Shown: positions 1 to 64,000 of the stretch, piece after piece | Numbering within the stretch: the first letter of the stretch is position 1 | How the letters are laid out: every line of letters starts with the position of its first letter | Source of the DNA: Piscirickettsiaceae bacterium | GTDB lineage: Bacteria > Pseudomonadota > Gammaproteobacteria > Nitrosococcales > Methylophagaceae | Length of the DNA: 64,000 nucleotides | Assembly (NCBI GenBank): GCA_013215805.1 | Contig: JABSQM010000014.1 | Location: forward strand, 124,001 to 188,000 | Direction of reading: 5' to 3' | The notes under the pieces: model-generated | Told to the model about the DNA's origin: nothing | The model's database searches: none | Seen by the model: only the letters and a program-made list of their open reading frames with translations | Made by a program: the position numbers and the translations under genes

Positions 1-394
1 TCAAGGATGGCTATCGTAAATTTTAAGCTTGCACACAAATCTTGCAAATTCATAATTTTTTTATAAACGCTTACTAAGCAAGCAATGCACCCAATCCAGG
101 AAATTGCTACTATCTAACCGCTAATTATGAGCCTACGGGATAGTATTTATTGTTACATTTATATAGATGTAATCTGCAAAATAAAATACTTCCATTATAA
201 TTCTACAAACATTTGATCTACATAAGTACTGTGCTCAAAGAACTAACCGTGGATTACTGAGCGATAAAATGTATAGCTTTAAAAGTATTATACTCAAACT
301 AAAGTGGCTTATAAAATTGGGCCGAAACATGCCAACATATAATATAAGAAATAATTTTAAAAACAAAATTATTTTCTTAAGGATTTGTGACCAG
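1..394. other. Non-coding stretch at window start
   Basis: No open frame of useful length and no recognisable RNA or protein fossil was seen on either strand. It lies downstream of trxB, where related genomes often carry aat/ate, but no similarity to those could be read by eye. Confidence 0.4.
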
Positions 395-1384
<990 letters not shown>

Positions 1385-1409
1385 TTAAATAGTACCTTTC
1401 ATAATTAGT

Positions 1410-2108
1410 TTGGTAAAGTATCGCAATACATTTATGTTAAAATTGTATTTTTACAACTTGGAAAATATAAATCGCCACAGTCATCTACAGTGGAAGGGAA
1501 CCATAATCAAGAATTTACAAAAAAATACAGTTAGTTTTAGTTTGCGTGAGGCCGCCATAATTTTATGTTTGGCATTGGCAGGCTATCTATTACTATCATT
1601 ATGTTCATACCAACCTATAGATCCAGGCTGGTCTACAACCGGCATGGATAATCTAATTACCAATCGTGGAGGCATCGTTGGAGCTTGGTTATCTGATATT
1701 TTATTATATGGATTTGGTTTTTCTGCTTATTTTTCTCCATTAATATTAGCTTTTGGTGGTTGGTTGCTTTTTAGTTGGGAAAGAATATCTAACATTAAGG
1801 GAAAATTATATTTTTGGATATTACAAATAATCGGTTTAGTTATAACTTTGTCCTCTCTTAGTGGGTTATCAACCTTGAATCTAAATGATGACCTATTACC
1901 ATTTGGAGCTGGTGGAGCGTTGGGCGAAGCAGTGGGACACGGCTTTGAAAGCATATTTGGTTCCGCCGGAACAACGCTATTGTTGCTAGCTGTATTGTTA
2001 ACTGGTATTACACTGCTTACCGGGATTTCATGGCTAACTATTATAGCCTATCCAAGTGGCATAGCACTAATATCAATATTTCATTTTTTTCAACTTAATA
2101 TCAGTTAA
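1410..2108 (+). CDS. ftsK: FtsK N-terminal membrane domain (gene truncated by decay)
   Basis: The open frame covers only the membrane-anchoring part of the cell-division DNA translocase FtsK. Hydrophobic segments lie near residues 48-67, 97-123, 133-153 and 188-227, matching the four-helix FtsK_4TM domain. The periplasmic stretch PIDPGWS after the first helix is typical of the family. The frame ends soon after the last helix; the linker and motor follow as a fossil to about 3480. The start is unclear: TTG at 1410 or ATG at 1434 are possible, while a good ribosome site (GGAAGGGA) precedes an ATA at 1503. In E. coli the N-terminal domain alone is the essential part, so this piece could still act in division; that is inference. 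Confidence 0.72.
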   Translation: MVKYRNTFMLKLYFYNLENINRHSHLQWKGTIIKNLQKNTVSFSLREAAIILCLALAGYLLLSLCSYQPIDPGWSTTGMDNLITNRGGIVGAWLSDILLYGFGFSAYFSPLILAFGGWLLFSWERISNIKGKLYFWILQIIGLVITLSSLSGLSTLNLNDDLLPFGAGGALGEAVGHGFESIFGSAGTTLLLLAVLLTGITLLTGISWLTIIAYPSGIALISIFHFFQLNIS

Positions 2109-3480
2109 AAGATCTGAAACTAATGCACCTTCTAGTCATCTCTATAAACTGTATAAGCAAATTCTCAATAAGCAAGAAAAATGATATTAAAAAAGACAGG
2201 AAAATAATATTTGAACCCATTCTCCAAGCATCATCTCCGAGCAAGATAAAAATAACACAGCAAATCCCCATACTCTAAACATCGGATGGCACAAATATAC
2301 CAACTTTATCCTTACTCGACATTCCAAAGGACAACATGAGTGGCTATAATAATCATTTCTTGAATGACTTATCTCGACAAATTGAGATGAAGATAAGGGA
2401 CTCCGAAGTTAAAGTACAGGTAATCAATATTCAACAAGGACCGATTAATTACAAGATTTGAGTTACAACCTGATGCGGGGGGGGTGAAAATTAGTCACAT
2501 TAGTAGCCTAGCTAAGAATCTAGCTCTATCTCTATCAGTTAGTAGTGTGCGTATTATTGAGGTTATTCCAGGAAAGCCTGTGGTGAGGCTTACAACATCT
2601 AATAAAAACCGCAAAATAGTACGCTTGCGTGAAATGTTTGGTTGCCTTGACTACAAAAAATTAGTAAACACCGTTAGTGATAGCCCTAGGAAAAAAGATT
2701 GTAGGTTGCACAGCAGTAGCAAATTTATAAAAAATACCTCATCTATTAATAGCTGATACAACTGATTAAGGTAAATCTATTGCCGTTGATGCCATAATTG
2801 TTAAGTTTACTTTATAAAGATACAACTGATGAGGCAAGCATAATCATGCTAGATCTAAAAATGTTGGAATGATCCGTATATCAAGACATCCCTCATTTAT
2901 TGACGCCCATAGTTACAGATATGAAAAGGCGGCCAATGCACTGTGCTGTGTGTGGCTGAAATGGAACGTCGTTACCTACTAATGGCATCCATAGGCATAC
3001 GTAATATTACAAGCTTTAATAAGAAAACAGGAAAGACCATAGATAAGGGCGATCCAACCATAGATATGATAAGTGATATTGTTAACGAAAAGCCAGCTAC
3101 AATTTTCAAGCCATTGCTATTCATTGTTGTAGTCGTTGACAAGCTGGCCAATATGATGATAGTCAGCAGGATGATTGAAAGTTTAATCACACAACTTGCA
3201 AAAAAAGCACTAATTTCTGGGATCAACTTAATTGTATCCACCCAGAGAACATCCGTAATGTAATAACTGGATTACTCAAAGCCAACATACCCACAAGAAT
3301 ATAATTTCAAGTATAATCACGAGTAGATTCTAGTGCAATCCTTGACCAGATAGGAGCAGAACAATTATTAGGGAAGAGGGATATGTGATATTTACCTCCT
3401 AAAACTGGTATACTAGAACAAATACATGGTGTATTTGTCAGTGACTATGAGATACAAAAAGTGGTAAATTTACGAAAACA
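2109..3480 (+). pseudogene. ftsK: FtsK linker and motor domain, decayed
   Basis: Read across frames, the DNA still spells FtsK in order: a SLLDIP segment, an RQIEMKI region, ISSLAKNLALSLSV, VIPGKPVV, RKIVRLREMFG, PHLLIADTTD, ANALCC, VAEMERRYLLMASIG, VVVVDKLANMM and DQIGAEQLLG. Stops and frameshifts interrupt it repeatedly. The Walker A motif (normally GTTGSGKS) now reads DTTD-stop-GKS, and the Walker B DELAD has become DKLAN. No ATP-driven DNA translocase can be made from this. An 8-G run at 2477-2484 lies inside the relic. Separate open pieces at 2484-2756 and 2943-3263 are fragments, not genes. Confidence 0.9.
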
Positions 3481-3768
3481 TAATAAACAAAACTATTTAT
3501 AAAAAGTAGCTCAAAATAAAAATGATTATGACGAACTTGCTATAGGGGGGGTTATAAAAAAGCAAAACCAATAATACAAGCAAGAAATACAGATTATAAC
3601 TTAGAGTCAGATAGCTCAAATTGCGAGGTATCTAAAATCAAATATAATGGCTCTGACGCATATGGTAAAATTAATGTAAAATACTAGTATTATGTATACA
3701 ATAAAAATAATTAGTTCGTTAAAAATCATAGTCAAATAACTTTTGAGTCATTATAAGTATAATGGGAT

Positions 3769-4413
3769 ATGTGGATAATAATAAGAAAAAACATCATTGG
3801 CATTGTTATCATATTAACATCATCATCTGTCCTATCGCATGCTAAAGAATCCGCTACAGACAGGCTAAATATATTTGTACAATCAATAGTAACCTTTAAA
3901 GCTGATGTCAAAAAAACTATAATTGATTTCCAAGGTCGAGTAGTCGAAGAATCTAGAGGAAAATTTTTATTTGAACGTCCAGGAAAATTTCGCTGGGATT
4001 ATTGGCATCCGTATACTCAGCAATTTATAGCAGATGGTCAGAAAGTGTGGTTTTATGATATTGACCTAGAACAAGTTACAGTTTCTCCGCAAGGTGCAAC
4101 CTCAGCCAATACACCAGCAATATTATTATCAGAAAAGACACAGCTAGATGATGGCTACATGCTTACCGATATATCCTTGGAAAATAAGCCTCTGCGCATT
4201 AAATTGGTTTCTAGGGATGCAAAGTCCATCTTTCAGATCATAATCTTAGCTTTCAATAGCAGCAGTCTGCAGCAAATGGTCATAAAGGACAAGTTTGAAC
4301 AATACACACGACTGAATTTTACCAAAGTATCGGAAAATATAGGTATAACAAACGATGCTTTTATATTTATACCCCCAGAAGGAATTGATGTAATAGGTAG
4401 CTACGGTTTGTAA
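3769..4413 (+). CDS. lolA: Outer-membrane lipoprotein carrier protein LolA
   Basis: LolA shuttles lipoproteins across the periplasm from LolCDE to the outer membrane. The 214-residue product starts with a basic N-terminus and a hydrophobic signal segment ending SVLSHA near residue 25. The family core RGKFLFERPGKFRWDY near residue 65 and the following QFIADGQKVWFYD stretch are well conserved. The ribosome site is weak, but no other in-frame ATG precedes the signal peptide. It follows ftsK as in many gammaproteobacteria; unlike its broken neighbour it has no internal stop. The rarA and serS genes usually found next are absent. Confidence 0.9.
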   Translation: MWIIIRKNIIGIVIILTSSSVLSHAKESATDRLNIFVQSIVTFKADVKKTIIDFQGRVVEESRGKFLFERPGKFRWDYWHPYTQQFIADGQKVWFYDIDLEQVTVSPQGATSANTPAILLSEKTQLDDGYMLTDISLENKPLRIKLVSRDAKSIFQIIILAFNSSSLQQMVIKDKFEQYTRLNFTKVSENIGITNDAFIFIPPEGIDVIGSYGL

Positions 4414-4815
4414 ATTTATTCAACAATATTAGAAAATAAACTAAATAACAATAGATTACAGATCGATATAGGCAAATAAAATCAGCATTATATGAACCAG
4501 TAAAAACAATCATGCCGTAAATATATTAAGTGTATTGTTTATTCAATCGATATTAACAAGCCTTGATATTTAAAAAAAATCAATACCAGGAGTAAAATCT
4601 AAGTTAGATCTAATTGAGCTTAGCAATCATCAACATCATCTGTTAATTGTTAAATCGCCTGATGATCAATTAATATTGGGCAACAAAAAGAGTGGCAAAA
4701 AAACTATATGCAAATAATTGGTTCGGTTATCATGTGTATATCTAACATATATAAGTATAATAATTTTATTGTTATCATAACCAAATGAATCGCGATAGTT
4801 CGGTATAAAAAATTT
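4414..4815 (+). other. Decayed spacer between lolA and the mla remnant
   Basis: No complete gene. A short readable stretch near 4600-4700 could not be assigned. By position this may be all that remains of rarA or of mlaF/mlaE/mlaD, but I see no motif that proves it; the length is too short for those genes, so most must have been deleted. Confidence 0.35.
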
Positions 4816-4995
4816 ATAAAATTTCAGTCAATAGATATCGCCTATAAACTTGAATACCGGATATTCAGGTGTAAGATTCATGTTATCAATGCAATAATTA
4901 TATTTTTAATCTATATCTATGACGGGAATATTTATGGGAGATCAGTAGAATATACTATAATATTTACAAAATTAAAATTCAAGGCGAAAGAATGA
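4816..4995 (+). pseudogene. mlaC: MlaC C-terminal fossil
   Basis: A 59-codon stretch with no start codon or N-terminal domain reads IDIAYKLEYR, then a CKIHVINAI segment, and ends KLKFKAKE. It resembles the C-terminal part of MlaC (Ttg2D), the periplasmic phospholipid carrier: a DYRL-like strand, a WKVYDVIV-like strand and a lysine-rich tail. Its TGA overlaps the mlaB ATG as ATGA, the coupling expected of an mlaC-mlaB operon. The assignment rests on weak similarity plus position. The rest of the gene is gone, so it cannot be functional. Confidence 0.5.
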
Positions 4996-5297
4996 AGAAA
5001 TTATATTCATTAATTGTTAACACGGATAATAAGTCTATTCGTATAAGTAAAAACCCTATATTAGCAATAGATAACCCAATTTTATTAAAAACGAACTGTA
5101 TATTAGATAAATTTGCTGCTTTAAACATAAATTTGGATGCTGCGACCCACAGCGATAGCTTTGGTATCGATCTCCTGATCAGCTGCATTCATACTGCAAG
5201 TGATCTACATAAAAAGCTGATTTCTAACAATATCCCTCATCACATGTGTCCATTGCCAGTGCTAACGATTCAGACAGATTGTTATCTATGCACATAA
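4992..5297 (+). CDS. mlaB: STAS-domain protein, probable MlaB
   Basis: The 101-residue product has the STAS-domain signature: a strand ending INLDAATHSDSFGIDLL near residues 46-62, followed by a helix and a NNIP segment. In MlaB the serine/threonine at this loop lies at the contact with the ATPase MlaF. Position between an mlaC remnant and ibaG-murA matches the Pseudomonas and E. coli order. Only the second half of the domain is well conserved, and the partner ATPase, permease and MlaD are not here. It may be a surviving but purposeless frame, or the partners may lie elsewhere. Confidence 0.55.
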   Translation: MKKLYSLIVNTDNKSIRISKNPILAIDNPILLKTNCILDKFAALNINLDAATHSDSFGIDLLISCIHTASDLHKKLISNNIPHHMCPLPVLTIQTDCYLCT

Positions 5298-5322
5298 ATA
5301 CTTTAGATAGGTTTAAAAATTA

Positions 5323-5541
5323 ATGGAAGTTTCAAAAATAAAAAAATTGATAAAAATAGGACTACCAGATGCTACTATAGAGATTTATAGCGATGATGGC
5401 CAGCACTTCAATGCCAAAGTGATTAGCCCATCTTTTCTTGGTAAAACTTTAATTCAACAGCATCGTATGATATATAACACCTTGGGTGATAGTTTTAAGA
5501 ACTCCTTACATGCGCTATCCCTGAGAACCTCAGCAAAATGA
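5323..5541 (+). CDS. ibaG: BolA-family protein IbaG
   Basis: A 72-residue BolA-family protein. The conserved core is visible: DGQHFNAKVISPSF, the GKTLIQQHRMIYNTLG helix-turn and the closing LHALSLRT strand. BolA proteins bind monothiol glutaredoxins with an Fe-S cluster and take part in iron handling and Fe-S delivery. The short form and its place directly before murA identify it as IbaG (YrbA) rather than BolA proper. The gap to murA is only 25 bases, so the two are probably co-transcribed. Confidence 0.88.
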   Translation: MEVSKIKKLIKIGLPDATIEIYSDDGQHFNAKVISPSFLGKTLIQQHRMIYNTLGDSFKNSLHALSLRTSAK

Positions 5542-5566
5542 TCACCTATCCACGAACAAATCCTGA

Positions 5567-7479
<1,913 letters not shown>

Positions 7480-7487
<8 letters not shown>

Positions 7488-8781
7488 TATAAGACGATTA
7501 AATACAAAAGATGAAAATTTTAAATGCCAGATTAAAGACTTATTGGCTTGGGAAGTAACCTCAGACGACATCATCACCAATGAAGTTGGAGATATACTTA
7601 AACAAGTTAAAAGAAGAGGTGATGAGGCCGTACTAAACTTTAGTCGCCGTTTCGATCGCATTAACTCTAAATCACTTGTAGATTTAGAAATATCACTAAA
7701 ACAAGCTAACAAATCTCTAAATTCTATCCCTACGGAACAAAGACAAGCATTAGAATTTGCTGCTAATCGTATATATAAATATCATGAACACCAAAAACAA
7801 AATGATTGGTCATATACCGAAGATGATGGCACCGTATTGGGTCAGCAAGTCACACCATTAGATAGCGTAGGCTTATATGTACCTGGAGGTAAGGCTGCCT
7901 ACCCTTCATCAGTCTTAATGAATGCTATGCCTGCCAAAGTAGCAGGTGTCTCAAATGTAATTATGGTAGTACCTACACCTAATGGCATCGCCAATGATCT
8001 GGTATTAGCAGCGGCAGCCATAGCAAAAGTGGATCGTATTTTCACTATTGGTGGTGCCCAGGCTGTAGCTGCCTTAGCTTACGGTACCGAAACCATTCCT
8101 CAAGTAGATAAAATAGTAGGACCTGGAAATATCTATGTCACCACCGCTAAAAAGATGGTTTTTGGCTCAGTAGGTATAGATATGATTGCCGGACCTTCCG
8201 AAATATTAGTGATTTGCGATGGAAACACTAATCCTGATTGGGTAGCTATGGATCTATTTTCACAGGCAGAGCATGACGAAAAGGCACAGTCTATTTTAAT
8301 GACACCGGATGCCAAATTTTTACAACGGGTAGAAGTATCAATGCAGAACTTATTGCCAACAATGGAACGTAAAAAAATTATTACAAGCTCCTTAGCTGAA
8401 CGTGGAGCCCTAATTCAGGTGAAAGATATTAATGAAGCGGTAGAGCTAGCTAACTTCATCGCTCCTGAACATTTAGAATTATTAGTAGAAAATCCTATGA
8501 CTATAGCAAGTAAGATTCGTCATGCCGGTGCTATATTTATGGGTCGCTATTCTTCTGAAGCATTAGGTGATTTTTGTGCTGGTCCCAACCATATTTTGCC
8601 AACATCACGAACATCACATTTTAGCTCGCCATTAGGCGTACATGACTTTCAGAAGCATTCTAATTTAATAAATGTATCAAAGAAAGGTTCTAGATCATTA
8701 GGTCAAATTACATCTATCCTAGCCCGTGGCGAAGGACTCACCGCCCATGCTCGCTCAGCAGAATATCGCTTTAAGGACTAA
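7480..8781 (+). CDS. hisD: Histidinol dehydrogenase
   Basis: HisD performs the last two oxidations from L-histidinol to L-histidine with NAD and zinc. From the ATG at 7480 the product is 433 residues; an in-frame TTG at 7444 lies deep in hisG and is unlikely. Conserved stretches are [50 protein letters not shown], the QAEHDE zinc/catalytic segment and APEHLEL with GPNHILPT near the C-terminus. It is translationally coupled to hisG through the 8-base overlap, and hisC follows after 2 bases. Confidence 0.96.
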
Positions 8782-8783
8782 TA

Positions 8784-9839
8784 ATGAGCCTATTTTGGAG
8801 CAAGGTAGTACATAAATTACATCCCTACGTGCCAGGAGAACAACCCAAAATTTCAGATCTGATAAAGCTTAATGCCAATGAAAACCCTTATGGACCATCG
8901 CCAAAAGTATTGGAGGCTATTCGATTAGGTACAAGTGATAATTTACGCCTATATCCAGATCCCAATGCAGAGCCTCTAAGACAGGTAATAGCTAAACACC
9001 ATAGCTTGAATATTGAACAAGTATTTATTGGTAACGGCTCTGATGAAGTCTTAGCGCACATATTTCAGGCTTTATTTCAGCATGATGGACCATTGCTATT
9101 TCCAGATATCACCTATGGTTTTTATCCGATATATAGTAAGTTGTATCAGATCAAATATAAAGAAATTGCTTTAATGGATGATTTCAGCATTAACATTGAT
9201 GATTATATACAGGCTAATAGCGGAATTATATTTCCCAATCCTAATTCACCAACAGGAAGATTGTTGTCTGTAGCTGAAGTACGATCCTTGTTAATCAATA
9301 ATACAGATTCAATTGTGGTGGTTGACGAAGCATATATTGACTTTGGCGGTGAAAGTGCGGTAATACTTATCAACGAATATTCAAACTTATTTATTACTCA
9401 AACCCTATCAAAATCACGTTCCCTAGCAGGAATAAGGGTAGGATATGGACTTGGCCATGCCGATCTCATTGAAGGCCTAATGAGAATAAAAAATAGCTTC
9501 AATTCTTATCCTGTAGATAGGCTAGCGATTATAGCAGGAGTTGCATCTATTCAAGATCATAATTATTTTCAAAGTACATGTGATAAGATCATTAAAAGTC
9601 GAGATATTATAGTTAAGGAATTAGTCAAAATCGGCTTTAAGGTTACACCCTCAGCCGCAAACTTTATTTTTGTATCCCATCCAAAATATAACGCCGCAGA
9701 CTTAGCGAAAGAATTAAGAAAAAAAAGTGTGATAATTAGACATTTCCAACAAAATAGAATTAAGGAACACTTACGCATCTCTATCGGCAAACCTGAGGAA
9801 AATCAACAATTATTAACGGTGCTAAACAGCTTGGTTTAG
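8784..9839 (+). CDS. hisC: Histidinol-phosphate aminotransferase
   Basis: A PLP-dependent fold-type I aminotransferase converting imidazole-acetol phosphate to histidinol phosphate. It is 351 residues long, with [12 protein letters not shown] at 29-40, NPNSPTGRL at 152-160, DEAYIDF at 181-187 and the PLP lysine at 210 in [14 protein letters not shown] in the end of hisD is its ribosome site. It is the last gene of the ibaG-murA-hisGDC run; hisB/hisH/hisA/hisF/hisI are not adjacent and are presumably elsewhere, as in Pseudomonas. Confidence 0.95.
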
Positions 9840-11661
9840 CAATCAATATTTTTATTATCGAAAAGAACAGCAGATTTTAGATTGCTACTAATATGGTATC
9901 AGAATATAACATTTTGCAGGTCAGATCGAAAAATTTTCAAATGTAAGTAGAGGATATTTTATATTTCATTGATGTATGTTATATTTAATGAACTCTTTCA
10001 GATAAATACGTGCCCTATTTTTATAAATATTCTGTTAAATGGAATGATAATTACCTTAGATAGAATATATAGGGGGCAATGAAAACATAATTTTTTATTT
10101 ATAAATATTTATAAATTTTAAAAGGTAATATCGAAATAATAATTCATTTTTATTAACTCGAGGAACAAGCAATAATCAATCGGTAAGACACGGAGAGACA
10201 TGATTTCATAGGTTTAGCAATTTAATTTTAGGATTCACCTATTCGTTATAACCATTCATAAAAAATTATAATTGGAATCTACTAAAGCAAATTATATAGT
10301 CGTAAGCAGATGGCAACTACAGTAGATTCGTCTATAAGTAAGTTATATAAATATTAAAAACCATATAAATATTCCTTATCAGCTGAATTATTGGGTAAAT
10401 GACCGAAATATAACAATAACATTAGCAATCAAATAAAATTTAATAGTAATTGTCGTAGCATAATATAAATATAGCAATCTAAGTATAGTATAAAAACTTA
10501 AATATAAATACAGCGGATCTAACAAAGATAGATTAAATCAAATTTTTATACCAGATTACAATCTTATTGAAGCACAGATGGTACAGACATACTACGATCT
10601 CTCATACACTTTGTACGTCTTGATATAAATGGGAGAGGAGAAGATAACGGACGAAATTTAAATATAACTTGTAATTTTCTAATTATCCATAATAATCAAG
10701 TTGCCATCTATAGGTATATAAATCACATGTATCCTACTTTTAATATTATTAATTTTTGCATGCCAAAAGAGAAAGTAAATCAGTTTACATCAGAAATATT
10801 TATCAATAAATCTCCATTATGAACAATCATGACAAAGCCTAAGTATTAGGAAATTATTTAGGTTGGCTATATAGTCCTTCGGGAGATATATTCTAGATAA
10901 ATTACATGAAAATATAGTCAGCAGATTAATTGCATTACATGGATAATTCATACTAAAACGAAGTGGTGACTATGATTAAAAGTACTGCACTACATTTAAC
11001 AAACTAACCAAAATATTGAAATACACTAGGACATTATTTCAATCAACGGGGAGAATTAAGAGTCCAACACTAATATGGAAATTCTATTAAAATTAACATA
11101 ATATATTAGAAAAATTTGATAATCTTACAAAAATTATCACTGACGAATACAGTAATAGAATATTATTATGTAGATCAAGGTTTAATGCATTAATTGATAT
11201 CTGCTATAAATGATGCTTAAACACTCAATAACGATTCATTTCATGATTTATAATGATATAGAAATCATGATAATAAAATCCGTTAATATATAATTGTTAA
11301 GTCAAATATATGGAAAAATAAAGTCAATTTAATAGTATATCAGTTATATTATAGGTGCAAGATCTTTGTATGAGACATATGTTTTATAACATCAACCAAT
11401 TGGAATGTAACTTCATTAATATTGCATCAAATCGGGCCAGACTAAGGTAGTACCATAATAACCATATGTCATAGCTAATAGAATTTTACATAGATATACT
11501 GATATGATTAAAACAATAAAACTTGTATTTATATCTTATATATCCATCACTTATGCCCACTCATAAATAAAAATTAATGTAACGTGCTCTATTAATAGCA
11601 AGCATCATCATACATAAGCACTATCTAACAGTAATGCATTCGAAGTGGCTCATAAGTAAGT
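9840..11661. other. 1.8 kb decayed spacer
   Basis: No open gene on either strand. A stretch near 10610-10800 (+ strand) reads protein-like across frames, for example an INHMYPTFNIINF segment, suggesting a fossil gene I cannot name. Near 11504 an ATG opens a short signal-peptide-like reading that stops after about 20 codons. No tRNA, terminator or repeat was recognised. Confidence 0.45.
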
Positions 11662-12318
11662 CTATACACCATATTTAGAACGATATGTTTGAACAGATAG
11701 TAAATGTTCATATAAATCAGAATTATTTTCTAGATAACCTAATAAATCATCAAGGCAAATAAGACTAAATACTGGTATTTCATGCTCATCCTCCACCTCT
11801 TGAATGGCAGAACATCTGTTCAACCCATATTCTTGTCGATCAAGTCCAATAATTACACCTACAGGGCGTGCATTCATAGACTTAATTATTTTGACAGATT
11901 CACGTATAGAGGAACCCGTGGAGATAACATCATCAATAATTAAAACCCTACCCCTCAACTTAGCCCCTATCAATAGGCCACCTTCACCATGATCTTTAAT
12001 TTCCTTTCTATTAAATGAATAAGGAACATCGCGCTGATGGTAATTTGCCAATGCAATGACTGTTGATGAGGCTAAAGGTATCCCTTTATAAGCCGCTCCA
12101 AACAAGATGTCATAGTCAATTTGATAATTATCAATTGCTTGAGCATAAAATTGACCTAGTCTCAATAGACTGGAGCCACTATCAAATAAGCCACTATTAA
12201 AAAAATAGGGACTGGTTCGACCTGATTGCAAAGTGAAGGTACCAAATAGCAAAGCGCCAACTTGTATGGCGAATTTGATAAATTTGTGTTGATCTTGTTG
12301 ATAAGTGTTCATGCTCAT
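11662..12318 (-). CDS. pyrE: Orotate phosphoribosyltransferase
   Basis: PyrE makes orotidine 5'-phosphate from orotate and PRPP in UMP synthesis. The product is 218 residues. The N-terminal GRTSPYFFNSG and the GAAYKGIPLA loop bind orotate and phosphate; the RKEIKDHGEGG flexible loop carries the catalytic Lys/His; the PRPP motif is VLIIDDVISTGSS. Its ATG overlaps the metW stop as ATGA, so it is the third gene of a coupled metX-metW-pyrE unit. Alternative start ATG at 12312 would shorten it by two residues. Confidence 0.96.
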   Translation of the reverse strand: MSMNTYQQDQHKFIKFAIQVGALLFGTFTLQSGRTSPYFFNSGLFDSGSSLLRLGQFYAQAIDNYQIDYDILFGAAYKGIPLASSTVIALANYHQRDVPYSFNRKEIKDHGEGGLLIGAKLRGRVLIIDDVISTGSSIRESVKIIKSMNARPVGVIIGLDRQEYGLNRCSAIQEVEDEHEIPVFSLICLDDLLGYLENNSDLYEHLLSVQTYRSKYGV

Positions 12319-12908
12319 TGCTGTTTAATTTTATACAAGACTATTTGCCCAAACAAGTTTGGCAACATACGGGTGCCGATGGTGTATTTATGCTTATGAT
12401 TAACTACAATACGATTAAGTATAACAATGTTATTGTTGCACAATTTTTCGAAATCTTTCACTGTGCATAAGTGAATGTTAGGTGTATCAAACCATGAATT
12501 CGGTAGAGCGCGTGACACAGGCATATGACCTCCCAATGATAATTGTAAGCGACATTGCCAGTGACCGAAATTAGGAAATCCTATGATACCTTGATTGCCT
12601 ACACGAGCGATTTCCCTCAATAAGAAATCAGGGCATTTAATTGCCTGCAAAGTTTGTGATAAAATCACAAAATCAAAACTTTGATCCATGAATTGATGTA
12701 AACCCTGATCTAAGTCAGCCTGTATAACATTAACCCCGGCTATAATACAGTCTGAAAATTTATTATTATCAATCTCTAAGCCGTATCCAGTAATACCACG
12801 TTTCTGTAAATGTGCCAATAAACTGCCATTGCCACAGCCCAAATCAAGTACACGAGCACCATTAGGAATCCAGTCACTAATAATCTGCAGATCGATACGT
12901 AAAGCCAT
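12315..12908 (-). CDS. metW: MetW methyltransferase-like protein
   Basis: A small SAM-methyltransferase-fold protein that accompanies MetX in many Proteobacteria and is needed for its activity in some. The ATG at 12908 (reading ALRIDLQII) is chosen because it overlaps the metX stop as TGATG; a GTG at 12920 lies inside metX. From there the protein is 197 residues. The SAM-binding motif VLDLGCGNGSLL is near residue 20, and the family segments LSQTLQAI and GFPNFGHWQCR are present. No defect is seen. Confidence 0.94.
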   Translation of the reverse strand: MALRIDLQIISDWIPNGARVLDLGCGNGSLLAHLQKRGITGYGLEIDNNKFSDCIIAGVNVIQADLDQGLHQFMDQSFDFVILSQTLQAIKCPDFLLREIARVGNQGIIGFPNFGHWQCRLQLSLGGHMPVSRALPNSWFDTPNIHLCTVKDFEKLCNNNIVILNRIVVNHKHKYTIGTRMLPNLFGQIVLYKIKQQ

Positions 12909-14092
12909 CAAACAGAACACTCAGAGGCAACTTGTTTCATATAGGTTTGAAAAATCTTGATATATCGATCTATGGGCATTAAAAATGCATCATGACCTTG
13001 ATGTGCATCTATTTCAACATAGCTTACGTATTTATTCGCACTCAATAGGGCATTAACAATTTCATGCGAACGTGTAGGCGAAAATCTCCAATCACTGGTG
13101 AATGATACAATTAAGCTCTTGGCCTTAATCCCCGCAAAAGTAGCTATGAGATCATTATTGAAGTCTTTTGCTGGATCAAAATAGTCTAAAGCCTTAGTCA
13201 TGAGAAGATAGGTATTGGCATCAAACCATTCAACAAAATTACTGCTTTGGTGCTGCAGATAACTTTCTATCTGAAACTCAATGTCATATCCATAATTAAT
13301 TTTACCTGTACGGAGCTCGCGCCCAAATTTTTTTCCCATGGCTACATCCGAAAGATAGGTAATATGACCTAACATTCTCGCTAACCCTAATCCACGTCTA
13401 GGCAAGGTATTATAATTAGCATAATGACCATTATGAAAATCCGAATCAGATTTAATGGCTGTACGAGCAACCTCATTGAAAGCGATATTTTGAGCAGAAA
13501 GTTTAGGTGCAGCAGCAATAATCAAAACATGGCGCAAACGTTCTGGCAAGCTAATTGCCCATTGTAATGCTTGCATGCCACCTAAACTGCCACCTATGAC
13601 AGCTGCCCATTGCATAATTTCAAGGTGATCGGCAAGTGCAGCTTGAGTTTTAACCCAGTCATAAACCGTGACAATAGGAAAATCTGGACCATATATCTTA
13701 TGAGTTTCGGGGTTATTGCTATTGGGACCTGTAGAACCTTTGCAACCACCTAAATTATTTAGGCTAACCACAAAGAAATAATTAATATCTATGGCTTTCC
13801 CATAACCTATAGCGACATCCCACCAACCTGGTTTCTTATCATTTATATCATGATAACCAGCTGCATGATGATCACCCGATAAAGCATGGCAGATTAAAAC
13901 GGCATTTGATCTATCGGCATTTAATTCACCATAAGTTTCGTATATGAGATCGTAACATGCTAAATAACGACCACCTTCCAAGTTAATAGGGTTATTAATA
14001 TGTAATATCTTGGGAGTTATCAACCCAACTGAATTAGATGGTATTGTTACAGGCACTTGAAAATGTTCCTTGATTTTTAGATCTAAGTTCAA
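12908..14092 (-). CDS. metX: Homoserine O-acyltransferase MetX
   Basis: An alpha/beta-hydrolase-fold enzyme that activates homoserine with acetyl- or succinyl-CoA for methionine synthesis. It is 394 residues long. The nucleophile is Ser169 in [20 protein letters not shown] at 69-79 forms the oxyanion region; the C-terminal Asp in [10 protein letters not shown] and His in HQGHDAFL complete the triad. Whether acetyl or succinyl is used cannot be told from the family alone; several MetW-linked MetX proteins use succinyl-CoA. It is the first gene of the metX-metW-pyrE unit. Confidence 0.95.
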
Positions 14093-15409
14093 TAAGACTT
14101 AGATCTTGGTGTGATATCAATCTTATAAAAGGGTTAAATAGTTAAATCAAATGCAAATTTAACAAAAATAATGTAAGGGTAATAACATATCAAGACGATT
14201 ATATTGAATATTATAATGTGATGATATTAGGAATTAGGTGATATTGATAATATGACAGTATAGATCATACTTCAAGTGTTTACATGATGCGAATGTCCTA
14301 TTGAGGAGTTTAATTTTGGCTTAATTAATATTAAGTAGTGTTACTGCCAAAGATATATTTAGTGAACAGTAAATTTGTAAATACGAGATTACTCATAACC
14401 AAATAATTGCTGATATATTATAGTTACCTAGATTAATAATCTAATAATATTTACCACATAATTACTATGTACAAGTCAGAAAACGACCCTAAAAATTCGA
14501 GCATTTAGAAAATAACTTACGAATAGTATAGATAGGTCCTACCAATTATAAATTGACCTATATGGTTAGTCAATACCGCCCTCCATAATATACAGCCAAT
14601 AACTTTTCAATTATATCAGCACTCTATATAACAATTATCATTATATCATACATAAAATACCTTGAGATATACTTTATGCAGTGAAGTATCTAGGTAGCCA
14701 TCCATGAAAGATGCAGTAAAATTAATATAACATAACACATACAGACCTAATTTTACGATATCGTTATCACAATAATAACCATTAAACATTTAGTGATTCC
14801 ACTCATATGACAGCTATATTTATATGACAACGTTTCCATAAAACATATTGATGCGGTATATTATTTGAAAAATATGCTATCAAAATGCAAAATATTTCTA
14901 AATAAAATTGTTATATATTTCCCAACTAATCAGATTAGGTACCATCAATCATCTTACAGAAACCTGAAGGTACTTTCAGGTTTTTTTTGTGCTGACATTT
15001 AGGTGGTGTGTAAGTGAGTGATATATATTAAGTCAAGACATATTAACGTATGTTTCATACATAAAATTACCCGATTAAAAGGTTGTATCTCTCTCCTAAA
15101 TCTCAATATTAACTACCTCCATATCTTCATTATGATTGTGACAAGGCATAAATATATATCCTTGAATTAAAATATACGTGTAGGTATATCTCTAAAATTA
15201 TAAATAAGTTATTAAAATTTAATGTTGGTGCCATTCATAATGGCAAATACAATAATCATGCCCATAATCATGTACATCACTAATGTGTGAGGCATCTGAA
15301 TTTGAATTCAACATATTAATGTTACTATAATCTATCTTTTACACTAAATAATACGCAATAGGAAATCGTTATATACAAACTTAATAGTTGCGAATTTAAG
15401 GATATGCCG
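14093..15409. other. 1.3 kb spacer between proC and metX
   Basis: Related genomes carry yggT between proC and metX. No YggT-like hydrophobic reading survived inspection on the minus strand. The one clear structure is the plus-strand terminator at 14960-14988. A histidine-rich open stretch on the minus strand near 15200-15310 has no recognised homology. Confidence 0.45.
14960..14988 (+). terminator. Strong rho-independent terminator with no gene upstream
   Basis: A perfect 9-base stem (AAACCTGAA / TTCAGGTTT) with a six-base loop runs into eight T on the plus strand. The nearest upstream sequence includes a small palindrome CTAATCAGATTAG at about 14926-14938. No plus-strand gene lies before it and the flanking genes run the other way. 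It may end a small RNA, or be a leftover attenuator or operon end. On the minus strand no T-run follows, so it is not the proC terminator. Confidence 0.85.
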
Positions 15410-16246
15410 CTAAGTATCATGTTGTCCCAGTTGTTCGGCTAACTCACGTGAACGTGATTCAGCAGCGGTGAGTGCATTCTCAAACAGATCACACAAGCCT
15501 CCATCTTTCAATTCATGCAATGCCCGCTCTGTAGTGCCACTAGGTGATATTATTTGACGGCATAGCGCAGTTGTTGTTTCATTGCTTGTCAAGGCTATTT
15601 TAGCTGTACCAAAGGCTGTTTGAACACATAACGAACGTGCCATTTCAGAGTCTAATCCTAATTTGACAGCCGCCTTTTCCATTGCTTCCATAACAAGAAG
15701 AAAATAGGCTGGGCCACCACCAGATAAGGCAGTAACCGCATCTAACTTACCTTCATCATCTATCCATAATGCCAATCCAACCGAGTGCATAATAAATTCA
15801 GCTAACTTATATTGATTGTCACTCACATGTTCATTTGCATAAAGAACAGTTGCGCTAGCTTGGACCGAAGATGCCATATTAGGCATTGCGCGAATTATGG
15901 AGGCAGTATCTTGTCCCAACCAACGTGCAAGATCTTCAATTCTAATACTTGCAGCGATGGAGATTAATAAGGCATTTGCTTTCCAATGAGGTGCCATTTC
16001 CTCCACCACAGTCCGTAATTGCTGTGGTTTTACGGCTAAAATTATGACCTGGGAACCTTTAATTGCCAAAATATTATTAGAAAATGTTTGAATGGAATTA
16101 CCATCTATCATTAATTTTTGCGAATTAGTAAATTTAGGATCAGACACATAAATTTTCTGGGGGGGGAATTTAGATGCAACTAAACCACCAATAAGGCTAC
16201 GAGCCATATTGCCTCCCCCAATACATGTAACATTGCAATTCATCAT
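15410..16246 (-). CDS. proC: Pyrroline-5-carboxylate reductase
   Basis: ProC reduces pyrroline-5-carboxylate to proline with NAD(P)H. The 278-residue product begins with the nucleotide-binding CIGGGNMARSLIGG and keeps the C-terminal ALSGGGPAYFLL and SPSGTTERAL substrate segments; small changes from the usual SGSGPAYF and SPGGTTE are visible. Codons for Phe-Pro-Pro-Gln near residue 28 contain eight C in a row (eight G at 16159-16166 on the plus strand), a site prone to slippage. The gene usually belongs to a yggS-proC-yggT-metX-metW neighbourhood. Confidence 0.95.
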   Translation of the reverse strand: MMNCNVTCIGGGNMARSLIGGLVASKFPPQKIYVSDPKFTNSQKLMIDGNSIQTFSNNILAIKGSQVIILAVKPQQLRTVVEEMAPHWKANALLISIAASIRIEDLARWLGQDTASIIRAMPNMASSVQASATVLYANEHVSDNQYKLAEFIMHSVGLALWIDDEGKLDAVTALSGGGPAYFLLVMEAMEKAAVKLGLDSEMARSLCVQTAFGTAKIALTSNETTTALCRQIISPSGTTERALHELKDGGLCDLFENALTAAESRSRELAEQLGQHDT

Positions 16247-16301
16247 AATTTATCCCAAAAAGAATATATATTTAAGATATCTATAATAGTGCACTTTTAA
16301 T

Positions 16302-17107
16302 GGTTCTGTCGCTAACTTCATCATAAACATGTAACATAGTTATCCTATACATCACATCAATACACCCATTGCTATATTAGATGGCCATTATTGTCAGATC
16401 TGAGGTTGTCTTAGACAACTATAAGTTACTACCTCGCCTATAAGCTCAGTCTCTGAGAAATAAAAAATTAAATTGGAGAGCAGCGTCAGGGTAGATCATG
16501 CAATAATTGATAATTAGGTAATTGAATTAATACCCATTGTGGAGTATAAATTAAAACTTAAGAAGAGACCAGTATCCCCTTCATAACGCATGGATGAAAC
16601 CTATATCGAAACGAAAGGTGAGTAGTTCTATTGCCATCTTACTATCTACGAATTGGGACATATCGTATGTCTACTCTCTAAACTCCAAGCATGATAAGAG
16701 AGTGGATAAATCTTTTCCTCATAAAGACATCGCTAATAATAGTTACCACATCAAATAGTCATCAATTAGAGTGGTGCAAATCATGCAGCAATCAATGCAA
16801 TAAATATACGGCCGCGGTTGTTAGGACTTTTTATGTTATCTTTAATAGGAATATTAGCCGTTACATACTGCAATAATATTGTTGAACAAAGTCACAGTTG
16901 GCTGAAACAAAATACGCGTCAAACGCTAGACTGGAAATCCATTGAGGGAGCTGCGATGATTCTCCATGGTGAAAATATCGACCATGATAAAAACAAGCAG
17001 ATAGACATTAAAGGAACAACCACCTTCAAACAATATTATCCATTCGCAGTGATAATTGTACTCATAAATCGGTATATTTACCTCATCTGTAATTGTGCCT
17101 CAGAACC
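16302..17107 (+). mobile_element. Degenerate IS6-family insertion sequence, copy A
   Basis: About 806 bp, the size of IS6/IS26-type elements. The left end GGTTCTGTCGCTAAC resembles the family's GGCACTGTTGCAAA repeat, and the right end closes with CAGAACC. Across frames the transposase reads YYLAYKLSL, KKRPVSP, RMDETYIETKGE (first catalytic Asp), GANHAAINAIN, CNNIVEQSHSWLK (catalytic Glu), LDWKSIEGAAMILHG. Stops and frameshifts make it inactive; the open frame at 16818-17114 is only the C-terminal piece. Copy B at 48098 is clearly related. Confidence 0.85.
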
Positions 17108-17528
17108 GCTCTAACCAGCATGTTAATAAATATTTTTCATAAATAGGATTGCTTGGTGAATCAATGCTTAGGCATTACTTCATAAATTTTACTTAATAGA
17201 TATCTATTCACATAAAATACTCAATTAATCAGATTATTTGAAGAGCTTATACACCTTTTTAGATAGCTGGATAGGAGTAGATATCAGGGTACAAGACTAA
17301 TAAATTTAATAATAACTGCAGCACTTCATTGAAATATAGATTACGAAAAATTCACTTTAATGATGATTATCATCTGTCAAGCTATGGCATTAAAATAAAT
17401 AATTGGCATATCCTAAATACATTCATATTAATGCCCTCCATATTCTAGCCTCAGCACTGCTGATATTTCAAATATAGCTACTTTAAAAAATATGAATACC
17501 CATGATAATTAAGGAATAATCAATGAAA
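17108..17528. other. Spacer between IS relic and tRNA
   Basis: AT-rich sequence with stops in all frames. Nothing recognisable was found. Confidence 0.4.
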
Positions 17529-17605
17529 TGGCGCGCCTGACAGGAATTGAACCCGTGACCTTCAGTTTCGGAAACTGATGCTCTATCCAACTAAGCTACA
17601 GACGC
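17529..17605 (-). tRNA. tRNA-Arg (anticodon CCG)
   Basis: 77 bases that fold as a standard tRNA on the minus strand. The acceptor stem is GCGTCTG with CAGGCGC (one G-T pair), discriminator G and an encoded CCA end. The D arm is TAGCTTAGTTGGATAGAGC, the anticodon stem is TCAGT/ACTGA with loop TTCCGAA giving CCG, and the T arm contains GGTTCAATTCC. It reads CGG codons. It stands alone, far from any gene on the same strand. Confidence 0.96.
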
Positions 17606-18582
17606 TACTACTTAAAAAGTATGCTCGATGACTCTAATCATACCAGAGTATATCTATGCGTAGTTATTCATGACAATATATCAAAGATATGAAACCCAGA
17701 TTATCAACCAGGTAAGTCTTAAATTCAATAGTGATCTCGCTATCTTACATAAGATAGATCAACGTAGGTCTACATTTAGACTCATAATATATTTTTAAAA
17801 TAAGTAATTAATTGTATCATCAAGGTGAAATATGAAAATATGTATCCGTAAAATGTATCTAATGACACAACATTGTATTTAAGATAAGGCAATATTCACA
17901 CGCCCCTAATTATATATACTTACCACATCCATAGAAAATTTAGAAGCTATATATTTTAGGTAATACAAATTTTAGTTAATATTATATATGGTCCTATACA
18001 ATGGCAATAATTAAAATAGGAACATCACGATACATTTTGTATATCTCTGGCATAGATTGCACTATCTTTACAAAAACATTTGATACAATCATACACAATT
18101 AAAGTAAATAATTATTTATTAACTATTCATAATTTATTAACAGAAATAAAATATTTATAATTATCATTAATTTTTAACAGAAACAGGCTAATAACAGTAT
18201 CTCCTGTTATCTCGCTTAACCAGAATATTCACAATCGCTATTAATCAGTATCAAGACATTTATGACATCATAATTAATACTAATTTTTTCAGGTAAACAG
18301 AATTATTCCTTATTGTTTTAGTACATCAACCTATTTTGTAAGAAAATAGGATTATCACTCAGGGTGGGATATTTCTCATAATTATAAATATAAATATTGA
18401 GTTTAAAACATTTAATATTAATTAGCCTGCGCTCCACCAAAGAATTTGCCTTAATAAAATTTAGGCATCATTTTACCATGCATTAATGAAGAACTGTATG
18501 CACTTAATGGGGATTATCAGTACTCCTCTACCCATTGTTGGTTATTTGCCTGATATCTTAATTCTATAGAGAGTTTGCATTA
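17606..18582. other. Spacer of about 1 kb downstream of engB
   Basis: No gene or readable fossil was recognised on either strand. In related genomes polA or hemB can lie here; neither could be seen. Confidence 0.4.
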
Positions 18583-19176
18583 TTACAACAACCATAAGTC
18601 AAGTTTTTTAATAGCATTATTTCTTCCTATATTTCTTAATGATGAAAATAATTGCATACTAGCGGTAAGATGTGATTTTTTTAAGGAAGCATTCATTATA
18701 TGTAAATTAGATATTGCCGCTCCATTTTTCAGCTTGTCGGACTTGGTTAATAAGATATGAATTGGTAAATCTACATGATTAGCCCAGGCAATCATCTGAA
18801 TATCAGATTTTTTTATAGGATGACGAATATCAATTACCAACATCATACCGCGAAGTGACTGGCGAGTTTCTAAGTACTTAGCCAAATTCTGATGCCAAAG
18901 AATTTTTATTTTTTTTGGTACATTCGCGTAACCATAGCCAGGCAAATCTATAAGATAACGTCTTTCATCTAAAGAAAAAAAATTGATCATTTTAGTACAT
19001 CCAGGAGCCTTACTAGTTCTGGCCAAAAATTTTATGCCCGTGATAGCATTGATAGCACTTGATTTTCCCGCATTAGAACGACCTACAAATGCAATCTCGA
19101 TTTCAGTATTATTGGGGAGTTCAGATTGCTGTTTAACACTAATAGTGTAATGAGCTTGCCTATAAAAATTTGACAT
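18583..19176 (-). CDS. engB: Ribosome biogenesis GTP-binding protein EngB (YihA)
   Basis: A small TRAFAC GTPase needed for large-subunit assembly. The 197-residue protein has G1 GRSNAGKSS at 32-40, a G2-region TSKAPGCTK, G3 DLPGYGYA and G4 TKSDKL, followed by SSL in the G5 position. The length is normal. It is divergent from the cytochrome c4 gene with about 85 bases between the start codons, as in Pseudomonas and many Betaproteobacteria. Confidence 0.95.
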   Translation of the reverse strand: MSNFYRQAHYTISVKQQSELPNNTEIEIAFVGRSNAGKSSAINAITGIKFLARTSKAPGCTKMINFFSLDERRYLIDLPGYGYANVPKKIKILWHQNLAKYLETRQSLRGMMLVIDIRHPIKKSDIQMIAWANHVDLPIHILLTKSDKLKNGAAISNLHIMNASLKKSHLTASMQLFSSLRNIGRNNAIKKLDLWLL

Positions 19177-19262
19177 AAAATCTGCTTAAGATGAAAAAAA
19201 ATATAAATGAGAGTAGCATATTAATTGTTTTATTCGATCATGCTAATTTAGGAATATTTTTA

Positions 19263-19871
19263 ATGAAAAAATTTATTATGAGTTCGGCAATATACTTGAT
19301 ATCTGCAATTATCAGCCCCGTAATGGCTGCGGGTGATGCTTTTGCTGGTAAAGGTAAGTCTGCAGTATGTGCGGCTTGTCACGGCAGTGATGGTAATAGT
19401 TCCTCCTATATGTTCCCTAAACTTGCCGGTCAAAATGAATATTATATCGTCAAACAACTATTAGATTTTAAAAGTGGCGCACGTAAAAATACAACTATGT
19501 CATCAATAGTAACTAGTATAAGTACAAATGATATGGCTGATCTAGGTGCCTACTATGCAAGTAAGAAAGTCACACTCGATACAGTACCAGACAAATTATT
19601 GGAGTCAGGCCAAAAAATATATCGTGCTGGTAATAAAGAATCTGGCTTACCAGCGTGCATGTCTTGTCATGGCCCCACTGGGGCAGGCATGCCAGCAGCT
19701 AAATGGCCAGCATTATCGGGTCAATTCAGTAAATACGTTGAGTTACAGTTGAAAAAATTTTCGAACGGTACACGTAGTAATGATCCCAATAATATGATGG
19801 GTGACATTGCTAAAAGAATGACATTTGATGAAATAAAAGCTGTATCTGCCTATGTTGCCGCTTTGCATTAA
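19263..19871 (+). CDS. Di-heme cytochrome c4
   Basis: A periplasmic or membrane-associated electron carrier with two heme c domains. The ATG at 19263 is chosen because it is followed by a Lys-Lys signal peptide ending near PVMA and is preceded by AGGAA at a good distance; the frame can be extended to 19191 but adds a non-signal leader. It makes 202 residues. Heme sites are CAACH and CMSCH, each with a downstream methionine-containing segment (TMSS, NNMMGD). The family typically feeds a terminal oxidase. It precedes resB-ccsA, which provide heme attachment. Confidence 0.93.
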   Translation: MKKFIMSSAIYLISAIISPVMAAGDAFAGKGKSAVCAACHGSDGNSSSYMFPKLAGQNEYYIVKQLLDFKSGARKNTTMSSIVTSISTNDMADLGAYYASKKVTLDTVPDKLLESGQKIYRAGNKESGLPACMSCHGPTGAGMPAAKWPALSGQFSKYVELQLKKFSNGTRSNDPNNMMGDIAKRMTFDEIKAVSAYVAALH

Positions 19872-19958
19872 CTCATAGTGAGTGTTGATAAATTAGGAGT
19901 TATATGGTTATCATCCTTAATCGGCTGATCTGATTTTATTTTGGATTAATCATGATTT

Positions 19959-21965
19959 ATGTTTATGCCTGATACTAATAGCTCAAAAAATTCAAGGTAT
20001 ACATTTGGTCGACGTGTGTCACGCTTTTTTGGATCAATGGATCTTGCTATAACCTCATTATTAATACTAGCTGTAGCGTCAATTGTTGGTACAGTGCTAC
20101 AACAAAACCAACCCTACGCCGATTATCTCATAAAATTCGGTCCTTTTTGGTTTGAAATATTTGAGGCCGCAGGTTTGTATGACGTATATAGCTCCTTATG
20201 GTTTTTATCCATATTAACCTTACTGGTCATCTCAACATCTATCTGTGTCATTCGACATACCCCATCAATGATAAGAGAGATGTGGGCATTACGCACCAAT
20301 TTACAAGAGAAATCATTACAGGTAATGCAGAACAACTCTAGCTGGACTATAAATGCACATGAAAACCAGGTAGTTACTACTTTAATGGCTAAATTGGTCA
20401 AACAAGGCTTCAGAGTTAAGAATAAAGTAAAAAGAGACGCAACATTAATATCAGCAATGCGCGGCGGTCTGAATCGATTAGGCTATATTTTGACACATCT
20501 GGCTATTGTCATAATTTGTATCGGGGGATTATTAGATAGCAACCTACCCATGAAATGGGCTGAATGGCAAGGACAAATAAAAATTGAAGTACGTGATTTG
20601 CCTATTTCACAAGTACCGAATGAAAGTTATTTACCTGTAGGAAAGCAAGCTTTTCAAGGTAATATTAATATTTCGGAAGGAAGATATTCTGAGTTCGCTT
20701 TTTTGTCGATGCGAGATGGTTATCTAATACAATCATTGCCATTTAGAATAGAAGTAAAGGATTTTCGCATAGAGCATTATGACACTGGAGAACCTAAATC
20801 CTTCGAAACGGATATAATAATTTATGATGTAAATTTATCAAGGCCATTAGCTACGACTATTTCGGTTAATCACCCATTAATATACGGAGGTTATGCTATT
20901 TATCAATCAAGCTTCAGCGATGGTGGATCGAAATTATTTATTAATTCTTGGCCACTAGATATCCGTGCTGGTCATAATGTAGTTCCAATTGAAACACAGG
21001 TTTCCAAAACCATACCATTTCGCTGGGGCAAACGACAATTTCAATTAGAAATTACAGAATTTCGCCCGTTTAATATCAATGCGGACCCAATTGCAGAAGA
21101 TCCTGGTAGATTGAGAAATTTTGGCCCCAGCATAGGTTTTAAAATACGATCAGAAACAGGCGAAGCGCTCGAATATTTAAATTATATGTTGCCGGTAGAG
21201 CGTAGCGGGCGTGAATTCTATCTCAGTGGTGTACGTTCAAGTCCTGCTGAGGAGTTTGGCTATTTGTATTTGCCAGTAGATAAGGAGGGTGAATTAACTG
21301 GCTTTAATAAATTTCTAAACCAAATACGTAATGTTAAACTAGTTACGGATATCGCCGGAAAAATGATGACAGAAACATTAGCTACTATTAATAGTAAAGA
21401 AGTAGATTTACAGCGAAGCCTACGACAAACATTAACAATGTTAGTTGCTATGTTTGAACAGGGTGGATTCACAATGGTTAGTAAATTCATTGAAACCAGT
21501 TTACCTAAGGCTGAAAGTGAAACACTGGGTCCAGCCTATTTAGCGATGTTGAGGGAAATGTTAGGACGTATTTATTTTAGTATCCCAAATAATAAAGATA
21601 GGATAGTAGATAAAGAACAGCTGATATTTCTACAAGATGCGGTCGATGCCATAGGTAGTTTGCCGCGTTATGGTTCACCGGTATTCTTATTATTGACAGA
21701 TTATGAACATATTGAAGCAAGTGGCTTACAAGTGGCACACACACCTGGAAAGTACATCGTTTATTTGGGGTGCGCCTCTTTGATCACTGGTATATTTTTA
21801 TTATTTTATCTTCCTCAACGTCGCATTTGGACTATTGTGAAAACGCAACCTCAAGGCGTAACCGTCTTGGTTGCTGGTGTGAGCAATCGTAATTCACATG
21901 ATTCTCACTCATTTTTCAAACAAGTCATTTACGAATTGCAAAAATTTGATGGAACCCTTCCTTAA
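19959..21965 (+). CDS. resB: Cytochrome c biogenesis protein ResB (Ccs1)
   Basis: ResB and CcsA form the system II cytochrome c synthetase that moves heme to the periplasm and attaches it to CXXCH. The product has 668 residues. Membrane segments are seen near 28-48, 77-98, 170-190 and about 605-625, with a large periplasmic domain between the third and fourth. The opening FFGSMDLAITSLLIL and the HPLIYGGYAIYQSSF stretch are typical of the family. A start at ATG 19965 is also possible. ccsA follows after 45 bases. Confidence 0.93.
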   Translation: MFMPDTNSSKNSRYTFGRRVSRFFGSMDLAITSLLILAVASIVGTVLQQNQPYADYLIKFGPFWFEIFEAAGLYDVYSSLWFLSILTLLVISTSICVIRHTPSMIREMWALRTNLQEKSLQVMQNNSSWTINAHENQVVTTLMAKLVKQGFRVKNKVKRDATLISAMRGGLNRLGYILTHLAIVIICIGGLLDSNLPMKWAEWQGQIKIEVRDLPISQVPNESYLPVGKQAFQGNINISEGRYSEFAFLSMRDGYLIQSLPFRIEVKDFRIEHYDTGEPKSFETDIIIYDVNLSRPLATTISVNHPLIYGGYAIYQSSFSDGGSKLFINSWPLDIRAGHNVVPIETQVSKTIPFRWGKRQFQLEITEFRPFNINADPIAEDPGRLRNFGPSIGFKIRSETGEALEYLNYMLPVERSGREFYLSGVRSSPAEEFGYLYLPVDKEGELTGFNKFLNQIRNVKLVTDIAGKMMTETLATINSKEVDLQRSLRQTLTMLVAMFEQGGFTMVSKFIETSLPKAESETLGPAYLAMLREMLGRIYFSIPNNKDRIVDKEQLIFLQDAVDAIGSLPRYGSPVFLLLTDYEHIEASGLQVAHTPGKYIVYLGCASLITGIFLLFYLPQRRIWTIVKTQPQGVTVLVAGVSNRNSHDSHSFFKQVIYELQKFDGTLP

Positions 21966-22010
21966 TTTGCAAGTTATAATTTATATGAATTATATAGGCG
22001 ATGAAATTTA

Positions 22011-23168
22011 ATGGCTATAGATGTAAGTACAATCAATTCAGCTGAAGATCACCCTATCATACGATGGATATGGCGAGGTATTATAGCTTTAGCTGCAATG
22101 ACTGTAATGGTTATATATGATGAACGGTTAGATATCTACGAAATCATTATTGTAAATTTGACCGCAGTATCAATCGCATTCTTAGGGCAAAATTGGGCAG
22201 CATTCAGGCTACATAGTATCGCAGTAACGATATTGAGCATGATTGCAATACGACAATATAGCGATAGCCTCACACTAGCTGATGATAATTTTTTGCTAAA
22301 TTATATATTAGCAAGCCCGTCAGCCTTTATGTGGATGAATATTTTATTTATCATGGCTACTGCCACGTATTTTTTAGGATTATTTTTTCGCTCTAACCTG
22401 ACCGAAAAAATGAGTACATCATTAACCTGGTCTGCAATTACCATAGGTATGGTAGGTCTGATAGTCCGTTGGAAAGAATCGTATTTGATTGGGGCTGACG
22501 TAGGTCATATCCCTGTCAGCAATCTTTATGAAGTCTTTATATTATTTGCAGTTATCACTGCTTTGATTTATTTGTTCTATGAACGTCGTTACCAGATACA
22601 TAGCTTAGGCGGTTTCGTTTTATTAGTGATTAGTGCAGCGGTAATATTCCAAATATGGTATACCTTTGAGCGCAATGCTCATGAAATTCAGCCCTTAGTA
22701 CCAGCATTGCAAAGTTATTGGATGAAAATTCATGTGCCGGCTAACTTTATCGGCTATGGCACCTTCGCCATGGCATCGATGATTGGTGTAGCTTACCTAC
22801 TTATATCATGGCTAGAAATAAATAATCCCAAATCACATTTGGTTAAGGCTATGCCATCCCTAGTCTTAATGGATGAATTGATGTATAAGGTAATTGCTTT
22901 GGGTTTTGCATTTTTTACGGTAGCTACTGTATTGGGTGCTCTGTGGGCAGCAGAAGCTTGGGGAGGATACTGGTCATGGGATCCAAAGGAGACATGGGCA
23001 TTAATTGTATGGTTAAATTATGCGGCATGGTTACACATGCGCATGACCAAGAGTTGGAGTGGAATAACGATGGCCTGGTGGGCCGTGATAGGATTATTTA
23101 TCACTTTATTTGCTTTTCTTGGTGTAAATATGTTTTTATCAGGATTACATTCCTACGGTACATTATAA
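22011..23168 (+). CDS. ccsA: Cytochrome c biogenesis protein CcsA
   Basis: The 385-residue membrane partner of ResB. It carries the heme-handling tryptophan-rich motif WGGYWSWDPKETWAL near residues 320-335, and conserved histidines in transmembrane context (for example KIHVPANFIGYG and WLHMR). About ten hydrophobic stretches are visible. The N-terminal region before residue 100 is longer than in short CcsA proteins and is also hydrophobic. It forms one unit with resB. Confidence 0.93.
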   Translation: MAIDVSTINSAEDHPIIRWIWRGIIALAAMTVMVIYDERLDIYEIIIVNLTAVSIAFLGQNWAAFRLHSIAVTILSMIAIRQYSDSLTLADDNFLLNYILASPSAFMWMNILFIMATATYFLGLFFRSNLTEKMSTSLTWSAITIGMVGLIVRWKESYLIGADVGHIPVSNLYEVFILFAVITALIYLFYERRYQIHSLGGFVLLVISAAVIFQIWYTFERNAHEIQPLVPALQSYWMKIHVPANFIGYGTFAMASMIGVAYLLISWLEINNPKSHLVKAMPSLVLMDELMYKVIALGFAFFTVATVLGALWAAEAWGGYWSWDPKETWALIVWLNYAAWLHMRMTKSWSGITMAWWAVIGLFITLFAFLGVNMFLSGLHSYGTL

Positions 23169-23430
23169 ATATTAAGCAAAAAAGTAATTATTACCCATAT
23201 TATTCATGCTAATAATCACTTACACGCTTTTATAAAATTATTCACTACATATACTTTTTCAATTAATAAAACGGATAGGATTAATTAATATTTATATCTA
23301 TTATAAAGATAAAATACTCTATATTTTTATATAATTAAGGGCCCCGCAATTATAATTATCATCTTCAAATTTTATGATTGTAGGATTTACCGTAATATGG
23401 TGACAACTAGATTATTTATGAAAATTAATA

Positions 23431-24897
23431 TTAATCTAATCCTAAAGAACCCCAAATTTTATTAATTCGTGCCACCACGGCCAGATCATGCTTAATAGGC
23501 CGCCCCCACTCGCGATCAGTTTCGCCACGCATTTTATTAGTGGCATCCATACCCATTTTTGACCCCAAACCAGACATCGGCGAGGCAAAATCAAGATAAT
23601 CTATTGGAGTATTTTCAATAATCGTAGTATCTCTAGATGGATCCATGCGCGTGCTAATTGCCCAAATGACATCATTCCAATTACGTACATTAATATCGTT
23701 ATCTACTACGATTACAAATTTAGTATACATAAATTGTCGCAAGAATGACCATATTCCCATCATAACGCGTTTAGCATGACCTGGATATTGCTTATTTATA
23801 CTTACTACAGCAACACGGTAAGAACAGCCCTCCGGTGGCAAATAAAAATCTATAATTTCAGAGAATTGTTTTTGCAAAATGGGCAGGAATACTTCGTTTA
23901 AGGCCACTCCTAAAATGGCTGGCTCATCTGGCGGACGACCTGTATGGGTGCTATGATAAATAGGATCACGCCTTTGAGTTATGCGTTCTACAGTAAACAC
24001 TGGGAATTGATCAACCTCATTATAATAACCCGTGTGATCACCATAAGGACCTTCATCCGCCAAATCGTTTGGATATATGGCACCTTCTAATACGATTTCA
24101 GCATTGGCCGGTACCTGCAAGTCATTGCCTACACATCTTACCAATTCGGTTTTTGCACCCCGCAACAAACCGGCAAAAGCATATTCCGACAAGATATCAG
24201 GAATTGGAGTCACCGCTGATAAAATAGTAGCTGGATCACAACCTAACACTACGCTTACTGGAAAAGGTTTATCCTGATATTTTTGTTGCCACTCTCTAAA
24301 ATCCAATGCACCCCCACGATGAGACAGCCATCGCATAATCAGACGATTTTTACCAATCACCTGTTGACGATAAATGCCAACGTTTTGGCGTGTCTTATAT
24401 GGCCCTTGGGTAACTACTAAACCGCAAGTAATCAATGGCGCTACATCTTCTGGCCAGCAAAGTTGTATAGGATATTGACCAAGATCTACATCATCACCCT
24501 CGATGACAATTTGTTGACAAACAGCGAATTTAATAATTTCAGGTGCCATATTGAAGATTTGCTTAAATATAGGAATCTTCTGCCAAGCGTCTCTCATACC
24601 CTTGGGAGGTTCAGGTTCCTTAAGAAAAGCCAATAACTTGCCAACTTCATGGAAAGTTTTCAATGAATCCCCTCCAAGCCCCATCGCAACGCGATCCGGA
24701 GTACCAAAAAGGTTAGCCAAAACTGGAATGCCACTACCTTTAGAATTCTCAAACAATAAAGCCGGGCCGCAAGCACGTAATACTCGATCGCTAATTTCGG
24801 TCATTTCCAACATAGGATCAACTTCAACTGCGATGCGTTTTAATTCACCTTTCTTCTCAATTTGGGTGATAAAATCTCTTAAATCTACACATATCAC
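23431..24897 (-). CDS. ubiD: 3-octaprenyl-4-hydroxybenzoate carboxy-lyase UbiD
   Basis: UbiD decarboxylates 3-polyprenyl-4-hydroxybenzoate in ubiquinone synthesis using prenylated FMN made by UbiX, which is encoded at 54286. It has 488 residues. The N-terminal [18 protein letters not shown] and [11 protein letters not shown] segments, and the catalytic-region [16 protein letters not shown], are well preserved. It lies 14 bases after prlC on the same strand, so the two may be co-transcribed. Confidence 0.95.
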
Positions 24898-24911
24898 GAT
24901 TAGTAAGCGCC

Positions 24912-26963
24912 TTAATGTTTAGCTGATATCGCGATACCAGTACGTTTCAGTAAAGCATCAATATTTGGCTCACGACCACGAAATCTGATAAATAAATCCA
25001 TTGGATCACGAGAACCACCTTGCTCAAGAATGGATTGCAAAAATTTTAATCCTGTATCTCGATTAAAAATACCATTTTTTTTAAATTTGGAAAATGCATC
25101 TGCTGATAATACTTCTGCCCATTTATAACCGTAGTAGCCTGCAGCATAACTGCCAGAAAAAATATGGGAAAAACTCTGAGCTAAGCGATGAAATTTAGGT
25201 AATTTTACTACAGATATTTGCTCGCGCAATTCATTCAATAATATATCTAATGGATTATCTTTCATGGGATCAAACTCTAAATATAATCTAAAATCAAACA
25301 GAGAAAGCTCTAACTGCTTCATCATCTCCATGGCCGAATTAAAATTACGAGATGCAATCATTTTATTGAATAATTCTTGCGGTAAAACCTCATGTGTCTC
25401 ATAATGAAATGTTATCAAATTTAGTACATCGCGTTCCCACGCCCAGTTTTCCATAAACTGGCTAGGAAACTCAACTGCATCCCATGGAACACCATTAATT
25501 CCAGAAATACCCGCATAACTCATCTTAGTTAATATATGATGCAAGCAATGACCAAATTCATGAAATAGAGTAACCACTTCTTCGTGAGTAAGTAGAACCG
25601 GAACGTCAGCCAAGGGTTCTGCAAAATTACAGATTAAAAAGGCCACCGGTAGTTGAATTCCATAAGACGTTTTACGTCTACTTAAACATTCATCCATCCA
25701 AGCGCCACCTCGTTTATGATTGCGAGCATAAAGATCAAGATAAAATTGACCTAACAATTCATTGTTGATATCAAAAACATCAAAGAAACGTACATCTTTG
25801 TGCCAAACATCAACATCTGTTCGCTCATTTATATTTAAACCGTATATGCGTTTTACGACGGTGAATAAACCTAATATCACTTTATATTCTGAAAAATAAG
25901 GCTTCAGTTCTTCTTGCGAAAATGAATAACGTCGCTGACATAATTTTTCAGAAAAATAGGCTACATCCCATGCTTCTAATTGAATTACATTTGCCGTTTT
26001 TTTAGCGAACACTTTAATTTCATCATACTCCCTTACAGCAATTGGGCGCGACCGCGCTACTAGATTATGCAAAAACTCTAGAACCTGTTCTGGAGACTCT
26101 GCCATCTTTGTCGCTATAGAGTACTCAGCATAGTTTCTAAAACCAATAAGTTTCGCAAATTCATGGCGTAACTCAAGAATATTAGTTATAATTAAAGTAT
26201 TATCCCATTCTCCAGAATTAGGACCTTGATCGGAGGCTATTGTTGAAAATGCAGTATATATCTCCTCACGAAATTCTCGATTACTGGCATAGGACATTAT
26301 AGGTATGAAGAATGAAACATGCAGAGTAAATAGCCAGCCATCTAACTTATCACGCTGAGCAAATTGTGCTGCCATTTTTTTAGTTGAACTAGGCAGTCCC
26401 ATTAAAAAATTCTCATTAATGATATGCTTTTTCCATACATGGGTTGCATCTAGCAAGTTTTCTTCGAACTTAGAAGTTAATCCAGCTAGTAATAGTGAAA
26501 TATCTCTACATCGATCACGATCTTGTTGTGATAGATCTATGCCAGACAAATAAAAATCACGTAAAGTATTATCAATAATTTTCTTTTTCTCAATATCTAG
26601 CTTGTCATAGGTAGCGCTCTTGGCCAGTGTTCTATAAGCCTTATATAAACATATATTTTGACTAACCTCCATTTCAAAAGCGCTAATCTTTAGCAAGCAA
26701 GCATTATAAGCCACCCTCAATTCATATGAATTCATCACTGCATTTAGATGCTTCACAGGAGACCACACACGATCAATTGTAGCGTTTAATTCCTCCATTG
26801 GTAGCACCAAATTGTGCCAGGTTGGATATTTGCACTTGATCAATAAATTGTCAATAGAAATTCTAGCATCCTTTAAGACATGATCTAATGCAGGCTCCAC
26901 ATGCTCAGACTTAATCTCAGAAAATATAGGCAAAGAGGAAAATTGTAATAAGGGGTTAGTCAT
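24912..26963 (-). CDS. prlC: Oligopeptidase A (M3 family)
   Basis: A cytosolic zinc metallopeptidase that degrades short peptides, including cleaved signal peptides. The 683-residue product has the zinc motif HEFGH at 468-472 and the third ligand glutamate in [10 protein letters not shown] about 28 residues later. The family's C-terminal [21 protein letters not shown] is complete. The length is normal for PrlC, and ubiD follows closely. Confidence 0.95.
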
Positions 26964-27285
26964 TAATTCACATATATTTTCATAAAAATAGATTCATTAT
27001 ACGTTAGCTACAATATATTTTAATTCTAAGTGATAATATTGCAATGGGTATACATATTACTGTGAGTAATACCATTGTTATGATCCATAATTTTAAAAAT
27101 GACGAATTGAATAACATAATTGATCGACAAAATATAATTATACATTCGTATGTATACTTAAGCTAGGCTTCGTTGCAATATAATAGTTACCACTACTTAT
27201 ATATTATATTTAACAGACCATCACTTAATTAAAGACAATATTCCAGGAGACCATCCCTGCAAACTAAAATAATGGTGTTTCTAAG
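26964..27285. other. Spacer upstream of the mlaA relic
   Basis: AT-rich and without open frames. The 13-base GGCTTCGTTGCAA near 27167 loosely resembles an IS6 end, but no transposase remnant follows it. Confidence 0.35.
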
Positions 27286-27936
27286 ATGAAGAATGTCTAT
27301 GCTCACTCTACAATTAATAAAAAGCAAAAGTTCTTGCCAAACCCTCAATAATCGAAGGTTGTGATACAGCTACGGGTAAATGTCGCAGTACAAACGACCT
27401 ACAGAAAGATATAATCATTTTATGTACAAGATTCATAGAAAAGGTCAAGTACAATATTATTGATATATTTAATTAAAGTAGCGTCGTTTTGGATAATTTA
27501 TTACAATACAAATTCAGTCCATTACTACATGATGCTACTCGACTTGCATTAGACTCAACCAAAGGCCTTGCCGAATTATTTAATGTAGATAATGATACAG
27601 GTCCTAGAAATAATGAGGACGTAGGTTAAATATTAAGTATCCAGAATGCAAGCGCTGGCACCTATATGATTTCACTCTGCTGGACCCCAAGATTTTGGGA
27701 TACATGGTCTCCCTATTGGGGGCATTACTATATTAGAAGCTTAGGTACTGGTAATGCCCCATACATAGTAAATACAATTCACAATTATTAAAACCTATTA
27801 AAGGTAGAAAAACATTAGGTGAGGCTCTGTGCCAAATAAGTACCCCCATGTTCGTAATACCTATCTGCAACACTATAAAATCTAGTTTATGATAGTAATA
27901 TTACAAAGAAAGACATTGACATATTTTTTAAATAAG
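27286..27936 (+). pseudogene. mlaA: MlaA (VacJ) lipoprotein, decayed
   Basis: Read across frames, this span keeps the order of VacJ/MlaA: a lipobox-like IEGC near 27350, ERYNHFMYKIH near 27406 (family: FNRAMYKFN), DNLLQYKFSPLLHDATR, LALDSTKGLAELFNV, GPRNNEDVG (family: PRHNEDFGQ), NLLKVEKTLGEAL and KYPHVRNTYLQHY followed by NLVYDSN. Stops and frameshifts separate these pieces, so no functional protein can be made. MlaA is the outer-membrane component that removes phospholipids from the outer leaflet. Its loss agrees with the mlaC fossil at 4816. Confidence 0.82.
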
Positions 27937-28038
27937 AATTATATTTAATGGGAGAACATTTTCTGGTTCTCGTAAATTTAAATATCTCCAATATCATAAC
28001 TCTGTTTCTTATTCAACTGATTATTAATTTTTAATTTT

Positions 28039-29013
28039 ATGACCAATATATTTTATATATTTGCAATTATTACTGGTTTTATGGTATTGATTTGGGGAGC
28101 TGATCGTTTCATTGATGGGGCAGCCAATATAGCTATAAATTTTGGAGTTCCTCCTCTAATAATTGGATTAACTATCGTAGGATTTGGCACCTCAACACCT
28201 GAGATATTAATAGCAACACTAGCCGCTATTGATGGTGTGTCAGCACTTGGCATAGGTAATGCTTTAGGTTCTAATATTATTAATATTGGTATGGTTCTGG
28301 GAATTACCATTTTAATAGCCCCTTTGTCAGTGGGTACAAAAACAATAAATCGAGAATTTTTAGTGTTGGCCTTAGTCATGGCATTATCATTATTCCTATT
28401 ATCCGACTTATCGATAAGCTATACCGATGGCTTTATATTACTTTTTGGTTTTGTTATAACCCTATTTGGAATGGCTTACCTCTCCATCCATGGAAATAAG
28501 AACAATTCATTCAGACAAGAATATTCACAAAAAAAGATTAAAACTTACCAGGCCATTATTAATTTCGTAATGGGTTTAACCACATTAATAATAGGTTCTA
28601 AATTTTTAGTATGGGGAGCCGTGGGTATTGCCACATTATTGGGTGTTAGCGATCTTATTATTGGGCTAACCATTGTAGCAATAGGCACTAGCCTACCAGA
28701 GTTGGTTGCATCAATCATGTCGGCCTTAAAAAATGAACATGATATCACTATAGGCAATATTTTGGGTTCAAATATTTTCAATCTTTTGGCCGTATTATCC
28801 ATGCCAGGTATAATACATCCATCAACCATAGATCTTGCTGTTATTAGGAGAGACTATCCCTTCATGATAGTACTATCGATAATGCTGTATCTATTTTTCA
28901 ATATCGGAGATAAAGGTTATATGAACAGACCGGCAGGTTTATGCCTATTATTAATTTATATAGTTTACAATAGTGTGCTAGCCTTCCAAGGAATAATAGG
29001 AATGTCGGCGTAA
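28039..29013 (+). CDS. yrbG: Na+/Ca2+ antiporter-like protein YrbG (CaCA family)
   Basis: An inner-membrane cation exchanger of 324 residues with about ten helices arranged as two homologous halves. Each half carries an alpha-repeat: GFGTSTPEILIATLAA with GNALGSNIINIG near 50-85, and AIGTSLPELVASIMSA with GNILGSNIFNLL near 215-250. The acidic residues needed for ion binding are present. It heads the LPS operon as in E. coli, and its stop overlaps kdsD as TAATG. The physiological ion is not known from the sequence. Confidence 0.93.
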   Translation: MTNIFYIFAIITGFMVLIWGADRFIDGAANIAINFGVPPLIIGLTIVGFGTSTPEILIATLAAIDGVSALGIGNALGSNIINIGMVLGITILIAPLSVGTKTINREFLVLALVMALSLFLLSDLSISYTDGFILLFGFVITLFGMAYLSIHGNKNNSFRQEYSQKKIKTYQAIINFVMGLTTLIIGSKFLVWGAVGIATLLGVSDLIIGLTIVAIGTSLPELVASIMSALKNEHDITIGNILGSNIFNLLAVLSMPGIIHPSTIDLAVIRRDYPFMIVLSIMLYLFFNIGDKGYMNRPAGLCLLLIYIVYNSVLAFQGIIGMSA

Positions 29014-29990
29014 TGCATGCTAAGTCTCAGCAATTAAGATCTATCGGTTTAGCGGTAATAAACACTGAAATGAGAGCTATTGCTGATTTACGAGATAGGA
29101 TAAATGAGAATTTCGTCTCGGCCTGTCAGTATTTACTAAAATGCGAGAGTCACATTATTGTTATCGGTATGGGAAAGTCAGGTCATATTGGCGGGAAACT
29201 TGCAGCTACATTAGCCAGCACAGGTAGTCCAGCATTTTTTGTCCATCCCGGAGAAGCTAGCCACGGTGACCTTGGTATGATTACAGCAGGGGATGTAATA
29301 TTAGCCCTATCTAATTCCGGTGAAACCAGCGAACTATTAACTATTCTGCCATTAATCAAGCGCTTAGGAGTTCCATTAATCACTGTAAGTGGCAACCCTA
29401 ATTCAACATTAGCTAAGAGTGCCAACGCCTATCTGGACGTAAGTGTATATCAAGAAGCTTGTCCTTTGGGATTAACTCCAACATCAAGTACCACAGCCAC
29501 TTTAGTCATGGGCGATGCCCTGGCCATAGCACTATTGGAAGCACGTGGCTTTACTGCTGACAACTTCGCCTTATTCCACCCCTGCGGGAATCTCGGTCGT
29601 CGATTATTGCTACGTGTCAGTGACATTATGCACACTGGCAATGATATTCCACAAGTTTCACAGGATGCATCCATAAGCAAAGCCTTAATTGAAATGACTG
29701 ATAAAGGATTGGGAATGACTGCAATAATGGACAATAACGATACAATTACTGGAATTTTTACTGATGGAGACTTAAGAAGGGTATTAGAAAAAATGGTGAA
29801 TATTCATACAACTAAATTGGTAGGCTATATGACCAAAAATTGCAAAATCGGTCATACTGAAATGCTAGCTGTAGAGGCCGTAAAACTTATGCAACGTCAC
29901 ACAATTAATGCATTGTTAATAGTTAACAATGAAAAGCAGCTTGTAGGTGCTATTAACATGCATGATTTATTACGTACCGGCATAGTCTAA
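29013..29990 (+). CDS. kdsD: Arabinose-5-phosphate isomerase
   Basis: KdsD converts ribulose 5-phosphate to arabinose 5-phosphate, the first step toward KDO. The 325-residue protein has a sugar isomerase (SIS) domain with GMGKSGHIGGKLAATLAST, HPGEASHGDLGMI and LSNSGETSELL in the first 110 residues, then two CBS domains from about 205 to the end. Its start codon overlaps the yrbG stop, and kdsC follows after 14 bases. Confidence 0.96.
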   Translation: MHAKSQQLRSIGLAVINTEMRAIADLRDRINENFVSACQYLLKCESHIIVIGMGKSGHIGGKLAATLASTGSPAFFVHPGEASHGDLGMITAGDVILALSNSGETSELLTILPLIKRLGVPLITVSGNPNSTLAKSANAYLDVSVYQEACPLGLTPTSSTTATLVMGDALAIALLEARGFTADNFALFHPCGNLGRRLLLRVSDIMHTGNDIPQVSQDASISKALIEMTDKGLGMTAIMDNNDTITGIFTDGDLRRVLEKMVNIHTTKLVGYMTKNCKIGHTEMLAVEAVKLMQRHTINALLIVNNEKQLVGAINMHDLLRTGIV

Positions 29991-30004
29991 AATAGGATTT
30001 ATTT

Positions 30005-30526
30005 ATGCAAAACATATTAGATCTTGCTAAATATATCAAATTAGTTATTTTTGATGTCGATGGAGTATTAACCGACGGTAATATTATTATTGGTGACAAT
30101 GGTGAAGAATATAAGGCATTTCATGCACGTGACGGCCACGGCATAAAATTACTACAATCTACCGGAGTTGAGATAGGAATTATTACAGCACGAACCTCGA
30201 AGGTCGTGGAACATCATATGTCCAGCTTAGGCATTGATTACGTTTACCAAGGTCAAAAAATAAAGCTACCAGCCTTTGAAAAATTATTTAATCTATTAAA
30301 TTTAACCACAAAACAATGTGCCTATGTTGGTGATGACTGGGTAGATTTATCTATCATGAATCGAGTGGGGTTGGCTATTGCTGTTCAAAATGCTGACGCA
30401 TTAGTTAAAAAACAGGCGCACTGGATCACACCATCAATAGGCGGCAAAGGTGCAGTACGAGAAGTATGCGAGCTGATTATGGAAGGGCAAGGTACCCTGC
30501 AAGGACAATTTGAACGACATTTGTAG
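30005..30526 (+). CDS. kdsC: 3-deoxy-D-manno-octulosonate 8-phosphate phosphatase
   Basis: A HAD-family phosphatase releasing KDO from KDO 8-phosphate. At 173 residues it lacks a large cap domain, as expected for the tetrameric C0 type. The catalytic motif FDVDGVLTDG is near residue 15, ITART in the middle and the Mg-binding GDDWVDLSIM near 115. The end overlaps lptC by 17 bases. Confidence 0.96.
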   Translation: MQNILDLAKYIKLVIFDVDGVLTDGNIIIGDNGEEYKAFHARDGHGIKLLQSTGVEIGIITARTSKVVEHHMSSLGIDYVYQGQKIKLPAFEKLFNLLNLTTKQCAYVGDDWVDLSIMNRVGLAIAVQNADALVKKQAHWITPSIGGKGAVREVCELIMEGQGTLQGQFERHL

Positions 30527-31076
30527 ACTATCTATTGTCGTAAAATTTTATTTAGTATTATTAATATTAATCACTTTATGGCTAATTACAAAAGATAACT
30601 CAGATAAATATAACACCAGATCTGAAGCCTATCACGGAAGTGATTATAACATGAGTGATTTCACATTGGTAGTGATGCACTATAATGGCCGTCCTTCTTG
30701 TATCATTCAAGGTTCTAACATGTTTCATTATTCAAGAAATAACAACACAAAAATCATCAACCCTATCACTAGGCTGATACGATCTGAAAAGGACATTTGG
30801 ATTGCTACCTCAGAAAATATTCGAAAAACAGGTAAAAATATAATACTCAAAGGTAACGTCATTATTGCCAAAATAAATAATAACAAAATGAGATTAACTA
30901 CCGAAAAGCTGAATATAGACACCACGGATGACATTATTCACACGGATCTTCCCATTACCATAAGATTTCCTCATGGGGAAATCAAATCTATAGGACTTCA
31001 TACGGTCATAAGGGGAAAGAAAATACACCTTACTTCTCAAGTACAGGGTAAATATTATGCACCCGAAATTAATTAA
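30510..31076 (+). CDS. lptC: LPS export protein LptC
   Basis: LptC is a bitopic inner-membrane protein that passes LPS from LptBFG to LptA. The product is 188 residues: one N-terminal membrane helix (about 10-26) and a periplasmic beta-jellyroll part. No ATG fits; TTG at 30510, with AAGGA at 30501-30505, is the best start. Sequence conservation is low, as usual for this family, so identity leans on the helix, the length and the position between kdsC and lptA. It overlaps both neighbours. Confidence 0.85.
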   Translation: MNDICRLSIVVKFYLVLLILITLWLITKDNSDKYNTRSEAYHGSDYNMSDFTLVVMHYNGRPSCIIQGSNMFHYSRNNNTKIINPITRLIRSEKDIWIATSENIRKTGKNIILKGNVIIAKINNNKMRLTTEKLNIDTTDDIIHTDLPITIRFPHGEIKSIGLHTVIRGKKIHLTSQVQGKYYAPEIN

Positions 31077-31593
31077 ATTTTTATTAGTATTTTTTAGCTT
31101 AATGCCTACTTGGGCATTAGCTCTAGCAAGTGATGGAGAACAATTGATTAATATAGAAGCCGATCATGCACAGCTTGATAATGAGAACAAAGTAACTCAA
31201 TACCAAGGTAATGCCATTCTAACTCAAGGTACTTTACGTATCACAGGGGACGTTATTACCTTTTATTATGATGATAATAAACACATTACTAAAGCTGTGG
31301 CTAAGGGTGATTTCGCTAAATATCAGCAAATATATAAATTAGAAGAATACCCAATAAAGGCACGTGCATTACAAATGGAATATCATGCACAGGTCCAAAA
31401 AATTTATTTGCTAGGCAAGGGTCACATCCTAAAGCAGGGCAATAAATTCAGTGGAAATAGCATTGCATACGATATTTCTAACAATATTATACAGGCCAAT
31501 GCATTTCCTGTGCGAATAAAAAATAAAATACAATCTAGTGCCGGTAAAGTACATATAGTTATTCAACCTGCTGATGATAATCGGGGCAAATAA
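31057..31593 (+). CDS. lptA: LPS transport periplasmic protein LptA
   Basis: LptA forms the periplasmic bridge for LPS. The 178-residue product has a signal peptide ending near ALALA, followed by the OstA/LptA core: INIEADHAQLDNENK, YQGNAILTQGTLRITGD and repeated short beta-strands to the end. AGGGTA just upstream supports the ATG at 31057, inside the end of lptC. lptB follows after 250 bases, a larger gap than usual in this operon. Confidence 0.93.
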   Translation: MHPKLIKFLLVFFSLMPTWALALASDGEQLINIEADHAQLDNENKVTQYQGNAILTQGTLRITGDVITFYYDDNKHITKAVAKGDFAKYQQIYKLEEYPIKARALQMEYHAQVQKIYLLGKGHILKQGNKFSGNSIAYDISNNIIQANAFPVRIKNKIQSSAGKVHIVIQPADDNRGK

Positions 31594-31843
31594 AACAATA
31601 TCATCCAAAAATGATAGATGAGATCTATATACTCCTGATAGGAAATAAATATGCCTGTAAATCACATAATAACCAATAATAAAAGATATGATGTCCTGTA
31701 ATTTTAAAATAACCAGAGTAATTTGCAATTACTCAGCAAGAGAATGTATTACGCATTAGAAGCTAATGGAAAAATAGAACAGTGATGTAATTTAATGAAA
31801 TTAATTATTACTTTTAATTAAATAATTAGCAGCATATTTAGAT

Positions 31844-32569
31844 ATGAGCACCTTATCAGTTAGACAATTATCCAAATATTTTGGTGATCGCCAAGTTGTT
31901 AAGGATATTTCTTTAGAAGTTAATAGTGGTGAAATTATAGGTTTATTAGGACCTAATGGTGCAGGTAAAACCACTACGTTTTATATGATTGTGGGTATCA
32001 TCAGGGTTGATTACGGAACCATTCTTTTTGATCGCCAAGAAATAACCCATACCCCTATTCATTTTCGAGCACGATTAGGTATGGGTTATTTACCTCAAGA
32101 AGCATCAATATTTCGTAAATTATCTGTTGAAAACAATATCTATGCCATCATTGAAATACGTAAGGACCTTTCTGATAAAGCCAAGCATAACTTACTGGAA
32201 CAACTATTATCTAATTTTAATATCGAACATATTCGTAGATTACTGGGAATGACCTTATCGGGTGGAGAACGTCGTCGTGTTGAAATTGCTCGAGCCTTAG
32301 CTATGAACCCTCACTTTATTCTATTGGATGAACCATTTGCTGGCATCGATCCCATTGCGGTATTAGATATTCAAAGAATTATCAAAAAACTTGCAGGGCT
32401 TGGTATCGGCGTCTTACTTACCGATCATAATGTACGTGAAACGTTACGAGTATGTGAACGAGCCTATATATTTAACGAAGGTGAGGTTATTGCCAGAGGA
32501 AAACCAGAACATATTTTAAAGGACAAGCAAGTGCTACGTGTTTATTTGGGCCATGACTTCAAACTCTAA
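31844..32569 (+). CDS. lptB: LPS export ATPase LptB
   Basis: The ABC ATPase that powers LPS extraction with LptF and LptG. The 241 residues include Walker [13 protein letters not shown] near 36-47, the Q-loop [10 protein letters not shown], the signature [15 protein letters not shown] and Walker [13 protein letters not shown]. The LptB-specific FRKLSVENN stretch is present. The rpoN gene usually following is absent. Confidence 0.97.
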
Positions 32570-33927
32570 ATATCAATTATGATTTGAGAGAAGCGCAAAA
32601 AAAAATTATTACAGTTATGATGCTGAATGATGCCTCCAGCCCTGGTTAATTCAAAATAAAATAATTGAACTATATTTAAAAAGATATTAATCAGTCATAC
32701 ATACGGTAAATTCGGAAATTATATATCCAGATTTATCAGGTTACCTAGTAGGGTTTCTCAGAGATAAATAAAAAGTCTTCATATATATGTATTCATCCGA
32801 ATCACACCGTTAAACAATTGACGATTAAGTAATCTATCTAAATTCCGAAGAGATAATGAAAGTGTAATATCATCACAGATTATATACCCATAAATATACA
32901 AAATAATAATTAAACAGTAATATAAGACTGTAAATCAGAAGTTTGTCTTAAGCCAACCAGTTACTATCAGTAGCAATCAATTTCACCATCAAAAATGGTC
33001 GAGACTTTATTGTCACTATACAGGACAAATCTACCAATATTCATCTTTTATTATTCATATGGGAATAGGCAATCTAAATCTGATAACCTTGCATAATTTA
33101 TGACAGTTCATGAAGTAATCATTTAATGATAGTTGTAAAATATTTATGATAACATCTCCTACATATATCTATATTCAAACTCGTAGATTGTAAACACTGA
33201 GTGTGATCAAATAACCTCCCTACTTGTACCTACATATCCTATCATGTGATCTTATTTAACTCCATAATAAGAAATTAAAGTACAAAGATATCAAAATAGC
33301 AAAATATGTACATTAAATATAGTGTGACAAATTATAACTATAATAAAAAAGTATGATAATTAGTCGAGTTAAATAAATGATCGTCAGATATTTGGCTAAT
33401 GGTTATAATCATGTGTACCCATGAATTAATAGATATTAATAACTAGTATGTCTGTATATTTAATTAGAAATATTTATCAGTCTAATGGATATCTTAATAT
33501 TTTAATGATTATAAAAATATAAATGATAATTTAATTAATTTGTATATATATTTCACACATTTGCTAAGACTGACTACCAATTTATAAAGAACGCTAGGAT
33601 AAATAATATATATATGATATTTAATGCTATTTTGTAATATGAATTGAAACACAATCTATATGTCACGACAGTTGCTAAATATAGTACAACATATTAATGT
33701 TACTAAATGATAATGTGTTTAATGTGCCAAATTCAAGTTTAAAATAAATTAAATTAGATCAACAAACACTTAGTCGCAACTATTAAGGATAAGAAGTATA
33801 TAACCAAACAACGAACTTTAGGATGAATAGCGTCGCCATCATCTCGAAAGCTCTAAAATGTTATAAAATAATACTTTCCTATATAATGTATGAAATCACA
33901 TTCACACTAATATTCAGGAACATATCC
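32570..33927. other. 1.36 kb spacer between lptB and guaB
   Basis: Stops in all frames. Related genomes have rpoN and hpf after lptB; the only hint is a VAKY reading near 33668, too little to claim. The guaB promoter must lie in the last few hundred bases but no unambiguous box could be chosen in this AT-rich DNA. Confidence 0.4.
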
Positions 33928-35394
33928 ATGAGAATTGCTCAGAAGGCACTTACTTTTGATGATGTTTTATTGCTGCCAGCTTACTCCAACGTATTACCAC
34001 ATGATGTTAGTTTAGTAACGAAGCTAACTCGTAATATTAACATTAACATTCCTCTGTTATCTGCGGCTATGGATACTGTGACCGAAAGTCGTCTAGCAAT
34101 ATCCATGGCACAAGAAGGCGGCCTGGGTATATTGCACAAAAATATGACCATTGAGAAACAAGCCAACGAAGTCAGAAAAGTTAAGAAATTTGAAAGTGGT
34201 GTTGTTCGTGATCCTATTACTATAAGTTCTGCTGCAACTGTTGGTGAAGTTGCTCAATTAACTCAAACAAATAAAATTTCTGGTGTACCTGTAGTAGACG
34301 GTGACAACCTAGTGGGAATTGTTACCAACCGAGACTTACGCTTTGAGACAAGCCTAGACAACCCAATATCATCGGTGATGACATCAAAAGAAAAATTAAT
34401 CACCGTTAAAGAAGAAACCAGTCGTGAGGAAGTTTTGAAATTATTGTATACTAATCGTATCGAAAAAGTCCTAGTTGTAGATAATGATTTTCATTTACAG
34501 GGTATGATCACCATCAAAGATATTCAGAAAGCAACAAATACACCCTTAGCCTCAAAAGATAATCAGGAGCGTTTACGTATTGGAGCTGCCACAGGAATTG
34601 GTGATGAAAGCAAAGAACGTGTCGATGCTCTAATTGAAGCTGGAGTTGATATTATTGTAATTGATACCGCACACGGACACTCACAAAGTGTATTGAATCA
34701 GGTACGCTGGGTTAAATATAATTATCCAGCAGTACAAATAGTTGGGGGTAATATTGCTACCGGTGCTGCGGCTACTGCCTTGGTTGAAGCAGGTGCCGAT
34801 GCGGTTAAGGTAGGTATAGGTCCTGGATCGATTTGCACGACACGCATAATAGCTGGAGTGGGCGCTCCTCAGATTACAGCTATTAGTAATGTCGCCAAGG
34901 CACTTCAAGGTACTGGAGTATCTCTTATTGCCGATGGAGGCATTCGTTATTCTGGCGATATAGCTAAAGCTCTAGTTGCTGGTGCCCATGTAATAATGAT
35001 TGGTGGAATATTTGCAGGTACCGATGAAGCTCCGGGAGAAATGGAATTATTTCAAGGTCGTACTTATAAGTCATACCGTGGTATGGGCTCTCTAGGTGCA
35101 ATGCAACAAAAACAAGGTTCTACTGACCGCTACTTCCAAGATTCAAGCGAAAAAAATAAATTAGTGCCAGAAGGAATTGAAGGTCGTGTGCCATTTAAAG
35201 GTAGCTTGAGCGCTGTAATTAATCAATTATTGGGCGGAATTCGTGCAAGTATGGGCTATACAGGTTCCGCTACCATAGAAGATATGCGCACTAAACCCGA
35301 ATTTATTTCTGTCACATCGGCTGGAATGAATGAAGGTCATGTACATGATGTAACCATTACCAAAGAAGCCCCTAACTACCACCGAGTAAACTAA
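33928..35394 (+). CDS. guaB: Inosine-5'-monophosphate dehydrogenase
   Basis: GuaB oxidises IMP to XMP with NAD in GTP synthesis. The ATG at 33928 is chosen: AGGAA lies 7 bases upstream and the protein then begins [15 protein letters not shown] like its homologues; an in-frame ATG at 33823 would add a 35-residue leader of no known role. It has 488 residues. Two CBS domains (about 93-205) interrupt the barrel, and the catalytic cysteine lies in [15 protein letters not shown]. guaA follows after 79 bases. Confidence 0.96.
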
Positions 35395-35473
35395 ACATAT
35401 TCCTTATAATAACCTAAATATTTTAGTAAAAAGGGATAATACAGATATTTTAATATGTTAATAGTTAAAAAAT

Positions 35474-37054
35474 ATGAGTGACAATATTAATAATCATCGC
35501 ATTTTAATTATTGATTTTGGTTCTCAGTATACTCAATTAATTGCTCGTCGTGTTCGCGAAACGGGTGTATATTGTGAATTAAGAGATCCTAGAATATCTG
35601 CTGAGGAAATTAGGATATTCTCTCCCAAAGGGATTATATTATCTGGAGGACCACATTCAACTGTTAATACCGAGGCGCCTGCTGTATCTCAAGATATATT
35701 GACCTACGAAGTTCCCATTTTAGGTATCTGTTATGGTATGCAAACTATAGTCAAACAATTAGGCGGTCAGGTTAAATCTTCTAACCATCGTGAATTTGGA
35801 CATGCCCAGATACAAATTCAGGGTCAATCCGAACTATTCAAAGAGATGGAAGATCCGACGCCTAACAAGGAAGGACATACCAAACTTGATGTATGGATGA
35901 GCCATGTCGATAAAGTTGTATCCTTACCCGATGATTTCCAGGTTATCGCCAGCACCGACAGTACACCTCTTGCCGCCATAGTAAATGAAAAGAAAAAATT
36001 ATACGGTGTACAATTTCATCCAGAAGTCACCCATACCCCTCAAGGACAACAGATTATTAAAAGTTTCGTAACTAATATTTGTAAATGTGATACTCTTTGG
36101 ACTTCTTCTCAAATTATAGAAGATCATATTAAAACTATTCGCACTCAAGTAGGCACAGATAACGTCTTATTAGGTCTATCTGGAGGTGTGGATTCCTCTG
36201 TAGTTGCAGCTTTGCTGCACCGTGCTATAGGAAAACAACTTACCTGCATATTTATTGATAATGGACTACTGCGTCAAAATGAAGGTGACCAGATAATATC
36301 TATGTTTGCCAGATATATGGAAATTAAAATCATTCGAATTGATGCAGGGCAACACTTCTTTCAAGCATTAGCAAATACGGATGAGCCTGAAGCTAAACGT
36401 AAAATTATTGGTCGTGTATTTGTTGAGGTATTCGAGAAGGAAGCCAGTAAGCTCGGTAATATAAAGTGGTTAGCTCAGGGCACAATTTACTCCGATATAA
36501 TTGAATCTGCCGCCACTAAGACGGGTAAGGCTAATCTGATTAAATTACATCATAATGTTGGTGGCTTACCTAAAGATATGACCTTACAATTACTTGAACC
36601 TCTTCGTGACTTATTTAAGGATGAGGTACGAAAATTAGGCATTCAAATAGGACTGCCAAAAAATATAATTTATCGACACCCATTCCCAGGGCCAGGTCTT
36701 GGAGTTCGCATTTTGGGGCAGGTCACGAAAAAATATACTGATCTATTACGTAAAGCCGATCAAATTTTTATCGATGAATTACATAGGCATAATCTTTATA
36801 ATAAAATCAGCCAAGCCTTTGCGGTGTTTTTACCAGTAAAGTCAGTTGGAGTGATGGGTGATGAGCATAGATATGATTATGTAATATCACTACGCGCGGT
36901 TGAAACGATAGATTTCATGACTGCTCGATGGGCTCACCTACCCCACGAATTCCTTGGTTTAGTTTCTAACCGAATTATTAATGAAATTAAGGGTATCTCT
37001 CGTGTAACCTACGATATTTCTAGTAAACCACCTGCTACCATTGAATGGGAATAA
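35474..37054 (+). CDS. guaA: GMP synthase (glutamine-hydrolysing)
   Basis: GuaA aminates XMP to GMP using glutamine. The 526 residues comprise a class I glutaminase with Cys86 in LGICYGMQ and the His/Glu pair in [10 protein letters not shown], an ATP pyrophosphatase with [15 protein letters not shown], and the C-terminal dimerisation domain ending in PPATIEWE. It sits directly after guaB, the usual arrangement. Confidence 0.97.
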
Positions 37055-37409
37055 CATACACTATTAGCCGAAATAACAGCGAATCAATATATTATATATT
37101 ATCAACTTATATGACAACAATCAATACCCCCCCCAATCGATAGCATAGACACAATATAACGATTAATAATTATTTAATGAATTAGAAGAATAGTTAAATT
37201 TCTGAATACAGTTATAAATATGCTCAACTCAGCCATTTAACTATTTTCTTTCATGCAATCCAATGTAATATTCTGGTATTAGACACCTTTAACAACCCGC
37301 ATTTAAAATTGAAATATAAAGATATAGCTGTACTGTTTTATTGTCAGGTAACAATTTATCAATACATCCATCAATCAAATACGACACTACACATCTTTAC
37401 CTAAACATA
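37055..37409. other. Spacer between guaA and the porin gene
   Basis: The two flanking genes converge here. It contains an 8-C run at 37127-37134. No terminator hairpin with a T-run was found. Confidence 0.4.
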
Positions 37410-38504
37410 TTAAATATTCTCAAATCGATAATTTACTCCTAAACTAAAGCCATCATGTTCATATTTGCCAGCAGGTGAACTTCCATTCTGAAAGCCAGCT
37501 TTAACCAATAGGTTTTCATTTATCCGAATATTTACACCAAAATCTATTTGTTTATATCTAGAATAAAGTGATCCACCTGGTGAGTCCTTCCATCTATTAT
37601 AGCGAGTAAATACACTAATTTTCTCAGAAATTTTATATGAAGGCTCTAAATACCAACCATTCTTTTTATCTGAATTCTTAGATGCAGAAATTTCTCTATT
37701 CTTACCATGTGAGTCAGCATATAGAGCACTTAAACCAAATTTATCACGCTTAATCACCGCATGTGTCTCAAATATAGCCGTGCTTATTGAATCTGAATTG
37801 TCCTCATATTGCATAGTTGCCGCTAACTCGAATCCATCAATACCAGTCCACTCAATACGACTAGTATAAATATGACTTCTTATTTTAGTTTCTGTTACCT
37901 TCTTATTAAGGTTATCATCATGCGTTTTATCAAGCGATAAAATTAAAGGACCTCCAGTTACCGCCAAATCATATCTGAATCCTCCATCCATTTTACCACT
38001 AAATATTATACCCGCTTTCTGCCATTCTCCTGATGAAATAATATTTTTAGTAATTGCATTACGTGTAACACCATAAAAGGTACTAGATTTATGAAAATCG
38101 TCCTTAATCATACCTATTGGCGCTGATAATAAACCTCCTGTTATTTTAATATTTTCGCCAAAATCATATTGGAGATAAATCTTTTCTAATTTTATTTCTC
38201 CACTTGCATCATCTCCCATAATAATATGTTTAATCTTTACCTTAGAAAATAAGCGTAGTTTTTTGGAAAATATTTGTCCGAAAGATAAGTAAACATTATG
38301 ATGAATAACTCCATCTTTATTTTCATATAGATTCTGCCCATCTTTCTGAATATAATTGTTATAGTACAATTCCCCATGAGCATGAATATCAATATTATTA
38401 AATCTCGATCCATCAAATTTCATGTCCATATTCTTAGATATCTCAGCCTGAGATGTACCAGCAAGCAATACGCTGGCAGCTAGTAAACTACTCTTAATTC
38501 TCAT
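37410..38504 (-). CDS. Outer-membrane porin, OprO/OprP-like
   Basis: A 364-residue protein with a clear signal peptide (MRIKSSLLAASVLL, cleavage after SQA near 20) and alternating strand patterns along its length, as in 16-stranded barrels. Segments such as GELYYNNYIQ, GGLLSAPIGMI and FGVNIRINENLLVKAG resemble phosphate-selective porin O/P relatives. The C-terminal beta-signal GVNYRF is followed by three extra residues, ENI, where most porins end on the aromatic residue. The substrate cannot be told. The gene stands alone. Confidence 0.68.
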   Translation of the reverse strand: MRIKSSLLAASVLLAGTSQAEISKNMDMKFDGSRFNNIDIHAHGELYYNNYIQKDGQNLYENKDGVIHHNVYLSFGQIFSKKLRLFSKVKIKHIIMGDDASGEIKLEKIYLQYDFGENIKITGGLLSAPIGMIKDDFHKSSTFYGVTRNAITKNIISSGEWQKAGIIFSGKMDGGFRYDLAVTGGPLILSLDKTHDDNLNKKVTETKIRSHIYTSRIEWTGIDGFELAATMQYEDNSDSISTAIFETHAVIKRDKFGLSALYADSHGKNREISASKNSDKKNGWYLEPSYKISEKISVFTRYNRWKDSPGGSLYSRYKQIDFGVNIRINENLLVKAGFQNGSSPAGKYEHDGFSLGVNYRFENI

Positions 38505-38948
38505 GGTGTTGTCCTTATTTTATAAAATATTGGTGTAATATTAATGAATGATGGCAAGCTATACGTGATACATAATGTAGATACCAATTATCATCATCTA
38601 AAATTGATTTACATCAAGATGATTAATACTAATTTTTATACAACCACTTAATGGTCTGATCTATGCCTTTCAATTGAATTAACAATCAAACCTAAATTAA
38701 AAATAAAATAGACTGTGTATTAGTACGGCTTAAATTAATTCAGGAATTAATGCTTATATGACATTGCAATGACAGTTTCCATCATTTGTTGTATATATTA
38801 CAGGGATAATATACTCGCCATAGGTAGGATAGCATAATTAAATACTACACCAATCAAAGGATATAATTACTAGCATATTTCATAAATAAATCTAATTAAT
38901 GTAATCCTAACCGCTGAGGTCGACAAACTTTAAGTCGCATTTGGACAT
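38505..38948. other. Spacer upstream of the porin gene
   Basis: Presumably holds the porin promoter, as the porin ATG is at 38504 reading leftward. No specific operator or RNA was recognised. Confidence 0.35.
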
Positions 38949-39821
38949 TCATCTAGCCTTAATATTAAGGCATTCAGCCAATTCATTTTTTATCATTCCA
39001 GGTGTTTCTAGAGTTATCGAACCTAACATCATTGAACGAAAATCAGTAATCAATATCTTAGAAATACGTTCAAAATCAACCTTACCTCCAACACGAAAAC
39101 AACCGCGTTTGACTCCTATGTCCTCTAATATTTCTAATTCGTCACCAATCAATCTTGCTAAATTATAACGCTTCTTAATCAATTTAGGATAGCGTTGTCT
39201 AAAGTAAGAAATTGCATAACATGCAATTTCAATATTATCAAATGCTGTTTCCCTAATAGCACCTGTGATGGCTAGACGATATCCAATATTAATATTTCTT
39301 AGATTGGGCCACAGCATGCCTGGAGTGTCTATCAACACAATACCTTGCTTTAACTTAATCCGCTGCTGCACTTTAGTCACCGCCGGCTCATCGCCGGTAC
39401 AAGCTATATCTCGTTTTGCCAATATATTGATAAGTGTAGATTTACCAGAATTAGGAATGCCCATAATTAGTGCTTGAATATTTTTGATACTCTGCGATCT
39501 TCTAAGCAATATCTTATTGCATAATTCTAATATGCAAAAGGTACGATTAGGATCCTCTGTTGTAAGTGATATGGATTTAACATTCCTCTCGTGCTCTAAA
39601 AAATAGTGCCACTCTTTAGTTATATCCGAATCAGCTAGATCGCTTTTATTTAGCACCTTAATACAGGGCTTGCTACCACAAATCGTAGCTAACATTGGAT
39701 TGGCACTACTAAATGGAATGCGTGCATCTAAGACTTCTATAAAGATATCTATTCGGGATAAGATATCCTTTAGTGCTTTCTTAGCCTTGTGCATATGACC
39801 AGGATACCACTGAATCAACAT
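38949..39821 (-). CDS. Circularly permuted ribosome-biogenesis GTPase (RbgA/YlqF-like)
   Basis: A cytoplasmic GTPase of 290 residues acting in late large-subunit assembly in Gram-positives; related proteins occur in some Proteobacteria. The motifs come in permuted order: G4 NKSD at 58-61, then G1 GIPNSGKS at 121-128 and G3 DTPG at 165-168. WYPGHMHKAK opens the protein, the family hallmark. A C-terminal RNA-binding-like region follows. It lies 1 base after the cvfB frame, so the two are coupled. Confidence 0.9.
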   Translation of the reverse strand: MLIQWYPGHMHKAKKALKDILSRIDIFIEVLDARIPFSSANPMLATICGSKPCIKVLNKSDLADSDITKEWHYFLEHERNVKSISLTTEDPNRTFCILELCNKILLRRSQSIKNIQALIMGIPNSGKSTLINILAKRDIACTGDEPAVTKVQQRIKLKQGIVLIDTPGMLWPNLRNINIGYRLAITGAIRETAFDNIEIACYAISYFRQRYPKLIKKRYNLARLIGDELEILEDIGVKRGCFRVGGKVDFERISKILITDFRSMMLGSITLETPGMIKNELAECLNIKAR

Positions 39822-39822
39822 A

Positions 39823-40452
39823 TCACCTTACCAAGCTTACTTTATTCATAGTGATGAGTATTAACCGTTTTTTATACAATCTTCCCAAGGCTTTTTTATA
39901 ACTTGATTTGCTTACCCCAAATTGGGCATAGACATTATTAGGTTTACTATTATCTGTTAAAATAATAGCGCCACCTTCTGACCAGATAAAGTTCAATGCT
40001 CGCTGCGATAGCTTATCCAAAGCTTTACTATCAGATAATTGCAAGCATAAATCTAATTTATTATCTTCGCGGATTTTCTTAATATACCCCTTTAATTTTT
40101 GACCATACTTCATTGAAGTGAATACATCACTATAGAATAATAATCCCACTGTAATACCATTCACCACAGCTTTATAAGCTAAATCGGTACGCCCATAAAT
40201 CAATGAATCAACTTGCTGTGCCTGTCTAAAATATAAAGGTGGTGTTGATAAATATTTATCCAGTTTTGTTGTAGCAAGTACACGTTCAGATCTAGAATCA
40301 ATATAAAGATAAACCACATAGGAGCCACCCTTTATCATTGCTCTTTGCTGCTCACCAAATGGTACTAATAAATGTTCAGGCATTCCCCAGTCCAAAAAAG
40401 AACCGATTATATTAACTTCAGCGACATTTAAATAAGCATACTCACCCACCAT
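39823..40452 (-). CDS. cvfB: CvfB (YitL)-like RNA-binding protein, N-terminally truncated
   Basis: The 209-residue open frame matches CvfB from the second S1 domain onward: GEYAYLNVAEVNIIGSF, FLDWGMPEHLLVPF, ATTKLDKYLS, then the third S1-like part and a C-terminal winged helix. Normal CvfB proteins are about 280 residues; the first S1 domain is missing from this frame. It is found, broken, directly upstream (40453-40665). The ATG at 40452 corresponds to a residue inside the normal protein, so whether this truncated product is made is unknown. It is coupled to the downstream GTPase gene. Confidence 0.72.
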   Translation of the reverse strand: MVGEYAYLNVAEVNIIGSFLDWGMPEHLLVPFGEQQRAMIKGGSYVVYLYIDSRSERVLATTKLDKYLSTPPLYFRQAQQVDSLIYGRTDLAYKAVVNGITVGLLFYSDVFTSMKYGQKLKGYIKKIREDNKLDLCLQLSDSKALDKLSQRALNFIWSEGGAIILTDNSKPNNVYAQFGVSKSSYKKALGRLYKKRLILITMNKVSLVR

Positions 40453-40665
40453 TGATTCAGATATAATAGGTAGTTATTATTAGTATGCCCTCTAAATTTA
40501 AATTCATAAACACCACGATTTCATCGCCACTCTAACGCCATGAAGCACAAAAAACGTGCCGGCAATAAAATTGCATCATCATAACCATCGAGATAAACAT
40601 AGGTATTAAAAATACTTCATAATTTTTAATGAATATATTACCTAACCTTAATATTTAACTTTATC
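40453..40665 (-). pseudogene. cvfB: First S1 domain of cvfB, frameshifted
   Basis: On the minus strand, two overlapping frames still spell the lost N-terminus: YVYLDGYDDAILLPARF, then after a frame change GDEIVVFMNLNLEGILIITT, followed by a TGA and another shift before the open frame at 40452. These match the CvfB pattern of YLDGG, ILLPKR, GDELEVF and LIATT. A reading near 40650 may be the original start. At least two frameshifts and one stop separate it from the remaining gene. Confidence 0.75.
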
Positions 40666-40680
40666 GCTATATTTTAAACT

Positions 40681-42371
40681 AGTTATGTTACTGGAGATGG
40701 AAAGTAAAAATTCTTACACGATATCATTTATCAGTTTTCACGCTTAGACAAAAAGCTGCACTTAATGTACTGAATAAGCTTTACACAGTATAATCATTTC
40801 TCATATATGCAAATATTATTATATCGTAAAATAATTCTTAGCACCTAGCTATTATTCCAATAATATATAAAAGTTGAAATATTATTGTAAGAATTAAACC
40901 AAATTTAGATGATTTTATAAAAACATGCGAGTGGACCACTTTTATACTTAGGCTGAAACATATCTCTAAAATTATGATACCGCTTCCTTAATGATACAAA
41001 GTTCCATATAATTAATAATATTCGTCATAGGGGCTGCAAGTTTATGATGTCCGTAGTTTACTTGTTTAAATCTCAAGATTTTCAAAAATACTCTGTTATG
41101 AAATTATCCAAGCGATTTTTAAGTCAACTCATACTTAATTCTAAGCCATGATCTTCGTCACTGTCTAATATAGACATAATTAACTTGTGTGGTGACGAAG
41201 TCGAGCTGAATATTAGAATGCCTCTTATCTTGTTAGTATATTATCTACGTATTTAAATCCAGAACTCACATAGTTAGTGCCTAGCCCAACTTATCAACAA
41301 TTTAAAATACACTACATTGTTAGTCTATAGGACTATCATATTTGCCAAATAAGACGATACCAATCGTTTTGACAAAAAACTATATTTACAACAACCAACT
41401 ATCTAATTTTTCTAAGTTAAATGAAAATTAAGTCCATTTATACTAATGACATATCCTCCTAAAGGAAATAATATTTTTTTAGCTCTGTCAGTATTTGGCA
41501 CTTGCCATATGTTTAATCTATTTCGAGAGGATCATATAGCTTCATCATAACTACACAACGTGAGCTTTATGCATCAATAATTTTAGCTTACACCTATAAT
41601 AAAATTGGATTGAAGACATGAATGAGTAATGACATACTGGATGGGCACGGTATCCAGGATTCTTTAAGTTCAACGTTGCTCACTTCCATAAGAAATAAGG
41701 ATGACACTTTATTCAACAGCTTTCAATCATTCTGAAAATACTTTACTTGCTCCCTCAATACTTGAAACACGAATTGATCAAGAGCAAGAGCAGTGGGTTT
41801 GGGTGAAATATCTACTACTTATATCGACATTACCCAAATAAACACACATTGCGCGACAGTCTACCTCTCCTGCTTAGGCTACATATTTATGTTGATGTCT
41901 ATAGATCGCAGCATCTCAATATATTCAAGCTTAAATTTAGATGTAATATCTCTTGGTATAATAAACCTGACTAGTTAAATCAATAATGACTGTAACTAAA
42001 CCTCGAAGCTAAAACCTACCGTTACACCCCATAATTTTTCAAATATTTGAATAATGATCTATACATTGCAGATGGTACTTATCTCACATTTTTTATTTAT
42101 CGGAAGATAACATTAAGAGTAATATATTCATCGAATATCATTCAAGAATTATCATATTCGTACTAAAACATTATATTTAATAAATTACGGCATGCATACC
42201 TATATTCAAATTGTTATTACTTTTTGTGAAAATTGAAAATTAACATCATTAACAATAAATAATATTTCAACATAATAATACAATGGTTATTATTCAATAA
42301 TATAAATTTATGAGAAATCACACTAATATAAAAGGTCTGCATCAATGTTTAAGACCACTAATTCCATAATA
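40681..42371. other. 1.7 kb decayed spacer
   Basis: No genuine gene. A 61-codon open frame at 41793-41978 has no recognisable similarity or ribosome site. No RNA, repeat or terminator was found. Confidence 0.4.
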
Positions 42372-42832
42372 TTAACGTCGAGTACGAAAAAATTGACGCA
42401 ATAGATCTTGACTTTTCTTTGCTAAAATACCGCTATTATGTAAAATATAATGATTAGATCTATAGTTATTTAAAATATCAAAGATACCACTACCTACAGA
42501 CTTAATTCTGAATTGAGCAGTGGCAAACACGACACGTTTAATCCGCGCATGAACCAAAGCGCCAGCACACATCAAGCATGGCTCCAGGGTAACATATAAA
42601 GTTGTACCTGGAAGTCTATAGTTTCCCTCTCTTACACAGGCAGCACGTAAAGCTGTTAATTCTGCATGGGCGGTAGGATCATTGCTAATAATCGGTCTAT
42701 TCCAGCCTTCTCCTAATAACTTATCAAATAAACAATCACTGCCCCCACTGGAACTTCGCCATGTAATTTAGCCCGTTTTGCTAAATCTAAAGCATGAGAC
42801 ATCCAGCGCATATCATTAATTTTAGAGGACAT
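42372..42832 (-). pseudogene. tadA: tRNA adenosine deaminase TadA with a single frameshift
   Basis: TadA converts A34 to inosine in tRNA-Arg(ACG), allowing CGU/CGC/CGA to be read. From the ATG at 42832 the frame reads RWMSHALDLAKRAKLHGE and VPVGAVIV, then stops. One base missing near 42724-42735 would restore KLLGEGWNRP, AHAEL (catalytic Glu, zinc His), GNYRLPGTTLYVTLEP and the zinc motif EPCLMC, then GALVHARI to the normal end at RTRR. The span is 461 bases, one short of a multiple of three. All catalytic residues are otherwise intact. The start overlaps waaA by 11 bases. It is either a very recent lesion, a programmed or tolerated shift, or a sequencing error. Confidence 0.88.
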
Positions 42833-44102
42833 GAAGTTTGATTAGATTAATCAGTCGTATGCCTGCTCCTTGACTGTTAACAATTAGCCTGAGGCTAGTT
42901 CTACCCATTGCAGCGCGTTTGGAAGGATTGTGCAATAAATCAATAACCGTAGTCGCCAAACCATGAATATCGATAACCTCGACAGCCGCTTCTGCCTGTA
43001 TGAATTGCCGAGTAATTTCATTAAAGTTAAAGTAATACGGTCCTGTGATAATAGCTCGTCCAAGTGCGGCAGGCTCTAATAAATTATGGCCACCATGAGG
43101 AAATAAACTACCGCCAACAAAAGCGATGTCACTGGTTGCATAGAACAGTGGCAATTCGCCCATAGAATCAACTACCAAGACGTTAATGTCATTCATACAA
43201 TACTGGTGTTCACTACGGCGCAACATTTTAAATCCCATACGTTTGCTTAATGCAGCAACACGGTCGAAACGTTCTGGATTTCTAGGAGCTATAATTAAAA
43301 GTAAATCAGGATATTTTATCCTAATTAAGAAAAGTGCATTTAGAATAATTTTTTCTTCACCCTCGTGTGTACTGGCAGCAATGAGAACGGGTCTACTTAT
43401 ATCCCACATTGCACTTACCACCTGCTTAGATATTTTCATAATACTGGAGGGCCAATCGATTTCATATTTTAGATTACCAATGGTATGTACCTTCTTTGAA
43501 TCAGCACCTAGCTGCAAAAAATACTGTCGATCTTGTTCACTTTGGGCGGCAATCAAAGTAAGAGATTGAAGTGTTCTATGAGTTAATGTAGAAATACACT
43601 GATACCCCTTAATTGATCGTTCAGATATTCGTGCATTAGCTAAAATAATTTTAATATCATTCTTGGTACAGATAGATATAAGATTCGGCCATATTTCAGT
43701 TTCCATAATAACACCAAACTGAGGATGTATAGCTGCTATAAATCTCTTGATGGCAAAAGGAACATCATAAGGTAGATAACTATGCCTAACTACATCAGAA
43801 AATAATAATTTTACCCGTTCACTGCCTGTTGGTGTCATGGTTGTCATTATAAGTTGATACTTAGGAAATTCATTTTGCAATAATTTTATTAGAGGTCTAC
43901 TGGCCTCCACCTCACCAACTGATACCGCATGAATCCAAATGACTGATTTATCAAAATTTAATACTGGTACATATCCAAAACGTTCATGCAAACGTTTAAA
44001 ATAGGCTGGTGAACGTAATCCCTGCCAAATAAGGCGTAGCAATATAATTGGTAATGCCAATGTAAAAAGTAAAGTATAGAAAAAAATCAAGATTAGACTC
44101 AT
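42822..44102 (-). CDS. waaA: 3-deoxy-D-manno-octulosonic acid transferase
   Basis: WaaA (KdtA) adds KDO from CMP-KDO to lipid A precursors on the inner membrane. The 426-residue GT-B glycosyltransferase has an N-terminal membrane anchor (about 3-23), the catalytic-base glutamate at 64 in HAVSVGEVEAS, and PHGGHNLLEPA in the C-terminal nucleotide-binding half. Together with kdsD and kdsC it keeps KDO incorporation. The gene is convergent with nothing and is divergent from the acyltransferase gene at 44170. Confidence 0.96.
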   Translation of the reverse strand: MSLILIFFYTLLFTLALPIILLRLIWQGLRSPAYFKRLHERFGYVPVLNFDKSVIWIHAVSVGEVEASRPLIKLLQNEFPKYQLIMTTMTPTGSERVKLLFSDVVRHSYLPYDVPFAIKRFIAAIHPQFGVIMETEIWPNLISICTKNDIKIILANARISERSIKGYQCISTLTHRTLQSLTLIAAQSEQDRQYFLQLGADSKKVHTIGNLKYEIDWPSSIMKISKQVVSAMWDISRPVLIAASTHEGEEKIILNALFLIRIKYPDLLLIIAPRNPERFDRVAALSKRMGFKMLRRSEHQYCMNDINVLVVDSMGELPLFYATSDIAFVGGSLFPHGGHNLLEPAALGRAIITGPYYFNFNEITRQFIQAEAAVEVIDIHGLATTVIDLLHNPSKRAAMGRTSLRLIVNSQGAGIRLINLIKLHVL

Positions 44103-44169
44103 TGCCTTCCGGACATAAAACTTAATGTTAATGATAACATAGGCACTAAATATGTTGTGAAAGGGTACT

Positions 44170-45093
44170 ATGGAAAATTATAAATGGCAGTTTGTTCATC
44201 CTAAGTTTTGGCCAATTTGGCTAATTTTATTGCTAATGCGATTTTCAGTGTATTTACCTGTAAAAATTCAATTGTGGGTAGGTTACCATATAGTATTTTT
44301 CATGCGTCCTTTCATGAAAAAACGTACACAAATAGCAGTACGTAATTTAAAATTATGCTTTCCTAAATTATCTGCAAAGAAACGTCAAAAATTATTAGAT
44401 GAAATAACACATACTATGGGAATGATGACCATAGAAATAGCCTTAAGTTGGTGGGCAAGAGATGATCAGTTAGCACAAAGAGTTAGTTACGAGGGGTTAA
44501 GACACCTGAATCAAGCATTAGCCAATGGAAAAGGAGTCATCTTGTTGACTGGACATTTCACCAGCATGGAGTTAGGTGGGCGGCTAATAATGTTAAAAAT
44601 ACCTTGTCATGTAATGTTTCATCAATTAAAAAATCCATTATTAAATGCGGTTATGATGCAAGCGCGTACCTTTCATAGTCAGGGCATTATATTGCATAAT
44701 AATCCGAGAGACTTAATAAAAGCTTTAAAAAGAAATAGGATAGTTTGGTATGCTCCTGATCAAGACTTTGGCAGAAAAAGTAGTGTTTTTGCGAAGTTTT
44801 TTGGAATGCAAGCGGCCACTAGTCCTGCCACCGCAAGAATAGCGAAGATGAGTGGCGCTATAGTAATTCCATTTATCCCTCGACGGAAAAATGATGGTAG
44901 TTATACTCTAATATTAAGACCACCACTTAAAAATTTTCCTGTGGGAAATGACATAGAGGACGCACAAAGGATTAATAATATTATTGAATCCGAGATAAGA
45001 AAGTCGCCGGCACAATATTTATGGGTACATCGACGATTTAAGACTCAGCCCGAAGGGAAAGGCCAATTATATGAAAATCCAAGTATAGAGTAA
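44170..45093 (+). CDS. lpxL: Lipid A lauroyl-type acyltransferase (LpxL family)
   Basis: An inner-membrane acyltransferase adding a secondary acyl chain to KDO2-lipid A. It is 307 residues with an N-terminal hydrophobic region (about 15-45) and the catalytic H-X4-E motif at 129-134 (GHFTSMELGG). WYAPDQDFG and YLWVHRRFKTQP are typical LpxL/LpxM segments. LpxL and LpxM cannot be separated with certainty; LpxL is favoured by overall pattern. It is divergent from waaA, fitting a lipid A locus. Confidence 0.88.
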   Translation: MENYKWQFVHPKFWPIWLILLLMRFSVYLPVKIQLWVGYHIVFFMRPFMKKRTQIAVRNLKLCFPKLSAKKRQKLLDEITHTMGMMTIEIALSWWARDDQLAQRVSYEGLRHLNQALANGKGVILLTGHFTSMELGGRLIMLKIPCHVMFHQLKNPLLNAVMMQARTFHSQGIILHNNPRDLIKALKRNRIVWYAPDQDFGRKSSVFAKFFGMQAATSPATARIAKMSGAIVIPFIPRRKNDGSYTLILRPPLKNFPVGNDIEDAQRINNIIESEIRKSPAQYLWVHRRFKTQPEGKGQLYENPSIE

Positions 45094-46157
45094 TTGATGA
45101 TCGTTAACACATCATTAATTAGAAGCTAAGATTTAGAAATTAAGAAATAGATTATAAGTGAGACATATAAGTCCAATCACCATGATTGAAGATATACTCT
45201 AAGATAAGTGAGTTTCATAATAACTAGTTATAATAAAATACATATGATAATTATAGAAACCATAATGAACGGCTCATGTTTATCTGTAGATACGCATACG
45301 AACATCAATCATAAGTTCAAATATTTTAGATATTTTTATATGTAAAAATCAAATATATTTTCTGAGCACGTGGATATCCGGACAATTAGAAATTATCAGA
45401 TGACCTAATTTTGATGAAAAGTATGATTCAGGCAATATGAATTCCGATAAACAGAAGATATCATTCAACCAAAATGGTAATGATAAATTTAAGCTCTAGA
45501 TTGAAAATCTCGCTAAATAAAACAACGAAAAACTGAATAATCGTCATGAATTTATAGACTAGGATAATTAAACGCCATATTTTAACGATATAACTGAAAC
45601 AATGAGCTGATCTAAGTAATTATCATTGGAATTAATCCTAAATGGCTCTTGCTGATTCCTATCAGGTATTTAGGTCGAATAATCCTAAGACTGCTTTCAT
45701 AGCTTACATGACTTCTGTTGTATGTTAGGAACATCCTTGCAATGCACGAATGGAGAAGACAAGATTTTTATTTTATTCACATCATAAAAATGATGTTTCT
45801 GTAAAATATTAATGACTCGATAATAACTCTTATGTCTAAATTTAGGATCAATCCATACTTAAGTCCTTTCATGATATTGCCACTTAGTACATATCCTATG
45901 TGCGATACTAATTTTAATTAAATTTTATTTTGTTATTCACTGTCCTGTCAACGAAAATTCATTCACATAATAACATCTGATTAAAATAGCCTCGAAAAAT
46001 ATTTGTGATTTAGGCTATAGTATCCACCATAATAATTATCAGAACCAAAATTCAAGCGGAATAATTAAGGTATGTATACTACATTGTTAATAGAAAAGAT
46101 TTTTCAAACTAAATCATCTATAAATATAGCGCACAATATAATAATATTTCTTAACAC
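45094..46157. other. 1.06 kb decayed spacer
   Basis: AT-rich, stops in all frames. It lies downstream of rpsI, where petABC or sspA often sits; no remnant could be read. Confidence 0.4.
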
Positions 46158-46547
46158 TTAACGTTTAGAAAATTGTGGACGTTTACGTGCTTTGTGTAAA
46201 CCAATCTTTTTACGTTCTACTGTACGCGCATCGCGAGTGATAAACCCAGCCTTACGAAGATCAAGCTTTAATGTAGCGTCATACTCTGTTAATGCACGGC
46301 TAATGCCATGACGAATTGCACCTGCTTGACCACTATTGCCGCCTCCACAAACAGTGACTGTAATGTCAAACCTGTTTAACATATCAATGAGATCTAAAGG
46401 TTGGCGAACTACCATACGTGATGTTTCACGACCAAAGTAATCATCTATTGATCGTTCGTTAATAGTAAGATTACCACTTCCCAATTTTAAAAAAATACGG
46501 GCTTTAGAACTTTTCCGACGACCGGTTGCGTAATATGAATTTGCCAT
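46158..46547 (-). CDS. rpsI: 30S ribosomal protein S9
   Basis: The 129-residue S9 has the usual [14 protein letters not shown] opening, the [15 protein letters not shown] loop and the basic [12 protein letters not shown]-type tail that reaches the P site. It follows rplM after 11 bases. Confidence 0.98.
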
Positions 46548-46558
46548 AGTATATCCAA

Positions 46559-46993
46559 TTAAATTTCTAATAACTTAGGATTCTGAGCTCTATGTGGATG
46601 CTCTTTACCGGAATAAATTTTCAGTTTGCTGAGCATAGAGCGACCTAAAGAATTCTTAGGCAACATACCCTTCACAGATATTTTAATAATATCATCCGGC
46701 GCCTCAGCAAATTTTTTTTTCAAAGAAATGGACTTGATTCCACCTATATAACCGGTATGATGGTAATATATCTTGCTTTTCATTTTATTACCAGTGACAA
46801 GTAACTTATTCGCATTAATAATCACTATGTAATCACCAGTATCTACGTGAGGTGTATAAATGGTTTTATGCTTACCACGTAGACGGCGCGCAATTTCAGT
46901 AGCCATGCGGCCTAATATTCTTTCATTGGCATCAATAACAAACCAATCACGATGAATCTCAGCTGGCTTTGCACTTAGTGTAGTTGTTTTCAT
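46559..46993 (-). CDS. rplM: 50S ribosomal protein L13
   Basis: L13 of 144 residues with [15 protein letters not shown] near the start, the RRLRGKHK segment, [11 protein letters not shown] and the [10 protein letters not shown] signature. It leads the rplM-rpsI pair, the standard bacterial operon. Confidence 0.98.
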
Positions 46994-47095
46994 TCTACTA
47001 ATGCTCTATAAAATTTTAAGATTAATACGAAAATAAAAATCATTGATTGCAATAAATTATACGTGCTTATCACAAATGTATCAACTGAATATAAT

Positions 47096-47893
47096 TTAAA
47101 TATTAAACCTGATAAGTAACACACCTAAAATTAGGCGATAAATAACGAAAGGCCACATACCTATCCTTTCTATTGATTTTAAAAATAGATGGATACATAG
47201 ATAAGAACTAATGAATGATAATAATGCGCCTAAAATAAGTGCAAACCAATCAGTATTCGATTCAACGTATATTAAATGAAAAATCTTGAGTCCACCGGCA
47301 AGAGTAATCACTGGGATCGATAATAAGAATGAAAACCGTGCAGATGAGCTGCGACTTAACCCTAATATTAATCCCGCTGTTATCGTAATGCCTGAACGTG
47401 ATGTACCTGGAATTAAAGCAATTGCTTCAGCAAATCCCAAAATAATTATATCTTTCAATTTTAACTGGTATTCATTACGTTGCTGTTTACCGTACCAATC
47501 TGCACAGCCTAACAACAAGCCAAAGATAATAGTAGCTATCGCTATAATTAATGGGCCACGAAGATGGAGCTCATAGTAATGGTTTATCGAAAGCGCTATC
47601 AAACCAACCGGAATAGTACCAATGATGATATCCCAGACTAGCTTGCCTTTATCGATAATCTGACGGAAATAAATAGAATATATCCAATCAGCTAATAATT
47701 TTCTCAGAGTTTGACGAAAGTAAATAATTATTGAGATTAAAGTACCTACATGCACGGCAACATCAAACGCGAGTCCCTGATCCTGCCAGTCCATAATAAT
47801 AGGTAGGAGGATTAGATGGGCAGAGCTGGAGATAGGTAAAAATTCTGTCAGACCTTGCGATATACCCAAGGTAATTGCTTGAGACAATTCCAT
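47096..47893 (-). CDS. uppP: Undecaprenyl-diphosphatase UppP (BacA)
   Basis: An integral membrane phosphatase that recycles the lipid carrier for peptidoglycan and O-antigen. The 265 residues contain the two inverted signature motifs: QGLTEFLPISSSAHL at about 14-28 and ALIPGTSRSGIT near 160. About eight membrane segments are visible. It stands alone, close upstream (leftward-reading) of the rplM-rpsI spacer. Confidence 0.95.
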   Translation of the reverse strand: MELSQAITLGISQGLTEFLPISSSAHLILLPIIMDWQDQGLAFDVAVHVGTLISIIIYFRQTLRKLLADWIYSIYFRQIIDKGKLVWDIIIGTIPVGLIALSINHYYELHLRGPLIIAIATIIFGLLLGCADWYGKQQRNEYQLKLKDIIILGFAEAIALIPGTSRSGITITAGLILGLSRSSSARFSFLLSIPVITLAGGLKIFHLIYVESNTDWFALILGALLSFISSYLCIHLFLKSIERIGMWPFVIYRLILGVLLIRFNI

Positions 47894-48097
47894 TATCTAA
47901 TCATCTAAGACATCTAACTATCATCACAATCGTCTCTTAAAAGTATTATCATAATTATATTAACTGATACACAATACAGTTTAAGCCATGAATCACATCA
48001 AGTAATACATATATTTTTTATGAAAAATATTTAGTTCATGATATTCATAATTTAAATTGCAAAAGCACTTCACAAATCATTAATAAAACCTCAAGCC

Positions 48098-48907
48098 AGT
48101 TTTGTCGCAAACCTTATCGTGAACATGTAAAATCATTAACGCATACATCACATCAAGACACCGATTACCATATTTAAAGACAGTCACTTTCAATCTAAGG
48201 TTATCTTAATAACTATACCTTACTACCTTGCTTATAAGCTTAGTCTTCGACAAATAGAAAAATTAAATCGAAACGTAGTGTGAAAGTCGAGCATGCGGCA
48301 ATTAATTATTAGGCCATTAAATGTGCATCCATTCTTGAATAAAAACTCGAAACTTAGAGAGAAAACAGCACCCACTTCATGACGCATGGATGAAAAACAT
48401 ATCAAGATAGAAGGTAAGTAGTTTTATTGCTATCGTACCGTCGATGAATTCAGAAATATCATCAATTATTATCTAGGATCCAAGCATGATTAGAAAATAG
48501 CCGAAGACTTTCTTCATAAGGCAGTTGCCCAAAATCACTCACCAAATAAGATGGTCATGGATAGTAATAATACAAATTATGCAACAATCAATGCAATAAA
48601 TCTACAGTTGTGGCTATCAGAGCCTTTTATGTCATCCCTCATAGAAATATAGGCCGCCAAATATCTCAATAATATTGTTAAACGAAGTCACCGTTAGCTA
48701 AAGGAAAAAGACGATCGAGCGCAGGCTGGAAATCAATTGAAGGCGCTACAACTATCCTACATGGCAAAATAGATGTAAACTATTATTCAACGCGAACGGA
48801 TAGACATTAAAGGGGACAGCTGCATTTGAACAATTTTATGCATTTGCAGGATAATTGCGCTTCAAAATCAGTGCATTTAACTTATCTACAATTCTTGCAA
48901 CTACCTC
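48098..48907 (+). mobile_element. Degenerate IS6-family insertion sequence, copy B
   Basis: About 810 bp, same orientation as copy A and clearly related along its whole length. The left end AGTTTTGTCGCAAAC fits the family repeat better than copy A in its last bases; the right end is poorly preserved. Transposase pieces read RMDEKHIKIEGK, CYRTVDEFRNI, YLNNIVKRSHR and GWKSIEG-like. Every region has stops or shifts. Where one copy has lost a motif the other often keeps it, so together they outline the ancestral element. Confidence 0.82.
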
Positions 48908-50589
48908 ATACATGATCTTGCAATAAAACTGCAAATGTCCCTCTACGAATAATTGAAATCTACAAGAGAAAATACATTCTATTATGTAGTACAATTACAG
49001 TAATCAAATTATAAATATTACATTACGATAAAATCCAGATATTAACGATGTTAATAATAATTAATTCCTTATTCAGTCAAACTAATGAGACTATGAAAAG
49101 TTAATTTTAATATTTCAAATAATTTAATGGGAATTAGTCAAAATAATAAATTTTCAGGAAGCACATTCAAGCTATACACTCTAAATTAATCGCGATAGGT
49201 ACCGCTAAGATATGAATTTTATAATTGGGTTTAAATTGAGACGTTCGTAGCTAATAGCCATATTAAGCTATAATCATTGAGAGTAATTAAATCCCATGAT
49301 TTTGATGAATTGAATTTACTATTGATAAAATTAAGGCATTATATGAGGATTAAAGTCTGATACCAAAAGACCATGAAGATGCAATGTTATTAGCCAAATG
49401 TAGATCTATGGACTGAGGTATAATCTCGTGCACAAAAGTCAGTTCAGGTATGGCCTATGAATAGTTGCCATATACTTTACTCTCCTCACTCAGAAGATCA
49501 TCTCAAATAAATATAAATAATTGGCTATGGCGATGAAATTAGAAAGGCTGAATGCAAATCAGAGTAAATAAAACTAGAAATAATTTCACTGTCACAATTC
49601 TTAGGTTATTGGCATATAAAATTTCCAACAACAAGATAGTTGTACATAATTATTCCTTAGACTCACCTCCATAACTAGACAACATATCCAAGATTGAGAT
49701 AATTGGGCTAGTTATGCAATAATTTAATCATTGTTAATGAAAGAATAGAATTATATAATGATGTCCGCTAAAATTTTGAAGTAAATATCGTTGTTAGAGA
49801 AATCACAAAGTAGGTACGAACCATCTCGTCTTCTAGATGCTATCCATCATTATGTGCTTGTGCTTAAGGATGTGGTGGAAAGCAAATCTTTAATTTACTG
49901 AATTTTTACTTTTAGTAAATTGAGCACGATGATATTGAGGTACCCTAACTTAAAATTTTGGCGAATAAAATAAAATGCGAAAAAATGATAGATATTTTGA
50001 TGCCGGATTTTAGTTAAAAGTACAAAATTAAGACAGTATTACAATGATAATAATCGAAAAGCAAAATAAAAGGATTGGGACAAACAGTTTATAATTATAC
50101 ATCCAACCAGTATAAAATATTTTAATATCCTCAAACATAAATTTGTGATGCACAATACTATAATATATAATCTATCATTTAATTAATTAAAATTACTGCA
50201 TTTCACAATTTTTATAACAAAATTATTATTTATATATTTAACTCACAACGCCAATCTAACAGACGATATAAAAAACCAAGGACCTTAGCGTCAATAAAAC
50301 TGGCTGACAATGTCCATGGTTAAGGAATTATATCATGCAATATATCCATTATGATGGCACATGGAAGGTCGGTGTCATTTTCAATTTATACGTCTAAATT
50401 TGCAGTATGTTATCATACATTAAATTAATTATTATCTTTAATGATTAAATCTGTGAAATCAAAACCATCTATCAAAGCCATGAATAATATGACAACCATT
50501 GCACCATATTTAAAATGAAATATGGATTGCCGTTTAATTACAACGTATAATTTATTGCATATTTTAACTGGCTAGCTTAAGGCTTAAAC
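48908..50589. other. 1.7 kb decayed spacer
   Basis: No gene. Scattered protein-like readings near 49300-49750 could not be assigned. No RNA or terminator was recognised. Confidence 0.4.
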
Positions 50590-51063
50590 ATGGAAATAAG
50601 AAGTTCAAGCAAATTCTTCGCTGGTAGTATCGTTGCCTTTTTAATTATAATAATATCTGTATATGCAATTCTTTCGACCACGCAAAATTTTGGTAAAGAC
50701 ATCGCTTCACCCGAAACAATATCTAACAATGATATTGTAGAACGTATCAAGCCTGAGGCTAGAATCAATGTCAGTACAATATCAGCTCCTAAAAATCATC
50801 AGGTGGTTGAAACATCTAATGTTGGCGGAGGAAAGAAGATAGTCACTCAAATTTGCGCTATGTGTCACGATCAAGGAGTGATGAATGCACCCAAACTAGG
50901 TAATAATAAAGATTGGGCCCCACGTATCAGAAAGGGCATTGATGTACTATATGAAAACGCACTTAACGGTTTTAATATGATGCCAGCACGTGGCGGCGAC
51001 TCCAGTTTAACTGACAATAATGTCAAATCTGCTGTAAACTATATGATTTACATTGCTAAATAG
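50590..51063 (+). CDS. Membrane-anchored cytochrome c5
   Basis: A monoheme c-type cytochrome of 157 residues. An uncleaved N-terminal helix (about 11-28) anchors it in the inner membrane. The heme site CAMCH lies near residue 98, and the methionine ligand is in NMMPARGG near 135, followed by LTDNNVKSAVNYM, the pattern of cytochrome c5. It would carry electrons toward a terminal oxidase, alongside cytochrome c4, and be matured by ResB/CcsA. Confidence 0.9.
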   Translation: MEIRSSSKFFAGSIVAFLIIIISVYAILSTTQNFGKDIASPETISNNDIVERIKPEARINVSTISAPKNHQVVETSNVGGGKKIVTQICAMCHDQGVMNAPKLGNNKDWAPRIRKGIDVLYENALNGFNMMPARGGDSSLTDNNVKSAVNYMIYIAK

Positions 51064-51159
51064 CCTTAGAATAAGTATCCCTATACCTACATTCATTCAA
51101 TAACTAATACTTATGATATTTATCGATTAGTATCTACTTAGTAAACTTTAGACTTAATA

Positions 51160-51627
51160 ATGACTAATAACGATATTATTCGCCGACTTAGGTATAGTCT
51201 CAATATTAGCGACTCAAAAATGATCGCGCTATTTGCATTGGCGAAAGTAAATGTGACCAAAGGACAGATTATTGACTGGCTAGAAAAAGAAGGAAATTCT
51301 AATTATACCAGCTGCAGAGATGTGCGATTGGCCTCATTTTTAAATGGATTAATTGCTGATAGGAGGGGGAAAAGTAAAATCTGCAAATTTATACCTGAAA
51401 AAAACTTAAATAATAACATAATTTTTAGAAAAATCGTAATTGCATTGAATTTTCAATCTAAAGATATATTAAACATTATATCCTTAGCTAATTTTAAAAT
51501 CAGTAAAAATGAACTAAGCGCCTTCTTCCGCAAGCCAGAACATAAACACTTTCGTAATTGTAAAGATCAAGTTCTTCGCAAATTTTTGAAAGGATTACAA
51601 ATTAAACTTCGTAGCTCCAAAAAATAA
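51160..51627 (+). CDS. DUF1456 protein (YehS family)
   Basis: A 155-residue protein made of two copies of the same roughly 70-residue helical unit: NNDIIRRLRYSLNISDSKM with a CRDVRLASFLNGLI end, and NIIFRKIVIALNFQSKDIL with a KDQVLRKFLKGLQ end. This is the YehS/DUF1456 pattern. Its function is not established. The centre is basic and short of the usual spacing. No partner gene is adjacent, but the frame is intact between two decayed stretches, suggesting selection. Confidence 0.85.
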   Translation: MTNNDIIRRLRYSLNISDSKMIALFALAKVNVTKGQIIDWLEKEGNSNYTSCRDVRLASFLNGLIADRRGKSKICKFIPEKNLNNNIIFRKIVIALNFQSKDILNIISLANFKISKNELSAFFRKPEHKHFRNCKDQVLRKFLKGLQIKLRSSKK

Positions 51628-51936
51628 ACCAACGGCTTTCTAATGGTGAGATAGCTAGTGATTTTAAGACCTAAATAAAATAATACAATCTATTTTTGAG
51701 ATTATAGTTAAAGATATTCTTATAACTATACTAATAATGAAGAATTACTATTATGAATAAACATGCCAGTGAATCAATACTAGGCGAATTATGGAAAGCA
51801 ATTTTATGTTATAAAGCTCAAGCTAACATATACATGCTAGAGATTAAAGATAAAAGTTAATTAAAGTGATTTTTTAGTATGCTAAATTCAATAAATAATA
51901 GATTGAGCCAATTTATAAAGTAAAGAAATATATCTC

Positions 51937-52476
51937 ATGAATAGAGCTGCACTACTTAAATCTCTTGCAAACTTCAAACCCAATAATCAAGAGAAGAAAG
52001 AAATAATAAATCATTTAATTCTATTTATTGAATTAGATAATAATTGTTTTAGCCGTAATAATATTAAGGGTCATGTGACAGGCTCGGCATGGCTTACCAA
52101 TGATAAAGATCAAGTGTTACTAACACATCATAAGATACTAAATAAATGGTTGCAACTAGGTGGTCATTGCGACGGCCAGTCTGATGTGCTGGAAGTTGCA
52201 AAGAAGGAGGCTTTTGAAGAATCAGGTATACAAAATATACAAGCTAAAAATAATGAAATTTTTGATATCGATATTCATTTCATACCCGCAAACAAGATGG
52301 AGGATTCGCATTTTCATTACGATATTAGATACCATCTTGAAACCAAGGCTAGCAATATCACAATTAGCAATGAATCTAACGATCTAAAATGGTTCAAAAA
52401 GAAGGAATTAATCTCAGGTTTAATAAAAATTGACCAATCTATGAAAAATATGGTAAATATATGGGTGCTCCAATGA
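51937..52476 (+). CDS. NUDIX hydrolase
   Basis: A 179-residue NUDIX-fold protein. The box is GGHCDGQSDVLEVAKKEA followed by FEESGI; the Glu-Glu pair needed for metal binding is present, while the usual Arg before Glu is Lys. The HCDG...LEVA form matches a bacterial group of NUDIX proteins of unknown substrate. An N-terminal helical extension (about 1-45) is also typical of that group. It is not linked to any pathway gene here. Confidence 0.85.
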   Translation: MNRAALLKSLANFKPNNQEKKEIINHLILFIELDNNCFSRNNIKGHVTGSAWLTNDKDQVLLTHHKILNKWLQLGGHCDGQSDVLEVAKKEAFEESGIQNIQAKNNEIFDIDIHFIPANKMEDSHFHYDIRYHLETKASNITISNESNDLKWFKKKELISGLIKIDQSMKNMVNIWVLQ

Positions 52477-54285
52477 ATATTAAATACCTCACTCAACTGC
52501 CAGTTATTAGAAATTTTTAATATCCATAAAAATTAATAACAATAAAATATATTCGCAATTAAAGATGATATGGTAATTAATAACTCTTATACCTCAAAGT
52601 TGTAGTGCCAATGAAATTAACCTTATTGCTTAACTGTAAGGATGATAGATAAATTTCTATATTAGAATTAACAAATTAAAATCATAAATGTCCCGCATAC
52701 TAAAATTTACTCCGCTTAAATTAATAACAATCATAATTCACGTATCTTCACAGACTTAGCAAAGACATTGATGATCAACTAAAAATATATCTTAATACTT
52801 ATAGTTGTAGTATGCATGATTAATTATAAATTCACTGAAGGCTCAACAATTTAATTTTTGATCATCATATTGATGAATAAATTGTAAATCATTAATCATA
52901 ATTGCTTCATCAGACCACTTTCTGATACTAATAACAAAAATTATATTTATAAATATCAGAAAATAAGAATGAGTAATGTAGCTTATATGGTCCCAACTTC
53001 ATGAACATGAACAACATCCAGAGTCCATAATAGGTCTTCTATCCACATTTATATTTTAGAATTTTTAAAGCACTCAATGTGAAGTTATGATGCATCATAT
53101 AAACATAGAAGTACATTATTTCATGACTGTTTCTCATCTGCCAGATAAATTAAATACTAACCTAAATAAACATTGAGTTACCAATAAAGTGCTATATCGA
53201 AAAATTGTTAATTTATTTCACGGTCACTAATGATAATGAATTCAGATAAATATTCCATGCATCATACAGTCATATGTTAAATAGAACTTAATCTCAGATT
53301 CAATGATAGCTAGTCAACATGCGTTAAAATATTTCTAGGATGTGGAGATAATAGATCTTATGAACAATGGAGCGAAAGACGACAGAAATTTATTAGTATG
53401 GATATTATGGATATATTCGATATATACAATTAATAATTGAATTGAAAGTATATCACTATATTACTGGAATGTAATAACAGGGGATAAATAAGAGGCTTGT
53501 AACACAGTTGCAGATAACCCATATCAAAATACATGTCAAGTAATAGACTGATTTTCAGACCTGATATTATCAAATTGATGATGAAATCATATAATTTAAT
53601 TAGTATGAGAACTGATAATTATCTTATACATATGTATTAATTCAGATAATATTATTAATATATCGACTGGTGAGTATGATAAATTATAAAAATAGTATAG
53701 TACTGAAGAATTGCTGCGGATCAATGCTTACAATTGATAATCTCGATCCTAATGAATAACAGAAAATCATGATAATTAATATTTTTAATATGGTGATGCC
53801 CTACACATTATCGAGAAACAATTGAAGGATATTAGATGTATCTATAATCATCCGATAGTGTATGCAATCACAAAATAAAGTAGAATGAATTAGTACCCAT
53901 AATAATCTAAGTATCATATTATCAGCCATAAAATGACTATTGATCATACGTATCAACTAAATTATATTGGCAGAACCACTTATAGTATTAAATTACAGTC
54001 ATAATACAATGGAAATAAGCATACACCAAGACCACAAGCAAATTTTTGATCAATGTATTAAAAATCACTACATCCTATTTTATTATTGAAGAGAAAGAAT
54101 TAGGTGATCTCCCAACAACTATAACTAATGAAGTTAGGTTGCAGATCATTGATTCAGGATAAACTTGAAATGTAATAATAAAATCAGTATTCAAAGGATC
54201 CCAGATAAAGAATGGAAATATCGAGTATAAGCAATGGCTAATCCGGTAAAATTTATTAACGATAATTTATTAAAGGGACTGTGGC
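52477..54285. other. 1.8 kb decayed spacer
   Basis: No open gene on either strand. A readable plus-strand stretch near 54040-54200 (for example ELGDLPTTITNEVRL) is protein-like but unassigned. Confidence 0.4.
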
Positions 54286-54894
54286 GTGATCGACAGCAAG
54301 CATATCGCATTAGCAATCACCGGTGCGTCGGGTGCACCTTATAGTGAGCGACTATTAGAAATATTATTGGGACGAGAAATTACCGTACATCTAATGATCT
54401 CAGCAGCAGGACGCATTGTATTAGCCGATGAATTAAATTGGAAGTTACCTGCTAGAGCAAAAGACATACATAAACAGTTGGTCGCTAAATTTAATTGCAA
54501 GGATAATTTATTACAAGTTTATGGTGAGCAACAGTGGAGTTCACCACTAGCCAGTGGATCCCACCAAATTTCTACCATGATTGTTTGTCCCTGTACGATG
54601 GGATCGCTATCATCAATTGCTGTAGGTAGTAGCGATAACTTAATTAATCGTGCTGCAGATGTAATGCTTAAAGAAAATCGTAAGCTTATCTTAGTACCAA
54701 GAGAAACACCTTTTTCCGTGATTCATCTGGAAAATATGCTGAAATTAGCAAGCCTGGGTGTTTGTATTTTACCACCAAATCCAGGTTTTTATTTTAGACC
54801 TAAACAAATATCAGATATTATAAACTTCGTGGTCTCTAAAATTTTAGATCAAGCTGATATCAAACATGACTTATCTTTCCATTGGGGAAAATAA
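54286..54894 (+). CDS. ubiX: Flavin prenyltransferase UbiX
   Basis: UbiX attaches a dimethylallyl group to FMN, giving the prenyl-FMN cofactor that UbiD needs. It is 202 residues. The flavin-binding LAITGASGAPYSERLLE opens the protein, and the VPRETPFSVIHLENML segment near 140 is the family hallmark. The start is GTG at 54286, with AGGGAC six to seven bases upstream. It is isolated, far from ubiD. Confidence 0.95.
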   Translation: MIDSKHIALAITGASGAPYSERLLEILLGREITVHLMISAAGRIVLADELNWKLPARAKDIHKQLVAKFNCKDNLLQVYGEQQWSSPLASGSHQISTMIVCPCTMGSLSSIAVGSSDNLINRAADVMLKENRKLILVPRETPFSVIHLENMLKLASLGVCILPPNPGFYFRPKQISDIINFVVSKILDQADIKHDLSFHWGK

Positions 54895-55624
54895 TATGTC
54901 ATGAATCTCCTTACACATATTACTTTAATATATAACCCGCCAAGATTATAAGATATGGCGTCACTACTTGCACAAGTGTGTGAAACAAAAAAATAGATTG
55001 AATATAGTATAGAATCATGTACACGATTACTTATTATCAATAAGTGATAATAATAAAAAATAATAAGAATATAAAGGCGAACATAGTCTCCATATTTAGA
55101 TGCAATATCAACTGAAATTTATCGGATTATGTTAGAACAGATAATTATGATCATGATCATTCAACATGAACAACATAATCAAGCCATAAGATGTTGCAGA
55201 TCATTACAGCTAAGAAATAATTAATAAACTACAAAAAATTAGTTTGTGAATATAGCAATATGATTTAAGCGTATATGATTATATGGTATAATGATATATT
55301 GGTGTCTTAATAGAACAACTATAATATATAATTTACATATTAATGAAAATGGATAATTTATAAACTATATAATATATAAAAAAGTATCCAGCAATTTAAC
55401 ATAACCATTATCCTTAAGAAGCAGGGGAGTAAGTTAACAAGTTGGGTAAACTAGATCTAGCTATATATTATAAATATAATCACAGCACCTAAATATCTAG
55501 TACACTATAAGTGTAGTATTTTAAATCAAGTTTACTCTACAGATAGTCTTATCCGTCAATAGAATGTAGGCAAGATGATTACTATTATTTAAAAACACTC
55601 GGTTTATTATATAATTTTTTAAAA
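54895..55624. other. Spacer upstream of glyQ
   Basis: No gene or RNA recognised. The promoter for the glyQ-glyS-gmhB-plsC unit should lie toward its right end. Confidence 0.4.
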
Positions 55625-56560
55625 ATGACTACGGCATCAGTCTTGTTGGATAAAGCACCAAAAACTTTTCAGGAACTAATCCTGAATTTGCAACAATACT
55701 GGTCTAAACAGGATTGTGTCCTATTACAACCTATCGATATGGAAGTTGGTGCAGGCACGTTACACCCAGCCACATTTCTACGTGCAATTGGACCAGAACC
55801 ATGGAACTCCGCCTATGTACAATCCTCCAGACGACCTAAAGATGGTCGTTATGGTGAAAACCCAAGCCGACTACAGCACTATTACCAATTTCAAGTCGTC
55901 CTCAAACCATCACCAATTAATATCCAAGAGTTATATTTATCTTCACTAGAAATGTTAGGATTAGATTCCATGATTCATGATATCCGTTTCGTTGAAGATA
56001 ATTGGGAATCACCCACCCTAGGTGCATGGGGATTAGGATGGGAGATCTGGCTAAATGGCATGGAAATAACGCAATTTACTTATTTTCAACAAGTAGGCGG
56101 CTTAGAATGCAGCTCTGTCACCGGTGAAATTACCTATGGTCTAGAACGTATTGCTATGTGTTTGCAAGGTGAGCATAATGTTTATGATCTTGTCTGGTCT
56201 AACAGCACAACCGGTAAAATAACCTATGGCGATATTTTTTATCAAAATGAATTAGAAATGTCAGCCTATAATTTCGATCAAGCAAATATTGAAAATTTAC
56301 TTACCAACTTCAATGCCTATGAACGTGAAAGTGCTAAAATGATTAAGGTAGGCCTACCTTTGCCAGCTTATGAGTTGGTGTTAAAGGCATCCCATACCTT
56401 CAATCTATTAGATGCTCGTAAAGCTATTTCGGTGACAGAACGTCAAAGCTATATATTGCGAGTAAGAAAATTAGCTCGTGCAGTCGCCCAGGCTCATTAC
56501 AACCACCGGAAGTCATTAAATTTTCCTATGTTGAAAGATTGTAAAACAAAGGTATTATAG
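55625..56560 (+). CDS. glyQ: Glycyl-tRNA synthetase alpha subunit
   Basis: Catalytic subunit of the bacterial alpha2beta2 GlyRS. It is 311 residues, including [22 protein letters not shown], the [13 protein letters not shown] motif, [18 protein letters not shown] and the conserved [22 protein letters not shown]. glyS follows with one base between the stop and the next ATG. Confidence 0.97.
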
Positions 56561-56561
56561 C

Positions 56562-58643
56562 ATGAGTAGCAACACAAAAGATTTGTTGATCGAGCTAGGT
56601 ACAGAAGAATTGCCTCCCAAAATACTTAATAAATTAATGATAGATTTTAAATTAGGAATATCGCAAAATTTGACCGAAGCAAAAATTAATTTCGATACAA
56701 TAAAGGCCTATGCCACCCCAAGACGTTTAGCAGTTGTAGTTCAGGATGTCGACATTAATCAAAAAGATCAGATAATACAACGTCGAGGCCCAGCTATACA
56801 AGCTGCATTTGATAAGAATGGAAACACCACAAAAGCACTACGAAGTTTTGCCAAATCTTGTCATATCACAATCAATAGTTTAGAAGAGGTACGAACAAAG
56901 AAAGGAGCTTGGATAGTGTTCAGCCAAAAGAAACGAGGAGCATGTACAATTAATCTTATTTCAGGAATCTTACATCAAACATTAAGGGACTTACCAATTC
57001 CTAGAAATATGCGATGGGGAAATATTATTGGTGGATTCGCCCGTCCCATTCATTGGATAATTTCATTATTCGGTGATGAAGTAATCCCAATCAAATTATT
57101 AGGAGTAAAATCAGGTCGTAAGAGTTATGGTCATCGTTCTCATCATCCAAAATCAATATATATCCAATCAGCTAAAACATATGCTCAACAACTAGAAGTT
57201 GAAGGATACGTTGTTGCTGATATGGAGGCTCGTAGACATTTGATACGTAAACAAATACTCAAATTAGCAACTAATCTGGGTGGCGAAGCAATTATCAATG
57301 AAGATCTACTAGATGAGATCACAGGAATGGTAGAATGGCCGATTGCTTTATCAGGCTCATATGATGAGCGCTTTTTAAAATTGCCAGATGCCGTATTGAT
57401 CTCGTCAAAAGAAAGGCACCAAAAGTGTTTTGCAGTAAGAGATAAATTGGGCAATCTATTGCCCCACTTTATTACTATTTGCAATCTAGAAAGTCGTGAT
57501 CCTGCCCAAGTAATAGAAGGCAATGAACGAGTAATGCTGGCCAGACTAAGCGATGCATCTTTTTTCTGGCATGCTGATCGTGAAAAGCCATTGGCTGATA
57601 GGCAAGAACAGTTAAAAACTATAGTCTTTCAAAATAGATTAGGAACGCTTCATGATAAATCAGCTCGTGTTGCAAAATTATCCGTAGAGATAGCTCGAAA
57701 AATTGGTGGAAATACTGCTCTAGCAGAAAGAACAGCCTTATTAGCCAAATGTGACTTAGTCACCGATATAGTTGGTGAGTTTCCTAATTTACAGGGCATT
57801 ATGGGTAAATATCATGCACATCTAGATGGTGAACATGATGAAATCGCCGAAGCCTTGCATGAACAATACTTGCCATTATTCGCCGGTGATAAATTACCAC
57901 AAACTAAAAGTGGTCAAGCTGTTAGCTTAGCTGAAAAATTTGATACATTAGTAGGTTTGTTTGGTATTGGACAACCACCTACGGGAGTAAAAGATCCATT
58001 TGCTCTACGTCGTGCATCCCTAGGTATATTAAGAATTATCATTGAAAATGGTCTAAATGTTGATTTAGCAAATATGCTTGAACAAGCACATCAGGGGTTC
58101 AATAACATACTGGGTAAATTTGATGTAACATCACAGGTGATGTGCTATTTTTACGAAAGGCTGCGTATTTATTCCACAAATCAAGGTGTAACAGCGGATA
58201 TATTTGAAGCAGTACTAGCAGTAAAACCAACAAAACCTATAGATTTTATGAAACGTTTAGAAGCTGTACATGCCTTTCTTAAATTGAGTCAAGCTAAAGA
58301 CTTAGTAGTCAGCAATAAACGAATAAATAACATTTTGCATAGGAATAATAATGCACGTGAAAAAATGGCAATTAATGACAGCTTGTTAAAAGAAAAAGCT
58401 GAAAAGGATTTAGCTAATAAACTAGATGACATCTCATTTATAGTTCAGCCATTAATTGCCAACTCAAATTATAAAGGGGCACTAATTGTATTATCTGACA
58501 TGCATGAAACCGTGGATAATTTTTTTAACAAAGTGATGATAATGGTGGATGATGAAGCAATAAGAACAAATAGATTTACCCTATTACATCAAACGAGAAA
58601 TCTATTACTAAGCGTGGCGGATATTTCTTATTTACAAAAATGA
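56562..58643 (+). CDS. glyS: Glycyl-tRNA synthetase beta subunit
   Basis: The tRNA-binding subunit of GlyRS, 693 residues, normal length. LLIELGTEELPPKIL opens it; GFARPIHWI, an EWPIALSG segment, an HD-like domain with MGKYHAH and the C-terminal anticodon-binding region (about 560-690) are recognisable. gmhB follows after 13 bases. Confidence 0.97.
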   Translation: MSSNTKDLLIELGTEELPPKILNKLMIDFKLGISQNLTEAKINFDTIKAYATPRRLAVVVQDVDINQKDQIIQRRGPAIQAAFDKNGNTTKALRSFAKSCHITINSLEEVRTKKGAWIVFSQKKRGACTINLISGILHQTLRDLPIPRNMRWGNIIGGFARPIHWIISLFGDEVIPIKLLGVKSGRKSYGHRSHHPKSIYIQSAKTYAQQLEVEGYVVADMEARRHLIRKQILKLATNLGGEAIINEDLLDEITGMVEWPIALSGSYDERFLKLPDAVLISSKERHQKCFAVRDKLGNLLPHFITICNLESRDPAQVIEGNERVMLARLSDASFFWHADREKPLADRQEQLKTIVFQNRLGTLHDKSARVAKLSVEIARKIGGNTALAERTALLAKCDLVTDIVGEFPNLQGIMGKYHAHLDGEHDEIAEALHEQYLPLFAGDKLPQTKSGQAVSLAEKFDTLVGLFGIGQPPTGVKDPFALRRASLGILRIIIENGLNVDLANMLEQAHQGFNNILGKFDVTSQVMCYFYERLRIYSTNQGVTADIFEAVLAVKPTKPIDFMKRLEAVHAFLKLSQAKDLVVSNKRINNILHRNNNAREKMAINDSLLKEKAEKDLANKLDDISFIVQPLIANSNYKGALIVLSDMHETVDNFFNKVMIMVDDEAIRTNRFTLLHQTRNLLLSVADISYLQK

Positions 58644-58656
58644 ATGAGACATTGCT

Positions 58657-59196
58657 ATGCCGCTGATAATTTTAGATCGAGATGGAGTCATCAACCATGA
58701 TTCGGAGCATTTCATTAAATCTTCTACTGAATGGCATGCTATAGACGGTAGTTTAGAAGCAATTGTACGACTAAATCATGCCAATTACCAAGTGGTAGTC
58801 ATTACTAACCAATCCGGTATTGCTCGAGGATTATTTGACATTCCAATTTTAAATAGAATACATAGTGAAATGCAAAAAATGTTATCTCAGGCTGGTGGTA
58901 AAATAGAAGCCATTTTGTTTTGCCCACATGGACCATGTGATAATTGTAATTGCCGAAAACCAAAAGACGGCTCCTTCAAGGCATTGGCCCGTCGTTTGCA
59001 AATTAAATTAGATGGGGTACCTGCAATAGGTGATTCACTACGAGATATTCAGGCTGCTAAATTCGCCGGTGCAACACCTATCCTAGTTGGTACCGGCAAA
59101 GGAAAGCGTACATTCAATCAAGGTATTCCAGAAAAGGTGGCAGTATATAATGATTTGGCAGCAGCAGTAACTGAGCTATTAAAGCCTGCAAAATAA
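58657..59196 (+). CDS. gmhB: D-glycero-beta-D-manno-heptose 1,7-bisphosphate 7-phosphatase
   Basis: A HAD phosphatase of 179 residues in ADP-heptose synthesis for the LPS inner core. The nucleophile motif LDRDGVINHDS is near residue 6, ITNQSG near 49 and the zinc loop CPHGPCDNCNCRKP near 88-101. GDSLRDIQAA supplies the Mg site. Its TAA overlaps the plsC start as TAATG. Confidence 0.94.
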   Translation: MPLIILDRDGVINHDSEHFIKSSTEWHAIDGSLEAIVRLNHANYQVVVITNQSGIARGLFDIPILNRIHSEMQKMLSQAGGKIEAILFCPHGPCDNCNCRKPKDGSFKALARRLQIKLDGVPAIGDSLRDIQAAKFAGATPILVGTGKGKRTFNQGIPEKVAVYNDLAAAVTELLKPAK

Positions 59197-59909
59197 TGAT
59201 AATTACCAGATCTCTAATTTTTATAATTTTACATATTGTCACCGCCATGATATTTTCCATAATGGCTGTTATAGCATGGATTATGCCATTTAAATCCAGA
59301 TACAAGATAGTTAGCCAGTGGGCAATATTCAATTTATGGCTATTAAAAATAATTTGTCATATTCATTACGAAGTAAAAGGCTTAGATAATATATCCGAAA
59401 ATCCATGCATTATATTATGTAAGCATCAATCTGCATGGGAAACATTAGCCTTGCAGGCTATTTTCCCACCTCAAGTATGGGTTATAAAGCGTGAGTTACT
59501 TTGGATTCCATTTTTCGGATGGGGTTTAGCATCATTAAATCCCATAGCAATAAATCGTCGCACTAAAAGAAAAGCACTAAACCAAATTATAAAACAAGGA
59601 AAAAGTAGATTGTTATCTGGTATATGGGTAATAATATTTCCAGAAGGCACTAGAACTGCAAGCGGCATTATGAATAAATTCGGTATGGGTGGGGTTAAAC
59701 TAGCGGTGGAAACAGGGTTCCCTATCATTCCTGTGGCACATGATGCAGGTAAAGTATGGCCTCGACAAAGTTTTATTAAATATCCTGGCGTAATTAAATT
59801 AGTCGTTGGAACCAAAATAGAATCCAATGGAAAAAAAGCTTCGGATTTGAACAAAAGTGTTTTTAATTGGATAAACATAGAAATGAAGATATTAGAAAGC
59901 AAAAATTAA
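59196..59909 (+). CDS. plsC: 1-acyl-sn-glycerol-3-phosphate acyltransferase
   Basis: PlsC acylates lysophosphatidic acid to phosphatidic acid at the inner membrane. The 237-residue product has an N-terminal hydrophobic segment (about 4-28), an H-X4-E motif KHQSAWETL near 66 (Glu in place of the commoner Asp, as in other proteins at this locus), and FPEGTRT near 147. It is coupled to gmhB and is the last gene of the glyQ unit. Confidence 0.92.
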   Translation: MIITRSLIFIILHIVTAMIFSIMAVIAWIMPFKSRYKIVSQWAIFNLWLLKIICHIHYEVKGLDNISENPCIILCKHQSAWETLALQAIFPPQVWVIKRELLWIPFFGWGLASLNPIAINRRTKRKALNQIIKQGKSRLLSGIWVIIFPEGTRTASGIMNKFGMGGVKLAVETGFPIIPVAHDAGKVWPRQSFIKYPGVIKLVVGTKIESNGKKASDLNKSVFNWINIEMKILESKN

Positions 59910-60410
59910 TGATACTGTTTATATTTTGAATAACTGATATAGTAAAATATAAACATTGCCAATTATAGTAGGCTGTTTATCTCAATATATTATAAATTAA
60001 TAGTCATAATAAATAGGAAGTCAATGACAAAATGAAGCAAATTTATCTTTAATAACAATATTCTCTATTTCAAACATAGAAAGTATAAATACTCAAACAA
60101 AATTACCCTTAGCACCTACTGAAATGGACAAATCACCAATTAAGTATGGATTTATAAAATCACAACTAAATTTAGTGAAAAGGATGTTTGCATGACACTC
60201 GTAAAGATGAATGAATTATAACTAAAATGCCATTATCTAATATCTGTTAAATACTATTAAATAATTCCATGCAATCACTGAATGAGATAAACATGGGTAA
60301 TTTGTAATACCCTACATTTAAATTTAGTATTTTCTATTGACTTAAATATATAAATATTATCTTGATATAAGCACAATTATTTCAGATATAAAAAATTAAG
60401 AGATTGATAC
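59910..60410. other. Spacer between plsC and gltX
   Basis: A short reading near 60090-60190 (LPLAPTEMDKSP then IKYGF) looks protein-like but has no start or recognised family. Otherwise nothing was seen. Confidence 0.4.
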
Positions 60411-61811
60411 ATGACTGTTCGTACTAGATTCGCTCCTAGCCCCACCGGTAATCTACATATTGGAGGAGCGCGCACAGCTTTATTTTCATGGCTTCTTGCT
60501 CGTAAGCATGAGGGGCAGTTCATATTACGAATTGAGGATACTGATTTAGCAAGATCCACGAATGAATCTGTTAATACCATCTTAGAAAGTATGAAATGGC
60601 TGGGATTAGAATATGATGAGGGGCCATTTTATCAGACACAACGCCTTGACCGATATCAAGCAGTGATTAAGCAATTATTAAAGCAAGGTGATGCTTATAA
60701 CTGCTACTGCTCTAAAGAGAGGATTAACGATATGCGCATAAAGCAAATATCTAACAAACAAAAGCCTCGCTATGATGGATACTGTCGACATTTAATAGAA
60801 AGCAAAAAAGGTGCTAAATCAGTTATTCGCTTTAAAAATCCACTTGAAGGTCGTGTAACGGTTAAAGATATAGTAAGAGGTAATATAGAATTCCAAAATA
60901 CCGAATTGGATGATCTTGTTATTGCAAGACTAGATGGCTCACCCACCTATAATTTAACGGTAGTTGTTGACGACCTAGATATGAAATTGACGCATGTTAT
61001 TCGTGGTGATGATCACCTAAATAACTCACCGAGACAAATCAATATCTTCACAGCATTAAATGCTAGTCTACCCATTTTTGTTCATGTACCAATGATTTTA
61101 GGAGATGATGGCAAACGCTTATCAAAACGTCATGGAGCTGTAAGCGTGCTGAGCTACCGTGATCAAGGATTTTTACCAGAAGCGTTACTAAATTATCTAG
61201 TTAAACTAGGTTGGTCCCATAAAAATAAAGAAATTTTATCAATTAAGGAAATGATTCAATTATTTGATATTGACGGCATCAATAAATCATCATCAAACTT
61301 TAATATAGATAAACTATTATGGCTCAATCAGCAACATATAAAAAATAGCTCAGCGGAACATATTGCTCATCACCTGAGCTGGCATATGAAACAATTGAGC
61401 ATAGACTATACGAAAGGTCCCAATATAACAGAGGTGGCTAAACTGCAACAAAAACGATCTAAAACTCTTCTGGAAATGGCCATCAATAGTAGTTTCTTCT
61501 ATCAAAAAGTAATCTCATATGACGTCACGGCAGCCCGTAAAAACTTAACAATAAATAGCTGTAATATTTTGGAAGAGATGGGAACGCGCCTATCTACACT
61601 CAACCATTGGCATGCCACACTTATTAATCAAGAAGTCAAAAAATGTTCAGTTGCTAGAGACATAGGCATCGATAAGGTAGCTCAACCTATCAGAGTCGCT
61701 ATTACTGGTAATACTGCTTCCCCATCTTTAGATTTAACCTTGGAATTATTATCCCGCAAACGTACATTAGAAGCGATACATTGCGCCATCAATTGGATCA
61801 AGTCTAATTAA
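60411..61811 (+). CDS. gltX: Glutamyl-tRNA synthetase
   Basis: Class I synthetase of 466 residues. The HIGH-type motif is SPTGNLHIGGAR near 9-20, and the KMSKS-type motif is DGKRLSKRHG near 235. The zinc-binding residues seen in E. coli GltX are present: CYC near 99 and YCRH near 124. It stands alone with a spacer on each side. Confidence 0.97.
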   Translation: MTVRTRFAPSPTGNLHIGGARTALFSWLLARKHEGQFILRIEDTDLARSTNESVNTILESMKWLGLEYDEGPFYQTQRLDRYQAVIKQLLKQGDAYNCYCSKERINDMRIKQISNKQKPRYDGYCRHLIESKKGAKSVIRFKNPLEGRVTVKDIVRGNIEFQNTELDDLVIARLDGSPTYNLTVVVDDLDMKLTHVIRGDDHLNNSPRQINIFTALNASLPIFVHVPMILGDDGKRLSKRHGAVSVLSYRDQGFLPEALLNYLVKLGWSHKNKEILSIKEMIQLFDIDGINKSSSNFNIDKLLWLNQQHIKNSSAEHIAHHLSWHMKQLSIDYTKGPNITEVAKLQQKRSKTLLEMAINSSFFYQKVISYDVTAARKNLTINSCNILEEMGTRLSTLNHWHATLINQEVKKCSVARDIGIDKVAQPIRVAITGNTASPSLDLTLELLSRKRTLEAIHCAINWIKSN

Positions 61812-62936
61812 GAACATAATACGGCTATCAAATTGTTTTGAAATACTACAGTATAAACAAAAACATTTTATATTATAAGATGTCGCAAGATACAAAGTTT
61901 TTAATTAATTAATTTCAACCATGCCAACAACTATCGTCCACCCCAAACATATAAAATAAATCAATATTCCAAATTTATAAAATACTAATAATTTACAAAG
62001 AAGAATTCTATGCCTTTGTTGTTTGACACAAGAATAAATTAATAAAACTAAAGGTATGTGCAACCATATGTTTTCGATGATCTGATTAGAGAGATGAAGA
62101 CATTGCTTTTATTTTCATTAAACTAATGATTGACAGCATAGACATAGAATTAAAAAAATCATCCTTAATTGAAAATATTAATAGATAATCAGGTGAAGCA
62201 TTTATACTCTAATATAAATAGCAATAATTAAAAATACATTCGGTAATCACAACATAGTAGTCATATTTATATTACTGTATTTCATAATTCCATGAAACCT
62301 ATATTAATAGATATATGCTTTATTATAGATAGACCAATACAAGAACATATGTTATTTATATAATCAATGAATAATACCACCTGGACGTACGGCCGATTAT
62401 TATCCCAATATTAGCATTAGATACTTAAAAGACCTTGCCCCCCCTACTCTAACTCATGACAAACAGTTCATTATAAAATATATATCTTTGCTATCTTCAT
62501 CTATATAAAATACTGATAACTATAATTATCAATATAAGCCATATCTATCCTCTAATGGTCATCAGTTAGATTAACGAAATATCTCATTCATCATTTTACT
62601 CCAGCCAATAAATATACCAACATCACATTAACTATATACATTAATAGTATTTAGTAAATAAAGATATATTCTACTATTTGGAAAATCAATCAAATTTTAG
62701 CGCTAATAATTTTTTATACAAGGTGGAAATAACATTCATAATTAGTAGTATTTGTATACTTAGAATAATAGTAGTAGTAGAATGATGACAATGAATACCA
62801 TTAGCCTAATCATATTCTTGGGCATGTACAAAATAATTTTGCATTAAAAATCAATACAGCAACTAAAACACGAACATATCATGCTAGTAATTAAGTAGAA
62901 ACGTATTATCTCATTAATTCAGGTGCAATCCAACCC
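61812..62936. other. 1.1 kb decayed spacer
   Basis: AT-rich, no open gene. It contains a 7-C run at 62438-62444. No RNA or terminator was recognised after gltX. Confidence 0.4.
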
Positions 62937-63887
62937 ATGAGTCGACGAATTGGTATTGTGATGGATCCTATTCACGAGATCAACACAGAAAAAGACAGTA
63001 GCTTTGCCATGCTACTAGCTGCACAAGATAAAGACTGGTCCCTGTTTTATATGGAACAGCAAGATCTGTTTCTACATCAAGGTACAGCCTCAGCAGAAAT
63101 GAGACAACTGACTGTTACCGAAGATACTAATAATGATTGGTTTGAACTAAGTAATTCCCGGACACTAACACTAGCTACGCTAGATGTCATCCTAATGCGC
63201 AAAAACCCACCATTTAACATGGAATACATCTACAGTACATATTTATTGGAGCAAGCACAAGCTGAAGGCGTATTAGTAGTCAACCACCCGCAAAGCCTGC
63301 GTGATGCTAATGAAAAACTATATACAGCTTGGTTCCCACAATGTTGCCCACCAACCTTGGTAACTCATCACAATCATCTCATTCGCAATTTTCAACAAGA
63401 ACATAAAGATATTATTCTGAAACCACTTGATAGCATGGGTGGCACATCCATTTTTAGAATGAGATTAAATGATCCTAATATCAGTGTAATCATCGAAACC
63501 TTGACTGCGCACGGGCAAAAATCGGTTATGGCTCAAAAATATATTCCTGAAATAAAAAAAGGTGATAAACGTATTTTAATGGTTGATGGCAAACCAGTTC
63601 CTTATGCCTTAGCTCGTATCCCCGCTGAAGGAGAAACGCGTGGCAACCTGGCAGCAGGTGCTATTGCTGAAGGACGACCATTAACTAATCATGATTATTG
63701 GATATGCGAACAGGTAGGACCTACCTTGCATAAGAAAGAATTACTCTTTGTTGGTTTGGATGTAATTGGCGATTATTTAACCGAGATTAATGTAACAAGT
63801 CCCACCTGTATACGTGAGCTTGATAAACAATTCAACCTCAATATTGCTGGTGATATAATGAATAGTATAGAGCAGAAGCTATCATGA
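62937..63887 (+). CDS. gshB: Glutathione synthetase
   Basis: GshB joins gamma-glutamylcysteine and glycine using ATP. The 316-residue ATP-grasp protein has the opening RIGIVMDPIHEIN, LRKDPP-like LMRKNPPFNMEYIY, LKPLDSMGGTSIF, RILMVDGKPVPYALARIP and the metal-site ITEINVTSPTC-like VTSPTCIRELD near the end. It overlaps the next gene as ATGA. Confidence 0.96.
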   Translation: MSRRIGIVMDPIHEINTEKDSSFAMLLAAQDKDWSLFYMEQQDLFLHQGTASAEMRQLTVTEDTNNDWFELSNSRTLTLATLDVILMRKNPPFNMEYIYSTYLLEQAQAEGVLVVNHPQSLRDANEKLYTAWFPQCCPPTLVTHHNHLIRNFQQEHKDIILKPLDSMGGTSIFRMRLNDPNISVIIETLTAHGQKSVMAQKYIPEIKKGDKRILMVDGKPVPYALARIPAEGETRGNLAAGAIAEGRPLTNHDYWICEQVGPTLHKKELLFVGLDVIGDYLTEINVTSPTCIRELDKQFNLNIAGDIMNSIEQKLS

Positions 63888-64000
63888 ATCTATCTAAAAT
63901 TTCTGTGACAATCACCCTCATCTCCTTAATAGCATGTAGTAATGAGCGTATACAACAGGCTAATTTTTATGCATTTGGTACTAGAATAAATATAAGTCTC
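63884..64000 (+). CDS. apbE: Lipoprotein start, probable FAD:protein FMN transferase ApbE (partial)
   Basis: The first 39 codons of a gene cut by the window edge. A short signal peptide ends in the lipobox LIAC (cysteine near residue 16), then NFYAFGTRINISL follows, which resembles the start of mature ApbE (family: F-AMGT-V-I-L). ApbE attaches FMN to redox proteins in the periplasm. The start overlaps the gshB stop as ATGA. The lipoprotein call is firm; the ApbE name rests on about 13 residues. Confidence 0.55.
   Translation, partial: MNLSKISVTITLISLIACSNERIQQANFYAFGTRINISL

Follow-up and report, generated by a model that had tools for sequence, protein, structure and literature searches.

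A precedent for an FtsK reduced to its N-terminal part comes from Serratia symbiotica SCc and STs. There, the protein is cut to a very small portion, which Manzano-Marin and Latorre (2016, PMC5013485) call 'gene diminution'. According to these authors, it is explained by the fact that E. coli division needs only FtsK residues 1-200 (PMC5013485). Truncations of E. coli FtsK to its N terminus (Draper et al. 1998, referred to in both PMC5013485 and PMC12283558) likewise comprise the four helices without the linker and the motor, although they were laboratory constructs with a functional start, whereas the case reported here is natural and known from sequence. The linker of FtsK has also been given a division role in E. 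coli work cited in PMC12283558. Chromosome dimers come from homologous recombination (PMC10591338), and losses related to their resolution have been reported from other reduced genomes. The weevil symbiont SOPE has lost its dif region (PMC3914690), and Buchnera divides with FtsZ/FtsA and without an FtsK motor, having no ftsK at all (PMC10591338).

The ftsK locus considered here lies in a 64,000-nucleotide stretch of DNA, which was analysed as a whole and is referred to as the window; all coordinates are window positions. As in membrane-only FtsK of the Serratia symbiotica type, the rest of the gene is lost beside an open reading frame (ORF) for the four-helix domain, and the kept part is the better conserved. 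Since FtsK trimming is known from Serratia symbiotica, the source genome represents an independent case of a known kind, and it is unusual in that the sequence of the dead motor can still be read next to the retained domain. It further differs from Serratia symbiotica in its Methylophagaceae-related lineage, in the loss of the ancestral start, which makes translation uncertain, and in the availability of a rate test, none being given in the passages of PMC5013485 on this gene. The source genome resembles SOPE in the loss of dif, although the list of what is lost or not found is longer here (xerC, xerD, dif, recA, and the FtsK motor), and it resembles Buchnera in its reduced size and in the lack of a working motor, but not in the absence of the whole gene. 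We consider it likely that this ftsK is in the course of trimming, with a dead motor and a membrane domain that was held longer by selection.

State of the ftsK gene

The source genome is a 1.15-Mb draft in 27 contigs, listed as 100% complete, with a G+C content of 35%, whereas same-genus relatives have genomes of 2.1-2.4 Mb. The FtsK of the nearest relative has its best named match, at 85%, in a Piscirickettsiaceae MAG; we accordingly place the organism, with its reduced genome, in the gammaproteobacterial Methylophagaceae group, the named matches having ruled against a Nitrosomonadaceae ammonia oxidiser, and we infer a symbiotic lifestyle from genome size, low G+C content, and gene decay. 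Deep-sea mussels host known Methylophagaceae symbionts (PMC10199937). Elsewhere in the window, positions 10001-12000 and 48000-54000 are low in G+C (0.28-0.31), contain few long ORFs, and likely hold more decayed genes. A TadA-like deaminase frame at 42375-42767 on the reverse strand (PF00383, 74 bits) matches only from profile position 36 on, its 5′ part being missing or shifted, and a very weak, below cut-off match to an IS240-type transposase domain (PF13610) lies in a gene-poor part at 16770-17111 on the forward strand. The gene order trxB-ftsK-lolA is common to the source genome and its relatives. The divergent neighbour trxB (395-1354, reverse strand) is an intact ORF with approximately 79% identity to relatives and serves as a yardstick for a kept gene, and lolA (3769-4413, forward strand), also intact, is the next gene downstream of ftsK, as in relatives.

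The window was aligned with full-length FtsK of four relatives by a frameshift-aware method. The ORF at 1410-2108 matches the Pfam family FtsK_4TM (PF13491; 139.6 bits, E 1e-40), and the four-helix N-terminal membrane domain itself, at 1530-2075 on the forward strand, contains no stop and no frameshift, its sole indel being a 6-nt in-frame deletion. The ORF terminates at TAA 2106-2108, inside a decayed linker (2076-2289, forward strand) with approximately 21% identity to relatives. The following region (2290-3628, forward strand), which corresponds to the alpha/beta motor and the start of the gamma region (fragments of PF17854 and PF01580), carries nine in-frame stops and approximately six frameshifts and remains readable at approximately 57% identity, where relatives share 87%. 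A TAA stop lies inside the Walker A motif (2767-2769, forward strand), and the Walker B motif DELAD is changed to DKLAN (3138-3152, forward strand). Thus, the destruction of linker and ATPase noticed in the earlier note is confirmed, with approximately 10 in-frame stops and 8-9 frameshifts over 2076-3610. A G8 run (2477-2484) and a G7 run (3545-3551), unusual at 35% G+C, are present inside the decayed motor. Compared with a complete working FtsK/SpoIIIE translocase, the locus retains FtsK_4TM and lacks both an intact Walker A/B motor and the XerCD/dif partners.

The 5′ end of the gene is not intact. Alignment with seven relatives revealed blocks conserved upstream of ftsK at 1409-1443 on the forward strand, comprising a TTTGGTAAAG block at 1409-1418 and an extended -10-like TGTTAAAAT at 1435-1443, for which a promoter-like function is proposed. 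Scanning with a promoter consensus did not perform better here than on shuffles, so that the promoter-like call uses cross-species conservation only. Because the conserved blocks cover position 1410, a start there is not coding; TTG1410 and ATG1434 sit within or upstream of the promoter-like element, and the stretch 1410-1471, which had first been read as coding, is on this alignment non-coding for ftsK. The element may also serve trxB or lolA, or partly belong to trxB, and its conservation is thus no evidence for the membrane domain alone. The ftsK start codon of all 14 relatives is a TTG or GTG, located a few codons after a stop that precedes the gene. At the corresponding ancestral start position (1472-1474, forward strand), TCG is found here, and the frame of the ancestral start diverges from that of the membrane domain through a 1-nt break at an A7 run (1519-1525, forward strand), a shift at approximately 1514-1525 being needed to join them in the frameshift-aware alignment. 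The membrane-frame starts downstream of the promoter-like element are all weak, namely TTG1458, TTG1542, and a non-standard ATA1503 behind AAGGGA, and no clear ATG, GTG, or TTG with a ribosome-binding site was found in this frame downstream of the element. The N-terminal frame, described as uninterrupted in the earlier note, is therefore open only from a point shortly upstream of helix 1, free of lesions over 1530-2075 and interrupted at its 5′ end.

Recombination and division genes elsewhere in the genome

No second ftsK is present in the source genome, whose sole copy is in pieces. In a family search of 57 genomes, it was the only one with the motor frame broken within a contig, and the motor frame was unbroken in 52 of the 56 others. 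The remaining four are partial drafts (69-86% complete), two of which (G039 and G040) have no FtsK-level match, whereas a contig end truncates the gene in G038, and G052 has a partial one.

No XerC/XerD-family tyrosine recombinase was found in the source genome, whereas XerD is present in all 11 relatives searched, and two same-genus genomes have a second Xer-type match. Likewise, no dif-like site was found in it, whereas 8 of 9 other genomes have exactly one and a reversed-pattern control gave zero. The draft yielded no recA match, and recA was found in 9 of 11 relatives. Nor is there a strong match in the other two, G002 and G005 (94% and 99% complete), probably owing to assembly gaps; as these are drafts, XerCD can be called absent with more confidence than recA. 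Searching for RuvB yielded a match of no more than 28 bits and no convincing ruvB, which, together with the missing recA match, suggests that homologous recombination as a whole was lost. Dimer resolution by FtsK/XerCD, which had been supposed abandoned from the ftsK sequence, thus finds no gene or site to sustain it in the draft, and chromosome-dimer resolution has, on these gene searches, evidently been given up. The dcw cluster is intact, with ftsW-ftsQ-ftsA-ftsZ and Mur genes, and a membrane domain acting in division would still find FtsZ, FtsA, FtsQ, and FtsW to work with.

Evolutionary rates of the membrane domain and the motor

Protein rates were compared as the ratio of the source genome's own branch to the other branches, against 14 relatives and with bootstrap ranges, no sister strain of the source organism having been found. 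The ratio is 0.33 (bootstrap 0.24-0.47) for the membrane domain and 0.91 (0.74-1.45) for the motor, which has evolved at approximately three times the pace of the former. The intact neighbour trxB has 0.31, approximately the same as the membrane domain, and the intact ftsW, ftsQ, and ftsA are slower (0.09-0.16). Since the membrane domain kept the pace of trxB while the motor was threefold faster, the membrane domain is considered to have outlived the motor under purifying selection, as is supported statistically. The columns invariant in relatives point in the same direction, 16 of 98 being changed in the membrane domain versus 95 of 289 in the motor (Fisher p 0.0018), as do columns 90% conserved in 96 FtsKs (1 of 19 versus 62 of 212; p 0.029), although the contrast is no longer significant at columns conserved at 95-100% in these 96 proteins (p 0.07-0.11). 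These column measures and the protein rates share overlapping data and are not mutually independent. When neutral mutations were added to intact genes, the state of the motor was matched at approximately 0.15 substitutions per site and that of the membrane domain at 0-0.05, which indicates that any release of the membrane domain came long after that of the motor. The data thus allow either continued weak selection on the membrane domain or a release later than that of the motor, with neutral evolution for at most about one third as long as in the motor.

The earlier note had proposed that selection may hold the membrane part alone; selection stronger than on the motor is borne out by rates, invariant columns, and simulation, whereas its persistence today is called into question by the lost start, the broken 5′ frame, and a rate above that of ftsW, ftsQ, and ftsA. 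The main rival to present translation of the membrane piece is accordingly that the whole gene is dead, the membrane domain having outlived the motor and then been released when the start and the 5′ frame were lost, with no stop acquired yet. This recent death, to which we give somewhat less than an even chance, accounts for the TCG at the start and the break at the A7 run; the divergence of the membrane domain equals that of an intact gene plus up to approximately 0.05 neutral substitutions per site, a level at which the simulated chance of no stop is approximately 0.26-0.28, and Buchnera, without FtsK altogether, indicates that some lineages can do without the entire gene (PMC10591338). Against it stand 546 bp without a stop or frameshift, an only indel that is a multiple of three, the change of a single one of the 19 broadly conserved positions, and the full divisome context that is kept.

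Uniform neutral decay of the entire ftsK, with a membrane part left clean by luck, is improbable. The damaged 5′ end would fit it, and a branch-omega model gives no separation of the two parts, both showing the same approximately threefold rise. Synonymous change on the reduced-genome branch is, however, saturated, which renders this model uninformative, and protein ratios, invariant-column counts, and the neutral simulation were used instead. Lesions are unevenly spread, with none in the 546-bp membrane part versus 15 in 1,320 bp of the motor (P of an even spread approximately 0.006), or none of 18 when the linker is included (P approximately 0.004). Moreover, the invariant-column changes differ as given above, the bootstrap ranges of the two rate ratios do not overlap, and simulation at the motor's level predicts an invariant-column change of approximately 0.32 in the membrane domain versus 0.16 observed. 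Finally, a sequencing or assembly error that makes an intact ftsK look broken, as the frame break at the A7 run and the G7-G8 runs in the motor might suggest, is very improbable in view of the nine nonsense codons, the lost catalytic motifs, the drop in identity from 87% among relatives to approximately 57%, the 19 A/T runs of at least 7 in intact ORFs of the window, all without a frame break, and the simultaneous lack of XerC, XerD, and dif.

Proposed course of trimming

In the trimming model that we favour, the loss of xerC, xerD, and dif in this lineage, and of recA insofar as a draft can tell, comes first. Without homologous recombination there would be little need of FtsK-XerCD, dimers being rare and the motor and the XerCD-activating end of FtsK useless; this is the simplest cause of motor loss, the order of the losses being inferred. 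The linker and the motor have decayed neutrally, while on the statistical evidence purifying selection continued to act on the four-helix domain, which suffices for divisome assembly in E. coli, long after the release of the motor; the domain presumably went on linking FtsZ/FtsA to FtsQ-FtsW. Several points tell against the model: the ancestral start is gone and the 5′ frame broken, with only weak alternative starts left; the membrane domain changes faster than ftsW, ftsQ, and ftsA; neither the branch-omega models nor the most strictly conserved columns separate the two parts significantly; the absence of recA is read from a draft; and the linker, given a division role in E. coli, has decayed. 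Present-day translation of the membrane domain, which would have to be from a non-ancestral start, is judged from the sequence at about even, and otherwise the domain would have been recently released too. A working four-helix-only FtsK, made from a new start in a cell without RecA, XerCD, and dif, falls just short of an even chance.

If a membrane-only FtsK does work here, it would be a second origin of such an FtsK, caught during decay of the motor. The locus is a natural test of the E. coli-derived claim that division requires no part of FtsK beyond its membrane domain. With the loss of dimer resolution, two halves of one gene are released at different times, and the still readable motor lets the order of loss be measured, as fully trimmed endosymbiont genes do not.

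Follow-up and report, generated by a model that had tools for sequence, protein, structure and literature searches.

Probable recent inactivation of tadA by a single-base frameshift in a gammaproteobacterium with a shrinking genome

The window analyzed here, a stretch of 64,000 nucleotides, carries on its minus strand (42372-42832) a tadA gene whose reading frame is broken, in the sequence as given, by a single-base frameshift. Has this gammaproteobacterium lost the enzyme, does it bypass the break or replace the activity from another source, or has the assembled sequence dropped a base? The first-pass annotation of the window had left three options (a very young lesion, a tolerated or programmed shift, and a sequencing error). 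The product of tadA enables a single arginine tRNA to decode three codons. tadA is held to be among the few tRNA-modification genes kept by tiny gammaproteobacterial symbionts (PMC11481867, PMC5013485); 34 of 34 genomes of enterobacterial endosymbionts were reported to retain it (PMC11481867), as was the smallest Serratia symbiotica (PMC5013485). An exact-phrase literature search of titles and abstracts returned nothing on loss of tadA in bacteria.

The broken frame and the altered tRNA-contact loop

The features of the locus are as follows, in the direction of transcription.

42822-44102, minus strand: waaA (kdtA), intact, overlapping the start of tadA by 11 bases
42713-42832, minus strand: upstream part of tadA, from the ATG to a premature TAG, 39 aa, containing EVPVGAVIV and matching PF00383 at positions 3-31
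about 42722-42731, minus strand: zone of frame change, after VPVGAVIV
42372-42767, minus strand: downstream part of tadA, an open frame of 131 aa (42767 to 42375) plus stop, matching PF14437 at positions 34-142 (E 1.4e-20)
42660-42668, minus strand: HAE catalytic motif, intact, in the downstream frame
42567-42581, minus strand: PCLMC zinc motif (PCxxC), intact, in the downstream frame (coordinates of both motifs counted from its translation)
42498-42515, minus strand: QFRIKS replacing the EPKTGA of relatives in the tRNA-contact loop, as seen in alignments, with one codon inserted just past the loop

The frame opening at the ATG at 42832 reads MSSKINDMRWMSHALDLAKRAKLHGEVPVGAVIV and meets a TAG at codon 40 (42713-42715), in agreement with the stop after VPVGAVIV described earlier. 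When the TadA of the relative G001 was compared with the window by tblastn, its pieces stopped at 42731 and restarted at 42722, which fits the initial placement of the shift near 42724-42735. Between these two positions the gene loses the single frame that would carry it from the EVPVGA strand through to its C-terminus; the downstream frame contains no second stop and no second frame break. The identity of the gene is far beyond chance, given the match of PF14437 in the downstream piece and of PF00383 in both, and the HAE and PCxxC motifs of the zinc-dependent deaminases are present, so that the catalytic and zinc residues beyond the break are indeed all intact. waaA adjoins tadA also in four relatives (G001, G002, G004, and G019).

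The absence of a long homopolymer at the site, as first described, held for the lesion itself, where there is no run of four or more bases, but a run of five C lies nearby at 42742-42746. A slip in this run was ruled out as the cause of the break, because the conserved AVIV codons that follow it are still read in the upstream frame. An internal start yielding a shorter enzyme was likewise rejected: the sole ORF of at least 40 aa in the downstream frame that begins with ATG, GTG, or TTG encodes 67 aa (42372-42575) and begins at 42575, past the HAE motif.

The gene had also been called otherwise perfect, and this description did not survive alignment. Besides the inserted codon, four near-invariant columns are changed, all of them in one loop (P, K, G, and A of EPKTGA). 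This loop, E/D-P-K-T-G-A, is nearly fixed, with G and A present in 29 of 29 aligned relatives and P and K in all but one of them (29 of the 31 relative loci entered the alignment, L012 and L025 being left out by the motif filter). In an alignment to E. coli TadA (1z3a), the Q of the window stands opposite the loop Asp and the R opposite the Lys; the acidic-x-K-x-G-A loop that contacts U33 and the C32-A38 pair is thus absent from the window tadA, which has QFRIKS. In S. aureus TadA, Asp104 is described as bonding the U33 ribose and Lys106 as touching the C32-A38 pair, and Mycoplasma capricolum, whose tRNA is partly unedited, as having Ser instead of that Asp (PMC3711424). With its anticodon-holding loop changed in this way, the window enzyme may have been weakened before its frame broke.

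Relaxed selection across the whole of tadA was considered and was not seen overall. Of 54 near-invariant columns the gene misses 4 (one more falls in the frame-break gap and was not counted), compared with 14 of 94 for the intact EngB and 10 of 106 for the intact PyrE; as both of these miss more than tadA does, the whole lineage appears to evolve fast. Identity to G001 was 66% in each piece of tadA versus 68-82% for nine intact genes.

Other deaminase genes, arginine tRNAs, and codon usage

The first-pass annotation had proposed searching the genome for a second tadA. This search was run on the organism's own assembly (27 contigs totaling 1,149,260 bases, with a completeness rating of 100% and a contamination of 0.04) and returned two matches to PF14437, the broken tadA and a second gene. 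The latter was ruled out as a second tadA, being RibD, adjoining a riboflavin-synthase-like gene, and the rest of the 1.15-Mb assembly yielded no intact tadA. The assembly is not complete, because 16S rRNA, tRNA-Ala(UGC), and tRNA-Ile(GAU) were not found in it, the 16S search itself having recovered 16S in just 9 of 14 control genomes. The tadA locus lies far from the ends of its 358,727-base contig.

All 37 relatives searched gave a stop-free TadA match of at least 92 bits, which reached the end of the profile in 36, and in none was the gene split. A TadA-type match at E 1e-15 or better was obtained in 361 of 377 gammaproteobacterial genomes with a completeness of at least 95%, the window's own broken copy counted. 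The 16 genomes lacking such a match consist of 15 drafts in 60-510 contigs and one genome, G164, in a single contig.

Two arginine tRNAs bear directly on the decoding of CGN codons.

17529-17605, minus strand: tRNA-Arg(CCG), intact, reading CGG, found by tRNA search
G000:C23:136178-136253, outside the window (L053, 1498-1573): tRNA-Arg(ACG), retained

The organism's arginine tRNAs have the anticodons ACG, CCG, and TCT, and tRNA-Arg(TCG) was not found among its tRNAs (31 matches, of which 30 were retrieved as loci of their own and one was read within L053 and L061). The partner tRNA of TadA, tRNA-Arg(ACG), retains the UACG anticodon loop. It is one D-loop base short when compared to 29 of 29 aligned relatives, and carries A for G at T-loop position 57. 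In the congener G002, which has an intact tadA, the 90-contig assembly showed nothing closely matching tRNA-Arg(ACG), probably because of an assembly gap. A general loss of wobble enzymes was ruled out by the intact tilS.

The earlier remark that intact genes nearby use CGT and CGC was borne out by a count in 38 intact genes of the window, which use CGA as well: CGT 211, CGC 94, CGA 98, CGG 18, AGA 133, and AGG 46, so that CGC and CGA account for 192 of 600 arginine codons. Relative to CGT, and scaled to six other codon boxes, the values for the 64-kb window were 0.94 for CGC and 0.49 for CGA. Both lie inside the range of seven TadA-bearing genomes (CGC 0.62-1.31, CGA 0.17-1.33), each sampled over at most 60 kb. 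At 185 shared arginine sites where G001 has CGT, the window has CGC at 40 and CGA at 28. CGC and CGA have not been purged, and codon usage shows no response to a loss of TadA; this indicates that the enzyme was active until very recently, or is active still.

The single-contig genome G164 (280,822 bases) offers a comparison. It gave no TadA-type match, even at E values up to 10, in a search that recovered a clear TadA from G045, a member of its family. Like the window genome, G164 keeps tRNA-Arg(ACG) and tRNA-Arg(CCG); 34 tRNA matches were obtained, of which 30 were fetched and 17 loci scanned, and further arginine tRNAs are possible. In contrast to the window, its loss appears to be long-standing: 37 ORFs in 60 kb contained CGT 179 times, CGC 7 times, and CGA 15 times, and its relative values (CGC 0.35, CGA 0.09) were the lowest of the nine genomes compared, G164 being the one TadA-less genome among them. 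The CGC figure is the more telling of the two, because relative CGA is also low (0.17) in the TadA-bearing G045. Going by this one genome, life with tRNA-Arg(ACG) and without TadA is possible for a gammaproteobacterium, and CGC and CGA then nearly vanish. Since G164 has been purged of these codons and the window has not, the lesion in the window, if real, is too recent for such a purge.

Gene loss and gene breakage around tadA

The span of G001 that is syntenic with the window contains 88 ORFs of at least 90 aa, and 51 of these have left no trace in the window. One, ftsK, is split, and the coverage rule scored a further 33 as lying in one frame. Since these 33 include tadA, the number truly unbroken is 32. 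The last 3 of the 88 consist of one ORF overlapping a tRNA gene and two weak matches. Of the 34 recognizable orthologues, 32 are therefore unbroken, the exceptions being tadA and ftsK. Comparison with G002 agrees, with 52 of 90 ORFs lacking a trace and ftsK split. Two sites of decay are listed below.

1410-3767, plus strand: ftsK, shattered into seven pieces in three frames, a multi-lesion pseudogene separate from tadA
40453-42371, no strand: non-coding stretch of 1.9 kb, where G001, G002, G004, and G019 have an mltF-like gene

A search of the assembly for FtsK returned these fragments alone, which means that a second gene often held to be essential is also broken. In the stretch at 40453-42371, which directly follows the end of tadA, no residue of the mltF-like gene that adjoins tadA in these relatives was traced against G001 and G002. 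Another gene of G001 and G002 survives in the window as a degraded remnant at 27453-27926 (33% identity, frames interrupted), and this remnant looks MlaA-like.

With 32 of 34 orthologues unbroken and 51 of 88 ORFs lost, decay is common in this genome and indel error is rare. Both the scarcity of breaks in genes that should be intact and the frequency of loss favor a real lesion in tadA. The genome is undergoing reduction, and reduction taken by itself suggests a host-associated lifestyle.

Possible explanations for the break

One possible explanation, less likely than a real lesion, is a sequencing or assembly error, whereby the consensus lost one base and the tadA of the organism is normal and working. 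Such an error would agree with a single lesion in a gene otherwise conserved like intact genes, with the unresponsive codon usage, with the retention of tRNA-Arg(ACG) and its UACG loop, and with the near-universality of tadA (361 of 377 genomes, own broken copy included). Indeed, a one-base slip in a working gene would look just as this locus does, except for the altered tRNA-contact loop, which one lost base does not explain. An error would also have to have struck a locus far from the contig ends, with no homopolymer of four or more at the lesion, in a window where 32 of 34 orthologues lie in one frame and the only other break is the seven-piece ftsK.

Two further scenarios would leave the cell with TadA activity. 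In one of them, slippage of the ribosome or of RNA polymerase yields the full-length enzyme; the frames on both sides of the break are open and conserved, and the arginine tRNA and codons still create a demand for TadA. We consider this tolerated or programmed shift highly improbable: no in-frame X-XXY-YYZ heptamer occurs from codon 21 to the stop, there is no run of four or more bases at the site, slippage at the upstream run of five G would replace the conserved AVIV strand, and 37 of 37 relatives have the gene unsplit. The other scenario, also improbable, is that TadA activity comes from elsewhere, through a second tadA on an unassembled stretch or an enzyme of the host or a co-symbiont. 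The draft nature of the assembly, from which 16S rRNA and two tRNAs are missing (with 16S recovered in 9 of 14 controls), leaves room for it, and it would make the loss of the native copy neutral, in keeping with a codon usage that has not changed. Against it stand a genome rated 100% complete with 0.04 contamination, in which ribD alone matches besides tadA, and the fact that a supplying partner is not known.

Of the three options first proposed, the very young lesion is the best supported, by conservation similar to that of neighboring genes, by the lack of a codon response, and by the open decay around the locus. The most probable reading is that the assembled sequence is correct and that a single-base frameshift has recently inactivated tadA in a gammaproteobacterium whose genome is being reduced. 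Its product, if any, would be a stub of 39 residues, because the downstream frame is for the most part without a normal start and lacks the first strand and helix. Without TadA, tRNA-Arg(ACG) would keep adenosine at position 34, no inosine being made there, and extended wobble would let it read CGU and, with lower efficiency, CGC and CGA, with tRNA-Arg(CCG) helping by reading CGG; the enzyme was perhaps already weak, given its loop, before the frame broke. We consider it about an even call that the locus represents the first step in a loss of wobble inosine, in which tadA is dead and tRNA-Arg(ACG), tRNA-Arg(CCG), and the CGU/CGC/CGA vocabulary are still in place. If so, unmodified A34 must read CGU, CGC, and CGA genome-wide, as the codons have not been purged.

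Several observations weigh against inactivation. CGC (0.94) and CGA (0.49) are not depleted, tadA is no more eroded than the intact EngB and PyrE, and its downstream frame is free of further breaks; moreover, the gene is reported as kept in 34 endosymbionts and essential in E. coli (PMC11481867, PMC10454642). In its favor, survivable loss of TadA function is suggested by the B. subtilis yaaJ deletion, by the E. coli D64E mutant in M9, and by G164. According to Soma et al. 2023 (PMC10454642), B. subtilis is viable without yaaJ and its decoding of CGN codons is unimpaired, with +1 frameshifts occurring particularly at CGA. In E. coli TadA D64E, editing of tRNA-Arg2 was described as almost abolished in M9, where no growth defect was seen (PMC13170351). 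According to these two sources, the original statement that TadA is essential in most bacteria is too strong. The window would resemble the B. subtilis deletion in having tRNA-Arg(ACG) without a deaminase and CGN codons fully used, but that case is a laboratory deletion in a Firmicute (PMC10454642); it would resemble D64E in being a gammaproteobacterium with almost no tRNA-Arg2 editing, but D64E is not a broken gene: it carries a point mutation and keeps some activity in rich medium (PMC13170351). E. coli is reported not to tolerate loss of tadA, its difference from B. subtilis not lying in the tRNA alone (PMC10454642), and tadA to remain essential in E. coli given the B. subtilis tRNA (Soma et al., unpublished data, cited in PMC10454642). 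Orthogonal A34 tRNAs in E. coli were described as reading mostly U-ending codons, and C- and G-ending codons too when the first two positions form G-C pairs (PMC11066159). Because of these three cases (yaaJ, D64E, and the orthogonal tRNAs), a slow-growing, symbiont-like bacterium that decodes with A34 is plausible.

If the inactivation is real, the organism would be a natural test of whether a gammaproteobacterium can read CGC and CGA with A34, a question to which B. subtilis and E. coli give different answers. Together with G164, in which CGC and CGA have nearly disappeared and which would stand for a later stage, it would form a before-and-after pair for codon usage following the loss.

In Mollicutes, mutations in tadA have been proposed to precede the changes in tRNA (Yokobori et al. 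2013, PMC3711424). As described there, Mollicutes differ from the window genome, which keeps tRNA-Arg(CCG), has not replaced ACG by UCG, belongs to the Gammaproteobacteria, and has a tadA that is frame-broken, not merely weakened or absent. Mollicute-type decoding (CCG lost, and UCG gained or ACG converted) was not found among its own arginine tRNAs, which are ACG, CCG, and TCT. What the two share is a reduced genome and a TadA altered at the position of S. aureus Asp104 (PMC3711424), where the window has Gln, a change that would have preceded the loss of the frame.
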